NCBI RefSeq assembly: GCF_016863115.1
Contig: NZ_BOOG01000036.1
Span: 1 to 64,000, forward strand
Source: Sphaerimonospora thailandensis
GTDB taxonomy: Bacteria; Actinomycetota; Actinomycetes; Streptosporangiales; Streptosporangiaceae
Direction: 5' to 3'
Length of the DNA: 64,000 nucleotides
Below the pieces are notes generated by a model. The model worked only from the letters and a program-made list of their open reading frames with translations. It made no database searches and was not told the DNA's origin. Shown one piece after another: positions 1 through 64,000 of the stretch; position 1 is the stretch's first letter, and every line of letters begins with the position of its first letter. The position numbers and the translations under genes were made by a program.

Positions 1-24
1 CCCTAGCGTGTCTACAAGGCGGTC

Positions 25-573
25 ATGTCACCCTGGGCCCCGGACAGGAGCGCTTACGTGGGTGTCTTCTATGAGTACTACCGCGCTGCGGACCGGGCCT
101 CGGCGACTGTCCAACCTGAGCATTCCCGCGAGATCGTCGATGGCTCGCGTGGAATTCCGGAGTTCGATGTGGTGGTGACCAAATGGATCGACCCCGAAGT
201 GGTCCTGGGGCAACTCGTCGCGTTCGCCGGCCACGTCGACTATTCCCTGGGGTTGGTAGAGACGGTGGGGCTGTATCCACCCCCGGAGAGTGCGCCCCGA
301 AGCGACGAGGAGTGGGACGCCCTTCCCGAAGGCTCGCCGTACCTGGAAGGGCCCGGCATCATGGAACTGTCGGCGGAGGCTCGTGACATGCTCGCCGGTG
401 TGGACGACGCCCGCCTGCCGGTACTGGCGGAGCAGTGGGCAGCCATCGAGGAGTTCTCCCACTTCACCGCTGATGAGGACGGGTACATATTGTCGCTCAC
501 CAAGGATCTTGTTGGTCTGGCACGTCGAGCGAGAGAACATGATCAGCAGCTCTACTGCTGGATGTCCTTGTGA
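25..573 (+). CDS. Hypothetical protein, 182 aa
   Basis: Soluble, acidic protein of 182 residues with no signal peptide or membrane segment. I do not recognise a named domain. The general build (an early YYRAAD segment, a middle 'D-x-VVLGQLVA' stretch, and a C-terminus ending in YCWMSL) recalls a family of uncharacterised Streptomyces-type proteins, but I can assign no function. It starts with ATG close to the window edge; codon use is that of a genuine high-GC gene and the frame is complete. It lies just outside the tRNA-Ala fragment repeats, so it may be the last gene before the integration scar. Confidence 0.7.
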   Translation: MSPWAPDRSAYVGVFYEYYRAADRASATVQPEHSREIVDGSRGIPEFDVVVTKWIDPEVVLGQLVAFAGHVDYSLGLVETVGLYPPPESAPRSDEEWDALPEGSPYLEGPGIMELSAEARDMLAGVDDARLPVLAEQWAAIEEFSHFTADEDGYILSLTKDLVGLARRAREHDQQLYCWMSL

Positions 574-882
574 CGATCCTGCCAGCCGTGCCCGTTGCGT
601 GCCCGATGGGGTGGGAAACAAGGGGGAACAGCAGTGAGTCACCGGTAACGCGATCAGTGTGTTGAGCTGTGTGAGACCTGATGGAGCATGATCGGCATGC
701 GTCTTTGCAAGCAGGAAGTCAGGGGTTCGAATCCCCTAGGCTCCACCCCACGTCAAGCTTGTCCCGGCTCTCCGCCCTGCTCGGCATCCGTTCGTGATGG
801 TTGTGGCGCATCGGCCTCTCGGCGGCCCCTGTGAGGTTTAGGATATTCTTGAGCTCGATCGGTTGGCAACGAGGGGGTTGCA
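574..882. other. Intergenic stretch with tRNA fragment and higBA leader
   Basis: This gap of about 300 bases holds no convincing gene. It contains the first tRNA-Ala 3' fragment (704-747) and, at its right end, the probable promoter and ribosome binding site (GAGGGGG at 871-877) of the toxin-antitoxin pair. Confidence 0.5.
704..747 (+). repeat. tRNA-Ala(TGC) 3'-half fragment, copy 1 (att-like)
   Basis: The sequence begins in the anticodon loop (TTTGCAA, anticodon TGC) and continues through the 3' anticodon strand GCAGG, variable loop, a perfect T arm (AGGGG-TTCGAAT-CCCCT) and the 3' acceptor strand ending GGCTCCACC. No 5' half (D arm, 5' acceptor strand) precedes it, so it cannot be a functional tRNA. 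A nearly identical copy lies at 1876-1918. The 3' end of a tRNA gene is the usual attachment site of actinobacterial integrases, so this reads as an att scar (inference). Confidence 0.75.
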
Positions 883-1260
883 GTGGACGAGTGGGAGATC
901 TTCTTCACCGATGAGGTGGGAGAGTTCCTTGACTCGCTCTACGAGACCGATCGTGACTCGCACAAGCTGGTCAATCAGGCGATCTTGATTCTGGAACGTA
1001 ACGGTCCCGCCGAAGGCAGGCCACTGGTGGACACCGTAACCGGATCCAAGATTCCTAACATGAAGGAGTTGCGGCCCGGTTCGACCGGTCGTAGCGAGAT
1101 CCGTATCTTGTTCGTCTTCGACCCCTGGCGAGCGGCGATCTTGCTGGTCGCGGGAGACAAGGCGGGCAACTGGGAACGCTGGTATCGGCAGGCGATTCCA
1201 CGAGCCGAACACCTGTATGAGATCTATCTGACAGAGCGGTACAAGGAGATGGGCCAGTGA
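883..1260 (+). CDS. higB: RelE/HigB-type toxin (phage Gp49-like)
   Basis: Predicted type II toxin of 125 aa, resembling the phage-derived Gp49-like/HigB branch of the RelE/ParE superfamily; such toxins are ribosome-dependent mRNA endonucleases. Seen: an N-terminal 'F-x-DEVGEFLDSL' helix, the central 'MKELRPG...SEIRILFVFDPWRAAILLVAGDKAGNW' segment typical of the family's beta-sheet core, and a basic-aromatic C-terminal helix. Start is GTG at 883 behind GAGGGGG at 871-877. Its stop overlaps the start of the antitoxin by four bases, in the toxin-first order usual for higBA. The module is bracketed by the two tRNA-Ala fragments. Confidence 0.85.
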   Translation: MDEWEIFFTDEVGEFLDSLYETDRDSHKLVNQAILILERNGPAEGRPLVDTVTGSKIPNMKELRPGSTGRSEIRILFVFDPWRAAILLVAGDKAGNWERWYRQAIPRAEHLYEIYLTERYKEMGQ

Positions 1261-1577
1261 GCAGCTATCGCAAGTGGCGCGAGAGCGGTCACTTGGAGCG
1301 CGCGATTGAAACCGCCGGTGGCGTAGAGGCGTTCGAAGACGAGGTTCACTACCTGCGTCAGGAGGCACAGGGGTGGCGGCTCGCGGAGATGCGGAAGCGT
1401 CGTGGGCTTACGCAGACTCAGGTCGCCGAGCGGATGGGCATATCCGTGGCTCGCGTGTCACAGATCGAGAACGGCGATGTGTCCACTCGCGAGGTCCTGG
1501 ATCGTTACGTTGCCGCGCTCGGTGGCACGCTCAAACTCGTTGCCGATTTCGGCGATGAGCAATTGAAGGTCAGCTGA
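1257..1577 (+). CDS. higA: XRE-family antitoxin (HigA-like)
   Basis: Antitoxin of 106 aa. A helix-turn-helix of the Cro/C1 type occupies roughly residues 40-95 ('LAEMRKRRGLTQTQVAERMGISVARVSQIENGD'), preceded by an N-terminal segment that would contact the toxin. It would neutralise the adjacent HigB-like toxin and repress the operon, as known for HigA. GTG start at 1257 overlaps the toxin stop (GTGA), indicating translational coupling. A single promoter upstream of 883 probably serves both. Confidence 0.88.
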   Translation: MSSYRKWRESGHLERAIETAGGVEAFEDEVHYLRQEAQGWRLAEMRKRRGLTQTQVAERMGISVARVSQIENGDVSTREVLDRYVAALGGTLKLVADFGDEQLKVS

Positions 1578-1756
1578 CGCGTTGAGCGCAGCAGGCAGGA
1601 GGGACCTCGGGTTCGACGCAGTACGGATGGCACTTCAGCCCGTTCGACAGGGAGTACCGGATGCCGTAGCCGATGTCTTGTCAGGTCAACTCGTCCCGTT
1701 TACGAATACATGATCGATTGATCTGCTGCTGGAAGCGAGCCTCGCAGTGGTGTCGG

Positions 1757-1790
1757 CCGTAGGCGGACGAGACCGACCGCCGGGCCATTA
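1757..1790 (+). repeat. 34-bp direct repeat, copy 1
   Basis: Starts CCGTAGGCGGACGAGACCGA and ends GCCGGGCCATTA; it matches 2704-2737 at 33 of 34 positions (C versus T at one site). The pair brackets the second tRNA fragment and the acetyltransferase gene. Function unknown; a recombination scar is likely. Confidence 0.7.
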
Positions 1791-1875
1791 GGGGAGGTCG
1801 GCGGCGGTCCGACACGGTCACTCGCGGGCGGCTCCTTGCCCAGGTCGGGGCCGTTGGCCCTGGTGATCAGGCCGA

Positions 1876-1918
1876 TTTGCAAGCAGGAAGTCAGGGGTTC
1901 GAATCCCCTAGCTCCACC
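1876..1918 (+). repeat. tRNA-Ala(TGC) 3'-half fragment, copy 2 (att-like)
   Basis: Same sequence as 704-747 apart from one missing G in the acceptor region (CTAGCTCC versus CTAGGCTCC), followed by CACC. Identity starts at the same base of the anticodon loop in both copies, which is what an integrase core site would produce. No 5' tRNA half is present here either. Confidence 0.75.
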
Positions 1919-2083
1919 AGCCAAAACGCCGCCGTCCTGATCAAGGAAAGCGGCGCTCGGATCGTTGGCATCTCTCTTCGGTTTGTGCTCCTACCCGGCA
2001 AGTTGGAGCTCACGCAGCTTTGCGGCGGTGCTCTCTGTCTCGCCGCCGTAGCACGGTCGCGATCACGCGATAGCGTCTCGTCC

Positions 2084-2701
2084 ATGATTGAGAACAGTAG
2101 GATCAAGGAAACCGTGCAAACAGCAGGACCAGCGAAAGACCTGGGGCGCTCCCCACGCGTTACCTTGCGCCGGATCACCAGTCTCGATCAAGATGAGTTC
2201 CTCGAACGGGTCCATGCCAGCGTCGACCTGTACCAGCCGAGGATGTCCCTGCCCGCGACGCCGGAGGCGTTCCAGACGTTCCTCGGCCGATTCGATGAGG
2301 GACAATCCGCTGAAGGCTTGCTGGTCTGTCTGCGCGACACGGATGCCATCGCGGGCAACGTCAACATCAACAGCATCATTCGCGGACGCTTTCAAGGTGG
2401 CTCGCTGGGCTACGCGGCCTTCGCGCCCTACGCTGGTCACGGGTACATGTCAGAGGGTCTTGGCCTGGTGCTGCGTCATGCGTTTGAGGAGCTACGGTTG
2501 CACCGGCTGGAAGCGCAGATCCGGCCCGATAACCAGGCGTCCATCAAACTGGTCCAACGTCACGGCTTCCGCTACGAGGGTTACTCACCGGATCTGCTGT
2601 TCATTGACGGCGCCTGGCGAGGTCACGAACGATGGGCCATCACCAACGACATGATCGGCATCGTTCCCAGCGCCCCGCATCCAACACTGCCCAACCGTTG
2701 A
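2084..2701 (+). CDS. GNAT acetyltransferase, RimJ/RimL type
   Basis: Acetyl-CoA-dependent N-acetyltransferase of 205 aa, probably of the ribosomal-protein RimJ/RimL group. Seen: 'VTLRRITSLDQDEFLERV' at the N-terminus, then 'GSLGYAAFAPYAGHGYMSEGLGLVLRHAFEELRLHRLEAQIRPDNQASIKLVQRHGFRYEGYSPD', which includes the acetyl-CoA binding loop and the conserved N-x-x-S-x-x-L-x-x-x-x-GF motif. I place the start at ATG 2084; the upstream extension runs through the tRNA fragment. The gene is bracketed by a 34-bp direct repeat, so it may have travelled as cargo. Substrate unknown. Confidence 0.85.
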   Translation: MIENSRIKETVQTAGPAKDLGRSPRVTLRRITSLDQDEFLERVHASVDLYQPRMSLPATPEAFQTFLGRFDEGQSAEGLLVCLRDTDAIAGNVNINSIIRGRFQGGSLGYAAFAPYAGHGYMSEGLGLVLRHAFEELRLHRLEAQIRPDNQASIKLVQRHGFRYEGYSPDLLFIDGAWRGHERWAITNDMIGIVPSAPHPTLPNR

Positions 2702-2703
2702 GA

Positions 2704-2737
2704 CCGTAGGCGGACGAGACCGATCGCCGGGCCATTA
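2704..2737 (+). repeat. 34-bp direct repeat, copy 2
   Basis: Second copy of the repeat at 1757-1790, lying three bases after the acetyltransferase stop codon; a partial echo (GGGCCATT) follows immediately at 2739-2747. Confidence 0.7.
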
Positions 2738-2810
2738 ACGGGCCATTGGATCTCAGCACTGTTCTCCTTCTTGCCGTTGGCCGCCGGCCGTTCGGCCTCC
2801 ATGTGAGCGT

Positions 2811-3428
2811 TCAGCGCGGAACGCGGATGCGGTAGAGCACGTGACGCCGCAGCGGGCTGCCCTTCGGGAGGGCGGGGTGGTCGAAGTCCTCCTCCGGGTC
2901 ACGTGTCATGCCGATCCGGCGCATGACGGCCTGCGACCGCAGGTTGGGCACGGCCGTGAACGAGACGATCTCCGTCAGCCCCACCCGGCCGAACCCGTCC
3001 GCCAAGACGGCCAGGGCCGCCTCAGTGGCGTAGCCGTGCCCCCAGGTGGAACGGGCGAGCCGCCAGCCGATCTCCACGCAGGGCGTGAAGCGGGGCACCG
3101 ACAGTCCGGTGAACCCTATGAACTGCCCGTCCGCCTCCACCGCCCACAGGCCGAACCCGCGCTGTTCGAACCCCGACTCAATGTGGTCCGCCAGTGCGTC
3201 GCTCTCCTCGCGCGTGAGCGGGGCGGGGAAGTGTTCCATTACGGCGGGGCCGGCGTTGAGCGTGGCGAAAGGCTCCCTGTCGCCGTCCCTCCAGCGCCGC
3301 AGCAGCAGCCGTTCCGTCCGGATTGCCGTCAGGCGCGGGATCTCTTCGCGCCTGACGCGCCCCTGGCGGGCGGTGGTGACGGAGGCGCCGCCCTGGATGG
3401 AGAGGGAGTCGGGGAGCACGGGGTTCAC
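2811..3428 (-). CDS. GNAT acetyltransferase
   Basis: N-acetyltransferase of 205 aa in the Acetyltransf_3 (RimJ/RimL-like) group. Seen: 'IRTERLLLRRWRDGDREPFATLNA', then 'CVEIGWRLARSTWGHGYATEAALAVLADGF' (acetyl-CoA loop) and 'VPNLRSQAVMRRIGM'. I choose GTG at 3428 because it overlaps the stop of the upstream SMP-30 gene (GTGA), which indicates coupled translation of a two-gene operon. Longer readings of the frame run inside the SMP-30 gene and are shadows. The substrate is unknown. Confidence 0.85.
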   Translation of the reverse strand: MNPVLPDSLSIQGGASVTTARQGRVRREEIPRLTAIRTERLLLRRWRDGDREPFATLNAGPAVMEHFPAPLTREESDALADHIESGFEQRGFGLWAVEADGQFIGFTGLSVPRFTPCVEIGWRLARSTWGHGYATEAALAVLADGFGRVGLTEIVSFTAVPNLRSQAVMRRIGMTRDPEEDFDHPALPKGSPLRRHVLYRIRVPR

Positions 3429-4309
3429 CTGGCCCCGGCGAAGGTCACCCGGATCGAGTACAGGTCGCCGCCCGAGCCCGTGATGAACAGGTTGTTGCGC
3501 TTGGGGCCGCCGAAGGTGAGGTTCGAGGCGGACTCGGGGAGGCGGAGGCGGGCGATCAGGGTGCCGTCGGGGTCGTAGCAGTGGAGACCCTCCATGGCCG
3601 CCGCCCACACCCGGCCGTAGCAGTCGAGGCGGATCCCGTCGAACCATGCCTCGGCGAAGACCGTGCCGCCCGCCAGAGTCCCTGCCGAGGTCACCTCGAA
3701 CACTCGCAGGTGCCGCTTGCGCGTGTCCACGACGTACAGCAGCGACTCGTCCGGCGAGAAGGCCAGGCCGTTCGGCCGGATGAAGTCGTCGGCCACGATC
3801 GACAGTTCGCCGGAGGCGGGGTCGAGGCGGTAGACGTGGTCGCCGCCGATCTCGCTCTCGGCCGGGCTGCCCTCGTAGTAGCCGGTGATGCCGTAGCGCG
3901 GGTCGGTGAACCAGATAGTGCCGTCCGAGCGGACCACCACGTCGTTGGGGCTGTTGAGGCGCTTGCCCTGGTAGCGGTCGGCGAGGACGGTGACGGTGCC
4001 GTCGTGCTCGGTCCTGGTGACCCGTCTGGCGCCCTGCTCGCAGGTGATCAGCCGGCCCTCGAGGTCGATGGTGTTGCCGTTGGCGTTGCCTGACGGGGTG
4101 CGGAAGATGCCGACGGCGCCGGTGGTCTCGTCCCAGCGCAGCAGTCGGTCGTTGGGGATGTCGCTCCAGACCAGGTAGCGCCCCGCGGGGAAGTAGACGG
4201 GCCCTTCGGTCTTGCGGCCGCCGCTGTGGAGCACCTCCACGTACTCGTCGCCGCCGTCGTAACCGAAACGCTTGTCGAGCACCTCGAACTCGGCCCGAAA
4301 TCGCTCCAT
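3425..4309 (-). CDS. SMP-30/gluconolactonase family protein
   Basis: Predicted sugar lactone hydrolase of 294 aa with the six-bladed beta-propeller of the SMP-30/LRE family. Seen: 'EGPVYFPAGRYLVWSDIPNDRLLRWDE' (N-terminal metal-binding glutamate in the EGP motif), 'RLNSPNDVVVRSDGTIWFTDPRYGI' (SPND with metal-ligand Asn) and 'IRPNGLAFSPDESLLYVVDT'. These are the divalent-metal and catalytic positions of the family. A strong ribosome binding site (AAGGAG) precedes ATG 4309. It is the first gene of a two-gene operon with the GNAT at 2811-3428. The true lactone substrate cannot be told from the sequence. Confidence 0.9.
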   Translation of the reverse strand: MERFRAEFEVLDKRFGYDGGDEYVEVLHSGGRKTEGPVYFPAGRYLVWSDIPNDRLLRWDETTGAVGIFRTPSGNANGNTIDLEGRLITCEQGARRVTRTEHDGTVTVLADRYQGKRLNSPNDVVVRSDGTIWFTDPRYGITGYYEGSPAESEIGGDHVYRLDPASGELSIVADDFIRPNGLAFSPDESLLYVVDTRKRHLRVFEVTSAGTLAGGTVFAEAWFDGIRLDCYGRVWAAAMEGLHCYDPDGTLIARLRLPESASNLTFGGPKRNNLFITGSGGDLYSIRVTFAGAR

Positions 4310-4374
4310 AGCTGAATCTCCTTCGGTGATATTCGCATTATGCCGGGGCCTCCTGTCGTTGCGATCGAGCGCCG

Positions 4375-5223
4375 TCAGGAAGCGTGACGGTCCCGTCGGC
4401 CTCCTCGGGACCCTGCCCTTCGCGGGGAGGGATCAGCATCTCGAAGCCGGGTCGCACTGCGCCGGCGTTCGGCGAGGCGGCCCCATACCGATGCGGAGGC
4501 GATGGAGACGGCGAGCAACACGGCGCTCCCGATAATGTCGAACACGTAGTGGTTCCCCGTGACGAGCACATTCGCCGCCATGACGAGCGGGAACCCCCAC
4601 GGCAACAGCGCCAATCGCGGGTGAGAGGCCCGGAGCGCGGACCATGCGGCGTACGCGCACCACGCTGACCATCCCACGTGCAGGCTGGGCATGGCCGAGT
4701 AGAGATTCTGGCCCTTCCCGGTCCCTTGTGCGGCATGGCTCCCCAGGATGTCGTGTTCAGCGACGATGTCGACGACACCCGGAAGGGCGAACCGCGGGGG
4801 TGACATGGGCAGCGCCCAGAAGACCGGCAGAACGAGGACGAGCATCGCGAGAAGGGCGCGGCGGACCTTGATGTAGATCTCGGCGTGCCGGACGAAAACC
4901 CAGATCAGCACACCGACGAGCACGACGTAGTACAGGCGGTAGTAGTACACCGCCGGTTGGATCAGGGCCGGATGTTCGGTGAGCCACTCGTTCGCCATCT
5001 GCTCGATGTCCACGTGGAGGGCGCGTTCCACGGACTGCAGGGCAAGGGCGTTGGCGGTGGCAGACGCGGTGTCCTTGCCGGCGAGGGCGTGGAAGTGCGT
5101 GAAGAGCAGAAACCCGAGCAGCAGAACAATCACTTCGACGAGCACCGCGGGGCGCCCACGCACGCTTCTGAGAAGCGGGCCCGATCGGGCGCTGCGTAGC
5201 CGCCGCTTCCTGAGTTCCTTCAT
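4375..5223 (-). CDS. PAP2 superfamily membrane phosphatase
   Basis: Integral membrane phosphatase of 282 aa, of the aureobasidin-resistance/inositol-phosphoceramide-synthase-like branch of PAP2. Seen: an N-terminal membrane helix, about five more hydrophobic segments, and the two catalytic motifs 'SMPSLHVGW' (phosphatase motif 2) and 'GNHYVFDIIGS' (motif 3 with catalytic His and Asp). The C-terminus is a basic, Arg-rich tail. Such enzymes dephosphorylate or transfer lipid-linked phosphates at the membrane. It sits 16 bases behind the FBP-domain gene and may be co-transcribed with it. Confidence 0.88.
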   Translation of the reverse strand: MKELRKRRLRSARSGPLLRSVRGRPAVLVEVIVLLLGFLLFTHFHALAGKDTASATANALALQSVERALHVDIEQMANEWLTEHPALIQPAVYYYRLYYVVLVGVLIWVFVRHAEIYIKVRRALLAMLVLVLPVFWALPMSPPRFALPGVVDIVAEHDILGSHAAQGTGKGQNLYSAMPSLHVGWSAWCAYAAWSALRASHPRLALLPWGFPLVMAANVLVTGNHYVFDIIGSAVLLAVSIASASVWGRLAERRRSATRLRDADPSPRRAGSRGGRRDRHAS

Positions 5224-5239
5224 CGGCCCGTCCAGCCGC

Positions 5240-5737
5240 TCACCCGATCACGTTGTCCAGGAAGGAGTGCAGGTTGGCCTGCGTGCGGGCGACCTTCTCC
5301 TCCGGGGTGAGGGACTCGTCGATGGCCGCGCCTCCCGCGGCCTTCTTCTTCCCCCGCGTGTAAAGGGAGCAGGCCAGATCGGTGCACAGGTATTGCCCGA
5401 CCGAGTTGCCCTGGCGGCCGGCCTCGCCGGTTCGGCGCGCGGTCATCAGTGCCACCCCGCCGCTGGTGTGCGTGGTCAGGCACAGCGAGCACATGCTGCG
5501 AGAGGTGAAGCCGCGCGACGCGCCGGAGGTCGCTCGCAGCGCGATTCCGACGAGGACGCTCTCGCGTTCGGCGACCAGGTAGGCGCGTTCGGGCGCTCCC
5601 GGATCCCGCCATCCCAGGAAGTCGAGGTCTTCCCACGGAAGGTCTGCGAGATCTTTGGGGACGTCGAGACGCTTGGCCTCTCCCTTGGAACAGTTGACGA
5701 AGGACGCGCGGATGTCGCGCTCGGTGATTGGTCTCAC
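5240..5737 (-). CDS. FBP-domain zinc protein (EF-G-binding-type)
   Basis: Protein of 165 aa with an FBP_C treble-clef zinc-finger. Seen: C-x2-C in 'SMCSLCLTTHTSGGVALMTAR' and C-x4-C in 'YLCTDLACSLYTRGKK', joined by the family's 'RRTGEAGRQGNSVG' linker. FBP proteins bind elongation factor G and, in staphylococci, relate to fusidic acid resistance; the actinobacterial members are uncharacterised. Start is GTG 5737. The gene is divergent from the TetR regulator at 5813 and the shared 75-bp region holds several dyads, so TetR control of this gene is likely (inference). Confidence 0.88.
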   Translation of the reverse strand: MRPITERDIRASFVNCSKGEAKRLDVPKDLADLPWEDLDFLGWRDPGAPERAYLVAERESVLVGIALRATSGASRGFTSRSMCSLCLTTHTSGGVALMTARRTGEAGRQGNSVGQYLCTDLACSLYTRGKKKAAGGAAIDESLTPEEKVARTQANLHSFLDNVIG

Positions 5738-5740
5738 GAG

Positions 5741-5780
5741 TAGGGACGCTAGTCGTCCCTAATAGCATTAGGCAACTAAT
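5741..5780. promoter_or_regulatory. Overlapping operator dyads between FBP and tetR genes
   Basis: Three dyads overlap here: TAGGGAC-N7-GTCCCTA (5741-5761), the 15-bp palindrome CCTAATAGCATTAGG (5758-5772) and TTAG-GCAA-CTAA (5768-5779). The half-site CTAAT/ATTAG therefore occurs three times. It is the only AT-rich stretch in the region and lies between two divergent genes, one of them a TetR repressor, so it is the best candidate for its operator and both promoters. Confidence 0.65.
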
Positions 5781-5812
5781 TAAAGCTTGTAAGTACGCGA
5801 GAAGGACGGCAC

Positions 5813-6376
5813 ATGGCACGGGTGGGAATCACCGCGGAACGCCTGACGCGGGCGGCGGCGGACCTGGCCGACGAGATCGGCTTTCAGAACGTGACCGTCT
5901 CGGCGCTCGCGCGCGGATTCGGCGTCAAGCCCGCGGCCCTTTACGCACACATCAAGGACGTACAGGACCTGAGAATCAGGGTGGCGGTGCTGGCGCTGGC
6001 GGAGCTCGCCGACAGGGCGGCGGCCGCCCTGGCCGGGCGCGACGGCAAGGACGCGCTGGTGGCATTCGCGAACGCCTACCGGGACTACGCGAAAGAGCAT
6101 CCCGGCAGGTACGCCGCGACGCAGGTCGAGCTTGAGATGGTGGACACCGGCGCGGGGATCCGGCACTCGGAGATGACGCGGGCACTCCTGCGGGGATACG
6201 ACCTGCCGGAGCCCGACCAGACGGATGCGGTACGGATGCTGCACAGCACGTTCCACGGATATGTGAGCCTGGAAAGGGTGGGCGGGTTCCGCCGTCACCC
6301 CCGCGAGGTGGAGGCCTCGTGGTCCAGAACCCTGGACGCCCTCGACGCCGTCCTCAGAAACTGGCCTCCTGCCTGA
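5813..6376 (+). CDS. TetR/AcrR-family transcriptional regulator
   Basis: Repressor of 187 aa. The N-terminal helix-turn-helix (residues about 5-50, 'ITAERLTRAAADLADEIGFQNVTVSALARGFGVKPAALYAHIKD') is classical TetR. The C-terminal part, with 'TLDALDAVL' near the end and 'FHGYVSLERVGGF' before it, is of the WHG/TetR_C_33 ligand-binding type. A good ribosome binding site (AGAAGGA) precedes ATG 5813. It is divergent from the FBP-PAP2 pair, the usual arrangement for a local repressor that also controls itself through the dyads at 5741-5780. Ligand unknown. Confidence 0.92.
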   Translation: MARVGITAERLTRAAADLADEIGFQNVTVSALARGFGVKPAALYAHIKDVQDLRIRVAVLALAELADRAAAALAGRDGKDALVAFANAYRDYAKEHPGRYAATQVELEMVDTGAGIRHSEMTRALLRGYDLPEPDQTDAVRMLHSTFHGYVSLERVGGFRRHPREVEASWSRTLDALDAVLRNWPPA

Positions 6377-6437
6377 TGACGGCCGTGGCGCGTGGTATCA
6401 CATGTCCGACCGAGGTGAGCAGAGCCGAGGGATCAGC

Positions 6438-6932
6438 ATGGTGATCGTGCAGCGGATCGTGGTCCGGTGGACCAAACGAGGGCGTGGCGCCGCCGAGGCC
6501 GCGCTTCGGCGCGACATTCCCTCGGCGTTCGAGCTGCCGCCGATGCCCGACGCGCCACTCGTCGTCCACGATCTCCTCGCCGACGAACACACCGGGTACG
6601 CGCCGACCGCTGTGGTCGACAGCCACACCTTTCCAGCACAGCTCAACGGGCTTCGGTGCAAGTTGTCCGGAACATCGGTCGAAGTGATGCGGACGCCGAT
6701 GTGGGTCGCGTACCCGACCAACCGTTTCCCCGGCAGGATGTTCCTTCTGCATCCGGGGGAGCAGGCCCGTTACCGGGCCAACTTCCGCTTCAGCGGCTCC
6801 AGCATCGAGTGGTACTACGAGCAGTGGACCGTCAACATCGCCCACAAGCCGTGGCGACGCGACCTGTTCCTGACAGAGGAGATCGACCACGACAAAGACG
6901 AACGCGTGTCTCTGTACGGTGGGCGTCGCTGA
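6438..6932 (+). CDS. Hypothetical protein, 164 aa
   Basis: Soluble protein with no recognised domain. It is rich in Trp, Arg and Pro and contains 'VQRIVVRWTKRGRG' near the start and 'SGSSIEWYYEQWTVNIAHKPWRRD' towards the end. I prefer ATG 6438, which has GAGGG seven bases upstream, over an in-frame ATG at 6402 that lacks a ribosome binding site. It follows the TetR gene on the same strand after a gap of about 60 bases. No function can be assigned. Confidence 0.65.
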   Translation: MVIVQRIVVRWTKRGRGAAEAALRRDIPSAFELPPMPDAPLVVHDLLADEHTGYAPTAVVDSHTFPAQLNGLRCKLSGTSVEVMRTPMWVAYPTNRFPGRMFLLHPGEQARYRANFRFSGSSIEWYYEQWTVNIAHKPWRRDLFLTEEIDHDKDERVSLYGGRR

Positions 6933-7010
6933 TCCGTACGGCGGGGTGAGCCCGCAGATGTAACAGTGATCGCGACCTTCGTGCCCATCGCTCGGATAGC
7001 GTCTTGGGCC

Positions 7011-7871
7011 ATGCGGCTTCATGTGGGATGTGCGATGTGGACCCATGCCCGATGGCAGGGGCGCTTCCTACCGCACCCGCTCGCCCCGGGAGAGCGGCTG
7101 CGCGCGTACGCGACCTGGTGCAACGCGGTGGAGGGCAACACGACGTTCTACGCGACGCCGACGAGGGACACGGTGGAGTCGTGGGCGCGGCAGACCGCCC
7201 CCGATTTCCGCTTCGTGGTCAAGCTGCCCAAGCCGATCACGCATGAGCGTCGCCTCCTCGGCGTCGACGACGAGGTCCGCTCGTTCCTGGACACGATCGA
7301 GCCGCTCGGGCCGCGGATCCACGCCCTCTGGATCCAGCTGCCGGGGTCGTTCGGCCCCACCGATGTCGGGGCCCTGGCCGGCTTTCTCCGCCGGCTTCCC
7401 CGCTCGTACGGCTTCGCCGTCGAGGTCCGGCACCGCGCGTTCTTCGACGACCCCCGATCCGTACGGCTCCTCGAAAAGGTCCTGACCGAGGCCGAGGCCG
7501 AGTGGGTTCCGTTCGACACCGTCGCCTTCTTCCAGAGCCCGCCGACCAGCGACGCCGAACGAGACGCGTGGACGAAGAAACCACGGGTGCCGCGCCGGTC
7601 GTCGGCGCTCACCGACCGTCCGATCGTCCGTTATCTCGGCCGGGACGACACGGCACGCACGGTCGAGGGCTGGCGGCAGTGGGTGGACACGGTCGCAGAA
7701 TGGCTGCGCGAGGGCCGCTCGCCGACGGTTTTCATCCACACCCCCGACAACGCCGAGGCACTGACGCTCGCCCGTCGTTTTCATGATGACGTACGGGCCG
7801 CCCTGCCCGGGCTCGAGCCGCTGCCCGAGCCCATGCCGACCGCAGCGACAGAGCCGCTGACCCTCTTCTGA
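7011..7871 (+). CDS. DUF72 (YecE-like) protein
   Basis: Protein of 286 aa with the DUF72 TIM-barrel-like fold. Seen: 'HVGCAMWTHARWQGRFLP' at the N-terminus, 'YATWCNAVEGNTTFYATPTRDTVESWARQTAPDFRFVVKLPKPITHERRL' in the first third, 'YGFAVEVRHRAFFD' in the middle and 'RYLGRD...EWLREGRSPTVFIHTPDNAEA' near the end, all hallmark blocks of the family. The biochemical role of DUF72 proteins is not established. I start at ATG 7011 because the family begins with the 'MRLHVGC' motif. It converges with the methyltransferase to its right, with only ten bases between the stop codons. Confidence 0.85.
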   Translation: MRLHVGCAMWTHARWQGRFLPHPLAPGERLRAYATWCNAVEGNTTFYATPTRDTVESWARQTAPDFRFVVKLPKPITHERRLLGVDDEVRSFLDTIEPLGPRIHALWIQLPGSFGPTDVGALAGFLRRLPRSYGFAVEVRHRAFFDDPRSVRLLEKVLTEAEAEWVPFDTVAFFQSPPTSDAERDAWTKKPRVPRRSSALTDRPIVRYLGRDDTARTVEGWRQWVDTVAEWLREGRSPTVFIHTPDNAEALTLARRFHDDVRAALPGLEPLPEPMPTAATEPLTLF

Positions 7872-7881
7872 TCGGTCGAGA

Positions 7882-8730
7882 CTAACCGGCCGTGGGGTGT
7901 TTCGACCGGTGGGCGGTGACCAACAGGTACTCCCAGTCCATGGCGCCGCCGGCCGGATCGTGTCGGCGGGCCAGCTCGGCGAGTTCGCGATCCAGCGCGG
8001 CGACGCGCTCCGGCTGGTCGGCGATCCCCCGGTATGCGGCGATCGTCGGCCCATAGTGTGACTTGAAGTAGTCGCGGAAGCCTTCCGGTGTGTCGAACAG
8101 GCCCACGCGCACCGTCTGCCGGCGCATCGCGAGATCCTCGACGTGTTCACCCAGCAGGGAACGGACGTGCTCCTCGTCCCCCCACAGCGGCGGCGGCCGC
8201 ACGCCCGGCGGAGGCGAGGCGACGTACGGCTTCATCGCCGCGAACATCTGCCCGACGAAACCCTCGGGGGTCCAGCTCAGCAGCCCGATGACGCCGCCCG
8301 GCCGGCATACCCGTACCAGCTCGTCGGCCGCGGCACGGTGATGCGGCGCGAACATGACGCCGACGCACGACATGACGACGTCGAACTCGCCGTCGGCGAA
8401 CGGCAGCGCCTCGGCGTCGGCCGGCCGCCAGTCGATCTTCACGCCGTGCCGTACGGCCTGCTCGCGTCCGGCCTCGAGCAGTTCCGGCGTCAGGTCGCAG
8501 GCGACGACGGCGCCTCCGGCCAGCGCGGCCGGGATGGCCGCGTTGCCGGATCCGGTGGCGACGTCGAGCACCCGGGCACCGGGGCTGATCCCGCACGCCT
8601 GAACGAGGGTCGCGCCGAGCGTCGGAATGATCTCGCGGGCCAGGGCGGGATAGTCGCCGAGCGCCCACATCGCGCGATGTCCGGCCTTCAGGGCATGGTC
8701 TCTCTCGGCCGTCTCGTCCGGAGCGTTCAC
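7882..8730 (-). CDS. Class I SAM-dependent methyltransferase
   Basis: Methyltransferase of 282 aa, UbiE/Methyltransf_11 type. Seen: motif I 'VLDVATGSGNAAIPAA', motif II region 'VVACDLTPELLEAGREQA', 'DWRPADAEALPFADGEFDVVMSCVGVMFAPHH' and 'ELVRVCRPGGVIGLLSWTPEGF'. The acceptor substrate is not evident. GTG 8730 is chosen because a very strong GGGGAGGGG lies six bases upstream; an ATG at 8754 would place that ribosome binding site inside the gene. It is divergent from mgtE, with a gap of almost 400 bases. Confidence 0.88.
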   Translation of the reverse strand: MNAPDETAERDHALKAGHRAMWALGDYPALAREIIPTLGATLVQACGISPGARVLDVATGSGNAAIPAALAGGAVVACDLTPELLEAGREQAVRHGVKIDWRPADAEALPFADGEFDVVMSCVGVMFAPHHRAAADELVRVCRPGGVIGLLSWTPEGFVGQMFAAMKPYVASPPPGVRPPPLWGDEEHVRSLLGEHVEDLAMRRQTVRVGLFDTPEGFRDYFKSHYGPTIAAYRGIADQPERVAALDRELAELARRHDPAGGAMDWEYLLVTAHRSKHPTAG

Positions 8731-8754
8731 GCCGGTCCCCTCCCCGTTCGGCAT

Positions 8755-9116
8755 CCCACGCCTACCGTTCCCGCCCTGGGTATTCCGTATGTGTCTGTCT
8801 CGCCCACTTCACGTGGGAGGTCCCGTTGGTGGTACGCCGCCGTCTCCGGGCAGCTGGAGCTCCTTTCTGTTTGCCGCGATTGCCCCGGTAGCCTTGGGCG
8901 AGGTGCTTCCACGGAAGGGCCGGGTAGGGGGCCTGCCGTCATGAGTGGAGGTGGTTGCGGTGAGTGACTCCCTGAGTCGATCTCGTAACGTCTCCATGGA
9001 ACGCTGAAGCGCCGCGCTTTCCCTGGAACAGGCGACCGAGGCGCGATTTTTCCGCTCCCCACATGCCGTAGGCATGCGCGGAACCGTGGTTTTCGCTCGT
9101 CGCGATGGGAACCGGT
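8755..9116. other. Divergent promoter region and possible mgtE leader
   Basis: A gap of more than 350 bases without coding signal between the methyltransferase and mgtE. It contains several G/C-rich dyads, including ATGCC-GTA-GGCAT at 9063-9075 and a complementary GGAGCTCC stretch near 8855. A Mg-sensing M-box riboswitch is common before mgtE, and the length would allow one, but I could not match the conserved M-box core convincingly. Confidence 0.3.
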
Positions 9117-10457
9117 ATGACGATCACCCAAGAACCCCGCCAGATCCGTGACCGTATGAGCGCCGGCGACCTCGCGGGTCTCGCCCAGACACTCAAGGAC
9201 CTGCCGCCCGTCGAGATCGTCGATCTGCTCGAAGACCTCCCGCCCCGGGAGGCCGCCGTGGCGTTCCGGGTGCTGCCCAAGCAGACCGCCGTCGCGGCGT
9301 TCGACCAGCTTCGGACGGCGACGCAGGCCGACCTCGTCGCCGAACTCGGCCACGGACACGTCGCGGACATATTCGCCGAGCTCGACCCTGATGATCAGGT
9401 CGGACTGCTCGACGAGCTGCCGGCAAGGGTCGCCAAGGAGTTGCTGCGCTCCCTGCACGGCGAGGACCTGCAGGCGGCCATGGTCGTGCTCGGTTATCCA
9501 CAGGGCTCGGTGGGGCGGCGCATGTCCCCTGAGTACGTGCATGCGCGGCCTGCCGAGACCGCCGCGACCGTGATCACCAGAGCCACGGGCCTGGCCTCGG
9601 TGTCGGAGACGATCTACACCATTCCGGTGATCAGCCGTGACCGGGACCTGCTCGGTGTGGTCAGTCTCCGGGAACTACTCGCCGCCGAAGGCGATCGGGA
9701 GGTCGCGGAACTGATGTCTCCGGCGGTCGGCGCCCGCGCCACCGAGGATGTCGAGGAGGTGGCACGTAGGTGCCTCGACCACGGCATCCTGGCCATGCCG
9801 ATCACCGATGACGAGAACCGGCTCGTCGGGCTGCTGACCATTGACGACGCCGCGAGGATCAGCCAGGCAGCGGCCGTGGAAGACCAGGCACGCGCGGGTG
9901 CCTCCGAGCCGCTGCGCCGGCCCTATCTGCTCACCTCTGTGCGCAGCATCACCAGGTCTCGGATCGTCTGGCTGCTCGTGCTCGCCGTCTCGGCGACCCT
10001 CACCGTCAACGTGCTGGAGATGTTCGAGGCCACACTCGAACAGCGAGTCGCTCTCGCGCTGTTCATCCCCCTGCTCACCGGGATCGGCGGAAACACCGGA
10101 TCGCAGGCGGCCACCACCGTGACCCGCGCTCTCGCCATGGGTGACATCCGGGTGAGGGACGTCGTCAGGGTGGCCTCCAAGGAGGCACGGGCCGGGTTGC
10201 TCCTCGGCGGTCATCTCGGCCTGCTCGGGCTGTTGGTCGCGTCACCGTTCTACGGCACGCAACTCGGCGCCGTCATCGCGGTGACGCTGCTGACGGTATG
10301 CCCGCTGGCCGCGACCGTCGGGGGGGTCATGCCGCTGGTCGCCAAGGCGTGCCGGGTGGATCCGGCCGTCTTCTCCACCCCCTTCATCTCCACGTTCTGC
10401 GATGCCACCGGTCTGCTCGTGTATTTCACCGTCGCCACACTCGTTCTCGGACTGTGA
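9117..10457 (+). CDS. mgtE: Magnesium transporter MgtE
   Basis: Mg2+ channel/transporter of about 446 aa with the full domain order of the family: an N-terminal superhelical domain (residues about 20-130, 'LAQTLKDLPPVEIVDLLEDLPPREAAVAFRVLPKQTAVAAFDQL'), two CBS domains (about 130-250, including 'LLGVVSLRELLAA' and 'LVGLLTIDDAA') and five C-terminal membrane helices with the pore motif 'PLLTGIGGNTGSQAATTVTRALAMGDI'. The N and CBS domains sense intracellular Mg2+ and close the pore. Start choice is uncertain: ATG 9117 has a weak GGGA upstream, ATG 9105 has none. Confidence 0.93.
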   Translation: MTITQEPRQIRDRMSAGDLAGLAQTLKDLPPVEIVDLLEDLPPREAAVAFRVLPKQTAVAAFDQLRTATQADLVAELGHGHVADIFAELDPDDQVGLLDELPARVAKELLRSLHGEDLQAAMVVLGYPQGSVGRRMSPEYVHARPAETAATVITRATGLASVSETIYTIPVISRDRDLLGVVSLRELLAAEGDREVAELMSPAVGARATEDVEEVARRCLDHGILAMPITDDENRLVGLLTIDDAARISQAAAVEDQARAGASEPLRRPYLLTSVRSITRSRIVWLLVLAVSATLTVNVLEMFEATLEQRVALALFIPLLTGIGGNTGSQAATTVTRALAMGDIRVRDVVRVASKEARAGLLLGGHLGLLGLLVASPFYGTQLGAVIAVTLLTVCPLAATVGGVMPLVAKACRVDPAVFSTPFISTFCDATGLLVYFTVATLVLGL

Positions 10458-10519
10458 CCCGGACTGCCGAGGGAAGCCCCGGATGTCTCCCGAAACGTCC
10501 CCGACACTGCCAGTAGAGC

Positions 10520-10544
10520 ATTGCAGTTGCAACTAATTTGCAAT
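10520..10544. promoter_or_regulatory. Nur (nickel uptake regulator) box upstream of nikA
   Basis: The segment 10527-10543 reads TTGCAA-CTAAT-TTGCAA, an exact match to the TTGCAA-N5-TTGCAA form that I recall for Nur-binding sites in Streptomyces. It sits 30 bases before the ATG of the binding-protein gene, inside a wider ATTGCA...TGCAAT dyad (10520-10544). Nur with nickel would repress the operon downstream. Confidence 0.75.
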
Positions 10545-10572
10545 AAGATTGGAAGCGTTCTACTTTCGGCGC

Positions 10573-12177
10573 ATGAAGTCCGTCTTGGTCAGATTTGCCA
10601 CGCTTGTTGCGTCAACTGCCCTTCTGGGGGTTTCTGTTGCCTGCTCAACGCCGTCGTCCCCCCAGGAGACCGGGGGAAACACTCAGGCTGGGCAGGCCGT
10701 GGCCCGGGACACCTTCGTCCTCGGGCTGAGTGGAGAGCCCGACAACCTCAACCCGGTGCTCGGCTACGCCCCGGACGGAGGATCGCTCCTCTTCGACGGG
10801 CTGGTCACCCGTACCGCCGACCTGGAACTCAAGCCCGCTCTGGCGGTCGAACTGCCGAAGACGGACGGTGCGGGCACCACCGTCACCTTCAAGCTGCGCA
10901 CCGATGTCCGCTTCCACGACGGCACTCCGTTGACCAGCGCCGACGTCGCCTACACCTATCAGGCGGTGCTGGATGAGAAGAACGACTCGAGCCTGCGAAG
11001 CGACTACGCGGCGATCGAGTCCGTCGAGGCGCCGGACCCGGAAACCGTGGTGTTCCACCTCAGGTATCCCTACGCGCCCTTCATCCAGCGCGCCACGTTG
11101 GGCATCGTGCCCAAGCAGAGCCTGGACCGGCCGGATTTCAACGCCAGGCCGGTCGGCACCGGCCCGTACCGCTTCGTGTCCTGGACCCCCGGCGACAAGA
11201 TCGTGCTGGAGGCCGATCCGTCCCACTGGAACGGCGCCCCCGCCATCAAGAAGTTGATCTTGGCCTACGCGTCCGATGACAACATCCGGGCCACCCGGAT
11301 GGCGGCCGGCGATTTCGACGCCACGGAGCTGGCGCCCAAGGCCGCGGCACGCTTCGAGAAGACGGCCGGCCTGACCGTCTACCGGGTGCCGAGCGCCGAC
11401 TACCGCAGCGTGATGTTCCCGATGGAGGCTCCCGTCACCCGCGACAAGGCGATCCGGAAGGCGATCAGCCTGGCGGTGGACCGGTCGGCCATGGCGAAGA
11501 CGATCCTCGCCGGGGCCGGCAGCGCCGCTTTCGGGCCGATCGCGCCCGGCACCTCCTGGTACGACCCGTCCGTACAGGGATCTCCCACCGCCGATCAGGC
11601 GCAGGCCGTACGGGCCCTGGAGCAGGCGGGGTGGATGCCCGGCCCGGACGGCGTACGGGTCAAGGACGGCACCGCGGCGAGGTTCACCCTCATGTATCCG
11701 GCGGGTGATTCGCTCCGCAAGGAGCTCGCCCTGGCGGTCGCCTCCGACGCCAGGCGCATCGGTGTCGACATCGAGCCGGCCGGGCTGGACTGGGACGCGA
11801 TCGGGCCACGAATGGCCAAGGACGCCCTGCTCATGGCGTACGGGAACCCGTTCGACCCCGATCACACCAACTTCGAGTTGTTCCACTCCGACTTCGCCGG
11901 CCAGGGGTTCTTCAACCCCGCCCGTTACCGGGACTCCGAGGTCGACGCGCTGCTGGAGAAGGGGCGGCGCACGGCCGACCCCACGATCCGCAAGCAGGCG
12001 TACGACGCGTTCCAGCGGCGGATCAGAGAGGACGAGCCCTGGGTCTACCTCGTCCATCTCCAGCATGTCTATGTCGTACGCGGTGAGTGGACGGGGATCA
12101 CTCCCGCCGTCGAGTCACACGAGCACGCCACCGGCGGGCTGTTCAGAAACCTCGCCGACTGGAAGCCCGCCGCATGA
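10573..12177 (+). CDS. nikA: Nickel/peptide-family ABC binding lipoprotein
   Basis: Extracytoplasmic solute-binding protein of 534 aa, SBP_bac_5 (DppA/OppA/NikA) family. Seen: a lipoprotein signal peptide with lipobox ending GVSVAC near residue 24, the family opening 'LGLSGEPDNLNPVLGYAPD', and 'DVRFHDGTPLTSADVAYTYQAV' and 'RPVGTGPYRFVSW'. The start is ATG 10573, which puts the signal sequence directly at the N-terminus. It heads a five-gene operon with two permeases and two ATPases. The Nur-type site just upstream argues for nickel rather than peptides as cargo; that assignment rests on the regulatory site, not on the protein sequence. Confidence 0.85.
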   Translation: MKSVLVRFATLVASTALLGVSVACSTPSSPQETGGNTQAGQAVARDTFVLGLSGEPDNLNPVLGYAPDGGSLLFDGLVTRTADLELKPALAVELPKTDGAGTTVTFKLRTDVRFHDGTPLTSADVAYTYQAVLDEKNDSSLRSDYAAIESVEAPDPETVVFHLRYPYAPFIQRATLGIVPKQSLDRPDFNARPVGTGPYRFVSWTPGDKIVLEADPSHWNGAPAIKKLILAYASDDNIRATRMAAGDFDATELAPKAAARFEKTAGLTVYRVPSADYRSVMFPMEAPVTRDKAIRKAISLAVDRSAMAKTILAGAGSAAFGPIAPGTSWYDPSVQGSPTADQAQAVRALEQAGWMPGPDGVRVKDGTAARFTLMYPAGDSLRKELALAVASDARRIGVDIEPAGLDWDAIGPRMAKDALLMAYGNPFDPDHTNFELFHSDFAGQGFFNPARYRDSEVDALLEKGRRTADPTIRKQAYDAFQRRIREDEPWVYLVHLQHVYVVRGEWTGITPAVESHEHATGGLFRNLADWKPAA

Positions 12178-12211
12178 CCTCCGGAACGCGCCGCGACACC
12201 GAGCACCCGGC

Positions 12212-13195
12212 ATGAGCAGGGCACTGGCACGGATGGTGATCTGGCGGGTGGCGTTCACCGTCCCGCTGCTGCTCGCCGTCACCGCGGGCATGTTCGCCCT
12301 GGCCACGGCATCGCCGTTCGACCCGATCCGCCAGTATCTGGGAGACCGGGCACAGACGACGAGTCCCGAGATCGCCGCCCGGATCAGGGAGAACTGGGGC
12401 CTGGACCGGCCGGTCATCGAGCAGTACCTCGACTGGCTCGGGAGCCTGCTCCGGGGTGATCTCGGCGAGTCGCGGAGCCTGCACCGGCCGGTCGTCGACG
12501 TGATCGGCGACCGGCTGGGCTGGTCGCTGCTCGTCGTCGCCGGCGCCATGGTGGTCATGCTGGTCATCAGCCTGGCCGTCGGGGCGCTGGCCGCCTGGCG
12601 GCGGAACTCGTGGCTTGACCGCTTCATCACCGGAACGGCCTACGCCAACGAGGCCGCCCCGGTCTTCTGGACCGGGCTCATCGCGATCTGGATCTTCGCG
12701 GTGCAGCTGCGCTGGCTGCCCTCCGGCGGGCTCACCGACGCCGCCGCGACGACGGTGCGACCGACGGACGTGCTGCGCCACATGATCCTTCCGGTGGCGG
12801 TGCTGGCCTTCTCCCAGTCCTCCTGGCTGCTGCTGTTCGTCCGCGAGTCGCTCATCAGCACGCTGCGGGAGGATTTCGTCACCGGCGCTCGCGCCCGCGG
12901 CCTGCGCGAGCGGACGATCCTGTTCCGGCATGCGCTCCGGTCGGCGCTGCTGCCGTTCATCACCCTGCTCGGCGCGCGGATCCCGGAACTGGTCACCGGG
13001 GCGATCCTCGTCGAGACGATCTTCTCCTGGCCCGGAGTGGCCGGCACGTCGGTGCGGGCCGCTCTCGCCGCCGACTTCCCGCTGCTCGCGGCGCTCACCC
13101 TGCTCGCCACGCTCGCGGTGGTCGTCGGAAACCTGCTCGCCGACGCGGCGTACGTGATCGCGGATCCGCGTGTCCGCGTCCTGGGGGTGAGCTGA
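12212..13195 (+). CDS. nikB: ABC permease, DppB/NikB type
   Basis: Inner-membrane permease of 327 aa, BPD_transp_1 family. Seen: an N-terminal membrane helix, 'RENWGLDRPVIEQYLDWLGSLLRGDLGESRSLHRPV' (the long first external loop typical of DppB/OppB/NikB), several further helices, and the EAA loop 'TGARARGLRERTILFRHALRSALLPFITLLG' that docks onto the ATPase. ATG 12212 follows nikA by 34 bases; the longer open frame to its left is inside nikA. The stop overlaps the next start as TGATG. Confidence 0.88.
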   Translation: MSRALARMVIWRVAFTVPLLLAVTAGMFALATASPFDPIRQYLGDRAQTTSPEIAARIRENWGLDRPVIEQYLDWLGSLLRGDLGESRSLHRPVVDVIGDRLGWSLLVVAGAMVVMLVISLAVGALAAWRRNSWLDRFITGTAYANEAAPVFWTGLIAIWIFAVQLRWLPSGGLTDAAATTVRPTDVLRHMILPVAVLAFSQSSWLLLFVRESLISTLREDFVTGARARGLRERTILFRHALRSALLPFITLLGARIPELVTGAILVETIFSWPGVAGTSVRAALAADFPLLAALTLLATLAVVVGNLLADAAYVIADPRVRVLGVS

Positions 13196-14040
13196 TGTTC
13201 CAGACAGCACCGGGACGGAAACGCGGCCGGTCGGCACGCCTGGCGGCGGGCACGCTCATCGTGTTCGGCCTGGCCGTGCTCGTGGTGCCGTTCGTCGCCC
13301 GACTCGATCAGCACCTGGTCGATCTGACCGCGACCTCGCTGTCCCCGCGGCCCGCGCATCCGTTCGGCACCGACGAGATGGGCCGGGACGTACTGCTGCG
13401 CGCGGTGTACGGCCTGCGTGTCTCCCTGCTCGTAGGGCTCGTGGCGGCGCTGGTGTCGGTCACCATCGGAACTCTGGTGGGGCTCGTCTCCGGAGCGCTC
13501 GGCGGGATCGCCGACCGGATCATCATGCGTGTCGTCGACGGCCTCAACTCCATCCCCCATCTGCTGCTCGGCATTTTCATCGTCGCGATGCTCACCCCCA
13601 GCGTGGGCGCCGTCATCGTCTCGGTGGCACTCACGCACTGGACCACCACCGCTCGGATCATCCGTTCGGAGGTGCTCGCCCTGCGCTCCCGCCCGTTCGT
13701 GGACGCGGCGATCTCCGGCGGATCGGGCAGGCTGCGGATCGTACGCCGCCACTTCCTTCCGCATCTGTCACCCCAGGTCGCGCTCGCGGCGGTGCTCATG
13801 ATGCCGCACGCGATCTGGCACGAAACCGCGCTCAGCTTCCTCGGCCTCGGACTGCCTCCCCACCTCGCGTCGCTCGGGAACATGATCAATGATGGATCCA
13901 GGTCGCTTCTCGCGGGCAACTGGTGGGCCTCGCTCGTTCCGGGGCTGTTCATCCTCCTGCCCACCCTGGCCATCTCGGCCCTGACGCAGCACTGGCGGGA
14001 CCGGACCAGCCCACGCGAGCGATCGGAGCTTCAGCTGTGA
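13195..14040 (+). CDS. nikC: ABC permease, DppC/NikC type
   Basis: Second permease of the importer, 281 aa. Seen: 'HPFGTDEMGRDVLLRAVYGLRVSLLVGLVAALVSVTIG', the signature opening of DppC/NikC-type subunits, followed by membrane helices and an EAA-type loop 'DAAISGGSGRLRIVRRHFLPHLSPQVA', then 'ETALSFLGLGLPPHLASLGNMI'. Its ATG shares bases with the nikB stop, and its own stop overlaps the nikD GTG, so translation is coupled throughout. Confidence 0.88.
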   Translation: MFQTAPGRKRGRSARLAAGTLIVFGLAVLVVPFVARLDQHLVDLTATSLSPRPAHPFGTDEMGRDVLLRAVYGLRVSLLVGLVAALVSVTIGTLVGLVSGALGGIADRIIMRVVDGLNSIPHLLLGIFIVAMLTPSVGAVIVSVALTHWTTTARIIRSEVLALRSRPFVDAAISGGSGRLRIVRRHFLPHLSPQVALAAVLMMPHAIWHETALSFLGLGLPPHLASLGNMINDGSRSLLAGNWWASLVPGLFILLPTLAISALTQHWRDRTSPRERSELQL

Positions 14041-15005
14041 GCCACACCTCCACAAGTCCTGAAGCCGTCTCTCGGCTGCGCGTCGACGGCCTGTCCGTCC
14101 GCTTCCAGATCCCCGGGGCTGTGGTCCGTGCGGTGACCGACGCGCGTTTCGAGGTGCGGCAGGGCGAGTGCCTGGCCCTGGTGGGGGAGTCCGGCTGCGG
14201 GAAGTCGGTGATGGCACATGCCCTTCTCGGGCTGCTGCCCGCCAACGCCGAGGTCACCGGGGCTGTCCGGCTGGAGACCGGCGGGGCCGAGCCCGTGGAC
14301 CTGGTCGGGGCACCGGAAGACGTCCTGGCCCGCCGGGTGCGCGGCCGAATGATCGGCCTCGTCCCGCAGAGCCCGGCCACGCACCTCACCCCGGTCCGTA
14401 CGGCTCGCGCCCAGCTCGCCGAGACCCTTCGAGAGCTCGGCAACCCGGCCGGGTCGGACGATCTGGCCGACCTGGCCCGGAGGGTCGGGCTCCGGCCGGC
14501 CGACCTCGACCTCTATCCCCATCAGCTCTCCGGCGGGATGGCGCAACGGGTGGCGAACGCCCTGGCGCTGGCCGGGGATCCCTGGCTGATCGTCGCGGAC
14601 GAGCCAACCACCGGCCTCGACCGGCCCCTCGTCGAGACCACCATGTCCGAACTGCGGCGGCTGACCGACGAGGGCCGGGCCGTCCTGCTCATCACCCATG
14701 ACCTGCGCGCCACCGAGCAGGTCGCCGACCGGGTCGCCGTGATGTACGCCGGCCGGATCGTCTCGCTCACCTCCGCCGACGAATTCTTCACCCGGCCTCG
14801 CCATCCGTACGCCGCCGGACTGCTGGACGCGCTGCCCTCACGTCGTTTCACGGCCATCCCCGGCCATCCGCCCGAGCTCACCCTGCTCCCTGACGGATGT
14901 GCGTTCCGGCCACGCTGCGACCGGGCGACCGCGGCCTGCGAACGGATTCCCGAACTCAACGAGGTCGCCTGCCATCACCCCCTGGAGCACCATGCCGTCC
15001 GCTGA
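14037..15005 (+). CDS. nikD: ABC ATPase, DppD/NikD type
   Basis: ATP-binding subunit of 322 aa. Seen: Walker A 'GESGCGKS' near residue 50, signature 'HQLSGGMAQRV', Walker B 'LIVADEPTTGLD', H-loop 'LLITHDL', and the C-terminal oligopeptide_ABC extension with the cysteine cluster 'CAFRPRCDRATAACERIPELNEVACHHP' (four-cysteine Fe-S-like pattern of this family). GTG 14037 overlaps the nikC stop (GTGA). It pairs with the ATPase encoded next. Confidence 0.88.
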   Translation: MSHTSTSPEAVSRLRVDGLSVRFQIPGAVVRAVTDARFEVRQGECLALVGESGCGKSVMAHALLGLLPANAEVTGAVRLETGGAEPVDLVGAPEDVLARRVRGRMIGLVPQSPATHLTPVRTARAQLAETLRELGNPAGSDDLADLARRVGLRPADLDLYPHQLSGGMAQRVANALALAGDPWLIVADEPTTGLDRPLVETTMSELRRLTDEGRAVLLITHDLRATEQVADRVAVMYAGRIVSLTSADEFFTRPRHPYAAGLLDALPSRRFTAIPGHPPELTLLPDGCAFRPRCDRATAACERIPELNEVACHHPLEHHAVR

Positions 15006-15762
15006 AGGGCCGTCCACTGAAGGGCTGTCCGCTGAAGGTGTCACCGTCGTCTACGATCGTCGCCGCGTGCTGGACGGAGCATCGATGACCGTGCGCCCGG
15101 GGATCGTGACCGGGCTCTCCGGGCCCAGCGGGTGCGGCAAATCCACGCTCACCAGAGTCCTCGCGATGCTCCTGCGCCCGGCGGCCGGCCGCCTCACCAT
15201 CGACGGGACGGAAGTCCGCCGCTGGCGTCACCGCGCCGGCCTTCGCACCCGGGTCGGGTTGATCTTCCAGCAGCCCAGGCTCGCCGTCGACCCCCGTTTC
15301 ACCCTGCTCGACGTCATCGTCGAACCGTTGCGTGCCGCGGGCCGGCCGCTCGCGCAGGCGGTCGCCGACGCCGAACGGCTCGCCGACGAGATGGGGCTCA
15401 CCGCGGACCTGCTCACCCGCCGGCCGCACGAGGTGTCCGACGGACAGCTGCAGCGCGCCTGTGTGGCGCGCGCGCTGGCGTTGCGGCCGCGCTACGTGAT
15501 CTGCGACGAGATGACGACCATGCTCGACGCCTCCACGCAGGCCCACCTCGTCGCACGCCTGGAGAGCTATCGACAGGAGACCGGCGCGGGCGTGCTGGCC
15601 GTGACCCACGACATCGATCTCCTCGAGCGTTGGTGCCGACCGGATGCCGTTCATCATCTGCCGGATCCGGCGATCATGGTTGAGGGGATGCCCGCGTGCG
15701 TGACGAAGCAAGTGGCGAGGCCGGTCAGGAATCGAGAAGCCCGGCCGCCACGCAGCCCCTAG
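14992..15762 (+). CDS. nikE: ABC ATPase, DppF/NikE type
   Basis: Second ATP-binding subunit, 256 aa, somewhat short and without the usual C-terminal cysteine-rich extension. Seen: Walker A 'GPSGCGKST', Q-loop 'LIFQQPRLAVDPRFTLLD', a signature deviating as 'EVSDGQLQRACVARAL' (family norm LSGGQ), Walker B 'YVICDEMTTMLDASTQA' (M in place of the usual P) and H-loop 'VLAVTHD'. ATG 14992 lies 14 bases inside nikD. The first 15 residues derive from a small internal repeat (SAEG/STEG/SAEG). The atypical signature and Walker B are known in NikE-like subunits, and the site pair with NikD can still be functional. Confidence 0.85.
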   Translation: MPSAEGPSTEGLSAEGVTVVYDRRRVLDGASMTVRPGIVTGLSGPSGCGKSTLTRVLAMLLRPAAGRLTIDGTEVRRWRHRAGLRTRVGLIFQQPRLAVDPRFTLLDVIVEPLRAAGRPLAQAVADAERLADEMGLTADLLTRRPHEVSDGQLQRACVARALALRPRYVICDEMTTMLDASTQAHLVARLESYRQETGAGVLAVTHDIDLLERWCRPDAVHHLPDPAIMVEGMPACVTKQVARPVRNREARPPRSP

Positions 15763-15772
15763 CGTGATGGTC

Positions 15773-16411
15773 ATGGCAACCACCACTTCCACCGCAGCCC
15801 ACACGTCCCTCGCGTCCGTCACCCTTGAGGTGGCCGACGTCGTGGCCGCCCGCCTCTTCTACAGCGCCTTCGGCGTGGACACGTACATACGCCTGCAGGC
15901 ATCCGAGGCCCACTCCACCGGATTCCGCGGCTTCACCCTGGCTCTCACGGTGTCCGGGCCGGCCACTGTCGACGGGTTCGTCGGCGCCGCCGTCGATGCC
16001 GGAGCCACGGTGCTGAGGCCCGCTGCGAAGTCGCTGTGGGGTTACGGCGGCGTCGTCCAGGCCCCGGACGGGACGATCTGGAAGATCGCGACCTCGGCGA
16101 AGAAGGACACCGGCCCCGCCACCCGCGAGATCGACGAGGTCGTCCTGCTGCTCGGTGTCGAGGGCGTGAAGGCCACCAAGCAGTTCTACGTCAGCCGAGG
16201 CCTGACCGTGGCCAAGAGCTTCGGCGGCAAGTACGTCGAGTTCGCCCCCGGCGCATCCAGCGCCGTCAAGTTGGCGCTGTACAAGCGCCGCGCCCTGGCC
16301 AAGGACCTCGGCGTCCCCGCCGACGGCACGGGATCGCACCGCATCGTCCTCGGCGGCACCGCCGACGCCTTCACCGACCTGGACGGGTTCGCCTGGGAGG
16401 CCGCCGCATAG
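15773..16411 (+). CDS. VOC-family (glyoxalase-like) protein
   Basis: Protein of 212 aa made of two tandem vicinal-oxygen-chelate (glyoxalase/bleomycin-resistance) modules. Seen: 'SVTLEVADVVAARLFYSAFGVDTYIRLQASEAHSTGFRGFTLALTVSG' for the first and 'LLLGVEGVKATKQFYVSRGLTVAKSFGGKYVEF' for the second, with 'GYGGVVQAPDGTIWKIA' closing the first. Metal ligands are not obvious, so enzymatic activity is uncertain. It begins 11 bases after nikE on the same strand but does not belong to it in function. ATG 15773 is preferred; GTG/ATG codons a few bases upstream are alternatives. Confidence 0.82.
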   Translation: MATTTSTAAHTSLASVTLEVADVVAARLFYSAFGVDTYIRLQASEAHSTGFRGFTLALTVSGPATVDGFVGAAVDAGATVLRPAAKSLWGYGGVVQAPDGTIWKIATSAKKDTGPATREIDEVVLLLGVEGVKATKQFYVSRGLTVAKSFGGKYVEFAPGASSAVKLALYKRRALAKDLGVPADGTGSHRIVLGGTADAFTDLDGFAWEAAA

Positions 16412-16694
16412 CTCGCCCTACGCCGTCCTGATTCCCGACCATGCACTCCCGCAGGAGCAGAAGAAGACGGCGGCGCGGCGCGGTTTGTCCCGGGCGGAGA
16501 AGGAGTCGGCAGCGGAGCAGGACGTGCTGACCGCGGCCGACGAACAGCTGCCTGGCCCCGCGCGAGCATGAGGTCACCGAGGAGCTCACTGGGCAGGCGA
16601 CAGGTAGCGGCTCTACGACGCGCGTGTCCACGCCGTGGCCCGGCCAGACCGAGATCTGGCCGGACGGACGGCAGGCTGGTGAGAACGGGGCAGG
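16412..16694. other. Convergent intergenic gap, possible gene remnant
   Basis: The 280 bases between two convergent genes contain a plus-strand frame of about 50 codons (near 16417-16571) with charged, helix-like character (QEQKKTAARRGLSRAEKESA) and no start. It could be the tail of a decayed gene; I do not recognise it. Confidence 0.25.
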
Positions 16695-18158
16695 TCAGAA
16701 GGGGTACTGTGCGGGCTCGCCGCGCATGGTGATCCAGCGGGTCTCGGTGAAGGCCTCGATGTTGGCGGCCGCGCCGCCGAAGCGGGACCCGGTGCCGGAG
16801 GCCCGTACGCCGCCGAAGGGGGCGTTGGCCTCGTCGTTCACGGTCTGGTCGTTGATGTGCACGATCCCGGTGGGGATCTGCTCGGCGACGGCGAGCCCGT
16901 GCATGACGTCGCGGGTCACGACGCCGAGAGATAGGCCGTACTCACTGGCCCCGGCCAGTTCCACGGCCTCCGCCACCGACGACACCCGGGTGACCGGCGC
17001 GACGGGACCGAACACCTCCTCGGCGAAGGCGGGCGCGGTGAGGGGAATGTCCGCCAGCACCGTGGGCCGGTAGAAGAGGTTCTCGTACGACCCGCCGGCG
17101 GCGATCCTCGCGCCCTGGTCGGCGCTGGCCGTGACCATGCCGTGGATCTTGTCGCGCTGTCCCGCGTCGATGACCGGACCCAGCGAGACCTCGCCGGTCG
17201 CCGGATCGCCGACCGTGAGCTTGCCCGCCTTCTCGGCGAGCCGCGCCACGAAGTCGTCGTACAGGCGGTCGGCGACCAGATGACGGCCGGTGGTCATGCA
17301 GATCTGGCCCTGGTGGAAGAACGACCCCCACGCGGCCAGGTTGACCGCGGCGTCGACGTCCGCGTCGTCGAGCACGAGCAGCGCGGAGTTGCCGCCCAGC
17401 TCGAGGTGTGCGCGCTTGAGGTGCTTGCCCGCGAGCTCGCCGATCCGGCGGCCCACGGCCGTCGAGCCGGTGAACGAGATGACCCGGATGTTCGGGTCGG
17501 TGATCAGGGCCTCGCCGACGTCGGCGCCGCCGGGCAGCATCTGCAGCACACCCGGGGGCAGGCCGGCCTCCTCGAACACGCGGGCCATCAGCGTGCCGCC
17601 GGTGACGGCGGTGCGGGGGTCGGGCTTGAGGATGACCGCGTTGCCGAGCGCGAGCGCCGGGGCGACCGACCGGATGCCGAGGATGATCGGCACGTTGAAC
17701 GGCGCGATCACCCCGACCACGCCCGCCGGCATCCGCCGCGCCAGGGACAGTCGGGGCTCCCCCGACGGGAGGATCTCGCCGACGGCCCGGCTGGGCAGCG
17801 AGGCCGCCTCGTAGCATTCCTCGGCGGCGACGTGCAGCGCGAACCCGGCCATTCCGGGGACCGCGCCGACCTCGCGGATGTTCCAGCCGCTGATCTCCTC
17901 GGCGTGCCGCTGCCACAGGTCTCCGGCCCGGCGGAGCACGGCCGCCCGCTCGGTGTGCGGCATCGCCGCCCATTCCTTCTGGGCCTTGACGGCGGTGACC
18001 GCGGCTTCGGCGACGTCCTCGGAGGTCGCTCGCCCCATCCGGCCGAGTTCGCTTCCGGTGGCCGGCTCGATGACCGCGTAGTCGCCGCCACGAGCGGCGG
18101 TCCACTCGCCGTTCTTGAAGATGTTCCCCTGCCAGTCGGCACCGTCGAGAAGTCCCAC
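16695..18158 (-). CDS. Aryl (benz)aldehyde dehydrogenase
   Basis: NAD(P)-dependent aldehyde dehydrogenase of 487 aa, close in pattern to benzaldehyde dehydrogenases (XylC-like). Seen: 'GVVGVIAPFNVPIILGIRSVAPALALGNAVILKPDPRTAVTGG' (cofactor binding), 'FTGSTAVGRRIGELAGKHLKRAHLELGGNSALLVLDDADVD' (catalytic Glu in ELGG) and 'FFHQGQICMTTGRHLV' (catalytic Cys). GTG 18158 follows AGGAAAGGA. It is the last gene of the eight-gene operon starting at 25426, 24 bases after the alcohol dehydrogenase, and would oxidise the aldehyde that enzyme makes to an acid. Confidence 0.92.
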   Translation of the reverse strand: MGLLDGADWQGNIFKNGEWTAARGGDYAVIEPATGSELGRMGRATSEDVAEAAVTAVKAQKEWAAMPHTERAAVLRRAGDLWQRHAEEISGWNIREVGAVPGMAGFALHVAAEECYEAASLPSRAVGEILPSGEPRLSLARRMPAGVVGVIAPFNVPIILGIRSVAPALALGNAVILKPDPRTAVTGGTLMARVFEEAGLPPGVLQMLPGGADVGEALITDPNIRVISFTGSTAVGRRIGELAGKHLKRAHLELGGNSALLVLDDADVDAAVNLAAWGSFFHQGQICMTTGRHLVADRLYDDFVARLAEKAGKLTVGDPATGEVSLGPVIDAGQRDKIHGMVTASADQGARIAAGGSYENLFYRPTVLADIPLTAPAFAEEVFGPVAPVTRVSSVAEAVELAGASEYGLSLGVVTRDVMHGLAVAEQIPTGIVHINDQTVNDEANAPFGGVRASGTGSRFGGAAANIEAFTETRWITMRGEPAQYPF

Positions 18159-18182
18159 AGCGGGCGTCCTTTCCTGTTGTCC

Positions 18183-19328
18183 TCAGTGGTTCATGCGCAG
18201 CACGGGTTTGAGCACGTCGCCGCGGTGGCTGTCGTCGAGCGCCCGGCCGATGTCGGCCAGGTCGTAGAACCGCACCAGCCGGTCGAACGGGAACCGTCCC
18301 TGCCGGTGCAGCTCGACGAGGGTGCCGATGAGCGGCTCGCTACGGCCGCTGCCGCCGAGCGTGCCGATGATCCGCTTGCCCCACAGCGTGGTCAGGTGGT
18401 CGAGGCCGAACTCGGCTCCCGCCGGAGCTCCGCCGATGAGCACGCAGGTCCCGAGCATGCCGACGCTGTCGGCGGCCTGCCGTACGACGGAGATGACGCC
18501 GGTGCACTCCAGCGCGTAATCGGCCGGGCCGCCGCAGATCCGGTGCACCTCCGCCACCGGATCGACCCCGCCACCGGACCCCACGCCGGAAACCGATTCG
18601 GAGACGTCGATGGTGTGGGTGGCGCCGAACTCCTCGGCCAGGGCGAGACGGGACGGATGCCGGTCCACCGCGATGATCTTCGTGGCGGGGGAGAGCCGGG
18701 CGGCCATCACGGCGGCCAGGCCGACCGCGCCCACGCCGTACACCACGAGGCTCGAGCCGAGCCGCGGCTTCAGCGTGTTCAGCACGGCGCCGGCCCCCGT
18801 GGAGATGCCGCAGGCGAGCGGGCCGAGCAGCTCCAGTGGCGCGTCCCGCGGTACGACGACCAGGGCGTCCGCCCAGGTCAGTGCGTACGTCGAGAACGAG
18901 GACTGGCCGAAGAAGTGGCTGTGCACCGGTGTCCCGCCGGGCCGGCGCAGCGCGGGTTCGCCGGCACGCGGGCCGAGCAGCCGTCCGCCGCCGCAGAGCG
19001 CCTCGCCGAGGCGTGCGCAATATCGCGGCTCGCCGTCCCGGCAGTTGCGACAGGCGCCACACGACGGCCAGCCGATGACGACATGGTCGCCGGGCCGTAC
19101 GGCGGTGACGCCGTCGCCGACGGCCTCGACCACGCCTGCGCCCTCGTGGCCGAGCACGCAGGGGAACGGCATGGGCAGGTCCCCATGCCGGGTGATCTCG
19201 TCGGTGTGGCAGATCCCCGAGGCGACGATCTTCACCAGGGCTTCGCCGGGCCCTGGCTCGTCGAGTTCGAGTTCCTCGACACGGAACGGGCCGCCGAGCT
19301 CGTCGACGACCGCGGCGGTCACCTTCAT
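18183..19328 (-). CDS. Zinc-dependent (aryl) alcohol dehydrogenase
   Basis: Medium-chain Zn alcohol dehydrogenase of 381 aa, most like aryl-alcohol dehydrogenases. Seen: catalytic-zinc motif 'GICHTDEITRHGDLPMPFPCVLGHEGAGVVEAVG', structural-zinc cysteines in 'GWPSCGACRNCRDGEPRYC', the NAD fold 'VVYGVGAVGLAAVMAA' and 'IIAVDRHPSRLALAEEFGATHTID'. It would oxidise a (benzylic) alcohol to the aldehyde used by the next gene product. Its ATG overlaps the amidase stop (ATGA). Frames extending upstream read through the amidase and are shadows. Confidence 0.92.
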   Translation of the reverse strand: MKVTAAVVDELGGPFRVEELELDEPGPGEALVKIVASGICHTDEITRHGDLPMPFPCVLGHEGAGVVEAVGDGVTAVRPGDHVVIGWPSCGACRNCRDGEPRYCARLGEALCGGGRLLGPRAGEPALRRPGGTPVHSHFFGQSSFSTYALTWADALVVVPRDAPLELLGPLACGISTGAGAVLNTLKPRLGSSLVVYGVGAVGLAAVMAARLSPATKIIAVDRHPSRLALAEEFGATHTIDVSESVSGVGSGGGVDPVAEVHRICGGPADYALECTGVISVVRQAADSVGMLGTCVLIGGAPAGAEFGLDHLTTLWGKRIIGTLGGSGRSEPLIGTLVELHRQGRFPFDRLVRFYDLADIGRALDDSHRGDVLKPVLRMNH

Positions 19329-20716
19329 CGGGTTCCTCCTGCATCGAGGCCGGCGGGTGCGGGGATGGCCGGTCGGGGCAGCGGCGGGCACAGGCGTTCG
19401 ACGAGGCGGGCCGCGTCGAGCACGACGTCGTCCCGCATGGCGGCCCCGGCGAGCTGCAATCCCACCGGCAGACCGTCGGCGAGTGCCACGGGCACGGAGA
19501 TCGCGGGCAGTCCGGCCGCGTTGTACGTCGACGTGAGCCGGGTCAGCACCAGCTCGACGGGCCACTCCTGACCGTCGACGTCGAGGATCATCGCCCCGAT
19601 CTGGGGCGCGGTCACCGGCATGGTGGCACTGGCCAGCACGTCGTACGACGCAAGCGCCCCGTGTGACTCGAGAGCACGGTGCAGCGCGGCCGTCCGCCGC
19701 CGGATCGCCGCCTCGTTCCGCTCGACCTGTTCGGCATCGAGCGGAGCCATCCGCATCAGCTCGGCGAGGTCCGGCCCGAACCGGGCGGAGTCCCGTTCGA
19801 ATGCCTCCCGGTGGAAGGCGCCGGCCTCGGCGACGATCCTGGCGAGCACGGCCTCGGGCAGCAGCGGCTCGTCGGGGACGACGACGTCCTCGACGTGCAC
19901 GCCGCTGTCTTCGAGCAGCGCCCGGGTGGCCGCCATCGCCTCGCGCACCTCGGGAGCGAGCACCGCGTCGTACCAGCCGCCCAGCCAGCCCACCCGGAGC
20001 GCCCGCGGTGGTACGGCGGCAGGCACAGGTGCGGCCAGTCCGGATATCAGCAGCGCCGCGTCGTCCACGGTGCGGGCCAGCACGCCGAGGTGGTCGAGTG
20101 ACGGCGCCAGCGGCAGCACGCCGTCGAGCGGGATCCGGCCGCGGGTCGGCTTGAACCCGACGCAGCCGCTGAGCGCGGCCGGAATGCGGACGCTGCCGGC
20201 CGTGTCCGAGCCGAGCGCGCCGAGGCAGCTCCCGGCGACGACGGAGGCCGCCGAGCCGCCGGAGGAGCCGCCGGGGATGTGGCCGCGGCGATAGGGGTTG
20301 TGGGTGGGACCGAAGAACGCGCTGTCCGTGCGCCCACCCCACGCCAGTTCGTGCGTGGTGTGCTTGCCTAGGACCACGACCCCGGCCTCCCGCAGCCTGC
20401 TCACCGCGGTCGCGTCCCGCGTGGGTATGTGGTCGGCGAACCGGGGCGATCCGTAGCTCGTGCGCACGCCCGCCGTGTCGATCAGATCCTTGATCCCGAC
20501 GGGGATGCCGTGCAGTGGGCCGTGCCGTACGTCGCCAGTCAGTGCGACCGCCCGGGCGCGGGCCTCGTCGGCGGTCACCGTGGCGTAGGCGTTCAGGTGC
20601 GGCTCGGTGGCCTCGATCCTGGCCAGCATCCGCTCGACCAGCTCAACGGGGGAGATCTCGCCGTCGGCGATGGCGGCCGTGGCGGCCGTGGCGGTGTCGA
20701 CAGATGTGGTGATCAT
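19325..20716 (-). CDS. Amidase-signature family hydrolase
   Basis: Amidase of 463 aa. Seen: 'GIPVGIKDLIDTAG' (catalytic Lys), then 'HIPGGSSGGSAASVVAGSCLGALGSDTAGSVRIPAALSG', the amidase signature containing the cis-Ser and nucleophilic Ser of the Ser-cisSer-Lys triad. No signal peptide, so it acts in the cytosol on an imported amide or ester-like compound. ATG 20716 overlaps the stop of the LivM-type permease (ATGA), and its own stop overlaps the alcohol dehydrogenase start. This coupling of a transporter to a hydrolase strongly suggests that the transporter brings in its substrate. Confidence 0.9.
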   Translation of the reverse strand: MITTSVDTATAATAAIADGEISPVELVERMLARIEATEPHLNAYATVTADEARARAVALTGDVRHGPLHGIPVGIKDLIDTAGVRTSYGSPRFADHIPTRDATAVSRLREAGVVVLGKHTTHELAWGGRTDSAFFGPTHNPYRRGHIPGGSSGGSAASVVAGSCLGALGSDTAGSVRIPAALSGCVGFKPTRGRIPLDGVLPLAPSLDHLGVLARTVDDAALLISGLAAPVPAAVPPRALRVGWLGGWYDAVLAPEVREAMAATRALLEDSGVHVEDVVVPDEPLLPEAVLARIVAEAGAFHREAFERDSARFGPDLAELMRMAPLDAEQVERNEAAIRRRTAALHRALESHGALASYDVLASATMPVTAPQIGAMILDVDGQEWPVELVLTRLTSTYNAAGLPAISVPVALADGLPVGLQLAGAAMRDDVVLDAARLVERLCPPLPRPAIPAPAGLDAGGTR

Positions 20717-21738
20717 GCGTCTCGCCCCCGCACGAAGTAGCCGACGGGGAACAGGCTCAGCCCGGTCCGGTCGCGCATCAGGCCCCACAGTCCGCGCGGC
20801 AGCCAGAGCGCGGCCGCCATGCCGATGGCGCCGAGGAGCACGAGATACCACGAGCCGTAGTCGGCCAGCAGTTGCTGCAGCCCGAAGAAGATCACCGCGC
20901 CGAGCAGCGGACCCTCGATGTAGCCGATGCCGCCGATCACCACGATGAAGATCATGTAAGCGGACCACTGCACGCTGAAGATGGCATCGGGGTTGACGCT
21001 GAGCGAGCTCACGGTTATCACTCCGCCCGCGGCGCCGCATCCGGCGGCCGAGACGAGGTAGACCACGCGCTTGGCCCGCCGTACGTCGATCCCGACCGAG
21101 CTCGCCGCGGTCTCCTCGTCGCGAACCGCCATGAGCGACAGGCCGAGCCGGCCGCGCAGCAGCAGGTAGCACGCGGCGATCGTGGCCAGCGCCAGCGCGA
21201 GCGCGACCCAGTAGGTGAGCGCGCCGCGCAGGGTCTGGTCGAGGTCGGACATGCCGGCCAGGCCCTTGCCGCTGCCGCCGCCGACGCTGTCGATCCGTAC
21301 GACCAGGAGCCGGTAGACCTCGGCGATCACCCAGGTCCCGACGGCGAAGTAGTCGCCGCGCAGCCGGAACGCGAGCCACGAGGTGGGCACCGCGAAGATC
21401 ACGCAGGTGACGGCCGCGAGCGGGACCGCCAGGTACGGCTGCACGCCCTGGTCGGCGAAGGCGATCACGCTGTAGGCGCCGATCCCGATGTAGGCCTGCT
21501 GCCCGACCGAGACCAGGCCGCCGAAGCCGGCCAGCAGGTTCCACATGCTCGCCAGCGCGATCAGCACGAACAGGTTGACCAGCGTGTCGGTGACGTTGCT
21601 GAACGCCACGAACGGCAGCGCCGCGAGGACCGCGACCGCGGCGAGCATGACGACGGCCGACAGCTTCGACGACCGGGCGGCGCGGCTCACGTCCAGCGCG
21701 GCGGCCGCGCGGGAGGTCACCATCTGGGAGATCGTCAT
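20713..21738 (-). CDS. ABC permease, LivM family
   Basis: Permease of 341 aa in the branched-chain amino acid/urea/amide importer family. About nine hydrophobic segments are visible, with the family blocks 'LAGFGGLVSVGQQAYIGIGAYSV' and 'RLRGDYFAVGTWVIAEVYRLLVVRIDSVGGGSGKGL' and the EAA-like 'LSLMAVRDEETAASSVGIDVRRAKRVVYLVSA'. ATG 21738 overlaps the LivH-type stop. Together with its partner it forms the membrane channel of the importer. Confidence 0.9.
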   Translation of the reverse strand: MTISQMVTSRAAAALDVSRAARSSKLSAVVMLAAVAVLAALPFVAFSNVTDTLVNLFVLIALASMWNLLAGFGGLVSVGQQAYIGIGAYSVIAFADQGVQPYLAVPLAAVTCVIFAVPTSWLAFRLRGDYFAVGTWVIAEVYRLLVVRIDSVGGGSGKGLAGMSDLDQTLRGALTYWVALALALATIAACYLLLRGRLGLSLMAVRDEETAASSVGIDVRRAKRVVYLVSAAGCGAAGGVITVSSLSVNPDAIFSVQWSAYMIFIVVIGGIGYIEGPLLGAVIFFGLQQLLADYGSWYLVLLGAIGMAAALWLPRGLWGLMRDRTGLSLFPVGYFVRGRDA

Positions 21739-22601
21739 GCGGTCCGTCCTGCGATCAGGCCCTGCGGCCGGAAGGCCAGCACGGCGAGGAAGACGAGGTG
21801 GCCGGCGAGCAGGGTCAGCGCGGGGTCGATCTGCGCGCCCAGCGACTGGGTGACGCCGAGGACCATGCCGCCGAGCAGCGTCCCCCACAGCGACCCGAGC
21901 CCGCCGATGACGACCGCCTCGAAGGCGAAGATCAGCCGGGAGGGGCCGGTGGCCGGGTCGAACGACGAGCGCATCGCGAACATCAGGCCGGCCAGCGCCA
22001 CGGTCGCGAACGCGATGGCGGTCGCGATGCCGTACACGTGCCGGCTGTCGGCGCCCACGAGGTTCGCGGTCTCGCGGTCGTCGGAGGACGCGCGCAGCAT
22101 CCGGCCCAGGCCCGTGCGGGACAGGAACAGCTGGATGGCGGCCAGTACGGCACAGGCCAGCAGGAACGTCGCCAGCGACAGGTAGCCGATCGAGATCGAG
22201 CCGTTGAGCTCGAACGAGCCGGTGCCGAACGATCCCCCGTCGATGGTCCGGGTGTCGGCCGAGAAGACCTCGAGCAGCACGTTCTGCAGCACGATGGACA
22301 GGCCGAACGTGACCAGCAGGGTCGCCAGCGGCCCGGACGACAGGCTGCGCTGCAGCAGCACCCGCTGGGTCAGGTAGCCGAGCACCGCGAACAGCGGCAC
22401 GGTCACCACCAGCACGATCCACAGTGGCAGCCCGGTCCCGCTGACCAGGGCCAGCGCCAGGAACGAGGCCACCACGGCGAGGTCGCCGTGCGCCAGGTTG
22501 ACGATCCGCATGACGCCGAACATCAGCGAGAGCCCGGTCGCGAACAGCGCGTAGAGGCCGCCGAGCAGCAGTCCTTGGATGACGGCGTTGAGCCAGCCCA
22601 T
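21735..22601 (-). CDS. ABC permease, LivH family
   Basis: Permease of 288 aa. Seen: 'GWLNAVIQGLLLGGLYALFATGLSLMFGVMRIVNLAHGDLAVV' (signature N-terminus of LivH), 'LRASSDDRETANLVGADSRHVYGIATAIAFATVALAGLMFA' (cytosolic coupling helix) and 'FEAVVIGGLGSLWGTLLGGMVLGV' near the end. ATG 22601 lies one base after the stop of the LivF-type ATPase gene. It is the partner of the LivM-type permease. Confidence 0.9.
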   Translation of the reverse strand: MGWLNAVIQGLLLGGLYALFATGLSLMFGVMRIVNLAHGDLAVVASFLALALVSGTGLPLWIVLVVTVPLFAVLGYLTQRVLLQRSLSSGPLATLLVTFGLSIVLQNVLLEVFSADTRTIDGGSFGTGSFELNGSISIGYLSLATFLLACAVLAAIQLFLSRTGLGRMLRASSDDRETANLVGADSRHVYGIATAIAFATVALAGLMFAMRSSFDPATGPSRLIFAFEAVVIGGLGSLWGTLLGGMVLGVTQSLGAQIDPALTLLAGHLVFLAVLAFRPQGLIAGRTA

Positions 22602-22602
22602 G

Positions 22603-23343
22603 TCAGTCGTGTCCCTCTCGGGCGCTCCCGGCGGGGAGCGCCTGTCCGATGCCGAAGTACGCGTGCTCGACCTGCTCGGCGGTCAGGTCCCGCGGCCGCC
22701 CTTCGAGTACGGACCGTCCCTCCAGCAGGCAGTGCACGCGGTCGGCCACCCGCATCGCCTGGGAGACGTCCTGCTCGACGATCAGCGCGGTGGTGCCGGC
22801 GCCGACGATGCCGGGGAGGACCTCGTAGATGCGGCGTACGATCACCGGCGCGAGGCCCAGCGACAGCTCGTCGATGAGCAGCAGGTCGGGGTTGGCCAGC
22901 AGCGCCCTGCCGATCGCCACCGACTGTTGCTCGCCGCCCGACAGCTGCGAGGCGTTCTGCCTGCGCCGGTCGGACATCCACGGGAACAGCTCGTAGACGC
23001 GGGTGAGCGTCCAGGGGCCGGGGCGTTTGCGGTAGGCGCCGGTGAGCAGGTTCTCCTCGACCGTGAGGGAGTGGAACAGCCGCCGTCCCTCCGGCACGAG
23101 GGCGATCCCCTCCGACACCCGCTTGTACGCCGGGAGCCGGGTGATGTCGCGGCCGCCGAGGTGAACGGAGCCCGAGGTCGGCGGGTTGAGCCCGGCCAGG
23201 GCGCGCAGCAGCGTGGACTTGCCCGCGCCGTTGGCGCCGATGATCGCGAGCACCTCGCCCTTCTCGAGGTCGAGGCTGAGGCCGTCCACCGCGCGCAGCT
23301 GCCCGTGGTGCACGGTCAGGTCGCTGATCGACAGCAGCGTCAT
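22603..23343 (-). CDS. ABC ATPase, LivF family
   Basis: ATP-binding protein of 246 aa. Seen: Walker A 'GANGAGKST', Q-loop region 'GIALVPEGRRLFHSLTVEENLLTGAYRKR' typical of LivF, signature 'LSGGEQQSVAIGRALLANPDLLLIDELSLGLAPVIV' and H-loop 'LIVEQDV'. ATG 23343 overlaps the LivG-type stop (ATGA). Confidence 0.9.
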   Translation of the reverse strand: MTLLSISDLTVHHGQLRAVDGLSLDLEKGEVLAIIGANGAGKSTLLRALAGLNPPTSGSVHLGGRDITRLPAYKRVSEGIALVPEGRRLFHSLTVEENLLTGAYRKRPGPWTLTRVYELFPWMSDRRRQNASQLSGGEQQSVAIGRALLANPDLLLIDELSLGLAPVIVRRIYEVLPGIVGAGTTALIVEQDVSQAMRVADRVHCLLEGRSVLEGRPRDLTAEQVEHAYFGIGQALPAGSAREGHD

Positions 23344-24116
23344 GCGCCCTCCTCGTCGGTCCGGTCCTCCTCGTCGGCCAGGCCGGTCTCCGGGCCGCCG
23401 CCCAGGTAGAGCTCACGCACCTTCGGGTCGGCGAGCACCCCCATCGGCTCGCCGTCCGCGATCACGTCGCCGCCGGCCAGGCAGACCATCCGGCCGACGG
23501 CCTCGACCAGCGCGTGCACGACATGCTCGATCCAGACGATGCCGAGACCCTCGGCGTGCAGCTGCTTCACGACCTCGACGAGCTCGAGCACCTCCGGCTC
23601 GGTCAGGCCGCCGGCGACCTCGTCGAGCAGCAGCAGCCGGGGGCCCGTGCCCAGGGCCCGCGCCACCTCGAGGCGCTTGCGCTGGAGCAGCGCGAGCCGC
23701 CCGGCGGGGGTGTTGGCCAGCTCGGCCAGGCCCGTACGCTCGAGCACCTCCATCGCATGCGTCCAGGCCTGCCTGCCCTTCAGCGCGGCGCCCTGGTGCG
23801 CGCAGACCAGCACGTTCTCGAACACGGTCAGGTGCTCGAAGGGCCGGGGCACCTGGTAGGTGCGGCCGATGCCGGCACGGGTCCGGGCGTGGGGCGGGAC
23901 GTCGGTGACCTTCCGCCCCTGGAACCACACCGCACCGCTGTCCGGGCGCAGATCACCGGAGATCATCGCGAACAGGCTGGACTTGCCGGCGCCGTTCGGA
24001 CCCACGATCCCGAGCGCCTCACCCGGCCGGACCGACAGCGTCAGATCCTTGGCGACCGTCACCCTGCCGAACCTTTTGGTGATCCCGTCGAGGTGCAGCA
24101 GCGCTTGTTCTGTCAT
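23340..24116 (-). CDS. ABC ATPase, LivG family
   Basis: ATP-binding protein of 258 aa. Seen: Walker A 'GPNGAGKSSLFAMISGDLRPDSG', 'GIGRTYQVPRPFEHLTVFENVLV' (LivG Q-loop block), 'LALLQRKRLEVARALGTGPRLLLLDEVAGGLTEPEV' (signature changed to LALLQ, Walker B intact) and 'IVWIEHVVHAL'. ATG 24116 shares its A with the stop of the binding-protein gene (TGATG). Confidence 0.9.
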   Translation of the reverse strand: MTEQALLHLDGITKRFGRVTVAKDLTLSVRPGEALGIVGPNGAGKSSLFAMISGDLRPDSGAVWFQGRKVTDVPPHARTRAGIGRTYQVPRPFEHLTVFENVLVCAHQGAALKGRQAWTHAMEVLERTGLAELANTPAGRLALLQRKRLEVARALGTGPRLLLLDEVAGGLTEPEVLELVEVVKQLHAEGLGIVWIEHVVHALVEAVGRMVCLAGGDVIADGEPMGVLADPKVRELYLGGGPETGLADEEDRTDEEGA

Positions 24117-25426
24117 CAGCCGTTGGTGGGCCGCAGGTCGCCGCCGACCGGCACGGCCTTGTTCGGCGTGTTGTCCACGATCACGACGTCCCAGGGGAAC
24201 TTCTCCCCCTTGCGCCACTGACCGCCGACCGGATGCTGGATCGCGATGCCCGGCTCGGGACCCGCCGTGAAGTCCAGGTCGCCGCTCATGCAGCTGAGCT
24301 TCATGCCGCGCAGCTTGGCCGCGACCTCGTCACGGTCCTTGGGGTCACCGGCCTCCTTGAACGCCTGGATCGCGATCTCGAACAGCGAGTAGACCGAGCC
24401 CAGGGCCTGGGTCCACTGCTTGCCCGTCTCGGCGGCGAAGTCGTCGGCGAGCTGCTGGGCGCTCTTGCCGTCCAGGATCGACTTGTACGGGTGTGCCGGG
24501 CTCCACCAGAAGTCGGTGGCGATGTTGTCGGTCAGCGCGCCGAGCGCCTCGGCCTCCGACGGGAACAGCATGACCTTCGCGACCGTGGCCAGCTTCGGCT
24601 TGAAGCCCTGCTGCTGCGCCTGCTTCCAGAAGGTCTGGAAGTCCGGGGGGATCGGGGTGCAGGTGAACAGCTCGGCACCCGACTCCTTGAACTTCGCGAT
24701 CTGGGCGCTGAAGTCGGTCGCGCCGTTCTGGTAGGCGCCGCCGTCGATCGGGGAGTAGCCGGCCTTCTCCATCATCGGGCCGAGCCCCTGGCGGAACGCG
24801 TTGGCGTCGGTGTCGTTGGGCCACAGCGCCGCGACGTTCTTGTTGGAGACGTCCATGCGCTCCCACATCGGGAAGAAGCAGTCGGCGAACTCCTGCATGC
24901 CGAAGAAGAACAGCGTCGTGTACTTGAAACCCTCACCCGGCTTGCCGTTCCGGCCGTGGAACCACGCCTCCCAGGGGGCGATCGTGGTGACGTTGGGGAT
25001 CCCGTTGGCCTCGCACTGGTCGGCGACGGGGTTGGTGGTGTCGGGTGTGGAGGAACCGACGATCAGGTCGACCTTGTCGCTGTTGATGAGCTGCCGGGTG
25101 ACCTCGGTGGCGCGGTTCGGGTTGGACTGCGTGTCCTTGACGATGATCTCGATGGTGCGCTTCTTGCCGCCGGCGGTGAAGCCGCCCCGCATCGCCTCCT
25201 GGATCTGCTTGACCACGAAGTTGTCGGCGGTGGCGAAGCCGGCCAGCGGACCCGTCTGGGGACTGACGTAGCCGATCTTTAGTACGTCCGAGGACGAACT
25301 GCCGGTGCCCTTCAGCCCGCCGCAGGCGCTCAGCAGGGAAGTTCCGCCGAGGGCGGCGGCGCCGAGGCCGACCGCGCTGAGGAAGGAACGGCGGTCCATC
25401 CCGCCGCCCATGGAAGCGTCGCTCAC
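24116..25426 (-). CDS. ABC substrate-binding lipoprotein, amide/aromatic type
   Basis: Periplasmic-binding-protein-like lipoprotein of 436 aa, Peripla_BP_6 family (LivJ/AmiC/urea-binding relatives). Seen: a twin-arginine-like signal 'MDRRSFLSAVGLGAAALGG' starting at residue 10, lipobox LLSAC, 'LKIGYVSPQTGPLAGFATADNFVV', and 'VDLIVGSSTPDTTNPVADQCEANGIPNV'. It is the first gene of the coupled importer-amidase-dehydrogenase operon. The family binds amides, branched amino acids and aromatic acids; the specific ligand is not deducible, but the downstream enzymes point to an aromatic amide or alcohol. Confidence 0.9.
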   Translation of the reverse strand: MSDASMGGGMDRRSFLSAVGLGAAALGGTSLLSACGGLKGTGSSSSDVLKIGYVSPQTGPLAGFATADNFVVKQIQEAMRGGFTAGGKKRTIEIIVKDTQSNPNRATEVTRQLINSDKVDLIVGSSTPDTTNPVADQCEANGIPNVTTIAPWEAWFHGRNGKPGEGFKYTTLFFFGMQEFADCFFPMWERMDVSNKNVAALWPNDTDANAFRQGLGPMMEKAGYSPIDGGAYQNGATDFSAQIAKFKESGAELFTCTPIPPDFQTFWKQAQQQGFKPKLATVAKVMLFPSEAEALGALTDNIATDFWWSPAHPYKSILDGKSAQQLADDFAAETGKQWTQALGSVYSLFEIAIQAFKEAGDPKDRDEVAAKLRGMKLSCMSGDLDFTAGPEPGIAIQHPVGGQWRKGEKFPWDVVIVDNTPNKAVPVGGDLRPTNG

Positions 25427-25646
25427 GCCAGGCTCCTTGCGTAAACGGTGTCCGCGCGCGGGGGCGCCGCATGGAACACCGGGAGTTGTTCTTCAGGGGA
25501 TCAGGTGAGTCGTCCGAGATCGCTCGACCGGCTCGTGACCGGGAGGGACGCCGGTCCGTTGAATGTCAGGAGATGTCGGATGGGGGAGTTCGGGTGTCGC
25601 GGAAGTTGCCCCGACCGTACGAGCCCCCTCAGACGCGAGCAACAGA

Positions 25647-25667
25647 GCGTTCCAAAATTTCGAACGC
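25647..25667. promoter_or_regulatory. Inverted repeat, candidate IclR operator of the importer operon
   Basis: GCGTTC-N9-GAACGC with an AT-rich centre (CAAAATTTC) lies between the IclR gene stop and the start of the importer operon, about 220 bases upstream of the binding-protein ATG. IclR proteins bind dyads of this size. The flanks (AGAGC ... GCTCT, 25644-25677) extend the symmetry. Confidence 0.45.
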
Positions 25668-25690
25668 GAATTGCTCTCTTGAAACAAGAT

Positions 25691-26527
25691 CTAGGAGGTG
25701 GGACGGTGGCCGAGGCGGCGGGAGATCTCGGCGGCCGTACGACGGAGGGCCGGCTCGACGCGTCCCGCCAGCATGTCGACGGACGTCGGCGCGATGGTCA
25801 GGTGGACGGCGATGTTCACCGCTGCGACGACCTCCCCGGTACGGTCGTGGACCGGCGCGGCGAACGACCGCAGACCCGGGGCGAGCTCCTCGTCGTTGAC
25901 CGCGACGCCGCTCTGGCGCACCTTGGCGAGGGCCGCCATGAGCTGCTCGCGGTTCGTGATCGTCCTGGGTCCCCGGCGCGCCAGATCGACGCGGTCGAGG
26001 ATCTGCCGCAGCGTCGCATGGTCCTTGTACGCCAGCAGGACCTTGCCCATCGACGTGCAGTAGGCGGGCAGCCGGGAACCCGCGTGCAGGTTGAGGTCCA
26101 TGGCGAGGGAGCTGCGGCGGTTGCTGCGCCGCCGGTCCACGTAAACGACGTCCGGCCCGTCGCTCAGGCCCATGCTGACCGTGAACCCCGTCTCGTCGGC
26201 GAGGGCCTGCAGCAGCGGCGCGGCGACCCGCGGGAGCTCCATCGAGTCGATCGCCGCGAACCCGAGGTCCACCACCCGGGGGCCGAGAAAATACTTCCTG
26301 GTCTCCGGGTCCTGCTGGACGTACTCCAGCTTGGTCAGCGTGGCGACGTACCGGTACGTCGTGCTCTTGTTGAGGCCGACGGCCCGCGCGAGGTCGGCGA
26401 TCCCGAGCGTGGAGCGGTCGCCGGCGAAGGCTGACAGGATGCGCAGGCCGCGCTCCAGCGACACCGAGAAGGAGGCGGAGGGCTCGGTGGTACGGCCACG
26501 GGGGCGCGGGGCGTTCTCTGCGGTCAT
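25691..26527 (-). CDS. IclR-family transcriptional regulator
   Basis: Regulator of 278 aa. Seen: winged helix-turn-helix at residues about 22-85 ('VSLERGLRILSAFAGDRSTLGIADLARAVGLNKSTTYRYVATLTKLEYVQ') and the IclR effector domain ('PLLQALADETGFTVSMGLSDGPDVVYVDR', 'AYCTSMGKVLLA', 'GVAVNDEELAPGLRSFAAPVHDRTGEVVAAVNIAV'). It is divergent from the second aldehyde dehydrogenase (26690) and upstream of, and co-oriented with, the importer operon. IclR proteins commonly control aromatic catabolism. ATG 26527 is preferred; the open frame extends upstream through the repeats at 26540-26568. Confidence 0.93.
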   Translation of the reverse strand: MTAENAPRPRGRTTEPSASFSVSLERGLRILSAFAGDRSTLGIADLARAVGLNKSTTYRYVATLTKLEYVQQDPETRKYFLGPRVVDLGFAAIDSMELPRVAAPLLQALADETGFTVSMGLSDGPDVVYVDRRRSNRRSSLAMDLNLHAGSRLPAYCTSMGKVLLAYKDHATLRQILDRVDLARRGPRTITNREQLMAALAKVRQSGVAVNDEELAPGLRSFAAPVHDRTGEVVAAVNIAVHLTIAPTSVDMLAGRVEPALRRTAAEISRRLGHRPTS

Positions 26528-26539
26528 GAGCGCCAGGAT

Positions 26540-26568
26540 ACGGACAGAAACGGACAGGATACGGACAG
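26540..26568. promoter_or_regulatory. Three iterated ACGGACAG sites in iclR/ALDH divergent region
   Basis: ACGGACAG occurs at 26540-26547, 26550-26557 and 26561-26568, that is at 10- and 11-base spacing, one DNA helical turn apart. They lie immediately before the iclR start and about 120 bases before the divergent aldehyde dehydrogenase, a natural position for cooperative regulator binding. Confidence 0.5.
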
Positions 26569-26689
26569 GGCGTTTTACATACTCGAACGATGGCTTGACC
26601 GCCGGGCCGATCACGTGAACGCTTCTCGATCGGGCGCGTCGCGGCCTCCAAGGACAGAGAATCCGATGCGAGCGAGGAGATCGAGGCAG

Positions 26690-28201
26690 ATGGCACCGGG
26701 GGAACGCATCGGACACTTCAGCGGGCACGTCATCGGGCACGTCATCGGGCACTTCATCGGGCACTTCATCGGCGGAGAGTGGATGACCTCCGAGTCCGGC
26801 CGCTCGTACCGGAAGCGCTCTCCCTGGTCCGGTGAGGTTCTCGCCGAGGTGGCCGCCGGCGACGGTGAGGACGCGCGGCGGGCGATCGTCGCCGCCCACG
26901 AGGCGTTCGAGGGCTGGGCCGGGGCGCTGCCCTGGCGGCGGCAGCAGATCTTCCTGCGTGCGGCCGACATCCTCGAACGCCGCCGCGACGAGGTGCTGGG
27001 CGCCCTCGCCGTCGAGACCGGATGCGGCCGCGTCTTCGGCGAGGTCCAGGTCGGCTTCGCGCTCAAGCTGCTCCGGCAGGCCGCTCAGCTGGGCTATCGG
27101 CCGGCCGGGGAGCTGCTCCCCTCGGATGTGGAGGGCACGCGTGCGGCGGCCGTCCGGCGTCCGGTTGGCGTGGTCGGGGCGATAGCGCCGTGGAACGCCT
27201 CGCTCACGCTGGCGGGCCGGGCGGTCGTCGGACCGCTCGCCCTCGGCAACACGGTGGTGCTGAAACCCTCGGAGGAGTCTCCGTACACGGGTGGCGCCCT
27301 GTGGGCGGAGATCCTCCAGGAGGCCGGCCTGCCGGCCGGGACGTTCAACGTCGTCACCCACGCCCCGGGGGAGGCCGGAGCGGTGGGCGACGCGATGCTC
27401 GCGAGCCCCCTCGTCAAGCGGATCAACTTCACCGGGTCGACGCCGACGGGCAGACGGCTCGCCGAGAAGGCCGGGACGTACCTGAAGCGCGTCGTGCTTC
27501 AGCTCAGCGGCCAGAACCCGCTCATCGTCGCGGCCGACGCCGATGTCGGGTACGCGGTGGACGCGGCGGCCTACGGCGCCTTCGTGCATCAGGGGCAGGT
27601 GTGCATGTGCGCGAGGCGCATCTATGTCGAACGGCCGCTGGCCGAGGAGTTCACCACCCGGTTCGCGGCGAAGGTGGCGACGCTGCCGACCGGAGACCCG
27701 TCCGATCCGGCGACGGTCGTCGGCCCGGTCATCAACGAGTGGGCCCTGGCCCTTCTGGAGCGCCGGGTCAACGAGGCCGTCGAGCTCGGCGCCCGCGTCC
27801 TGGCCGGGGGCGTCCCCGCGCCGCCGTGCTATCCGGCCACGGTCCTCGCCGACGTCCCCGACGAGGCCGAGATCACCCAGGGGGAGACCTTCGGACCGGT
27901 TGTGATCGTGGAGGCCGTCGACTCGGCGGAGGAGGCGGTCGCCCGGGCCAACGCCTCGGACCTCGGGCTGGCCGCCTCGATCATCACCGGGGACACCCGC
28001 CGCGGTCTGCGTCTGGCGTCCACCTTGGAGGTCGGCATCATCCACGTGAACGACCAGCCCGTCAACGACGAGCCGCAGATGCCGTTCGGCGGGGTCAGGG
28101 ACAGCGGCTGGGGACGGTTCGGCCTCGGGTTCGCCGCCGAGGAGTTCTGCGAGCTCCGATGGGTCACCGTACGCGACCAGGACCGCGAGTTCCCCTTCTG
28201 A
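26690..28201 (+). CDS. Aldehyde dehydrogenase with repeat-bearing N-terminus and Glu-to-Gln change
   Basis: Aldehyde dehydrogenase-family protein of 503 aa. Seen: 'GVVGAIAPWNASLTLAGRAVVGPLALGNTVVLKPSEESPYTGG', 'NFTGSTPTGRRLAEKAGTYLKRVVLQLSGQNPLIVAADADV' and 'FVHQGQVCMCARRIYVE' (catalytic Cys). The position normally holding the general-base Glu (ELGG) reads Q in LQLSGQ, so hydrolysis of the thioester may be altered. Residues about 7-26 are encoded by five 12-bp tandem repeats ([I/S]GH[F/V]). Start ATG 26690 has GAGG seven bases upstream; ATG 26666 is possible. It is divergent from iclR and likely regulated by it, and shares a substrate class with the operon on the other side. Confidence 0.88.
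   Translation: MAPGERIGHFSGHVIGHVIGHFIGHFIGGEWMTSESGRSYRKRSPWSGEVLAEVAAGDGEDARRAIVAAHEAFEGWAGALPWRRQQIFLRAADILERRRDEVLGALAVETGCGRVFGEVQVGFALKLLRQAAQLGYRPAGELLPSDVEGTRAAAVRRPVGVVGAIAPWNASLTLAGRAVVGPLALGNTVVLKPSEESPYTGGALWAEILQEAGLPAGTFNVVTHAPGEAGAVGDAMLASPLVKRINFTGSTPTGRRLAEKAGTYLKRVVLQLSGQNPLIVAADADVGYAVDAAAYGAFVHQGQVCMCARRIYVERPLAEEFTTRFAAKVATLPTGDPSDPATVVGPVINEWALALLERRVNEAVELGARVLAGGVPAPPCYPATVLADVPDEAEITQGETFGPVVIVEAVDSAEEAVARANASDLGLAASIITGDTRRGLRLASTLEVGIIHVNDQPVNDEPQMPFGGVRDSGWGRFGLGFAAEEFCELRWVTVRDQDREFPF
26708..26767 (+). repeat. Five 12-bp tandem repeats inside a coding region
   Basis: Units of the form ATCGGGCACKTC occur five times in register (26708, 26720, 26732, 26744, 26756), the first two slightly diverged. 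They encode the tetrapeptide I-G-H-[F/V] (one S-G-H-V) and precede the ALDH domain. In-frame copy-number change would lengthen or shorten a histidine-bearing N-terminal arm. Confidence 0.85.
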
Positions 28202-28384
28202 CGCGGCGGCGTGCCGACGGGCTCCGGCATTTGACGTAGAGGGTGCATGGCGGATCGGCTCAGTCAGGTGGCGTCGGTTCGCCGATTCCGTGCGTGATCT
28301 CCTCCGGGAGCATCGGAGTCGTACTCCCCTCCTGTCGCGCCCTAACAGGGCCGAGCTGAAAACCACTCGAAAGTGAGGTGCCCC

Positions 28385-29134
28385 TTGGCGCCCCCCACCT
28401 CAACCCTCCTCGACGTGGCTGCCCGTACCGTGGACACGGTAAAGGTGTACGGGCGCAACGAGTCCGTCGTCCGTGCGCTGGACGGTGTGACCATCGACTT
28501 CACCCGTGGCGCGTTCACGGCGATCATGGGCCCGTCCGGGTCGGGAAAGTCGACCCTGCTGCATTGCCTCGCCGGGCTGGACACCGTGACCTCCGGAGAG
28601 GTCTACATCGGTGACACGGCGATCGCGGGGCTGTCCGACAGCGACCTGACGTTGTTGCGGCGCGACCGGCTCGGGTTCGTGTTCCAGACCTACAACCTGG
28701 TCCCCACGTTGACCGCCGCGGAGAACATCGAGCTGCCACTTCGTTTGGCGGGCCGGCGTGCCGACCCGGCGTGGCTGGAGACCGTCGTCGCCGCCGTTGG
28801 ACTCGCGGATCGGCTGGGCCACCGGCCGGCGGAGCTGTCCGGCGGACAGCAGCAGCGGGTCGCCGCGGCCAGGGCGCTGGTCACCCGGCCGGAGATCCTC
28901 TTCGCGGACGAGCCGACGGGCGCGTTGGATTCGCGCTCCAGCGCGGAGCTGCTGGCCTTCCTGCGCCGCGCGGTGGACGAGTTCGGCCAGACGATCGTCA
29001 TGGTGACCCACGACCCGATGGCCGCCGCTCGGGCGGACCGGGTGGTGTTCCTGGCCGACGGCCGCATCGTCAACGAGATGATCGCGCCCACCACGGGCGA
29101 CATCCTGGACGCGATGAAGAAGCTGGGTGGCTAG
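28385..29134 (+). CDS. ABC transporter ATPase, MacB/LolD type
   Basis: ATP-binding protein of about 249 aa. Seen: Walker A 'GPSGSGKSTLLHCLAGLDTVTSGEV', 'LLRRDRLGFVFQTYNLVPTLTAAENIELPL' (LolD/MacB Q-loop block), signature 'ELSGGQQQRVAAARALVTRPEILFADEPTGALDSRSSAELL' and 'IVMVTHDPMAAARADRVVFLADGRI'. The best ribosome binding site (AGTGAGG at 28372-28378) favours a TTG start at 28385, though GTG 28373 is possible. The FtsX-type permease begins directly after its stop codon. With that permease it forms an exporter or mechanotransmission pump of unknown cargo. Confidence 0.92.
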   Translation: MAPPTSTLLDVAARTVDTVKVYGRNESVVRALDGVTIDFTRGAFTAIMGPSGSGKSTLLHCLAGLDTVTSGEVYIGDTAIAGLSDSDLTLLRRDRLGFVFQTYNLVPTLTAAENIELPLRLAGRRADPAWLETVVAAVGLADRLGHRPAELSGGQQQRVAAARALVTRPEILFADEPTGALDSRSSAELLAFLRRAVDEFGQTIVMVTHDPMAAARADRVVFLADGRIVNEMIAPTTGDILDAMKKLGG

Positions 29135-31675
29135 ATGTTCATCGTCGCACTCAAGGGACTGGCCGCCCGCAAGCTGAGGCTGTTGCTGACCGCCGTCTCC
29201 ATCGCCCTGGGCGTGTCGTTCGTCACCGGGACCTTCGTGCTCGGCGACACGATGACCGCCACGTTCGACAAGCTGTACGCCGACATGGGGCAGGGAACGG
29301 ACGTCACCGTCCGGGCCCGGCCCGCCTTCACCGACGCCCCCACCATGGGCTCACCCCGTCCCATGCCCGTCGACCTGGTGGATCGGGTCCGGGAGGTGCC
29401 CGGGGTCGCGGCGGCCGAGGGCGGCATCACCGGCTACGCCCTCATGCTGGACAAGTCCGGCAAGCCGATCCAGCCGGGCGGCGCCCCCACGCTCGGCGTG
29501 AGCCACGCCGAGGACGAGAAGCTCGGCGGCAGCATCAGCCTGCGGGCGGGGCGGGCGCCGGCCGGGCCGAACGAGGTGGCCATCGACGCGGCGACCGCCC
29601 GCAAGCACGGCTACGCCCCGGGCGACCGCATCCGGATCGTCTTCGAGTCCGGCAAGCCGGCCGACTTCGCGCTGGTCGGCGTCATCGGGTTCGGCGACGC
29701 CGACAATCTGGCCGGCGCGACCCTCGCCGCGTTCGACCTGACGACCGCGCAGCAGGTGCTGGGCCGTCCCGGCCAGGTGGACCAGATCGCGGTACGGGCC
29801 ACCGACGGGATCGGCCCGGATGAGCTTCGGACCCGGATCGCGGCCGTACTGCCGGCCGATCTGGAGGCCGTGACCCGCGCGACCGTGGCCGGCGAGGCCA
29901 GCCGGGCGGTGCGCGAGGGCCTGTCCTTCTTCACCACCGCGTTCCTCGGTTTCGCGGCCGTCTCCCTGCTCGTCGGCGGCTTCCTCATCTGGAACACGTT
30001 CTCGATCCTGGTGGCGCAGCGCGGCCGGGAGCACGCCCTGTTGCGCGCCATCGGTGCCCGACGCCGGCAGTTGCTCGCCGCGGTCCTGACCGAAGCGGTC
30101 GCGGTCGGCCTGCTGGCGTCGGCGCTCGGGCTCGGCCTCGGTCTGCTCGTCTCAGGTGGGCTGCGCGGCCTGCTCGCCGCCGTCGGCATCGAGGTGCCGA
30201 CGACGACGCTGCAGCTCGAGTCGCGTACGGTCGTCGCCGCGCTGGCGGTCGGCCTCGGCGTGACGCTGGTCGCGGCGCTGGTGCCGGCCTGGCGGGCCAC
30301 GCGCGTGCCACCGATCGCGGCGCTGCGGGAGGCCGCCACGCCGGCCCACACGTTGCCGAAGGTCAGGATCGTTCTGGGCGGGGCTCTCCTCGCGGCCGGA
30401 CTGCCCGCACTCTCCTGGGCGATCGCCGGTCCGTCCCGTGGCGGTGCGGCGATGCTCGGTTCGCTGGCCACCTTCGTCGGGTTTCTCCTGCTCGCTCCCG
30501 CGCTGGTCCGCCCCCTGGTCGCGGTGCTCGGGGCGCCGATCGCCCGGCTCGGTATGGCAGGGGAGCTGGCCCGGCAGAACGCCGGGCGGACGCCGCGTCG
30601 CACCGCGTCGACCGCCGCCGCGCTCACCATCGGGCTCACCCTCGTGGTGGCGATGACGGTCGTGGCGACCTCCATGAAGGCTTCCGTCGCCGATGTGCTG
30701 GTCCGCGCCAACCGTGCCGACCTGATCCTGAAGGCCGACAGCCAGATGGCTCCCGGCATCCCGGCGGCCGCAGCGGACAAGCTGCGCGTGCTCCCCGAGG
30801 TGGGGGTGGTCTCGCCCATGCGGTTCGGCCGGATCCAGGTCGCCGGTCAGACCAACTCGGTCGCGGCCGTCGATCCCGGGACGGCGGAGCAGGTGGCCGA
30901 CATCGGGGTCGCGTCCGGCTCGCTGTCGGCGCTCGCCGACGGTGAGTTCATGGCGACGGTGGACGAGGCGAAGGCGCATGGCTGGCAGGCCGGCGACCAG
31001 GTGACGCTGCGCTTCCCGCACACGGGGGACCACACGCTGCGGCTCGCCGGCACCTACACCGACACCACCCTGCTCGGCGCCGGCTATCTGATCACGATTC
31101 CGACGTACGAGGAGAACTTCAGCGAGCGACTGGACGTCGCGGTACTCGTCACCGCCGCCGGGGGCATCCCCGCGGACGCCCTGAAGCGGTCCGTGCAGCA
31201 GGCGCTGGCCGACTACCCCAACGTCGCGGTCCAGGACACCGCCGAGTTCAACGCCGCCCAGGGTGCCACCGTCGACCAACTGCTCGGCCTGGTCAACGCG
31301 CTGCTCGGCCTGGCCGTGCTCATCGCGCTGCTCGGCGTGGTGAACACGCTGGCGCTGTCCGTGCTCGAACGCACCCGCGAGCTGGGCCTGCTGCGCGCGG
31401 TGGGCATGACCCGGCGACAGGTGCGTGCCTGCATCCGCTGGGAGGCGGTGCTCGTCGCCGCGATCGGATCCGTGCTGGGGACGGTGCTCGGGCTCCTCAT
31501 CGGCATGGCCGCGGCCCGGGCCCTGGCCGGCGAGGGGATCACCGTGCTTCAGGTGCCGATCGCCCAGCCCCTGGTGTACGCCGTGGTGGGCGCGGCCGCC
31601 GGGATCCTCGCCGCGATCACCCCGGCCCGGAAGGCGGCGAAGGTGGACGTGCTGCGGGCCGTCGTCGCCGAGTGA
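29135..31675 (+). CDS. FtsX/MacB-like ABC permease, 846 aa
   Basis: Large permease with two FtsX repeats. Seen: an N-terminal membrane helix with MacB_PCD-like extracytoplasmic segment (residues about 20-240), 'FLGFAAVSLLVGGFLIWNTFSILVAQRGREHALLRAIGARRRQLLAAVLTEAVAVGLLASALGL' (first FtsX block), a second extracytoplasmic region, and 'LLGVVNTLALSVLERTRELGLLRAVGMTRRQVRACIRWEAVLVAAIGSVLGTVLGL' (second block). This eight- to ten-helix plan is common in actinobacterial exporters for antibiotics, peptides or lipids. It starts one base after the ATPase stop. A strong hairpin follows at 31708-31747. Confidence 0.92.
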   Translation: MFIVALKGLAARKLRLLLTAVSIALGVSFVTGTFVLGDTMTATFDKLYADMGQGTDVTVRARPAFTDAPTMGSPRPMPVDLVDRVREVPGVAAAEGGITGYALMLDKSGKPIQPGGAPTLGVSHAEDEKLGGSISLRAGRAPAGPNEVAIDAATARKHGYAPGDRIRIVFESGKPADFALVGVIGFGDADNLAGATLAAFDLTTAQQVLGRPGQVDQIAVRATDGIGPDELRTRIAAVLPADLEAVTRATVAGEASRAVREGLSFFTTAFLGFAAVSLLVGGFLIWNTFSILVAQRGREHALLRAIGARRRQLLAAVLTEAVAVGLLASALGLGLGLLVSGGLRGLLAAVGIEVPTTTLQLESRTVVAALAVGLGVTLVAALVPAWRATRVPPIAALREAATPAHTLPKVRIVLGGALLAAGLPALSWAIAGPSRGGAAMLGSLATFVGFLLLAPALVRPLVAVLGAPIARLGMAGELARQNAGRTPRRTASTAAALTIGLTLVVAMTVVATSMKASVADVLVRANRADLILKADSQMAPGIPAAAADKLRVLPEVGVVSPMRFGRIQVAGQTNSVAAVDPGTAEQVADIGVASGSLSALADGEFMATVDEAKAHGWQAGDQVTLRFPHTGDHTLRLAGTYTDTTLLGAGYLITIPTYEENFSERLDVAVLVTAAGGIPADALKRSVQQALADYPNVAVQDTAEFNAAQGATVDQLLGLVNALLGLAVLIALLGVVNTLALSVLERTRELGLLRAVGMTRRQVRACIRWEAVLVAAIGSVLGTVLGLLIGMAAARALAGEGITVLQVPIAQPLVYAVVGAAAGILAAITPARKAAKVDVLRAVVAE

Positions 31676-31707
31676 TCAGGCTCGATTCACGAATCCGACT
31701 GTGACCC

Positions 31708-31747
31708 CCTGGGGGCCGGGAACGCACTCGCGTTCCCGGCCCCCAGG
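31708..31747. terminator. Perfect 18-bp hairpin between convergent operons
   Basis: CCTGGGGGCCGGGAACGC and its exact reverse complement enclose a four-base loop (ACTC). It lies midway between the stop of the MacB-type permease (31675) and the stop of desD (31766), so it probably terminates both convergent transcripts. There is no U-tract, which is common for high-GC actinobacterial terminators. Confidence 0.85.
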
Positions 31748-31765
31748 CATGAGCGGCCGGGCCCG

Positions 31766-33559
31766 CTAACCGCGCTTCTCGGCGAATCGGGCGATGGGGT
31801 TCGCCAGTTCGCCGATGAGCTGGAGCGCGGCGGACGGGTCGGCCAGGTCGACCATCTGCCGGTTGTCGCGCAGCTGCAGCCGGTTGAGGCACGACAGCGC
31901 GAACTTCTCGGCGAACAGGTCATATCGCTCGAACTTCTCGGCCAACCGTGGGACCGACTCCTGATAGGCCGAGGCGCACTCGGCGACGGCCCGCCAGAAG
32001 GTCTCCTCGTCCAGCACGCCCTCGCTGACCAGCACCGCGTTCAGGAAGCGGAAGAAGCAGTCGAAGACGTCCGTGAAGATCGACAGCAGCCGCATGTGCT
32101 CGGGGACCTCGGCACGGATCCGCTCGACCTTCGGCGGCAGCGGCACGCCGGAGTCCATCACCACGATCTCCTCGGCGATGTCCTTGAAGATCACCCGCTC
32201 GACCGTGCCGCCGTCGAGGACCAGGATGACGTTCTCGCCGTGCGGCATGAACGCCAGGTCATAGGCGTAGAAAGCGTGCAGCAGCGGGGTCAGGTACGCA
32301 TCCAGGTAGCGCCGCAGCCACACCTCGGGGGCGAGGCCCGACTGCTCGATCAGCGTACCCGCGAAGGACCGCCCCTCGTGGTCGACGTGCAGCAGGGACG
32401 CCATGGTCGCCAGGCGCCTGCCAGGCGCCAACCCCGCCACCGGGCTCTCCCGCCACAGCGCGGCGAGCATCTTCCGGTACGGCGAATAGCGGTCGGTGAC
32501 GGCCTCGTACTGCCGGTGCCGGTACCCGACGGCCGCCCGCTCCCGGATGATCGTCAGGCCGGTCGCCCGCAGGACCTCGTCGTCGGCGATGAGGTCGGCG
32601 AGCCAGTCGTTGATCGCCGGAGTCGCCTCCATGTACGCCGCCGACAGCCCCCGCATGAAGCCCATGTTCAGCACGGACAGCGAGGTCTTCACATAGTGCC
32701 TGTCCGGCCTGGCGACGTTGAAGAACGTACGGACCGACTGCTGCGCGAGGTAGTCGTCGTCACCAGGGCCCAGGCAGACCAGGCGCCGCCGGGCGACCTC
32801 GCCGGCGAAGGTCACCGACAGCTTGTTCCACCACTGCCAGGGATGGACCGGGATGAGCAGATAGTCGGTCAGGTCGAGGCCGTGACCGGCCATGATGGCC
32901 GCGAAGCGGCCGAGGAGCTCCTCGCCCAACTCGGCGCGCGTCAGCCGGTCGTAGTCGATGTCGGCCGAGCAGGTGAAGGTCGCGTGGTCGGGGTGGGCGG
33001 CCAGCCAGAGCAGCCGTACGGGATGCCCGGCCTCGGGGGCGTACGCGTGGTAGTCGTGCACGCCGTAGCCGATCCGCCCGTTGTTGGCGACGAAGCACGG
33101 GTGGCCCTCGGTCATGCCGGTTTCGATCTCCTGGAAGCCGGCCTCGGCGAGATCGGCGGCGCCGACCTGCGACCGGGTGAGCTTGTAGGCCAGGCCGGCC
33201 AGGGTCGAGGCGATCTCCTCCAGGTAGACCGGGATGATCTCGTCGCTGAGGCCGAGCGCGCCGCGCAGCTCGATGCAGAAGTCGACCGCGTCCAGCGGAA
33301 GTTCGGCCTCACCGCGATGGCGGGTGATGCTGCCGGCGTCGATCCGCCAGTGATCGAGGGACAGGATGTCGGCCTCGAAGCCGTACTCCGTGGCGCCGTC
33401 GTCGCTGTGCACGACATAGCGCCCATCGCCGCGCGCCTCCGGGACGAGCAGCCGCTCATGGGAGAACTCGGCGAGCGCCTTGCGCACCAGGAGCCGGTTG
33501 GCCCGATCCCAGTTCTCCGGCGTGAGGTGGCCGACGGCCGCACGGGGATCCAGGTTCAC
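31766..33559 (-). CDS. desD: NIS siderophore synthetase DesD (IucA/IucC family)
   Basis: NRPS-independent siderophore synthetase of 597 aa. By homology it adenylates a succinyl-N-hydroxycadaverine carboxylate and joins it to an amine, oligomerising and cyclising desferrioxamine. Seen: IucA/IucC block 'EGHPCFVANNGRIGYGVHDYHAYAPEAGHPVRLLWLAAH', 'YLLIPVHPWQWWNKLSVTFAGEVARRRLVCLGPGDDDYLAQQSVRTFFN', and the C-terminal FhuF-like/IucA transporter segment with 'AFMPHGENVILVLDGGTVERVIFKDIAEEIVV'. GTG 33559 overlaps the desC stop (GTGA). It is the last gene of the iron-controlled biosynthetic operon. Confidence 0.93.
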   Translation of the reverse strand: MNLDPRAAVGHLTPENWDRANRLLVRKALAEFSHERLLVPEARGDGRYVVHSDDGATEYGFEADILSLDHWRIDAGSITRHRGEAELPLDAVDFCIELRGALGLSDEIIPVYLEEIASTLAGLAYKLTRSQVGAADLAEAGFQEIETGMTEGHPCFVANNGRIGYGVHDYHAYAPEAGHPVRLLWLAAHPDHATFTCSADIDYDRLTRAELGEELLGRFAAIMAGHGLDLTDYLLIPVHPWQWWNKLSVTFAGEVARRRLVCLGPGDDDYLAQQSVRTFFNVARPDRHYVKTSLSVLNMGFMRGLSAAYMEATPAINDWLADLIADDEVLRATGLTIIRERAAVGYRHRQYEAVTDRYSPYRKMLAALWRESPVAGLAPGRRLATMASLLHVDHEGRSFAGTLIEQSGLAPEVWLRRYLDAYLTPLLHAFYAYDLAFMPHGENVILVLDGGTVERVIFKDIAEEIVVMDSGVPLPPKVERIRAEVPEHMRLLSIFTDVFDCFFRFLNAVLVSEGVLDEETFWRAVAECASAYQESVPRLAEKFERYDLFAEKFALSCLNRLQLRDNRQMVDLADPSAALQLIGELANPIARFAEKRG

Positions 33560-34137
33560 GGACTCACCCTCCTGGCGGCCAGGAAGGCGTCGCGGGTGCA
33601 GACGCTGAGCAGCGCCTCCTTCTCGGGTTTGCCGACCACGCCGACGACCTCGAAGCCGACCGCCGCGTTGAGCGCGTGCACCGCGGTGTTGCGGACGTCC
33701 GGCTCGACCACGACGCGCCGGGTCGCCGGATCGGCGAACAGCAGCTCCATGACCGTGGTGATCACGGCGAGGCTGAAGCCGTGGACGGGGGTGTCGGCCG
33801 GCGCGCACAGGAAGTGCATCCCGACGTCGCCCTGCTGAAAGTCGTACAAGCCGACCAGTTCGACGTAGGCGGGGTCATAACGCTCGACCAGGAAGGCGGG
33901 GCGGCCGTCGACCAGCCCGACGAACGCGTCGTGGTGCGGATGCTCGGCGATCGCGCGGTACTCGTCGACGACCCGGGCCAGATCGTGGCCCTGCATCATC
34001 CAGAACGCCGCCTTGGGGTGGGTCACCCACCGGTGCAAGGTCTCGGCGTCGGCGTCCAGGTCCAGCGGGCGTACGGAGAACTCGCCGAGACGGTCGTCCG
34101 TACGGGAAAAGATGATCTCTCTCATCGGATCTCTCAT
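33556..34137 (-). CDS. desC: Siderophore acyltransferase DesC
   Basis: GNAT-fold acyltransferase of 193 aa, Acetyltransf_8 (IucB/MbtK/AlcB) group. It would transfer an acyl group (succinyl or acetyl) from CoA to N-hydroxycadaverine. Seen: '[44 protein letters not shown]' and '[64 protein letters not shown]'. ATG 34137 overlaps the desB stop (ATGA). A second enzyme of the same group is encoded at 43191. Confidence 0.92.
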
Positions 34138-35429
34138 CTGGCGACCACGGCCTCCGGTGCGCCGAACTCCTGGAACGCGATGGCCTTCTCGATCGGGTAG
34201 TGCTCGCGGCCCAGCAGCTCGCGGATGATCCACGAGTTGCGGTACGGCCCCATGCCCAGGTCGGGGGAGGTGACGCTGTGCGTGTGCGTCCCGCCGTTCT
34301 GCAGGAAGATCCCGCGGCCGGTGACGTCGATGCTGTAGTTCCTGGCGACGTCGACGCGGCCGTGCCGGTCCCATCGGATGCGGTCGCGCACCGGCTCCAG
34401 AAAGGCGGGCGGCTGGTAGCGGTAGCCGGTGGCCAGCACAAGTCCCTGGGTGACCAGCGAGAAATCGCGCTCCTGCTCCTCGTGGCGTAGTCGCAGTGTG
34501 TATTCGCCGTTGCCGTACGAGGCGCCGCGTAGCGCGGTGTTGGTCATCAGCCGGGTGGGGATCGGGCCGCCGACGGTCTTCTGGTAGAGCAGGTCGAAGA
34601 TGTCGTTGATGAGCTCCGCGTCGATGCCCTTGTAGAGCCCCTTCTGCTCGGTTTCGAGCCGATATCGGGTGTCCTCGGGCAGCGCGTGGAAGTAGTCCAC
34701 GTACTCGGGGGAGGTCATCTCCAGGGTGAGCTTGGTGTACTCCAGCGGGAAGAACCGCGGCGACCTGGTCACCCAGTTGAGGCGGTAGCCGTACGACTCG
34801 ATGTCGGCGAGCAGATCGCGGTAGATCTCCGCCGCGCTCTGGCCGCTGCCGACGACGGTGATGCTGTCCTTGGCCCGCAGCGACTCCCTGGCGTCCAGGT
34901 AGCCGGCGCTGTGGACGAGGTCGCCGCCCAGGCCGGCGCACCCGTCGGGGAGGTGCGGCGGCGTGCCGGTGCCGAGGACGAGCCGCCGGGCCCGGTGCTC
35001 GGTCGTCTCTCCGGTGTCGGTCCTGGTCGCGCGTACGACGTAGCAGCCGTCGGCCGTCTCGTACGTCACCGACGTCACCTCGTGCTGGAAGCGGATGGTG
35101 CGGAGCTTGGCGGCGGCCCAGCGGCAGTACGCGACGTACTCCCCGCGCAGCTGGTAGAAGATCTCGCGGATGTAGAAGGGGTAGAGGCGCCCGGTCTCCT
35201 TCAGATAGTTGAGGAACGAGTAGGGGGAGGTCGGGTCGGCCAGCGTGACCAGGTCGGCGATGAACGGGGTCTGCATCGTCGCCGAGTCGAGCAGCATCCC
35301 CGGGTGCCAGTCGAAGTCGGGTTTCCGCTCCAGGAACAGCCCGCCGAGCTCGTCGATCGGCTCGGTCAGGCAGGCCAGGCCCAGGTTGTACGGGCCGAGC
35401 CCGATCGCGATGAAGTCATGCGTGGACAT
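34134..35429 (-). CDS. desB: Cadaverine N-hydroxylase DesB (IucD/PvdA family)
   Basis: FAD- and NADPH-dependent N-hydroxylating monooxygenase of 431 aa. Seen: N-terminal FAD site '[15 protein letters not shown]', '[45 protein letters not shown]' typical of lysine/ornithine/diamine hydroxylases, the NADPH fold '[19 protein letters not shown]' and the C-terminal FAD block '[15 protein letters not shown]'. It would turn cadaverine to N-hydroxycadaverine. It sits 31 bases after desA. Start ATG 35429. Confidence 0.93.
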
Positions 35430-35460
35430 GCGTCTCTCCGGTTGGGGGACAGCAGCGGAT

Positions 35461-36912
35461 TCAACGGGCGTGCGCCGGGATCCGGGCGTCGACGTACCGC
35501 TCGGCGTGACCGGCGAGGAGACCGAGGACGTGCGCGATGTCGTCCGGCGTGGTCTCCGGGTTGAGCAGCGTGAGCTTCAGGTAGTGGCGGCCGTCGACCC
35601 GGGTGCCCGCGACGAGGGCCTCACCCGAGGCGGCCAGCGCCTCCCTGGCGTACAGGTTCGCCTCGTCGGCAAGGCCGATGTTTTTCGGCAGGTAGCGGAA
35701 CACGACCGTGCTGAGCTGTGACTTCGTGACGACCTCGAAGCGGGGGTCGGCGGCCAGCAGGGCCCAGGCGTCCGCCGCGAGATCCACCACCCGGTCGAAG
35801 AGCTCGCCGACCGCGTCCGGGCCCATGATGCGCAGCGTCAGCCACAGCTTGAGCGCGTCGAAGCGGCGGGTGGTCTGCAGGCTCTTGTCCACCTGGTTCG
35901 GGGTACGCTGCCCGGCCGGGTTGAGGTAGTCGGCGTGGTAGGTCGCGTGCCGCAGCACCGCGCCGTCGCGCACCAGCACCGCGCTCGAACTCACCGGCTG
36001 GAAGAAGGACTTGTGGAAGTCGACGGTGACCGAGTCGGCGCGCTCGATGCCGTCGAGCAGATGCCGCCGGGTGGGGGAGGCCAGCAGCCCGCAGCCGTAC
36101 GCCGCGTCCACGTGCAGCCACACCCCGTCCTGCGCACACAGGTCGGCGATCTCCGGCAGCGGGTCGATCGAGCCGAAGTCGGTCGTCCCGGCCGTGGCGA
36201 CCACGGCCATGACGGGCCGGTCCTCCCGGCGGCAGCGGTCGAGATCCCGGGCGAGCGCGTCGGGCCGCATCCGCCGGTCGGCGTCGGTCGCCACCTCGAT
36301 GACGGCGTCCGGGCCGAGGCCGAGCAGTTTCGCCGCCTTCCGCACGCTGAAGTGCCCGGCCGCCGAGGTGATCACCACGGCCCGCCCGCAGGCCGGCGTC
36401 TCCTCCCGGGCGAGCAGCAGGGCCTGCAGGTTCGACTGGGTGCCGCCGCTGGTGAACACCCCGTCGGCGTACGGCCCGAGGCCGAGCCGCCCGGCCGTCC
36501 AGTCGATCAGCCTGCGCTCGATGAGGGTGGCGCCCGCGCTCTGGTCCCAGGTGTCGAGTGAGGAGTTGACCGCGCTGAGCACCGCCTCGCCGAGCAGCGC
36601 CGGGATCACCACCGGGCAGTTGAGGTGCGCCAGATAGCGGGGGTGATGGAAGTAGACGGCGTCGCGCAGGTAGACCTCCTCCAGCTCGTCGAGGGCGGCG
36701 GCGGTGTCGTGCAGCGGCCGGTCCAGGTCGACGGCGGAGATCTCGTGGGCCAGCGGAGCGGGGGACACCCCGCTGAACGGCCGTTCCGTACGGCCGACCC
36801 GCGAGGCCACCCGGTCGATCCCGTCGACGAGGGCCCGCCGGTAGTGGTTCAGGTTGCGGTCGTTGAAGAGGTACGGCCTGGCGGCGTCGACGGGCTGCCC
36901 GTCCACGGTCAT
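35461..36912 (-). CDS. desA: Lysine decarboxylase DesA (PLP group II)
   Basis: PLP-dependent decarboxylase of 483 aa, by family and context lysine decarboxylase making cadaverine. Seen: '[36 protein letters not shown]', '[20 protein letters not shown]', '[37 protein letters not shown]' and the PLP-lysine motif '[21 protein letters not shown]'. ATG 36912 overlaps the stop of the binding-protein gene (ATGA), so uptake and first biosynthetic step are translationally linked. Confidence 0.93.
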
Positions 36913-37991
36913 GATCCGTCGGCCTTCTTGGCGTTCTGAATGGCCGTGGCGAGGTTCTCCAGCTGGGGCGCGAAGCCCGCGTAGGAGAAGCGGGGCACGG
37001 AGTCCCAGGGGGTGATCTGGTTGGCCTTGACGGCGGGGAGCTCGGCCCAGGCGGGCTTGGCCGCGAGAGCGTCGGGCTGCAGGGCCGTGCCGCGAGCGTC
37101 GAGCAGGATCAGGTCGGCGTGGTACTTGTCGGCGTTCTCCCAGCTCAGGCTCTCGAAGTAGCCGCCGTCGTCGAGCTTGTCCGGCTTGACGAAGTCGACG
37201 CCGAGCTCGGCGAAATACTTCAGGTCGGCGGCGACCTCGGGGTTGGACGCATACAGCAGGTCGGGGCTGCCGGAGGCGGCCATGACCTTGATCCCGGGGT
37301 TGGCGGCCACCGCCTTGCGCAGCTTCTCGGCCGCGGCGTCGAACCGGGCCTTGGCCTCGGTCACCTTGGGGGCGTCGAGATCGGCGCCGAGGGAGGCGGC
37401 CAGCTCGGCGTAGCGCTTGATCGGCTCGGTGATCGGAACCCGTGCGACGTTGACGGCCACGGTGGGGGCCAGCTTGAGGATCTTGTCCTTGCTCTCGTCG
37501 GGGACGTACCACAGCGCCCCGGGGTCGTACATGTGGGTGACGAGAAGTTCCGGCCGCAGGGCCGCGTACTTCTCGATGTTGAACTCGCCCCACACGTTGC
37601 CGAGGATCGTCACCTTGTTCACGTCCAGGTCGCCCGCCTGAGGCTCGGCCGTGCCGTCCGCCTTCTTCGTCTCGCCGAAGACGCCGACGATCTTCTGGTC
37701 GAGGCCGAAATCGGCGAGGGCCGCCGCGGTGCCGGTGAAGGCGACGACACGCGACGGGGTGGCGGCGGCGGTGACCGTCTCCTTGCGGTCGTCGGTGAAC
37801 GACCAGCTCCCGCCGCCCTCGGCGGAGGCGGACGACGATGCGGACGCCGACGTCCCCGCGCCGCTCGTTCCGCCGTTCGTTCCGCCGCAGGCCGTGAGCA
37901 GGACGCCGAGGGCGGCGGCGCCGCCCAGGGCCAGCAGGCGCCGGCGGGAGGACCGCGTGGTGATCATCGTGCGAGATGTGGGATGCGGCAT
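36909..37991 (-). CDS. Ferric-siderophore ABC binding lipoprotein
   Basis: Solute-binding lipoprotein of 360 aa of the FhuD/FepB (Peripla_BP_2) family. Seen: signal with 'RSSRRRLLALGGAAALGVLLTAC' and lipobox LTAC, followed by a Gly/Ser/Ala-rich linker, then 'RVVAFTGTAAALADFGLDQKIVGVFG' and 'YAALRPELLVTHMYDPG'. It would capture ferric ferrioxamine for the permeases encoded divergently. First gene of the leftward operon, 32 bases from the nearer iron box. ATG 37967, closer to the signal sequence, is an alternative start. In Streptomyces the equivalent desE is divergent from desABCD; here it leads the same operon. Confidence 0.92.
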   Translation of the reverse strand: MPHPTSRTMITTRSSRRRLLALGGAAALGVLLTACGGTNGGTSGAGTSASASSSASAEGGGSWSFTDDRKETVTAAATPSRVVAFTGTAAALADFGLDQKIVGVFGETKKADGTAEPQAGDLDVNKVTILGNVWGEFNIEKYAALRPELLVTHMYDPGALWYVPDESKDKILKLAPTVAVNVARVPITEPIKRYAELAASLGADLDAPKVTEAKARFDAAAEKLRKAVAANPGIKVMAASGSPDLLYASNPEVAADLKYFAELGVDFVKPDKLDDGGYFESLSWENADKYHADLILLDARGTALQPDALAAKPAWAELPAVKANQITPWDSVPRFSYAGFAPQLENLATAIQNAKKADGS

Positions 37992-38022
37992 AGGTGATTC
38001 AGTCCTTCTCGTGGCGGAGCTT

Positions 38023-38041
38023 TTTGGTTAGCCTTACCTAA
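38023..38041. promoter_or_regulatory. Iron box 1 (DmdR/IdeR site)
   Basis: TTTGGTTAGCCTTACCTAA matches the 19-bp actinobacterial iron-box consensus TTAGGTTAGGCTAACCTAA at 16 of 19 positions. It lies 32 bases upstream of the leftward binding-protein ATG and would repress the desABCD operon when iron is sufficient. Confidence 0.85.
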
Positions 38042-38055
38042 TGACGATCACATTT

Positions 38056-38074
38056 TTAGGGTAACCTAACCTAA
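38056..38074. promoter_or_regulatory. Iron box 2 (DmdR/IdeR site)
   Basis: TTAGGGTAACCTAACCTAA matches the same consensus at 16 of 19 positions. It lies 53 bases before the ATG of the rightward permease gene, and the two box centres are 33 bases (three helical turns) apart, so both divergent operons appear to be under one iron switch. Confidence 0.85.
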
Positions 38075-38126
38075 GTTGTCCAACCAGGCCCACACAGAGT
38101 CCCCCCGCCCTCCTGGAGTCCCCGAC

Positions 38127-39203
38127 ATGGTCGTAACCGAGTCCGCCCAGGTCACGGGGGCTGTGTCGGCGGCGCAAGCCGTACCGATGACAAAGCCGGC
38201 GGGAACGCGGAACGCGGTGCGCGCGGCCGGTCTGGTGGTCGCGGTGCTCGTGCTTCTCGCCGTCCTCGTGCTCAGCGTCGGGCTCGGGGCCAGGCAGCTG
38301 TCCGTCGGCGAGGTCTGGCACGGGCTCTTCGGCGACCACTCGGCCGCCTCGACCGTGGTGCGGGAGATGCGGCTGCCGCGCACCCTGCTCGGGCTGCTCG
38401 TGGGCGCGGCGCTGGGCGTGGCGGGCGGGGTGATGCAGGCGCTGACCCGTAACCCGCTCGCCGATCCGGGACTGCTGGGGATCAACGCGGGCGCCTCGGC
38501 CGCGGTGGCCACGGCCACCGGACTCCTGGGAATGGCCGCGTTCGAGAGCTATGTGTGGTTCGCGCTGGCCGGTGCGGCGGCCGTCTCGGTGCTGGTCTAC
38601 GTGGTCGGCGGCGGACGCGGCGCGACCCCGGCCCGGCTGACGCTGGCGGGCGCCGCGCTCAACGCCGCGCTCTTCTCGTACGTCAGCGCGATGATGCTGC
38701 TCGACAGCGGATCGCTGGAGAAGATGCGTTTCTGGACGGTCGGCTCGCTGGCGAGCGCACCGGCCGCGACGGTGGTCGCGATGCTGCCGTTCGTCGCGAC
38801 GGGGCTGGTCCTCGCCCTGGCGCTGGCCCGGTCGCTCAACGCCCTCGCGCTCGGTGACGACTCCGCCCGCGCGCTGGGCGTCCGGCCCGCCGGGGTGCGC
38901 GTCGCCGCCATGGTGGCCGTGACGCTGCTGTGCGGGGCGGCCACCGCGGCCTGCGGTCCGATCGTCTTCGTCGGCCTGATGGTGCCCCATCTCGTCCGAG
39001 CGCTGACCGGCCCCGACCTGCGCTGGCTGCTCCCCTACTGCGCGGTGCTCGCGCCCGTGCTCCTGCTCGGCGCGGACGTGCTCGGCCGGGTGCTCGGCAG
39101 GCCGGGTGAGCTGCAGGTGGGGATCGTGACGGCGGTGCTCGGCGGCCCGTTCTTCCTGTACTTCGCCCGGCGGGCCCGGATAGCGCGGATGGCGCGGACA
39201 TGA
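38127..39203 (+). CDS. Iron-siderophore permease, FecCD family (1)
   Basis: Permease of about 358 aa. Seen: about ten membrane segments with family blocks 'VVREMRLPRTLLGLLVGAALGVAGGVMQALTRNPLADPGLLGINAGASAAV' and 'ACGPIVFVGLMVPHLVRALTGPDLRWLLPYCAVLAPVLLLGADVLGR'. ATG 38127 has GGAG eight bases upstream; a TTG at 38076 would overlap the promoter and lacks a binding site. Its stop overlaps the next gene's ATG. First gene of the rightward iron-controlled operon. Confidence 0.92.
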   Translation: MVVTESAQVTGAVSAAQAVPMTKPAGTRNAVRAAGLVVAVLVLLAVLVLSVGLGARQLSVGEVWHGLFGDHSAASTVVREMRLPRTLLGLLVGAALGVAGGVMQALTRNPLADPGLLGINAGASAAVATATGLLGMAAFESYVWFALAGAAAVSVLVYVVGGGRGATPARLTLAGAALNAALFSYVSAMMLLDSGSLEKMRFWTVGSLASAPAATVVAMLPFVATGLVLALALARSLNALALGDDSARALGVRPAGVRVAAMVAVTLLCGAATAACGPIVFVGLMVPHLVRALTGPDLRWLLPYCAVLAPVLLLGADVLGRVLGRPGELQVGIVTAVLGGPFFLYFARRARIARMART

Positions 39204-40228
39204 GCGTCGTACGCCTCCCGGGGGACCGTTCCGTACGGTTCCACCCTCGGACGCTGGCCGTGGGAACCGGCTGCGCGCTGCTGGCGCTCGCCGTCGGCGT
39301 GCTGACGATCGGCGACGGCGACTATCCGATGAGCCCGGCGGAGGTCCTGCGTACGATCGCCGGCGGCGGCACCGCCGCCCAGGACTTCATCGTCAACGAG
39401 CTCCGGCTGCCCCGGGTCGTCACCGCGCTGCTCGTCGGCGCCGCGCTGGCCCTGGCCGGTGCGCTCTTCCAGTCGCTCGTACGCAACCCGCTGGGCAGCC
39501 CCGACATCCTCGGCTTCACCCAGGGCGCGGCGACCGGGGCGCTCGTCGTGGTCGTCGCGGGCGGCGGCAGCCTGGCACTGGCCGGCGGCGCGGTGCTCGG
39601 CGGCACCGTGACCGGCCTCGCGATCTATGCCCTGGCCTGGCGGAACGGCGTGCACGGCCAGCGGCTCGTGCTGATCGGCATCGGCACAGCCGCCATCCTC
39701 ACTGGCGTCAACGGCTATCTGCTGACCCGGGCTCAGCTCATGGAGGCGGCACGAGCCGTGCTGTGGCTGACCGGCAGCCTCGACGGCCGGGGCTGGGATG
39801 ACGCCCTGCCGCTGCTGGCGGCGATGGCCGTGCTGGTCCCGGTGGTGCTCCTCGGCTGCGGCCGGGCGCTGCACATGATCGAGATGGGCGACGACCTGGC
39901 GAGCGGCCTCGGCGTCCGGGTCGAACGCGTCCGCCTGACGCTGCTGGCGGCGGCCGTGCTGCTCGCCTCGCTGGCGGCGGCCGCCGCCGGACCGGTGGCG
40001 TTCGTGGCGCTGACCGCGCCGCAGGTGGCCAGGCGGCTGACCGAGGCGCCGGGGCCGAACCTGCTCGCCTCGATGTGCACGGGCGCGGGCCTGCTGGTGG
40101 CGGCCGACTGGGCGGCGCAGCGGCTGTTCGGCGGGCACCAACTCCCGGTCGGCGTGATCACCGGCGTGCTCGGCGGCGGCTATCTCGTCTGGCTGCTCGC
40201 CGTCGAGCGCAGGGCCGGCCGGATATGA
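39200..40228 (+). CDS. Iron-siderophore permease, FecCD family (2)
   Basis: Second FecCD-type permease, 342 aa. Seen: 'IVNELRLPRVVTALLVGAALALAGALFQSLVRNPLGSPDILGFTQGAATGAL', 'MGDDLASGLGVRVERVRLTLLAAAVLLASLAAAAAGPVAFVALTAPQVARRLTE' and about ten hydrophobic segments. It forms the channel heterodimer with the preceding product. ATG 39200 overlaps the upstream stop (ATGA). Confidence 0.92.
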   Translation: MSVVRLPGDRSVRFHPRTLAVGTGCALLALAVGVLTIGDGDYPMSPAEVLRTIAGGGTAAQDFIVNELRLPRVVTALLVGAALALAGALFQSLVRNPLGSPDILGFTQGAATGALVVVVAGGGSLALAGGAVLGGTVTGLAIYALAWRNGVHGQRLVLIGIGTAAILTGVNGYLLTRAQLMEAARAVLWLTGSLDGRGWDDALPLLAAMAVLVPVVLLGCGRALHMIEMGDDLASGLGVRVERVRLTLLAAAVLLASLAAAAAGPVAFVALTAPQVARRLTEAPGPNLLASMCTGAGLLVAADWAAQRLFGGHQLPVGVITGVLGGGYLVWLLAVERRAGRI

Positions 40229-40243
40229 GGGAATCGGGTAGCC

Positions 40244-41086
40244 ATGAGGGTTGAGGGAATGGAACACGACGGATCATCGTCGCGGCTGGGCGGCAGCGGG
40301 CTGACCCTCGCCTACGACAGGCGGGTGATCGCCGAGGAACTGACCGTCGCCATCCCCGACCGGTCCTTCACCGTCATCGTCGGACCCAACGCGTGCGGCA
40401 AGTCCACGCTGCTGCGGGCGTTGTCGCGGACGCTCAAACCGGCGGCCGGAGCCGTACTGCTGGACGGGCGGGACATCGCGGCCCTGCCCGCCAAGAAGAT
40501 CGCCCGCGTCCTGGGCCTGCTGCCCCAGACGTCCATCGCGCCCGAGGGCATCACGGTCGCCGACCTGGTCGGGCGTGGACGTTATCCACACCAGTCGCTG
40601 CTGCGCCAGTGGTCGAGGGAGGACGAACGCGTGACGGGGGAGTCGATGGCGGCGACCGGGGTGGCCGATCTCGCCGACCGCCCGGTGGACGAGCTGTCCG
40701 GCGGCCAGCGCCAGCGGGTGTGGATCGCGATGGCACTCGCGCAGCAGACGCCGCTGCTTCTGCTGGACGAGCCGACGACCTACCTCGACATCGCCCACCA
40801 GATCGAGATCCTCGACCTGTGCGCGCGGCTGCACGAGGAGGAGGGGCGCACGCTGGTGGCCGTGCTCCACGACCTCAACCACGCCGCCCGCTACGCCACC
40901 CACCTGATCGCGATGCGCGACGGCCGGGTGGTGGCGGCCGGACCGCCGCAGGAGATCGTGACCGCCGAGCTGATCCGCGAGGTCTTCCGGCTTCCCTGCC
41001 GGGTGATCGACGACCCGGAGACCGGCACCCCGCTCGTCGTCCCCGCGGCCCGTCGGCGTACCGAACCGGAAGGGGCGATGGCGTGA
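40244..41086 (+). CDS. Iron-siderophore ABC ATPase, FepC/FhuC type
   Basis: ATP-binding protein of 280 aa. Seen: Walker A 'GPNACGKSTLLRALSRTLKPAAGAVLLDG' (the NACGKS variant is typical of FepC), 'LLPQTSIAPEGITVADLVGRGRYPHQSLLRQWS', signature 'ELSGGQRQRVWIAMALAQQTPLLLLDEPTTYLDIAHQIEIL' and H-loop 'VLHDLNHAARY'. ATG 40244 is taken; ATG 40259 is possible. The stop overlaps the following GTG. Confidence 0.93.
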   Translation: MRVEGMEHDGSSSRLGGSGLTLAYDRRVIAEELTVAIPDRSFTVIVGPNACGKSTLLRALSRTLKPAAGAVLLDGRDIAALPAKKIARVLGLLPQTSIAPEGITVADLVGRGRYPHQSLLRQWSREDERVTGESMAATGVADLADRPVDELSGGQRQRVWIAMALAQQTPLLLLDEPTTYLDIAHQIEILDLCARLHEEEGRTLVAVLHDLNHAARYATHLIAMRDGRVVAAGPPQEIVTAELIREVFRLPCRVIDDPETGTPLVVPAARRRTEPEGAMA

Positions 41087-43194
41087 GCATCACCATCTGC
41101 CGGGACGCCTGGGGGATCCCGCACCTTCGCGCGGACAGCGCGCTGGAACTCGCCTTCGCCCAGGGGCGCGTCACCGCGCTGGACCGCGGCTGGCAGATCG
41201 AGGTCGAACGGCACCGGGCCGCCGGGACGACCGCCGCCTTCCTCGGCCCCGCCGCGGTCGGCTGGGACCGGTTCGCCCGGCAGGCCCGGCTGGCGGACAC
41301 CGCCCGGCGCTGCTTCGACAACCTCGACGCCGGCACCGCCGCCTGGGTGCGTGCGTACGTGGACGGGGTCGACGCCGGCCTGGCCGAGGGCGCCCGCCGG
41401 GCGCCGGAGTTCGCGGCGGTCGGGCTTCGGCCGGGACGGTGGCAGCCCTGGACGCCGCTGGCCATCTGGCTGTCCCACCACATCCTCTTCGCCGGCTTCC
41501 CTGCCAAGCTGTGGCGCGAGGAGGTCGCCCGGCGGCTCGGCCCCGAGGCGATCGGGCTGTTCGCCTCCGATGGGGCGGCCGTCTCCGGCAGCAACGGCTG
41601 GCTCGTGCCCGGTGATCGCACCACCACCGGGCACGCCATCATCGCGGGCGATCCGCACCGGTTCATCGAGGACCCCGGCGTCTACCAGCAGATCCACCTC
41701 GCCTGCCCCGAGTACGACGTGGTGGGGCTGGCCGTGCCCGGCGTCCCCGGCATCCCCCATTTCGGGCACACCGGCACGGTGGCCTGGGCGATCACCAACG
41801 CCATGGCCGACTACCAGGATCTCTACCGTGAACGACTCCGGCGCGGTGCCACGGGAGTCGAAGCGCTCGGCCCGGGCGGGTGGCGCCCCGCCGCGGCCCA
41901 CGTCGAGACCATCGAGGTCGCCGGTGCCTCCGAGCCCGTCGAGGTCGAGGTCATCGAGACCAAGCGCGGCCCCGTCGTGATGGCCGAGCCATACGAACCG
42001 GGTGCTGCCGATGCCGCCTGGGAGGCGATCAGCCTCCGCTATCCGCCGCGGGTGCGCGGGGAGCTCGGGTTCGAGGCGCTGCCCGCCCTGCTCAGGGCGG
42101 AGACCGTCGCCGACGTGGACCGGGCGCTCGACCGGTGGGCCGAGCCCGTCAACGTCGTGCTGGCGGCGGACACCCGCGGCGGGACGCTGCACCGCGTCGC
42201 CGGTGCCGTACCGGTCCGGCATCCCGACAACGGCCTGCGCGTCGTGCCGGCCTGGGACTCCGCGTACGAGTGGCACGGCCGGCACACGCCGATGCCGCGC
42301 CGCGTGGTCGACGGCATCACGGTGATGGCGAACCAGCGGGACCTGTCCGAGCCGCTCGGCGTCGAGTTCGCCGCGCCGCACCGCGCCGACCGGATCCGCC
42401 ACCTGCTCGAAAGCTCGCCCGGCCCCTGGGCCGTCGAGGACATGGCGGCCGTGCACACCGACACCCACCTGGCCTCGGCCGGAGCGCTGCTGGACCTGCT
42501 GGCCGGGCTGCACGAGCTCGGCCCGGAGGCCGTACGGCTACGCGACCGGCTGCTGAGCTGGGACCGCCGGATGGACGCCGACAGCGCCGACGCCCTGGCC
42601 TACGCGGAACTGAGGTCGGCGGTGGTACGGCGGCTCGCGGCCCACCCCGCGCTCGCCGCGCTGAAGGGAATCGGCGGGGCCGCGCCGTACCCGGAGGTCT
42701 TCCTGCCGTGGCTCTCCCTGGTCCCCCGCGTCGCGCACGGACTGGGGACGTTGCTCACCACCGACCCCCTGCCCGACCTGTTGCCCGGGCTGGATCGGAC
42801 CGGCCTGGTCGAACTGGTGCGGGCGGCCCTCGAGGAGGCGGCATCCCGCGAGACTGCGAGCAGTTGGGGGGAGGCGCATCGGCTCGTGCCCTGGCGGGCG
42901 CTGCCCGCGGGCTCCCTCGATGAACCGCCGGAACGGCCCGGGCTGTCCGGCGACCACGACTGCGTGCTGGCGACGTCGAGCATCCCCGGCGTCACCCACC
43001 ACTGCGCCCGCGGACCCGCCGCGCGCTATGTGTGGGACCTGGCGCGACGTGACGACAGCCGGTGGGTGGTCCCGCTCGGCGCCTCCGGCGTACCCGGCGA
43101 TCCCCACCGGCGCGACCAGCTACCGCTGTGGCTGCGCGGCGAGCTCGTCCCCGTGATCACCGACTGGCGTCATCTCACCGAGGAGCGAACGTGA
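41083..43194 (+). CDS. Cytosolic penicillin-acylase-family hydrolase (DesG-like)
   Basis: N-terminal nucleophile hydrolase of 703 aa in the penicillin amidase (S45) family. No signal peptide is present, unlike secreted acylases. Seen: 'ICRDAWGIPHLRADSALELAFAQGRVTALDRGWQIEVERH' at the N-terminus and the autoproteolysis/nucleophile motif G-S-N-G-W with Ser about 170, then 'IIAGDPHRFIEDPGVYQQIHLACPEYDVVGLAVPGVPGIPHFGHTGTVAWAITNAMADYQD'. GTG 41083 overlaps the ATPase stop. I recall desferrioxamine clusters in which a penicillin amidase (desG) accompanies aryl- or acyl-capped ferrioxamines. Here it could remove or exchange acyl caps inside the cell. Confidence 0.88.
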   Translation: MSITICRDAWGIPHLRADSALELAFAQGRVTALDRGWQIEVERHRAAGTTAAFLGPAAVGWDRFARQARLADTARRCFDNLDAGTAAWVRAYVDGVDAGLAEGARRAPEFAAVGLRPGRWQPWTPLAIWLSHHILFAGFPAKLWREEVARRLGPEAIGLFASDGAAVSGSNGWLVPGDRTTTGHAIIAGDPHRFIEDPGVYQQIHLACPEYDVVGLAVPGVPGIPHFGHTGTVAWAITNAMADYQDLYRERLRRGATGVEALGPGGWRPAAAHVETIEVAGASEPVEVEVIETKRGPVVMAEPYEPGAADAAWEAISLRYPPRVRGELGFEALPALLRAETVADVDRALDRWAEPVNVVLAADTRGGTLHRVAGAVPVRHPDNGLRVVPAWDSAYEWHGRHTPMPRRVVDGITVMANQRDLSEPLGVEFAAPHRADRIRHLLESSPGPWAVEDMAAVHTDTHLASAGALLDLLAGLHELGPEAVRLRDRLLSWDRRMDADSADALAYAELRSAVVRRLAAHPALAALKGIGGAAPYPEVFLPWLSLVPRVAHGLGTLLTTDPLPDLLPGLDRTGLVELVRAALEEAASRETASSWGEAHRLVPWRALPAGSLDEPPERPGLSGDHDCVLATSSIPGVTHHCARGPAARYVWDLARRDDSRWVVPLGASGVPGDPHRRDQLPLWLRGELVPVITDWRHLTEERT

Positions 43195-43763
43195 CCACCG
43201 AGTCCCGCAAGGCCGTACACGAGCAGGTGATCGACGGGTTCGGCGCCGTCCGCGTCGTCCCTGTGGATCCGGTGGCCGACCTCGATCTGATCCATACCTG
43301 GGTCACCCAGGAGCGGGCCGGATTCTGGGGGATGCTCGACGCCGATCGCGAGCGGGTCCTGGAGATCTACACCTATCTGGACGGCCTGAGCACGCACCAC
43401 GCGTACCTGATCCATCGAGGCGACCGGCCGATCGCGCTCTTCCAGACGTACGAGCCGGCGCACGATCCGGTCGGCGAGTGCTATGACGTCCAGGCCGGCG
43501 ACTTCGGCGTCCACCTGCTGGTCGGCCCGGTCGAGGGTGCGACGGAAGCGGGCTTCACCGGCAACCTGATCTCCGTGATCCTCACCTACGTGCTGGCCGA
43601 CCCGAGCAGGAAGCGCATCGTGGTCGAGCCGGACGCCCGCAACGCCAAGGTCATCGCGCGTCTGCTCCGGACCGGTTTCGAGCTCGGACCCGAGATCGAC
43701 CTACCCGAGAAACGCGCCCGGCTGGCCTTCCTGACCCGGGACGCCATCCGTGCTGACAGCTGA
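43191..43763 (+). CDS. Second siderophore-type GNAT acyltransferase (DesH-like)
   Basis: GNAT of 190 aa in the IucB/AlcB/MbtK group. Seen: 'VRVVPVDPVADLDLIHTWVTQERAGFWGMLDADRERVLEIYTYLDGL', 'FQTYEPAHDPVGECYDVQAGDFGVHLLV' and 'VILTYVLADPSRKRIVVEPDARNAKVIARLLRTGFELGPEIDLPEKRARLAFLTRDAI'. It is related to desC but distinct, so the locus encodes two acyltransferases that may use different acyl-CoAs. GTG 43191 overlaps the acylase stop (GTGA). Likely role: acyl capping or alternative chain acylation of the siderophore. Confidence 0.9.
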   Translation: MTTESRKAVHEQVIDGFGAVRVVPVDPVADLDLIHTWVTQERAGFWGMLDADRERVLEIYTYLDGLSTHHAYLIHRGDRPIALFQTYEPAHDPVGECYDVQAGDFGVHLLVGPVEGATEAGFTGNLISVILTYVLADPSRKRIVVEPDARNAKVIARLLRTGFELGPEIDLPEKRARLAFLTRDAIRADS

Positions 43764-43791
43764 TCCGATGTGTTCTGACAGGAGAAAAGCA

Positions 43792-44505
43792 GTGCCGCTG
43801 CTCGACACCCTCTCGAAGCAACTGGAGAGCCTCACGGCCGAACGCGGCGGCGTGCTGGGCGTGCTGCCGGGGTTGGTCGCGGACGACTCCCCGGACTGGA
43901 TCCGCGTCGCGGATCTGGTGCGGGAGCCGTACGACGGGCTGCGCGCTTTCGTGGAAGAAACGGCGGGCCGGTGGGGTGCGGCGCCCCACGTGGGGGCGGC
44001 GTTGCTGTGGAAGACGTACAGCTACTGGCAGACCCTCCCGCTGGTTCTCGGGTGGGCACTCGGGCGTCGGGTGCCGCTGATGCGCTTCGACGACACGGTG
44101 GTGAGGTCGTCGGCGGCGGGCGTGACGGTCGCGGCGACCGAGGTGACCGTCGCGGTCCTTCCCGACGATCCGCTGGCCGGCGCGCCCGGCGCGGTGGTCG
44201 TAGAGGACCTGGCGGCGGCCATCCGTGAGTCGCTCATGGACGGTCAACTCCCCCTGATCAGGGCGTTGAACGCGCTGACCAAGGTGGGCGAGCGCACGCT
44301 GTGGGGCTCCACCGCCGAGGCGGTCGTCCATCCGCTCACGCTGCTCGGCTCGTACGGCGAGGCGCGTCGGCTACTGGACGAGATCGGGCCGCCGGTGGCC
44401 GGCCTGGTCGTCCCGGAGGGCGACGGGTTCCGCCGCCGCACCTGCTGCCTGTGGATCACCATCCAGCCCTCCGACCCCTGCTCCACCTGCTGCATCAAGG
44501 GGTGA
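43792..44505 (+). CDS. FhuF-like ferric-siderophore reductase
   Basis: Protein of 237 aa with the C-terminal cysteine motif of FhuF [2Fe-2S] ferric-siderophore reductases: 'RRTCCLWITIQPSDPCSTCC', that is CC-x10-C-x2-CC. The preceding domain is the FhuF/IucA-like helical domain. It would reduce Fe(III) in the imported complex to release iron. GTG 43792 has AGGAG about seven bases upstream. It is the last gene of the rightward operon; its last 11 bases overlap tail-to-tail with the convergent acylase. Confidence 0.88.
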   Translation: MPLLDTLSKQLESLTAERGGVLGVLPGLVADDSPDWIRVADLVREPYDGLRAFVEETAGRWGAAPHVGAALLWKTYSYWQTLPLVLGWALGRRVPLMRFDDTVVRSSAAGVTVAATEVTVAVLPDDPLAGAPGAVVVEDLAAAIRESLMDGQLPLIRALNALTKVGERTLWGSTAEAVVHPLTLLGSYGEARRLLDEIGPPVAGLVVPEGDGFRRRTCCLWITIQPSDPCSTCCIKG

Positions 44506-47071
44506 GGGTGAGCGTGTCGGCCGCGTCCGCGCTGGCCGCCTTCTCGGAGGAGCGCATCGGGGTCGTCTGCCCGTCGGCCCACAGCTCGGCCTGATCGTCA
44601 TAGTTGGCGTGGAAGGCGTGGCCGGAGGCGCCGGTCAGGTTGATCCAGCGTGAACGGTCGAAGTCCGCCAGGTCGACGACCATGCGCATCGACGGCACCC
44701 AGCTCACCTGGTAACCCTCCGTGGCGTCCCAGCCGGTCGCGTCCACGGTGTCCTTGCCGCCCTGGGTGCGTAGCGGGCCGCGGTTGAACAGCCACTCGAT
44801 CGGCCCGATGCCCGAGCTGCCGAGCGTCTCATGGGTGAGCTCCAGCGTGTGCAGGTCGCCCCAGCGCCAGGCGGACGGGTCGTCGCCGAGCAACTCGGTG
44901 AGCTCCGCCTTGGCGTCCGCCAGGGCGGCGGTGAGCATGTCGTCCCTGGTCTCGGCCCGGTCCGTGGTGCTCACGTCGTCCCACCACGGGTCGTCCGGCC
45001 GGTCCAGCAGAGCTCTGATCACCTCATACCACCGGTCGCCGCCACCGGGCTGGGCGGAATCGGGCAGCTCGTCGCCGAACGTCCGCCGCAGCAGGTGCCG
45101 CCAGACCGCGTTGAAGTAGGCGGCCCCGGCCGACTCGCGGTCCTGGTCGAAGTCCCAGCCGCGCAGCGGCTCCCCGGCGCCGACGCGCAGCAGGTGCGGC
45201 ACGAGCAGGGGCGCGAGGCCGTTGCGGGTGTCGCGCTGGATGTCCTGCATGGTCTCGACCGAGACCTTGCCCTTGGCGATGGCCTGCTCCAGCCGGTCGA
45301 CGACGCGCTGGGAGCGGTAGCCGTACGACCAGTCGCCGGTCAGGAACGGGCCGCCCTTCTCCTGACGGATCACCGCGTTGTTGGCGGTGACGATATATCC
45401 CGCCGGCGGGTTGTAGACGTACGGCAGCTTCTCGAACGGGATGAAACCCTGCCACTCGTACTCGCCGGTCCAGCCCGGCGCGGGCCAGCGGCCGTCGCCC
45501 TTGGCACGAACCGGGATCCGGCCCGGGGCCTGATATCCGATGTTGCCGTCGACGTCGGCGTAGATCAGGTTCTGTGCCGGGACCTCGAAGGCCGCCGCGG
45601 CCGCGCGGAAGTCTTCGAAGTCGTCGGCCTTGTTCAGCAGGAGGATCGCGTCGGCCGTGCGGCCCGGGTCCAGCGCGGTCCAGCGCAGCGCGACCTCCAC
45701 TCCCTGCGACAGGTCCTGCGGCAGGTCCGGTGGCTGCTCGCCCAGCTTGGCGGCGGCGCCCGGTACGGCTCTGCCTGCGTCGGCGAGCACCTCGGAGATG
45801 ATCGGGCCGTGGCCGGTCGAGCGTACGGTGAGGCTCACCGGCGCGCCGCCCGCGACCTTGATCTGTTCGACGCGGGTCTCCATGGCCCGCCACTCGCCCC
45901 TGAACTGGTAGGTGTCGCCCTTGGTCCGCTCCAGGTAGAGGTCGGTGACGTCCGGACCGAGGTTGGTGAAGCCCCAGGCGATGCGGTGGTTGTGGCCGAT
46001 CACCACGCCGGGGAGCCCGGCGAAGGTGTAGCCGGTCAGGTCGAAGGGACATGCCGGGCCGCGCTGTCGGCAGTGCAGCCCCGCCTGATACCAGATCGAC
46101 GGGATCCGCGGGCCGAGGTGCGGGTCGTTGGCGAGCAGCGGTTCGCCGGTCGTGGTGTGCGCCCCGCTCACCACCCAGGAGTTGGATCCGATGCCGGCGA
46201 GGTCGCCCCCGGCGGTGCCGAGCAGGGCGGGCAGGGCGCGCATCGCCTCGGCCGTCCTGGCCAGCGCCCGCGCCTGTTCGGGTACGGCCTGCCGTACGAC
46301 TCGCGTCATGCCTTTCGCCGCGGTCCCGGCGCCGCTTTCACCTGTCACGATGGGCCGGTGCCGGTCGAACGGGTAGCCGGGGAAGAGCTGCTCGGCCCGG
46401 TCGACAGGGACGGACCCGGCGGTCAGCGCCCGGTCCAGCTCCTCGCCCATGTTGGAGCGCAGGTCCCAGGCCATCGCCTTCAGCCAGGCGAGGGAGTCGG
46501 CGGGGGTCCACCGCTCGGGCGTGTAGTCACCGTTGGTCAGCTTGAGCACGGCGTACTCCAGGCTCTTGTCCGCCGCGCCCGCGTGCTGGTCGAGCCAGGC
46601 GTTGACGCCCGCCGCGTAGTCCTCCAGGGCCTTGCGCGTCTCGGGCGCGAGCAGCGCGATCTCCTGCTCGGCGACCCGCCGCCAGCCGAGCGTGCGTACG
46701 ACCTTGTCGATTTCGAGAGTGCTCGCGCCGAAGAGCTCCGACAGCCGGCCCGCCGTGGTCTTGCGGCGGAAGTCCATCTCCCAGAAGCGGTCCTGGGCGT
46801 GGACGTACCCCTGCGCCCGGAACAGGTCGGCCGGGCTGTCCGCATAGATCTGCGGGATGCCGTACGCGTCCCGATGCACGGTCACCGTCGCTGCCAGGCC
46901 GGGCAGCCTGATCTCGCCGTCGAGCTGTGGGAACGACTGCCGCACCGTCCAGACCACCACGCCCGCCCCGGCGATCGCCACCACGAGGACCAGGACCAGC
47001 AGCGTGGTCAGGACGCGGGCGGCCCAGCGAAGCGGGCGCGGCAGACGAGCGAAGGGAGCGATCCTGACCAC
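44495..47071 (-). CDS. Membrane-anchored penicillin-acylase-family hydrolase
   Basis: S45-family N-terminal nucleophile hydrolase of about 858 aa. Seen: a single N-terminal membrane helix (residues about 17-42), 'VTVHRDAYGIPQIYADSPADLFRAQGYVHAQDRFWEMDFRRK', the nucleophile motif 'GIGSNSWVVSGAHT' (Ser about 296), then 'LLANDPHLGPRIPSIWYQAGL' and 'GYIVTANNAVI'. The catalytic part is outside the membrane. GTG 47071 has GAGAGG six bases upstream; ATG 47113 is a longer alternative. Relatives cleave penicillins, acyl-homoserine lactones or aculeacin-like lipopeptides; the substrate here is unknown. Position next to the siderophore locus may be incidental or functional. Confidence 0.9.
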   Translation of the reverse strand: MVRIAPFARLPRPLRWAARVLTTLLVLVLVVAIAGAGVVVWTVRQSFPQLDGEIRLPGLAATVTVHRDAYGIPQIYADSPADLFRAQGYVHAQDRFWEMDFRRKTTAGRLSELFGASTLEIDKVVRTLGWRRVAEQEIALLAPETRKALEDYAAGVNAWLDQHAGAADKSLEYAVLKLTNGDYTPERWTPADSLAWLKAMAWDLRSNMGEELDRALTAGSVPVDRAEQLFPGYPFDRHRPIVTGESGAGTAAKGMTRVVRQAVPEQARALARTAEAMRALPALLGTAGGDLAGIGSNSWVVSGAHTTTGEPLLANDPHLGPRIPSIWYQAGLHCRQRGPACPFDLTGYTFAGLPGVVIGHNHRIAWGFTNLGPDVTDLYLERTKGDTYQFRGEWRAMETRVEQIKVAGGAPVSLTVRSTGHGPIISEVLADAGRAVPGAAAKLGEQPPDLPQDLSQGVEVALRWTALDPGRTADAILLLNKADDFEDFRAAAAAFEVPAQNLIYADVDGNIGYQAPGRIPVRAKGDGRWPAPGWTGEYEWQGFIPFEKLPYVYNPPAGYIVTANNAVIRQEKGGPFLTGDWSYGYRSQRVVDRLEQAIAKGKVSVETMQDIQRDTRNGLAPLLVPHLLRVGAGEPLRGWDFDQDRESAGAAYFNAVWRHLLRRTFGDELPDSAQPGGGDRWYEVIRALLDRPDDPWWDDVSTTDRAETRDDMLTAALADAKAELTELLGDDPSAWRWGDLHTLELTHETLGSSGIGPIEWLFNRGPLRTQGGKDTVDATGWDATEGYQVSWVPSMRMVVDLADFDRSRWINLTGASGHAFHANYDDQAELWADGQTTPMRSSEKAASADAADTLTLTP

Positions 47072-47272
47072 GAGCGACCTCTCATGACACGTGGCCACGG
47101 CACATGTGGCCACAGCTCAGCCTGTCAGCCTGCCGTTTAGGGCCGGTTACTTCCCGGTAGCGTTTCGGCCTCACCCCGGTCATGACAGATGGGGTCATCA
47201 CCACTGGAAGCCAGGGGCTGGACGCCATGCCTCTGCCGGAGCATGACCCGCCGACAGGCAGGTGCTAGTCGC

Positions 47273-47863
47273 TCACCGGATAAGGCGTTCCACATCACGC
47301 CAGAACTTGTCGAAGGAGGCCGCGTTCCTCCTGGCCTGTGCCATGTCGAAGACCGCTGCGAGCGGGGCCTGGTCAATGGTCTCCTTGTACGAGGTCCCGT
47401 CGATCTTCTGATGGGTGAGCCATCCCTTGGCATCTCGGATACTTTCGGGATTCGAAGGGGGCTGTAACGGGTCGGCGAGCCCACGGTGCCCGGCCAGCGA
47501 CGCGGCAGCGGCCAGGAACCACGCCTCGAACTCCCGGTTCGCCAGCACGACTGATATCTCCTTGTCATTCCGTGCGGTCTGCGCTCGCTTGAGCAGAGCG
47601 GGCCCATAGTCGGCAGGGCAATCATCGTCCGCGTCGAACAGCACCAGGACTCCCCCTGGACCGGTTACCTGACGCGACGCCTGGAGGACGGCGTTTTCCA
47701 CCCCGCCCTGCGCGATCAGCTTGCCGCGGGGTATGCGGTGCGGCTCCGGAATCTTGGCGTCCCATATGCCGCAATCCTGGGTGATCCGACGCAGCAGGAC
47801 CGGTAGCGCAGTTACTTCGCCGTAGCCTTCGACGATCGAGGCGATTGTGATCCGCACGCTCAT
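47273..47863 (-). CDS. DUF4276 (Toprim-like) partner protein
   Basis: Protein of 196 aa of the DUF4276 family. Seen: 'IVEGYGEVTALPVLLRRI' (Glu 12 and Glu 16, as in Toprim cores), 'GVLVLFDADDDCPADYG' (acidic D-x-D, Asp 77 and 79) and 'VVLANREFEAWFLAA'. These fit a Toprim-type metal-binding nuclease core (inference). Its ATG overlaps the stop of the AAA ATPase (ATGA), a tight two-gene unit similar in logic to OLD-ATPase/Toprim and PARIS-type (AriA/AriB) immune pairs. Confidence 0.82.
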   Translation of the reverse strand: MSVRITIASIVEGYGEVTALPVLLRRITQDCGIWDAKIPEPHRIPRGKLIAQGGVENAVLQASRQVTGPGGVLVLFDADDDCPADYGPALLKRAQTARNDKEISVVLANREFEAWFLAAAASLAGHRGLADPLQPPSNPESIRDAKGWLTHQKIDGTSYKETIDQAPLAAVFDMAQARRNAASFDKFWRDVERLIR

Positions 47864-49053
47864 TCGCCGCCCTCCGGTCGGAGTTGGCGACCTCGCATCA
47901 ACTCGCCCACCGTGGCCAGCTTGTCCTTGACGAGACCACGACTGATCTCATCGATTCCCCCGATTTCTGTGACACCGCCGTCGATCGTCACCACGCGAAC
48001 CCAGTCCGGATCGATGTCCTCTCGTTCAAGCAGATCAGCGCTCTGGGTCGTGACAATGACCTGGCATCGCTCGCTGGCCTCCGCCAGCGCGTCGAACAGC
48101 GCCCCGGACGCGGCCGGATGAAGCGCAGTCTCCGGCTCCTCGATCGCGAGCAGCGTCGCCTTGCCTTCAAGGACGACAGGCTGGAACAACGCCGCGAGCA
48201 CCCCTGCTGCGTGTAGCGTCCCCTCAGAGATCGATTCAGGGCCGAAAGCCCGCTCGCTTTCGCGAGTCCGCAACTCCACCGTCGAGTAGGGGCCCGCGAG
48301 CCGCTGGTCCACGCCGGCGGTCCCGGGGACGATCGCCGACATGTAGTCATCCAGGCGAGCCTTGAAGACAGGGAAGTCCCGCTTCAAAGCTCCGAGCACT
48401 TCTCCCAGGCCTTCCCCTGAATAACCGAGCTGTCTGCTTACTCGTTCGGGCTCGACACGCCGCATGAGATCGGTGTCCAGGTGATAGAAGAGCATGGCCC
48501 GTAGTGCCTGGTAGACCTCGCTGAACTCGCCCTGTGTGGCTGCCAGCGGGAGGTAGAGGCGATCAGGCTCGATCTCGCCGCGCGTACGGCGGCGAGTGCC
48601 ATTTGTTTCCCCGCCTTGAACGATCCGGCCCGCCTCCACCCTGAATGCGGCCCACAAGGGCTCATCCTCGCCGTCCTGTAGATAGCATCGCTCGTGCCGG
48701 ACGATCAAAGACCCATGGCTGGTGAGATCCCGGCCGATGGTGAAGCCGTACAGGACGGGGATCCGCTGTCCGCGCACGTCGATTGAGAGTTCCAGTTCGA
48801 TGCTGAACTCATCCAACGCTTCGGGAACACGTCGGATCACCGCGTCCAGACCACCCCGTTTGGCTACGGCATCGGCTGGGGTCGATCCCAGAACGTCGGC
48901 GACAAACGACAGCGCATCGATGAAATTGCTCTTCCCCGCACCGTTCGGGCCCACCAGGATGAGCAAGGGTGTGAAAACGACTTCGCAGGAAGCGATGCTC
49001 TTGTAGTTTGCCACCCGGACCCGGCCCAGGGCTGGTGCCGGCTGCTTCATCAC
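47860..49053 (-). CDS. OLD-like AAA ATPase (AAA_21/SMC-type)
   Basis: ATPase of 397 aa with ABC/SMC-like architecture. Seen: 'RVRVANYKSIASCEVVFTPLLILVGPNGAGKSNFIDALSFVADVLG' (Walker A, residues 35-42), 'SISEGTLHAAGVLAALFQPVV' (signature region), 'LLAIEEPETALHPAASGALFDAL' (Walker B with catalytic Glu) and 'QVIVTTQSADLLER' (H/D-loop). Such proteins are the sensor or motor half of overcoming-lysogenisation-defect, Gabija, PARIS and retron effector systems. It is the first gene of the pair with DUF4276. Confidence 0.88.
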   Translation of the reverse strand: MMKQPAPALGRVRVANYKSIASCEVVFTPLLILVGPNGAGKSNFIDALSFVADVLGSTPADAVAKRGGLDAVIRRVPEALDEFSIELELSIDVRGQRIPVLYGFTIGRDLTSHGSLIVRHERCYLQDGEDEPLWAAFRVEAGRIVQGGETNGTRRRTRGEIEPDRLYLPLAATQGEFSEVYQALRAMLFYHLDTDLMRRVEPERVSRQLGYSGEGLGEVLGALKRDFPVFKARLDDYMSAIVPGTAGVDQRLAGPYSTVELRTRESERAFGPESISEGTLHAAGVLAALFQPVVLEGKATLLAIEEPETALHPAASGALFDALAEASERCQVIVTTQSADLLEREDIDPDWVRVVTIDGGVTEIGGIDEISRGLVKDKLATVGELMRGRQLRPEGGE

Positions 49054-49339
49054 ACCCCCCTCGCCGTCACGACATCAGCCTGGACGGTGGCTGCGGCTGC
49101 CATCGAAGTCTGATTCCGATCGGGGTATCGATCCATTCGATCACGCCCGGCACAGCCGTCCCGGAGCAGATTGGCCCCATCCCAGGTCTGGACCTCCAGG
49201 TTGCTGCGACTTGACTTCGCAGCCACCTCACTCGCCTTCCACATGAACGGAGTCAAACACACCTGCTATCAGGCCGGTGTTCGACACCTGTACGACATCA
49301 TCACAGACGGCGCCGCGTGGTGCAGGGAGTGCTGACAAG
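49054..49339. other. Intergenic gap without recognised gene
   Basis: Nearly 290 bases between the ATPase promoter side and the methyltransferase stop. A plus-strand frame ending at 49335 (HMNGVKHTCYQAGVRHLYDI) looks mildly protein-like but has no good start and is not recognised. Confidence 0.25.
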
Positions 49340-50089
49340 TCAGTTGCTCGTTGCACGAGGGAACGGGGCGGCCAGACGGAACAGGGCGGCCAGGAGGAAG
49401 GGGACACCGAAGACGGGTGAGTCCGGAGGCTGCTCCTCCATCTGACGTATCTCCACCTCTTCGTAGTCGGAGAAGATCCAACGCAGTTCCTCGGGGGAGA
49501 AGGCCAGGCCGCCATGCAGGCGGCCTTCGCGGTAGAGCTGCTCGTCGGGCAGCTCGGAGCCCATGGCCCCCGCGGCGAAGCAGGAGATCGCGAGATGACC
49601 GCCAAGGGTCAGCAGCCGGTCCACCAGGTCCAAATAGCTCACCCGGCGGTGCGGCGGCAGGTGGTGCAGGCAGCCCGAGTCGTAGACCAGGTCGTACGCG
49701 CCGGATTGGAACTCGGCCGTGAAGGCGTCGCCGCAGTGGAATCGGACATCGACGCCGGACTCCCGGGCACGCTCCTCAGCCCAGGCGACGGCCGTCGGAG
49801 AGAGGTCGATCGCGTCGACTTCGAAGCCGAGCGAGGCCAGGTAGACCGCATTGCGGCCCGGTCCGCACCCCAGGTCCAGAGCGCGCCCCGGCCTGAGCAC
49901 CTCCCGCTCGACGTAGGACACGAGGCTCTCGTCGGGCTTCCTGGTGAAGAAGGGGACCGGCTTCGATCGGTCGGTATAGAAGGTGTCCCACCAGGGCGAC
50001 GCGTTGCCCGTCCACCGGTCGGCGTCCGAGGAGAACAGCCGGTCGAGCAGGGCCATGACATCGTCCATCGAGCGGATGCTTCGGTTCAC
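49340..50089 (-). CDS. Class I SAM-dependent methyltransferase
   Basis: Methyltransferase of 249 aa, Methyltransf_25/TehB-like. Seen: 'ALDLGCGPGRNAVYLASLGFEVDAIDLSPTAVAWAEERARESG' (motifs I and II), 'AYDLVYDSGCLHHLPPHRRVSYLDLVDRLLTLGGHLAISCFAAG' and an N-terminal Trp-rich segment 'WWDTFYTDRSKPVPFF'. GTG 50089 is preceded by GAGGAGAG. The pattern recalls thiopurine/tellurite methyltransferases; substrate unknown. Confidence 0.88.
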   Translation of the reverse strand: MNRSIRSMDDVMALLDRLFSSDADRWTGNASPWWDTFYTDRSKPVPFFTRKPDESLVSYVEREVLRPGRALDLGCGPGRNAVYLASLGFEVDAIDLSPTAVAWAEERARESGVDVRFHCGDAFTAEFQSGAYDLVYDSGCLHHLPPHRRVSYLDLVDRLLTLGGHLAISCFAAGAMGSELPDEQLYREGRLHGGLAFSPEELRWIFSDYEEVEIRQMEEQPPDSPVFGVPFLLAALFRLAAPFPRATSN

Positions 50090-50243
50090 GTGGTCTCTCC
50101 TCAGGAGCTAACTCGGTCTGCGGCAGGGACAGCAGGCACAACTGCACGATCGGGCGATTTGCCCCGAAAACATGCGAGAAGCTCCCTTCTTCTAGAATGC
50201 GCCGATAGTCTGTCGTATCCCTAGTCTCAGGAGTGAGCAGGAC

Positions 50244-50693
50244 TTGCGTCACGTCTCCCTCATCGTCGGCACACTCGTCGCGGCGGTAACCGTTCCCCTG
50301 GCCGCCGGCCCCGCCCAGGCCGCCAGACCTGCCGTTGAGATCACGAAGATCTACTACAACAGTCCGGGCAGCGACCGGGGTGGCAACCGCAGCCTCAACG
50401 CCGAGTACATCACCATCCGCAACAACACCAAGAAGAAGATCAGCCTGAAAGGCTGGACCATCCGCGACAAGACCGGCTTCCGCTACACGTTTGGCAAGGT
50501 CGCCTTGAAGTCCGGCAAGAAGCTCACCCTGCACACCGGACAGGGCCGGGACGGCACCCGCGACGTCTACTGGAACCGTCGCTGGTACGTCTGGAACAAC
50601 ACCGGGGACAAGGCTTATCTGCGCAACGACGCTGGAAAGCTGATCGACTCCTGTGCGTACAAGGGCACCCGGCGCGGCTACAAGAACTGCTGA
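50244..50693 (+). CDS. Secreted lamin-tail-domain protein
   Basis: Exported protein of 149 aa. Seen: a Sec signal peptide (residues 1-27, cleavage after AQA) and a lamin tail (LTD) Ig-like domain: 'VEITKIYYNSPGSDRGGNRSLNAEYITIRNNTKKKISLKGWTIRDKTGFRYTFG...LTLHTGQGRDGTRDVYWNRRWYVWNNTGDKAYLRNDAGKLIDSC'. Bacterial LTD domains are usually extracellular modules that bind DNA or surfaces. Start is TTG 50244, with AGGAG upstream. It converges with the large membrane protein to its right. Confidence 0.88.
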   Translation: MRHVSLIVGTLVAAVTVPLAAGPAQAARPAVEITKIYYNSPGSDRGGNRSLNAEYITIRNNTKKKISLKGWTIRDKTGFRYTFGKVALKSGKKLTLHTGQGRDGTRDVYWNRRWYVWNNTGDKAYLRNDAGKLIDSCAYKGTRRGYKNC

Positions 50694-50760
50694 CCGAGGG
50701 GCGCTCAGGGCCTCGCTCTCCTCGCCGAGGGCGGGGCCTTCCGCCGGCGGCCTGTCACGG

Positions 50761-53373
50761 CTACCGCAGGGAGCGGAGGCCGTCGCGTATCCGGCGGACG
50801 TCCTTCAGCCGGGCCTCGTAGGTCGCCCCGATCAGGAGCAGCGCCAGGCCGCCGGCGGCCATCGGGACCCAGCGCGGCACGAGCGTGATGAGCTGTGCGA
50901 TCCAGGGCGCGAGCTCGTGCAGGGCGACGGCGGCCAGCGTGAACCCGCCCAGCACGGCGGGCGCCTGCAGCCGGAATCTCGCTCCGGCCAGCAGGACCGC
51001 CATCGACACCAGGCCGAGCACCAACGGCCGGATCCAGCCCTCGGGCTGGGCGTAGAGCGCCAGCAGACTCGGGAGCAAGGAGAAGGCCAGGCCCGAGCCG
51101 TACGCCTGCCACGACGAGGACTCCCGCACGTGCCACCAGCCGATCACCAACAGCACCAGGGAGAACGGCACGGTGTAGGCCTCCACCGTCTCCACCCCGT
51201 CCGCGAAGAGCCGGGTCCAGCCGGCCAGCAGCAGAAAGGCGGTCCCGGCATATCCCGCCCCCCGCCGGTCGGGGCGCAGAGCCGTACCGAACCCGAGGAC
51301 GCCCGCGACGGCGCACGCGAGGCTGAACATCCGCAGATCCACCACCAGGAACAGCCCGATCGACCCGAGCACATATCCCGCGATTTCCACCGCCGTCCCC
51401 GGAACGGCCTTGAGCCGCGCCGCGACGATCGCGGCCACACAGGCCACCGCGAGGAGGACGAAGGTGATGAATCGCGGCTGGACGTCGGCGGCGATCCACA
51501 GCGCGACCGCCTCGCCGCCGGCCAGCAGGGTCGCGAGACCGGCGGCGCCGATACGTACGGCAGGCTCGCGAGCGATCACGACCGTCACCGCGGCGGTGAC
51601 GGCGAGGACAGCCAGCGTGATCAGTGTCGCGGGCTCGGACGCGAGCGCCCAGATACCCGCCACCAGCACCGCCGCGAGCGCCGGCACGCCCGCGAGGGGG
51701 ACCCGTGCCGAGAGTGCGGCAAGCGCGACGGCCAGCCCGACCTGTACGGATGTCACCGCCGGATAGGGCAGGTCGAGCGCGACAGGGCAGACGGCCACGG
51801 CCACCGCGCCGAACGCCAGGGTGACCAGGGTGAGCACCTGTCGCAGGTCGTACGGCGTCCCGCCCGATGACTCATCCGGCGACTCGTCCGGCGACTCGGC
51901 CCGGTCAGTCCCGGGAAGCCGCCGGAGCAGCAGCGTGGTCGCCGCGGAGGCGAGCGCGAGCATCGTGAGCACGACCAGGTCGGGTGGCCCGGCGAGGAGC
52001 CACGGGGCGCCCGATGCCGAACCGACGCCACCCGAACTGACGCCACCCGAACCGACGCCGCCCCAGACCCCGACCCGGCCCAGTGGTCCGGCGAGGGCGT
52101 CGGCCACCGGCGGCAGCACCGGCGCGGACAGCAGGGCCATCATGATCGCGGCTGTGATGGCGGCGGGCATCGCGACCGCCTCGACCGCCGCGGCGGCCGT
52201 ACGGCGCGCGAGAACCGCGAGAACGGCCACGAGCAGTGCGGCGACGGGGCCGGGGACGACCGCCCAGTGACCCTCCAGAACCAGGCGGGCGGGGAGCGCG
52301 AGCGCACTGATCAGTGTGATCGTCGACGCCACCGCGAGCACGACCGGCCACGGGCTGCTCACGGGCCCGCTCACGGGCTTGATTGCGGGCCTGCTCGCGC
52401 GAACGGCGATGACCAGCCCCGTCACCACGGCGACGAGCAGCGCGGCGGACAGCCTCCAGACGGTGCGCGGTTCGTACGCGTCGAGAGACTCCACGATCCC
52501 GACCACCGACCCGAGTGACCAGGTGAAACCGAAGCAGACCGCCACCGCCACCCGCGGCGTGGCGAGCCACAGCGTGGCGTCGGCGCAGGCGGTGGCGAGC
52601 AACGCCGCGACGAGCCAGACCGCGCCCTGGTCGAACGCCAGCACGGTGAGCGGAAACTGCGCGAGCACGACCGCCACGGGAACCGGCCACCTGAGCCGGG
52701 CAAGCCGCCCATAGATAGCGAACACCCCGGCGACGACCGTGATCAGCCCGGCCGTGTAGTGCTGAGGATCGATTCGGTCGAGACCGGCCAGCCCCAGGTG
52801 CCAGGCGGCGTACCCGTCGAGGAACAGCAGCGCGAGGCCGAGCAGGGCGAGGGTCTCCGCGGTGGCGGCCAGACCACGCTTCCGCAACCCGAGCGGGGCC
52901 GCGAGGACCAGGCCGGTGAAGCCGAGCAGGATCGCGGCGCGGCCGCCGATGCCGAGGTGCCCCCAGCTCACCGCCGTGAACACGATCGCCGCCACGACCA
53001 GCAGGATCCCGCCGAGTGCCAATAACAGGTTCTGTACGGCTTTCGCGGACAGGTCCTTCGGCCGCTCGGTGCCGGGCATCGGCGGCGGGAGGGCGCCGGA
53101 GGCGTCCCCGGACTGCCCGGTCCCGACTTCAGTCCCGACCGCGGTTCCGATTCCAGTTCCGGCGCGGGCGGTTCGCAACATCACGAGAAGCTCGGTGCGC
53201 CGGGCAGTGAGCTGCATCTCACGTCGCCTGAGCTCGGCGCGCTCCACATCGACCCGCCACAGTTCGGCGGCGACAGGACCGCTCAGCGGCAGCGCGCAAA
53301 CCGGGCAGGCGGTGTGCGGGCCGGCGAGCGGCTCGCCGCAGTCGGGACATCGCGGGGGCGCGCCAGGATCCAT
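50761..53373 (-). CDS. Zinc-ribbon polytopic membrane protein (SCO7613-like)
   Basis: Protein of about 870 aa. Seen: an N-terminal zinc ribbon C-x2-C...C-x2-C (CPDCGEPLAGPHTACPVC), a charged coiled stretch (residues about 38-70, 'RVDVERAELRRREMQLTARRTELLVMLR'), a Gly/Thr-rich linker, then more than twenty hydrophobic segments to the end. This plan matches the actinobacterial 'SCO7613 C-terminal domain' membrane proteins, whose function is unknown. ATG 53373 is chosen over a TTG at 53391. A Gly/Val/Ser-rich degenerate repeat (GVGSGGVSSGGVGS) sits near residue 450. Confidence 0.82.
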   Translation of the reverse strand: MDPGAPPRCPDCGEPLAGPHTACPVCALPLSGPVAAELWRVDVERAELRRREMQLTARRTELLVMLRTARAGTGIGTAVGTEVGTGQSGDASGALPPPMPGTERPKDLSAKAVQNLLLALGGILLVVAAIVFTAVSWGHLGIGGRAAILLGFTGLVLAAPLGLRKRGLAATAETLALLGLALLFLDGYAAWHLGLAGLDRIDPQHYTAGLITVVAGVFAIYGRLARLRWPVPVAVVLAQFPLTVLAFDQGAVWLVAALLATACADATLWLATPRVAVAVCFGFTWSLGSVVGIVESLDAYEPRTVWRLSAALLVAVVTGLVIAVRASRPAIKPVSGPVSSPWPVVLAVASTITLISALALPARLVLEGHWAVVPGPVAALLVAVLAVLARRTAAAAVEAVAMPAAITAAIMMALLSAPVLPPVADALAGPLGRVGVWGGVGSGGVSSGGVGSASGAPWLLAGPPDLVVLTMLALASAATTLLLRRLPGTDRAESPDESPDESSGGTPYDLRQVLTLVTLAFGAVAVAVCPVALDLPYPAVTSVQVGLAVALAALSARVPLAGVPALAAVLVAGIWALASEPATLITLAVLAVTAAVTVVIAREPAVRIGAAGLATLLAGGEAVALWIAADVQPRFITFVLLAVACVAAIVAARLKAVPGTAVEIAGYVLGSIGLFLVVDLRMFSLACAVAGVLGFGTALRPDRRGAGYAGTAFLLLAGWTRLFADGVETVEAYTVPFSLVLLVIGWWHVRESSSWQAYGSGLAFSLLPSLLALYAQPEGWIRPLVLGLVSMAVLLAGARFRLQAPAVLGGFTLAAVALHELAPWIAQLITLVPRWVPMAAGGLALLLIGATYEARLKDVRRIRDGLRSLR

Positions 53374-53436
53374 GTCACTACGATCCCGCAAACCGCGTGC
53401 CCGCGCACGCGCCAGTCCCAGCCTCCCGATCCCTGT

Positions 53437-55365
53437 TCAGATGTCGTCCCCCACGGTGAGCAGGATATTGATCGCGCTGGTGATGAGCTCGGCCGCGTCG
53501 TGCCGAGCCAGCGCGGCCGGGGTGAGGGACGGGCGTCTGGCGTAGTTCGCCGCCACGAGTTGACCGCGCATGCGCGCCCACTCGGGAAACACCGCCAGAG
53601 CCTCTGCCAGCTGATGGAGGCGCTCAGGTGAGGCCCCCCGGTTGTGCATCCATTGGAAGTTGATCGAGAGCACCGACTGACTGGCACCGGTGTAGATGCT
53701 CCAGACCGCGGCCTCGTCGGTCCCGAGGCTGAACCGCGCGGTGGCCGAGGGATATTCGCCCGTGCCGAAGTAGTACCCCCGGAAGGAGGGGTGGCGCTCG
53801 GCGTGCCGGTAGACGGCCAGCAGCGTCTCGGCCACGTCCGGCGGGCAGTAATGCTGAATCGCGTGGAGGAGGCTGTCTTCATCCCATTTGCCGTCACCTT
53901 GAGAGACCTGTCGCTCGTCGAGGGCTCTCGCCGGCACTGGTCCCAGCGTGCCCACCTCGGCAGGGGCCGTGTCGTAGTCGGCGGCCGGAAGCGGATCACC
54001 GAGTGCGTGCTGGATGGCGATCGCGACGGACTCGAGGAAGCTGATGACGTCGTCGGCATCGCCGGACTTGATGGGGAGCTTCTGACCGGGATCGTCCGGA
54101 TCGTGGTCGGCCGTGTGCGCGATGTTGTTGCGGCGCCGGGCGATGTCCCTGAGCTGACCCCGCACGTCGTCGGCGGTGACGCGACTCGTCGGGTCCTGCT
54201 CGGTGAGGATCTCCGCGACCTTCACCCAGAGATTGACGGTGCTGACGTACGCGAAGCCTTCCTTGATCTTGTCGGGGTTCTGGAAGGTCATGAACGCGAA
54301 GAACTGTTCCAGGTGCGTACGGAACATCTCGCCCAGTGGGGCGGCACGGTAGTAGACCTGCTCGAACAGCTCAACCGGGATGGAGAGCTTGTTGAACTTG
54401 GGAGGCCGGTTCCCATCGGGCTGGAGCGCGAGAGCCACGGCCCGGTCGACGATCTCCCGGGTCACCCAGTGGTCCAGTGCGGCCACCGACTGGGTCCAGG
54501 CCGCACGGTAGAGATCGGTGACGTCGAAGGCGCCGACGCCGAGTCGTTCCAGATTCCGACCGCCGTGCACGAGCTGCCGGGCGTATCCGAGGTTCTGCTG
54601 GAACTGCTCGAACGCCCCGGGAATCTCGTCCGGGAACTCCTCGGACTCCGGCTCGGGCTCGCCACGGGAGGCCGACGGCGTGAGCACACCGGCCTCTGCG
54701 AGCTTCGCGCGGAGCATGTCCGTGGTGACGCGCCGCGCCGGGTTCGCCCGCCCGGTCGCGTCGAAGGTGAGGCCTTCGCTTTCCAGGACCTCACGGGGAT
54801 CCTCGGCCCGCTCTGGGTCGAGCCAGTGGAAATTGGGGGAGATCGTGCCACCCGCTTGGAGCACGCGATGGACGTTGTCGTCGGCGGACTGGGCCATGAA
54901 ACCACCGACCGACTGGGCTGACATACCGACCAGGTCGGCGATGTCGCGGTATGTCGTCCAACTGCCCGGCGTCACCCGTGCCAGGGCCGCGAGAACGGTC
55001 TTCCATCGCGGATCCGTGTAGGAGCGGACCTGAGCGGGCTGCCGTCGCGCCCGGTACTGCCGGCCCAGCTCCCGGTAGAGCTCGACACCCGGATGGTCCT
55101 CCAGCGCCCGCACCCCGGCCGAGGTGATCGCCCAGCCGTTCCTCTTGGTCATCCATCCGATGGAGGCCGCCTCCCCGGTACGGAAGCCCAGTTGGGATTG
55201 CCAGCGGACCTGGCCGTGCCCGTTGAGAGCCTGCTGCTCGGGTGCGATCGAGACCTTCTCGGCGACGGCCCTCCGCACCTCGTCGGGCGACATCGGGCGG
55301 CCGGCATCCCGGAGGATCTCCATTGCCGCACGAAGGATCGGGGCGATGTGCTCGGCAAAGGACAT
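53437..55365 (-). CDS. Mrr-N / ATL-like / HEPN-like composite protein, 642 aa
   Basis: Multidomain protein I do not know as a named family. Residues 8-95 resemble the Mrr N-terminal winged helix ('RAAMEILRDAGRPMSPDEVRRAVAEKVSI...WMTKRNGWAITSAGVRAL'). Residues about 118-212 match the DNA-binding half of O6-alkylguanine transferases ('VLAALARVTPGSWTTYRDIADLVGMSAQSVGGFMAQ...VHRVLQAGGTIS') without the catalytic Cys, as in ATL proteins. Residues about 255-455 are helical and end in R412-NNIA-H417, the R-x4-H motif of HEPN ribonucleases. Residues 485-642 form a further conserved-looking domain. It lies next to a TIR protein. A DNA-sensing, RNA-cutting defence protein is my inference. Confidence 0.7.
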   Translation of the reverse strand: MSFAEHIAPILRAAMEILRDAGRPMSPDEVRRAVAEKVSIAPEQQALNGHGQVRWQSQLGFRTGEAASIGWMTKRNGWAITSAGVRALEDHPGVELYRELGRQYRARRQPAQVRSYTDPRWKTVLAALARVTPGSWTTYRDIADLVGMSAQSVGGFMAQSADDNVHRVLQAGGTISPNFHWLDPERAEDPREVLESEGLTFDATGRANPARRVTTDMLRAKLAEAGVLTPSASRGEPEPESEEFPDEIPGAFEQFQQNLGYARQLVHGGRNLERLGVGAFDVTDLYRAAWTQSVAALDHWVTREIVDRAVALALQPDGNRPPKFNKLSIPVELFEQVYYRAAPLGEMFRTHLEQFFAFMTFQNPDKIKEGFAYVSTVNLWVKVAEILTEQDPTSRVTADDVRGQLRDIARRRNNIAHTADHDPDDPGQKLPIKSGDADDVISFLESVAIAIQHALGDPLPAADYDTAPAEVGTLGPVPARALDERQVSQGDGKWDEDSLLHAIQHYCPPDVAETLLAVYRHAERHPSFRGYYFGTGEYPSATARFSLGTDEAAVWSIYTGASQSVLSINFQWMHNRGASPERLHQLAEALAVFPEWARMRGQLVAANYARRPSLTPAALARHDAAELITSAINILLTVGDDI

Positions 55366-55479
55366 CGGGGGCTTCCTTTGTGCGATCGGGGGAACCTGTA
55401 GATCAAGACTAGGACGGTGGCGTACTGCCCGCCATGCGGATCGAGACGCCGACCGATAACGGTGGCATCACCCGGACAG

Positions 55480-56733
55480 TCACGCGGGATCCACCAGGCG
55501 GTCAAGAAGGCGCCCACGGTGCACGGCCCAGACCACGGACAGGAGGTTGCCGTACGTGCTGGTTCCCGAGCGCACCGACTGCGTTATCGCACGAACGTAG
55601 GGTGCGGTTCGGCCCCGGAACAGATGCGCGTGCACGTCTATGGCCGCGTAGAGGGCCAGCGGGTAGTACTCGCGCCAGCCGAAGGGATCGCTGACGGGTG
55701 TCCTGTGCACCTGCTCCACAGCTGTTCTGTCGCGCAGGTAACGAGTTATCGCCGCTGGGATGGAACTCATTCCCGCCACGGTGTCCCGGGCACGGAGCTT
55801 CGGCGGACGGATGCCGCCGACCGGACCCAGGACCGGCAGATGGCCCACCGGTGCTGAGGACGACCACAGCACTTCTGAGTAGTAGATCCACCGGGTCGTA
55901 CGCCAGCCGATCATGTCGCCGAAGGTGATCAGGTCGTCCGCCGCCTTCCGCATGGCCACCAGCTGTGTGGTCAGCCCGAATCTCCCTTCACTGTGGGACA
56001 TCCAGAGCTGGTCAATCCCGCGCAGGTCAGCGGGAGAGATCTTGTCGACATCGTCCATTCGGATCATGTACGACCGGGGCTTCAGCAGATCGCCTCCAGC
56101 CGCCGCCACCAGCAGTCTGGCGGACTCCCGATCAGCCTCCTGCCAGCGGCGGGCAGCCAGGAGATCGTCCAGTCGCTCGAAGTCGAGTCCGCTTTCCAGC
56201 CTGCCGGGAAGATCGACGGAGTCCAGCGCGAACGGGTTCGCCACGCGAAGCCGGCTGAACTGGGGGACGGTCTGACGGATCCGTGAGATCAGGTTGGACA
56301 GGTCGGCGGCGTCGTTGCGGAACCTGAGTTCGGCGGTCTGGCGTCGTGCGAGCGGCTTGAGCGGCTCCGGAAGGTCGGCCTCGGTGAGCCGAGGCGTCTT
56401 CTCCAGCATCACGGGGATCACATGTACACCGGCCTCCAGCGACGCCTTCACCTCGCGATGCACCCAGTCGTCGGGGTCGTCGATTCGCCGTCCGCCGGGG
56501 CCGTCGCCGCACCATTGCGGGCCTATGAGCACAAGCAGCACGCAGGCCCGGCGCAGGGCGGTCTCCAGCACCTCGTCGAACAGCGAACCCAGTTCGATGG
56601 ACCTGCTGGATCGGAACACGCGGTCGGCGCCGAAGGCCTGACGCAGCACCAGGTCGACGTGCGCCGCTGTCGGACCGCTGTCCTTGCCGCGGAAGCTGAT
56701 GAATATCAGATCCCGCTCCACGGAGTCCGTCAC
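55480..56733 (-). CDS. TIR-GUN4 fusion protein
   Basis: Protein of 417 aa. Residues about 8-155 form a TIR domain ('LIFISFRGKDSGPTAAHVDLVLRQAFGADRVFRSSRSIELGSLFDEVLETALRRACVLLVLIGPQW', then 'DDWVHREVKASLEAGVHVIPVML' with Glu 94 as the probable NADase residue). Residues about 183-285 match GUN4 ('FERLDDLLAARRWQEADRESARLLVAAAG...ISPADLRGIDQLWMSHSEGRFGLTTQ'), a tetrapyrrole-binding fold known from chlorophyll synthesis. The C-terminal third is unassigned. GTG 56733 has AGGA seven bases upstream; GTG/TTG further left is less likely. TIR enzymes degrade NAD or make signals in immunity; GUN4 would be the sensor (inference). Confidence 0.85.
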   Translation of the reverse strand: MTDSVERDLIFISFRGKDSGPTAAHVDLVLRQAFGADRVFRSSRSIELGSLFDEVLETALRRACVLLVLIGPQWCGDGPGGRRIDDPDDWVHREVKASLEAGVHVIPVMLEKTPRLTEADLPEPLKPLARRQTAELRFRNDAADLSNLISRIRQTVPQFSRLRVANPFALDSVDLPGRLESGLDFERLDDLLAARRWQEADRESARLLVAAAGGDLLKPRSYMIRMDDVDKISPADLRGIDQLWMSHSEGRFGLTTQLVAMRKAADDLITFGDMIGWRTTRWIYYSEVLWSSSAPVGHLPVLGPVGGIRPPKLRARDTVAGMSSIPAAITRYLRDRTAVEQVHRTPVSDPFGWREYYPLALYAAIDVHAHLFRGRTAPYVRAITQSVRSGTSTYGNLLSVVWAVHRGRLLDRLVDPA

Positions 56734-56801
56734 TGGCCGTTCCTTTCCGGAATTCCCCGCCGTTCGTGCCACAAGTACGGGATTGTGCCGAAGTCACCGC
56801 C

Positions 56802-56839
56802 CCGAGATAACCGAGATCACCGAAGACCACCGAAGATCA
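56802..56839. repeat. Four 9-10 bp tandem iterations upstream of the TIR gene
   Basis: CCGAGATAA, CCGAGATCA, CCGAAGACCA and CCGAAGATCA follow each other directly between the XRE-regulator stop and the TIR-GUN4 start. They are roughly one helical turn apart and could be a binding array for the adjacent regulator. Confidence 0.45.
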
Positions 56840-58123
56840 CTGAGGTCCGCGTCCGCCCAGGATCAGCCACAACTGAGGCCACAGGTCGGCCACGGAGGGA
56901 TGGGTGCGCCGACGGCGGATGGCATTGGCGAAACAGCGCAGATCCGCTCTGATCGTCGCGGAGTCGACGGTGCGGATGTCGTCCAGTACATCGGCGATCA
57001 GCGAGCAGGCGTCCGCGATGGACCCGTCGTCGGCGAGCGCGAGTGCGCGCCTGACCGTGAAGCGTGCGCGGGACCGGCGCGATGACGGGCCCAGGCCGGG
57101 CAGCGCCCGGCCGAGCACCTCCGCGGCCTCACCGGGTCGGCCCAGGTCATGGAGGCACCATCCGGTGACCATCGTGGTCATGATGTCGACGGGGACCGAG
57201 GTGCCGAGCGGCCGGGCGACCGCTCCCTCGCCGCCGGGACGCGGAGGGGCCGGGGCGTCCCGGCTCGCGCGCTCCCAGAGCGCGTGAGCACCGTCGATGG
57301 CGGACCGGCAGCTGTGGTCGTCGCCCACCAGTGCGTGGCCCTGCGCCTCACGAAGCGCCGCGAGCCAGCGCAACCGGGGTGAGAGCGCGTGCCGGTGTCG
57401 GACCCGAGCCGCCAGATGGACCGTCGTGGCGGCCTCACCTCGGTAGAGAGTCATCAGGGCACGCCGTACGTCCGCGTACTCGGCCAGTTCCTGATCCGCT
57501 CCGTCAGCGGCGAACTCCACCGCGAGATCCGTCCACCAGGCTCCGGCGGAATCGTCACCGGACTCCTGGGCCATCCAGCCGGTGAATTCGGCCGCCCGCG
57601 CCGCGAGCGTGAGCAATCGCTTGCGCGAGCGGCCTCCGGAATGGGGGATCGCCGTCCGAGCGGCATGGACCTGAGCGATCGCGATCGGTAGCACCATGCC
57701 GGGAGGACTCGACCGTCCTGCTTGGATCAGCAGGTCGAGCAGCGAGGACAGGGCATCGATGTCACCGGATGCGGCGGTGAACCGCATGCTGACCGGACCG
57801 GTCAGATCAGCGGACGCGAACTCTCCCGGTCCGCCGCCCGGCAATCTCAGCAACCACTCGGCGTCGAGCGTCCGGCCGGACGACTCCGCCGCCGCCTTGC
57901 CGTCGGGCGGTCGGGCCGCATGGGCGAGTGCCCGTAGAGCGCCGCCGGCCTTGAGAGCACCGTCACAGAGTCGCGCGAGGTCAGGTGTCGGCGGCTTGTT
58001 TCCGGTCTCCACCTTGGAGAGATGGCTTTTGCTGTAATTGACCGCCGTCGCCAGTGCGCTCAGCGACAGGCCCGCGGCCATACGTCGCCGGCGCAACTCC
58101 TCTCCGAAGGACGAATGCGCCAT
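56837..58123 (-). CDS. XRE-family regulator with helical C-terminal domain
   Basis: Protein of 428 aa. Residues about 5-60 are a Cro/C1 helix-turn-helix ('FGEELRRRRMAAGLSLSALATAVNYSKSHLSKVETGNKPPTPDLARLCDGAL'). The remainder is helical, Ala/Leu/Arg-rich and TPR-like ('GWCLHDLGRPGEAAEVLGRALPGL'), typical of long actinomycete regulators. It is upstream of and co-oriented with the TIR-GUN4 gene and divergent from the GTPase-lipase operon, so it may control both. Confidence 0.88.
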   Translation of the reverse strand: MAHSSFGEELRRRRMAAGLSLSALATAVNYSKSHLSKVETGNKPPTPDLARLCDGALKAGGALRALAHAARPPDGKAAAESSGRTLDAEWLLRLPGGGPGEFASADLTGPVSMRFTAASGDIDALSSLLDLLIQAGRSSPPGMVLPIAIAQVHAARTAIPHSGGRSRKRLLTLAARAAEFTGWMAQESGDDSAGAWWTDLAVEFAADGADQELAEYADVRRALMTLYRGEAATTVHLAARVRHRHALSPRLRWLAALREAQGHALVGDDHSCRSAIDGAHALWERASRDAPAPPRPGGEGAVARPLGTSVPVDIMTTMVTGWCLHDLGRPGEAAEVLGRALPGLGPSSRRSRARFTVRRALALADDGSIADACSLIADVLDDIRTVDSATIRADLRCFANAIRRRRTHPSVADLWPQLWLILGGRGPQ

Positions 58124-58249
58124 AGTGCCCTTCCCGCCAATGACACGTCCCCCGTTTCCTGTTGAGGAGAGTAACAGGAAACGGTTGAAGGGGGCATATC
58201 ACTTCGACACTCTTGTGGTCGTACAGTGATCCGACAAGGCGGGATATCT

Positions 58250-58924
58250 GTGCCCATTCCCCTCATTATTTACGGCCTCGGCATCGGCCTCGGCACGGTC
58301 ATCTCCTTCTTCCTGCTCATGAAGCTTCGCCGGAAAAAGTTTCACATTGCTGTGCTCGGGGTCAGGTACACCGGAAAGACCACGCTGATCAACTCGTGGC
58401 GCGGCACCTGGGTGGACGACGATCCCGGTCGTACGCAGGCGCCGCGCATCCATCCCAAGACGAAGCTCACCGCGAACGGCATCCGTCTGACCTTTCTGGG
58501 CCTGGGTGATCTGAGCGGTGAGGAAAAGGCCTGGCCCCAGTGGGAGAACCGGGTGGCCGAGAGCCGATACGTGCTTTACCTGGTGGACGCGCGCATGCTC
58601 GCCGGACTCGGGATGCCGCCGGAGCGGGACTGGCATCGGGTCGACGACGATGCCGGACAGATCGGGAGGTGGCTGAAAGACGGGCAGGTCTACCTCTGCA
58701 TCGTCGTGGTGACGCATACCGACGAAGACCCTCGATCACCTCAGGTCGACGAGGCCGCGTATCACCAGATCATCGTCGACCAACTCGACCGGATCCTGCT
58801 GCGACTCGGCGGTGACGCCATGGTCCGGGTGGTCGTCGGGTCCCTGAAGGACCGGCCGTCAGCGGACCGCGTCACGTCGAAGATCATGGAGCACGTCGTG
58901 GCTCACGAAAAGGAACTGCCATGA
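58250..58924 (+). CDS. Membrane-anchored small Ras/Arf-like GTPase
   Basis: GTPase of about 224 aa. Seen: an N-terminal membrane helix (residues 4-25), then G1 'GVRYTGKT' (37-44), G3 'LGDLSG' (D87-x2-G90), and G4 as THTD (155-158) in 'IVVVTHTDEDP', a variant of N/T-K-x-D. Between them 'YVLYLVDARMLAGLGMPPERDW' matches small GTPase beta-strands. GTG 58250 is preferred because AAGGCGGG lies upstream; GTG 58226 lacks a binding site. First gene of a compact four-gene operon with a lipase. Likely a membrane-bound molecular switch; GTP dependence is predicted only. Confidence 0.85.
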   Translation: MPIPLIIYGLGIGLGTVISFFLLMKLRRKKFHIAVLGVRYTGKTTLINSWRGTWVDDDPGRTQAPRIHPKTKLTANGIRLTFLGLGDLSGEEKAWPQWENRVAESRYVLYLVDARMLAGLGMPPERDWHRVDDDAGQIGRWLKDGQVYLCIVVVTHTDEDPRSPQVDEAAYHQIIVDQLDRILLRLGGDAMVRVVVGSLKDRPSADRVTSKIMEHVVAHEKELP

Positions 58925-59442
58925 GAAGAGCCGGCTACGTCGACATCGTCTACGTAGAGTTTCCCGATCGAGAGCCCTTTGCCTGGCGGTACGGGCATGT
59001 GCTCGGCGCGGACGAGCGTACGGCGGTCCATCGGGACTTCGTGGACCTGGTCACCAACGCGTCCGAGCAGAACGACACCCGCCTCGGGCGGTACGTCCTG
59101 TCCGGTTCGCGGCTGCTGGTGGAGTTTCCGGTCACCGCCAACGGGTCGAGCAGGAAGTCGAAGAGACAGGCGGAGAGGCAGCGGCTCAGGGCCTCCCTCG
59201 TGGTCACCGCTCCGGCAAGGGAGCGGACATGGACGCAGGCCGCGGCGATCGAGGCGGCCGGGATCCTGAGCGAAGGCGGGCTGACCGCCGACCCCGCCGA
59301 CATCGATCGACTGCTCGCAGAGGGGTGGGCGGGCAGGCGCCCTTTCGCCCTGGACCTGCTGTCCCGTCCGAAAGCCCAGGCGGCGCTCCTGGCACTGCTC
59401 GCCGCTCTCCTGTACCTGCTGGTCAGAAAGCTGGTGGGCTAG
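58921..59442 (+). CDS. Tail-anchored protein of unknown function, 173 aa
   Basis: No recognised domain. Residues 1-75 form a mixed, beta-like segment ('YVDIVYVEFPDREPFAWRYGHVLGADERTAVHRDFVDLVT'), 76-90 a basic stretch ('RKSKRQAERQRLRAS'), and 148-170 a single C-terminal membrane helix ('AALLALLAALLYLLVRKLVG'). It would face the cytosol, anchored at its tail, near the GTPase. ATG 58921 overlaps the GTPase stop (ATGA). Confidence 0.75.
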   Translation: MRRAGYVDIVYVEFPDREPFAWRYGHVLGADERTAVHRDFVDLVTNASEQNDTRLGRYVLSGSRLLVEFPVTANGSSRKSKRQAERQRLRASLVVTAPARERTWTQAAAIEAAGILSEGGLTADPADIDRLLAEGWAGRRPFALDLLSRPKAQAALLALLAALLYLLVRKLVG

Positions 59443-59444
59443 CG

Positions 59445-60224
59445 ATGCCGGACGATGCCCCCAAGCTCGAGAAGAAGATCGTCGTACTCCATCGTGACGA
59501 CTACAACAGGGCCAGAAGCGTGGTCCCGGAGTTGCTCACCGATCCCTTCACCACGGTGGTTCCCGTACCGCTGCGGCCTCCGCTCAGCGACGACCCGACG
59601 CTCCAGTCGATCGAGGACGTGCTCCAGCCGGGAACGCTTCTGATCCGCAACCGCTGGGACGCCGACACGTACGTCGAGGCGGCGCTGGCGTACGAGCGCA
59701 TATCGGCGGCCAAGTTCAACCTCGTCGCGGAAGTCTGCCAGATGCTCGGTGCGGCCCGGCTCGAGGTCAGGGAGATCCGTGAGGTGACCGAGGACGGGCA
59801 GGTCGGCGCGGCGATTCGGTTCCAGGCCGGTGCGGTCACCGGCTCGGTCCACGGCGTCGGCGAGTCGCTGCGGCGCGTCGCCCAGTCGATGCAGGCCCTG
59901 TGGGAGTGGCGCGGCGGCGAACCCGCCACGGACGCCGCCGCAGCGCACGCCCGCCGAGAAGGAATTCAGGACGACCCGGCCATCCGCACTCTCATCCGGC
60001 AGCGCAGCTTTCCTCAGAACGAACTCGAGGAGCACTCGCTCGAACTCGACATCAGTTCGGAGGCGCTGCGAGAGGTGCACGCCGCTGTGCACGTCGCCTC
60101 CGTCCTCCGCAAGCTCGGCCCATCCTTCGACGGCGCGTTCCAGGCCGTCACCAAGGATGCCCGGCGGCTCATCCTGACCATGAGGGTGGTTTTCCCGCCC
60201 ACCGGCCACCACCCCATCAGGTGA
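59445..60224 (+). CDS. Hypothetical cytosolic protein, 259 aa
   Basis: Unrecognised, soluble protein. Seen: 'KKIVVLHRDDYNRARSVVPELLTDPFTTVVPVPLRPPLSDDPTLQSIEDVLQPGTLLIRNRWDADTYVEAALAYERISAAKFNLVAEVCQMLGAARLEVREIREVTEDGQVG', followed by a helical C-terminal half. There is no membrane segment or catalytic motif. It starts two bases after the previous stop, between the tail-anchored protein and the lipase. Role perhaps adaptor or regulator of the operon products (inference only). Confidence 0.7.
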   Translation: MPDDAPKLEKKIVVLHRDDYNRARSVVPELLTDPFTTVVPVPLRPPLSDDPTLQSIEDVLQPGTLLIRNRWDADTYVEAALAYERISAAKFNLVAEVCQMLGAARLEVREIREVTEDGQVGAAIRFQAGAVTGSVHGVGESLRRVAQSMQALWEWRGGEPATDAAAAHARREGIQDDPAIRTLIRQRSFPQNELEEHSLELDISSEALREVHAAVHVASVLRKLGPSFDGAFQAVTKDARRLILTMRVVFPPTGHHPIR

Positions 60225-60236
60225 TCGGAGGCTGCC

Positions 60237-61220
60237 ATGTCCCGCGCGGACATCGCCCGCGAACTGCTCAACCGCCTGCTGTCCAAAGACTGGTCCATGT
60301 CCGACGAGGAGGAGCTCGGCTGGGGATATGCCATGGGCCTGCTCGCGGCGGCGACCTATGCCGACGACCCCGTGGCGGCGGCACTCGCCGCGATCAGGCA
60401 GGCCGTACGTGGCGAGTGGCGGGTGCGGATCGCCGCGACACACGACGATCACGAAGTACACGTCACCAACACCCTGATCTGCGAGTCGGACGATCTCACA
60501 TTGGTGGCCTACCGCGGCACGACCACCTTCGGGGCAGATCTGAGCGAGGACCGCATGGCCGCGACCATCCTGGGCTGGCTGGACAACATCACGAGCGCCT
60601 TGGGGCGGACCGACTACCAGGCGGCCTATCACTGGCGCGCGCTCGCCACGCTCGACGACGTCCGCCGGGCCGTGGCCGCCGCACGCGAACGTAAGGCGCG
60701 CGTCTTCATGTCCGGCCACAGCGCGGGCGGAGCGATCGCACTGATGGCCGCCCGTGACCTGACTCAGGAGTTCCACCGCGTCCACAGGGTCTTCACCTAC
60801 GGCTCACCGATGCCCGGAACGGCGGACTTCGAGTTTTCCGTCGCAAATGTGCCGGTGACGCGCTTCGAGCATGGCGACGACCCGGTTCCGTGGTTTCCGG
60901 GGCAGTACTCCCACGTCCGCGCTCCCGGCGTGGCCATGGTGGGGGAGCTCGCCGGAGGTCTGTTCCGTGGCACCCCGCTGCCCCTCTCCTGGCGCCCTGT
61001 CGGCCGGCTCCGATACCTGCATCCGCCCGGATCGGCCATCGAGCCGTCCGACCGCCGAACACCGGACGGGCACGGTTTGACCACCGGCGAGTCGAAGCAC
61101 CTCATCGAGAGGCGTCTGAAAACCCGGGGACGCCTCCGCGATTCGGTCAAGGATCACCACATCGCCGCATACCTCGCCGCACTCCGTGCCTTGACGGCGC
61201 AGGGCCCGCGACAGCCATGA
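60237..61220 (+). CDS. Class 3 lipase-family hydrolase
   Basis: Alpha/beta-hydrolase of 327 aa, Lipase_3 family. Seen: nucleophile elbow G-H-S-A-G with Ser 162, oxyanion region 'TLVAYRGTTTF', acid residue in 'VTRFEHGDDPVPWFPG' (Asp about 215) and a candidate His in 'VKDHHIAAYLAAL' near the C-terminus. No signal peptide, so it acts inside the cell, presumably on membrane glycerolipids. It is the last gene of the GTPase operon. A lipase held in check by a membrane GTPase would be an attractive membrane-damaging effector. Confidence 0.87.
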   Translation: MSRADIARELLNRLLSKDWSMSDEEELGWGYAMGLLAAATYADDPVAAALAAIRQAVRGEWRVRIAATHDDHEVHVTNTLICESDDLTLVAYRGTTTFGADLSEDRMAATILGWLDNITSALGRTDYQAAYHWRALATLDDVRRAVAAARERKARVFMSGHSAGGAIALMAARDLTQEFHRVHRVFTYGSPMPGTADFEFSVANVPVTRFEHGDDPVPWFPGQYSHVRAPGVAMVGELAGGLFRGTPLPLSWRPVGRLRYLHPPGSAIEPSDRRTPDGHGLTTGESKHLIERRLKTRGRLRDSVKDHHIAAYLAALRALTAQGPRQP

Positions 61221-61250
61221 CCCGGACCGGCCTGCGACGATTGGAACCCG

Positions 61251-61757
61251 ATGCAGCCCATCCCACGGCTGACCGCCCGGATCATCCTCGTCGACGCAGA
61301 GGATCGCCTGCTCCTCTTACAGGGGTACGGCAGCGGCGAGCGGCAACATCGGCTTGAATGGACCACCCCCGGGGGAAGGGTCGGCGAAGGCGAGTCGCTC
61401 ACGCAAACGGCCTCGCGGGAGTTGCGCGAGGAGACCGGCCTGCTTGTGCCGCCCGCCGACCTCGGCCCGGTCGTGGCGGTCAGTTCGGGAACCTGGCGGC
61501 GGGACGGAACGACGGTCCTGGGGATCGACACGTTCTTCTACGCCCGCTTCTACGCCCGCATGGGAGAGACGACTGTGAAGACCTCGGGCCGGGACGAGTT
61601 CGAGCAGTCGCTGATCGTCGCGCATCACTGGTGGAGCATTCCTGAGCTGCGATGCTCCAACGAACGGGTGTTCCCGTCCGGTCTGGCCGGCCTTGTCGCG
61701 CAGTTGATCGGTGGGAACATCCCGGCAACGCCTGTCGCCCTCTCCTCACCGTGGTGA
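61251..61757 (+). CDS. NUDIX hydrolase
   Basis: NUDIX-family pyrophosphohydrolase of 168 aa. The NUDIX box is intact: 'GGRVGEGESLTQTASRELREETGL' fits G-x5-E-x7-R-E-x2-E-E-x-G. N-terminal strand 'RLTARIILVDAEDRLLLLQGYGS' and 'HHWWSIPEL' complete the domain. Start ATG 61251. It follows the lipase by about 30 bases and could be the operon's fifth gene, although it is also a common stand-alone type. Substrate unknown. Confidence 0.9.
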   Translation: MQPIPRLTARIILVDAEDRLLLLQGYGSGERQHRLEWTTPGGRVGEGESLTQTASRELREETGLLVPPADLGPVVAVSSGTWRRDGTTVLGIDTFFYARFYARMGETTVKTSGRDEFEQSLIVAHHWWSIPELRCSNERVFPSGLAGLVAQLIGGNIPATPVALSSPW

Positions 61758-61808
61758 GCCCGTCGCGGGGTTGCGCGAATCCCCCCTCTCTCCCGCTCAA
61801 AAGGGGGG
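61745..61808. terminator. Hairpins between convergent NUDIX and isomerase genes
   Basis: CTCACC-GT-GGTGAG (61745-61758) overlaps the NUDIX stop codon, and CCCCCC...GGGGGG (61781-61808, 16-base loop) follows. Either may end the convergent transcripts; assignment is tentative. Confidence 0.35.
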
Positions 61809-61909
61809 ACGCTCGGCGTGGGGGTGTCAGGATCACCATCGACGCTGAGAACGGCATGAGCAGCGCCGCGCCGGCAGGGCGGCTGTTAGGCGGCCCCGAC
61901 ATCGTGCGA

Positions 61910-62269
61910 CTATCGCCTCAGCACACGTTTGTGGTAGTTCTCGATGTCTCGAACCTCGACGGTGACCTGGGTGGTCAGCCCGGTCCCGGGCCTGATGTGA
62001 TCGCAGAGCGTCGCGAGGGTCAGATCCCCCAGCCGGGTTTTGACCGCGGGGTCACGGCCGGGCAGGATCGCCAGATCCACGTGGATCATCGCCTCGGTGG
62101 CTGCTCCGCTACCGATGACCGCTTCAGCGATGGGATAGAAGCGAGTCTTGAAGTCTGGCAGGGCGCTGCCGATCAGCCCGGCCGCGGCCGAGTGAAGTGC
62201 CAGCGCGAACCCGCGCCGATCGAACGCCTCAGCAAGGGCGGCTGAGTACTCGACAGTGATCTGTGGCAT
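61910..62269 (-). CDS. 5-carboxymethyl-2-hydroxymuconate isomerase-like protein
   Basis: Protein of 119 aa of the CHMI family in the tautomerase superfamily. Seen: start 'MPQITVEYSAALAEAF' with the Pro directly after Met, which is the catalytic N-terminal base in this superfamily; 'HSAAAGLIGSALPDFKTRFYPIAEAVIGSG' and 'VDLAILPGRDPAVKTRLGDLTLATL' follow. CHMI acts in homoprotocatechuate breakdown, but no other gene of that pathway is visible nearby. ATG 62269. Confidence 0.82.
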   Translation of the reverse strand: MPQITVEYSAALAEAFDRRGFALALHSAAAGLIGSALPDFKTRFYPIAEAVIGSGAATEAMIHVDLAILPGRDPAVKTRLGDLTLATLCDHIRPGTGLTTQVTVEVRDIENYHKRVLRR

Positions 62270-62322
62270 GCCACTGATTATCGAGGCCGGCTGAGGCGCG
62301 CCATCGCCTACGGTGATCACAC

Positions 62323-62571
62323 TCAGGCCTCTTCCAGAAAGACGTAGGGGTCGGTGCGGTTGTCGTGTTTGTCGAGGATGAGGAAGGCGACGGTGTCGAC
62401 TTCGGGGAAGCTCATCACCAGTCGCCAACCCTCGGGAAGTTGCACAACGCAGAACCGGGGCCAGTTGCCCGGGCCCGATAGGCGGTAATGCGCGGCGGCA
62501 CATCCACGCTGCGCGGTGTCGCGGTGGACCTGTACGAACGCTTCGGGCGGCTCGGCCGTACGACCTTCGTT
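62323..62571 (-). pseudogene. Start-less ORF resembling a small RelE-like protein
   Basis: A minus-strand frame ends at a TGA (62325-62323) and reads back through 'FVQVHRDTAQRGCAAAHYRLSG', 'WPRFCVVQLPEGWRLVMSFPE' and 'VDTVAFLILDKHDNRTDPYVFLEEA', which looks like real protein. The frame is open upstream to 62656 but contains no ATG, GTG or TTG before this conserved part. A possible N-terminal portion lies in another frame (TTG 62830 to stop 62570), so a frameshift or deletion is likely. The beta-rich C-terminus recalls small toxin-like proteins; identity is uncertain. Confidence 0.45.
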
Positions 62572-62830
62572 ATGCTGCCGTCTCGCTCTGGTTGAACGCG
62601 GGGTAGCAGCTCCCGAGGCCGCCGAACGTGCGGGGGCATGGCGTGGATGTGCTGTTCAGGGTCCACATGAAGTGCATCGATGGCGGTGCGGTCATCCCGT
62701 CCTCAAAGACCTTCTCCTGATGCGCGGGATCCACGATCACGTTCCCTTCGCCGGGGTTTCCAACCCAATCGTCAGCCACGATCCATGACGGGGTAGCAGA
62801 GACCGGGGGTTCGATGTCGCTCGACGTCAA
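62570..62830 (-). CDS. Possible small ORF or upstream part of broken gene
   Basis: TTG-started frame of 86 codons with mixed composition ('WIVADDWVGNPGEGNVIVDPAHQEKVFEDGMTAPPSMHFMW'). I do not recognise it. It ends just where the start-less frame (62323-62571) becomes protein-like, so the two may be pieces of one decayed gene. Evidence is weak. Confidence 0.3.
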   Translation of the reverse strand: MTSSDIEPPVSATPSWIVADDWVGNPGEGNVIVDPAHQEKVFEDGMTAPPSMHFMWTLNSTSTPCPRTFGGLGSCYPAFNQSETAA

Positions 62831-62902
62831 TTACGGTATGCATCTGGACGATCACGGAAATTGGCCGAAGACCTGCGGGAGACCGCGCCTTACAGTGAAG
62901 AT

Positions 62903-63133
62903 ATGGGCATGTTGACTGTTGAACTCGACGTCAAGGCCGAGAAGGCCCTGGGCGAGCTGACTTCCGACGGCCGCTCCGCATCTGAAGCCGTCCGCGAAGC
63001 GCTTCTCATCGCCCAGCGTCTCCGTCGTATGGAACAGGCCCAAGTCGCAGCCGAGCGGTTGGCCAACGACCCCGCCGACAGGGCCGAAGCAGAAGCGATC
63101 ATGAGGGACACGGAGCACCTGCGTGCGTGGTGA
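62903..63133 (+). CDS. MazE-like/RHH antitoxin
   Basis: Small acidic protein of 76 aa. Seen: 'LTVELDVKAEKALGELTSDGRSASEAVREALLIAQRLRRMEQAQVAAERLANDPADRAEAEAIM', the ribbon-helix-helix N-terminus and long acidic helix of antitoxins paired with MazF/PemK toxins in actinobacteria. ATG 62903 with AGTGAAG upstream. Its last 11 bases overlap the toxin start. Confidence 0.82.
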   Translation: MGMLTVELDVKAEKALGELTSDGRSASEAVREALLIAQRLRRMEQAQVAAERLANDPADRAEAEAIMRDTEHLRAW

Positions 63134-63365
63134 CGTGTACAGGCTGCGCGCTCCCCGAGACGCGATGGCCCATGAGCAACGAGGTGAGCGTTTCGCGGTG
63201 ATCCTCCAGTCGGACTTCCTCGCCCACATCTCCACCGTGCGGATAGCCCCGACCTCAGCGAGTACGCCTCCCGCACATGGACCTATGGCGGCGGGTTTCG
63301 TCTGGGTTGCGGGCGGGGCAGTCGCCCGATGTAACCGCTGGTCAGACGCCGTTTTGACTGGTTGA
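63123..63365 (+). CDS. MazF/PemK-type toxin, C-terminus probably degraded
   Basis: Endoribonuclease toxin of the PemK/MazF family, 80 aa. The N-terminal half is canonical: 'RGDVYRLRAPRDAMAHEQRGERFAVILQSD', then 'ISTVRIAPTSAS'. After residue about 47 the sequence (TPPAHGPMAAGFVWVAGGAVARCNRWSDAVLTG) no longer resembles the family, which normally continues for about 30-60 residues with 'FRPEV...VLVEQ'. A frameshift or a junction with the adjacent tRNA fragment would explain this. The toxin may be inactive. Confidence 0.7.
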   Translation: MRGDVYRLRAPRDAMAHEQRGERFAVILQSDFLAHISTVRIAPTSASTPPAHGPMAAGFVWVAGGAVARCNRWSDAVLTG

Positions 63366-63366
63366 G

Positions 63367-63424
63367 CGGAGAGCGTGGGATTCGAACCCACGAGGACCGT
63401 CACCGGCCCTAGAGCGGTTTTCAA
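63367..63424 (-). repeat. tRNA-Ser(TGA) 3'-half fragment (att-like)
   Basis: On the minus strand the sequence runs from the anticodon loop (TTGAAAA, anticodon TGA) through the 3' anticodon strand ACCGC, a long variable arm (AGGGCC...GGTCCT), a perfect T arm (GTGGG-TTCGAAT-CCCAC) and the 3' acceptor strand GCTCTCC-G. The long variable arm marks tRNA-Ser. The bases upstream (63425 onward) do not supply an anticodon 5' strand, D arm or acceptor 5' strand, so this is not a working tRNA but a 3' fragment, as left by integration. Confidence 0.72.
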
Positions 63425-63557
63425 GAGCACTACGGTTCCCGCACCCCACCGCCCCTGACCTACGGCTCAGCCCTAAACAGAGATCGGACCAAATAAGATC
63501 ATCCCGAAAATATCCCGCGGGGTGAGGCCGCCGTGTCGCTCCGAGGAGGCTCGGGGT

Positions 63558-63764
63558 CTAGATCCCCTCACCCGGACGGGTGATGTCGACGTTCGGGAAC
63601 AGGTGGTGGAGGACGTCGTCATCGGCGTCCAGGTTGCACTCGACGAAGTGGTGATAGCCCACCTCCGACGCATACTGCCGCCATTCCTCGCGCTCGTGCT
63701 CCGAAATCGACCACCACGCGTCGCTGGACTCCAACGGGCTCTTCTCCTGCTCACTCATGCCCAT
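63558..63764 (-). CDS. Small acidic protein, 68 aa
   Basis: Short, strongly acidic protein ('SEQEKSPLESSDAWWSISEHEREEWRQYASEVGYHHFVECNLDADDDVLHHLFPNVDITRPGEGI') with no recognised domain. Start is uncertain among a run of ATG codons (63770, 63767, 63764, 63758); 63764 gives a workable distance from AAGG. The composition is that of a real protein, possibly an immunity or anti-toxin-like factor, but nothing proves it. Confidence 0.55.
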   Translation of the reverse strand: MGMSEQEKSPLESSDAWWSISEHEREEWRQYASEVGYHHFVECNLDADDDVLHHLFPNVDITRPGEGI

Positions 63765-63917
63765 CATCATGCCTTGGACGGGGGACAAACCCGGACTGGC
63801 CCTCGGAGCCCGCGGGAGCCGAGAACGGTGACTGACGCCATACGGCACGCCGCCGTGGTCGTCACGGCCTCGATCCCCGCGCTCGACGGCGAACCAGCGC
63901 GCGTGCTGTGCTGGGGA

Positions 63918-64000
63918 TCAGCTCGACTCGGCCAGCGTCCAGCCGTTCTTGCGCTCCAGCCCCGACAGCAGGCCCTCCAGGCATCTGCGGGTACGCAGCC
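63918..64000 (-). pseudogene. IS701-type transposase N-terminal remnant, cut by window end
   Basis: Reading leftward from the window edge: 'LRTRRCLEGLLSGLERKNGWTLAESS' then a stop (63920-63918). The 'LLSGLERKNGWTLAE' block is the conserved N-terminal motif of actinobacterial IS701-family transposases, which normally run on for more than 300 residues. The element is therefore a remnant, joined at about 63922 to unrelated sequence. Its start lies beyond the window. Confidence 0.7.

Follow-up and report, generated by a model that had tools for sequence, protein, structure and literature searches.

GUN4 has so far been studied as a regulator of the chlorophyll pathway, and has been described as a domain of cyanobacterial conflict systems. 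In excerpts from Kaur et al. (2020, PMC7159879) it occurs together with kinases, caspases, trypsin and TIR domains, is called a cyanobacterial-only domain, and its fusions are proposed to sense tetrapyrrole levels. A passage from a further study (PMC8195603) presents GUN4 as cyanobacteria-specific among effector-type domains, and extracts from two others report caspase-GUN4 proteins (PMC3501461) and variable proteins that carry GUN4-like and TIR-like domains (PMC7517822). A plasmid protein of Nostoc sp. C057 (P0002, WP_256874691.1) is itself a TIR-GUN4 protein. The TIR-GUN4 architecture is already known and not new, and its earlier report in cyanobacteria makes the gene described here less of a surprise than the first-pass annotation of this DNA had assumed. 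What is new is the lineage, a non-photosynthetic one of the Actinomycetota, the pairing with an HTH gene and its context, and the analysis of ligand residues; in the open-access literature we recognised no description of TIR-GUN4 in Actinomycetota.

The gene lies near the end of the 64-kb stretch of DNA analysed here (the window), and the features on which the comparison turns are as follows.

56837 to 58123, minus strand: gene for an HTH (XRE)-TPR regulator of the NsdA family, 428 amino acids, upstream of TIR-GUN4 and its predicted operon partner.
56741 to 56748, minus strand: GGAAAGGA, resembling a ribosome-binding site, 7 nt upstream of the TIR-GUN4 GTG, as read in the sequence.
55480 to 56733, minus strand: TIR-GUN4 gene, 417 amino acids, GTG start.
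56299 to 56706, minus strand: TIR domain, a predicted NADase, residues 10–145 (TIR_2, SARM1 match, SPARTA and SARM1 folds).
56452 to 56454, minus strand: codon for Glu94, opposite the Glu of DWVHKEI in the SARM1 alignment.
55810 to 56196, minus strand: GUN4 domain, residues 180–308 (Pfam GUN4, 1z3x fold).
55483 to 55803, minus strand: C-terminal extension, residues 311–417.

The fusion is real and rare. As the first-pass annotation had read it, a TIR domain is joined to GUN4 in this gene, with both domains over their Pfam cut-offs (TIR_2, 37.8 bits against 28, E 3.1e-9; GUN4, PF05419, 98.5 bits against a curated 29.2, E 4.8e-28), and GUN4 reaching 101.5 bits in a six-frame search of the genome. 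A second in-frame GTG at 56772 would lengthen the protein by 13 residues. The nearest PDB structure by sequence is Thermosynechococcus GUN4 (1z3x, E 1.7e-17) for the whole protein and human SARM1 (E 2.3e-4) for the TIR part alone. An AlphaFold2 model, from an alignment that used 22 of the 28 motif-pattern loci described below, is of moderate confidence (mean pLDDT 60.9, pTM 0.46); its first four Foldseek matches are GUN4 structures and the fifth is a SPARTA TIR. In VIA-align the TIR part matches SPARTA TIRs at Z ∼13 and SARM1 TIRs at Z ∼12, and the GUN4 part superposes on 1z3x with Z 11.9 and an rmsd of 2.7 Å over 139 residues. The extension has no Pfam family above cut-off and is 43% identical to that of the ortholog introduced below; GUN4 structures align to the model as far as residue 373–376, and on the model the GUN4 fold may take in some of the extension, for instance a helix near residues 353–371.

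The assignment of the TIR as NADase-type is a well-supported prediction from family, fold and a conserved Glu, in line with the earlier reading. Glu94, the plausible catalytic residue, lies within DWVHREV, aligned with DWVHKEI of SARM1, and Glu occupies this position in 30/30 TIR loci examined, the window included. These 30 belong to 68 matches to the TIR (E ≤ 1e-8), found in 63/297 genomes of the family sample, and loss of the Glu was seen in none of the 30. E642 is the catalytic residue of SARM1, and 7cm7, the SARM1 E642A entry, is among the Foldseek matches of the model.

In agreement with the first suggestion, the two families tested gave no sign that the host, a soil-type actinomycete, is photosynthetic, neither Photo_RC (PF00124) nor bilin reductase (PF05996) being matched in its genome (99% complete); PF02514 (CobN-Mg_chel), a family that also includes cobaltochelatases, has a single match. 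The window gene is the only GUN4 match in that genome. GUN4 was found in 14/297 genomes of the family sample, one match in each, in 4/394 of the class sample (including two shared with the family sample) and in 1/396 of the phylum sample, this being the window's own genome. The single match in the host and in each of the 14 positives led us to reject pairing of the homotypic adaptor (EAD) kind. A model of GUN4 plus extension matched 10/341 family genomes, with up to 7 candidates scored per genome, at full length only in G167 and the window's own genome (510 and 498 bits) and at 21.7–28.2 bits in the others. A full-length match occurs in 1/15 genomes of the genus to which G167 belongs, and the single further genome covered from the window's genus matched neither the HTH nor TIR-GUN4. 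Profile scans of genome-contig and viral-contig collections returned no relative, and phage records no match. The distribution is sporadic, as would be common for defence genes.

What the GUN4 part might sense can be approached through its ligand residues. Excerpts from Rockwell and Lagarias (2023, PMC10156173) define the bilin-site motif LxNxLR in GUN4 and describe how replacement of Asn219 by Gly in the Chlamydomonas protein abolishes bilin binding and keeps porphyrin binding; part of another study (PMC8967248, 2022) gives porphyrin affinities lowered 2- to 12-fold for Arabidopsis GUN4 F191A, R211A and R211E. In our alignment the window GUN4 carries, by Synechocystis numbering, L209 to V, N211 to G, L213 to V, R214 to G and F196 to V, the LxNxLR position reading V-L-G-P-V-G, and in the ortholog the positions of L209, N211, L213, R214 and F196 are occupied by I, G, I, G and A. 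LxNxLR is kept in 4/4 canonical proteins, in 0/9 cyanobacterial plasmid proteins (nine of 28 matching plasmid records were compared) and in 0/2 of the window type. A divergent group of 29 actinobacterial proteins, discussed below, has FFPTLRNP or a near form in its place, with the Asn in 0/29 and Phe196 kept in 27/29. Core residues of GUN4 (IDxLW, S, FG, Q, GW, HL) show no variation among the window protein, the ortholog and seven cyanobacterial proteins. Because residues relevant to both bilin and porphyrin are replaced, pigment sensing by the window GUN4 is unlikely; judged from the alignment, it is unlikely to serve a bilin, the case for a porphyrin is weakened, and another ligand or partner seems more likely.

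This bears directly on the idea of a GUN4 sensor that would take up haem, a porphyrin or a corrin intermediate and let tetrapyrrole level switch the TIR, in line with the haem-like ligand suggested in the first-pass annotation; sensing of tetrapyrrole level was also put forward for cyanobacterial fusions in the excerpts of Kaur et al. (2020, PMC7159879). We now regard such a sensor as unlikely, though better placed than the other alternatives considered here. GUN4 is a tetrapyrrole-binding family whose core residues the window protein retains. Bacteria of the host's kind make haem, which counts in its favour, and some porphyrin binding may persist, given that in the Chlamydomonas protein it survives the change from Asn to Gly (excerpts of PMC10156173). 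Set against these points are the loss of LxNxLR from the window protein, the ortholog and all nine plasmid proteins compared, the Val and Gly found at both porphyrin-affinity positions (Arabidopsis F191 and R211), and the want of a bilin reductase match in the genome.

The regulator encoded upstream matches NF053720, the NCBI model for TPR-like regulators of the NsdA family (E 1.8e-37, 129.9 bits against a cut-off of 75), and no second copy occurs in the genome at E ≤ 1e-10. NsdA has a role in Streptomyces differentiation, and the regulator and TIR-GUN4 could on that ground act as a developmental or metabolic switch, tuning NAD or a signalling nucleotide as cells differentiate. We consider this improbable: the family match speaks for it, but the score against the NsdA equivalog is 33 bits, far under the cut-off of 830, and full-length TIR-GUN4 matches in only 2/341 family genomes are unlike the distribution of a developmental regulator.

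The one ortholog found among the 341 family genomes, a scarcity that counts against the explanation we prefer, lies in another genus (locus L002, genome G167). Its TIR-GUN4 is 50% identical to that of the window (49% over GUN4 and extension), and directly upstream stands an HTH gene whose product is 55% identical to the window HTH. The ortholog genes overlap by 4 nt, as GTGA; those of the window are separated by 103 nt with no overlap, which we count against reading them as a paired unit. Across the 18 kb of the ortholog neighbourhood (11 predicted genes, TIR-GUN4 itself being absent from those called) only the HTH matches in the corresponding place; other matches to the window comprise a single weak one and some of ABC type in other places, and tblastx between the two neighbourhoods gave noise only. 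A longer syntenic block was on this ground rejected, and the pair seems to travel alone. Hits in promoter and terminator scans did not exceed those in shuffles, and the empty promoter scan counts against the paired-unit reading.

Several other genes of the window may be recorded here. Directly downstream of TIR-GUN4, a 642-residue protein (53437–55365, minus) has an MGMT-type DNA-binding domain with sub-threshold Mrr_N and HEPN matches, and has no counterpart adjoining the ortholog. Divergent from the HTH gene, a row on the plus strand (58226–61220) encodes a small GTPase, whose start is hydrophobic, together with two proteins of no assigned family and a class-3 lipase, and resembles a conflict-type cluster. 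Further on (62861–63455), what are by eye a small antitoxin-like ORF and a MazF-like ORF, the latter ending at 63365, are directly abutted by a tRNA-Ser gene (63366–63455), a boundary that could mark an integration junction. An AAA_21 ATPase gene, of the putative AbiEii-toxin type, lies at 47860–49053 (minus).

Relatives of the HTH protein also accompany other TIRs. One lies within 1.5 kb upstream in 7/30 TIR loci, window and ortholog included, the six others being 35–55% identical to the window HTH; none was found within that distance in the remaining 23/30, among which we count L047, where the sequence covers ∼0.7 kb. The seven count in favour of the unit proposed below, the 23 against it. 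In four of these loci (L073, L075, L077 and L026, the last on a Streptomyces plasmid) the order is HTH, TIR, an NTPase-like gene and a membrane-type gene. By eye, the TIRs have a Gly/Asn/His-rich tail, the NTPase-like proteins (640–663 residues) a similar tail at their N-terminus, and the fourth genes (338–417 codons) a hydrophobic segment near the start; matches to nSTAND3 in L073, L075 and L077 are below the Pfam cut-off, a point against the proposal. The tails look like the amyloid-type signalling motifs of NLR systems. These operons share with the window the HTH family, a related TIR and the gene order; they differ in having tails and a separate NTPase-like gene, whereas in the window GUN4 is fused to the TIR and no NTPase-like gene adjoins. 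We propose that GUN4 stands in place of the tail and STAND-like NTPase of the sister operons.

The same loci bear on a toxin-antitoxin-like arrangement, in which the HTH protein represses the operon and holds TIR-GUN4 inactive, GUN4 being a mere surface for binding it. HTH and TIR-GUN4 are paired in both known members, and their genes overlap in the ortholog; as HTH relatives also adjoin TIRs that have no GUN4, the domain is not needed for the pairing, and we hold this arrangement to be quite improbable. Least probable is a degenerate fusion, with GUN4 a passive remnant of horizontal transfer that has no sensing role, for while the loss of ligand residues would suit it, the identity of GUN4 and extension between window and ortholog, with core residues kept, indicates constraint.

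GUN4-type domains occur more widely among actinomycetes in a second form. The other 12 GUN4 matches of the family sample are divergent (25.8–55.7 bits, one below the Pfam cut-off). Ten divergent proteins scanned with Pfam comprise six with TIR and GUN4, one with a caspase, one with a Ser/Thr kinase, one with a trypsin-VMAP-M8-TIR arrangement and one with no other family, GUN4 falling below cut-off in 2/10. A search of named genomes with the pattern [GP]F[FY]PTLRNP returned 28 loci (L080–L107), all from actinomycetes by name (12 genera and one MAG), in which the motif is present by construction; in 12 loci that only the Pfam model found, FFPTLRNP or a near form is seen as well. Eight of the motif-pattern proteins were scanned, four having a TIR and four no other family, with GUN4 sub-cut-off in one. 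In these relatives the GUN4-type domain follows, on the C-terminal side, a TIR, caspase, kinase or trypsin domain.

A gene for an SPFH/Band-7 protein lies directly downstream, on the same strand, in 27/28 of the motif-pattern loci, the contig of the 28th (L089) ending 174 bases after the GUN4-like gene, and directly downstream in 14/14 loci found by the Pfam model rather than by the pattern (L029–L042); nine loci are common to the two sets, giving ∼33 distinct loci. Band_7 (PF01145) was over its cut-off in 6/6 of the partners scanned, and their translations have, by eye, an N-terminal hydrophobic stretch. No such partner was matched in the 64-kb window, at the ortholog (there numbered L028) or at nine cyanobacterial plasmid loci; PADLOC had no match for two SPFH proteins tried, and no description in print of a GUN4-like and SPFH pair was found in the open-access literature, where the sole paper naming both has SPFH just in the title of a reference. 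The arrangement looks like an undescribed pair in which an effector-adaptor would act with a membrane protein, possibly as a two-gene conflict system.

A tree built from 44 GUN4 domains has the 29 divergent proteins as a clade (support 100), and joins window and ortholog with four canonical and 7/9 cyanobacterial proteins (support 100), the latter 11 forming their sister group (support 83); two cyanobacterial proteins, P0007 and P0010, fall outside this group. The tree and the residue table omit L091, cut by the contig start, and L100, with an unresolved residue, and take three of L029–L042. Membership of the window GUN4 in the divergent family was rejected on this tree, which with its long branches is moderate evidence. 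A C-terminal helix with W353, V367 and H368 invariant in one alignment was considered as proof of closer kinship and set aside as too weak, the ortholog having VY for VH. The simplest reading of the tree, its branches being long, would be two recruitments of GUN4, the window type lying nearer to cyanobacterial GUN4.

Taking up the observed domains, the conserved Glu, the pairing kept in one ortholog and the sporadic distribution, we propose, with a probability of roughly 0.55, that the locus is a mobile two-gene unit, an HTH-TPR regulator of the NsdA family being paired with a TIR-GUN4 effector in which GUN4 acts as sensor or adaptor. GUN4 and the C-terminal extension would form a built-in module that senses a trigger, either a protein or a small non-bilin ligand, and once triggered would switch the TIR on; the TIR, when several are brought together, would cleave NAD+ or make a signalling nucleotide. 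The HTH protein might control expression or join in the sensing, and the outcome would be growth arrest or death of the infected or stressed cell. The window GUN4 looks like a sensor re-used in a cell-suicide or defence gene pair. The C-terminal position of GUN4-type domains behind effector domains in relatives, with the cyanobacterial precedents in excerpts of Kaur et al. (2020, PMC7159879), supports a sensor or adaptor role, so that this half of the earlier proposal for GUN4 is supported and the haem-like ligand attached to it is weakened. Counting against a defence gene pair is the outcome of PADLOC on six window proteins, where TIR-GUN4 matched one model only (PD-T4-6, through its GUN4 part) and the regulator matched a few HTH models weakly.

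More tentatively, and with somewhat less confidence than an even chance would call for, GUN4 may be a general sensor or adaptor of cell-death and conflict proteins, recruited at least twice by non-photosynthetic actinomycetes: once as the HTH-coupled TIR-GUN4 near the cyanobacterial type, and once as a divergent GUN4-like domain that connects a membrane-anchored SPFH/Band-7 partner with effectors of several interchangeable kinds, among them tandem TIRs, caspase, Ser/Thr kinase and trypsin-VMAP-M8-TIR, which would make an undescribed two-gene immune system sensing a cue other than chlorophyll pigment. With TIR-GUN4 and the wider GUN4-like family in hand in bacteria that have no photosynthesis, GUN4 as an immunity sensor with a non-tetrapyrrole ligand becomes a testable question, for which the loss of binding residues makes a definite prediction, and the SPFH-linked family supplies many proteins to test.

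Among known systems, the ternary conflict system with VMAP (Kaur et al. 2020) finds no MoxR, vWA or VMAP in the window protein and nine neighbours scanned (47860–61757). The PD-T4-6 model PDLC04062 matches the window GUN4 segment (E 1.8e-27, model positions 304–432 of 450); PD-T4-6 is a kinase family, described as a kinase in Streptococcus in a passage of PMC11514479, whereas the window protein has no kinase match in Pfam. Kinase regions are matched by further models of PD-T4-6, for example in L009. Identity with PD-T4-6 was rejected, only the GUN4 part of one model being matched and no kinase being present. PDLC04062 matches P0001, P0002 and L080; it contains a GUN4 segment, and GUN4 proteins that lack a kinase are matched as PD-T4-6 in PADLOC.

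The TIR NADases SARM1 and SPARTA share the TIR fold with the window protein, and SARM1 also the Glu motif DWVH(K/R)E(I/V), while their ARM/SAM or APAZ part is absent from it (TIR_2 and GUN4 only in Pfam). Canonical GUN4 of Synechocystis and Arabidopsis, a cofactor of Mg-chelatase, has the same fold and core residues, but belongs to oxygenic phototrophs and carries LxNxLR with F196 and R214; the window GUN4 is fused to a TIR, is without these residues, and comes from a genome without a reaction-centre match. P0002 differs in its photosynthetic host, in a record without an adjoining HTH gene, in having only 34 residues past the GUN4 match, and in a BLASTP alignment that starts at window residue 94 and leaves most of the TIR parts unaligned, yet it shares with the window protein an N-terminal TIR and a C-terminal GUN4 without the bilin motif.
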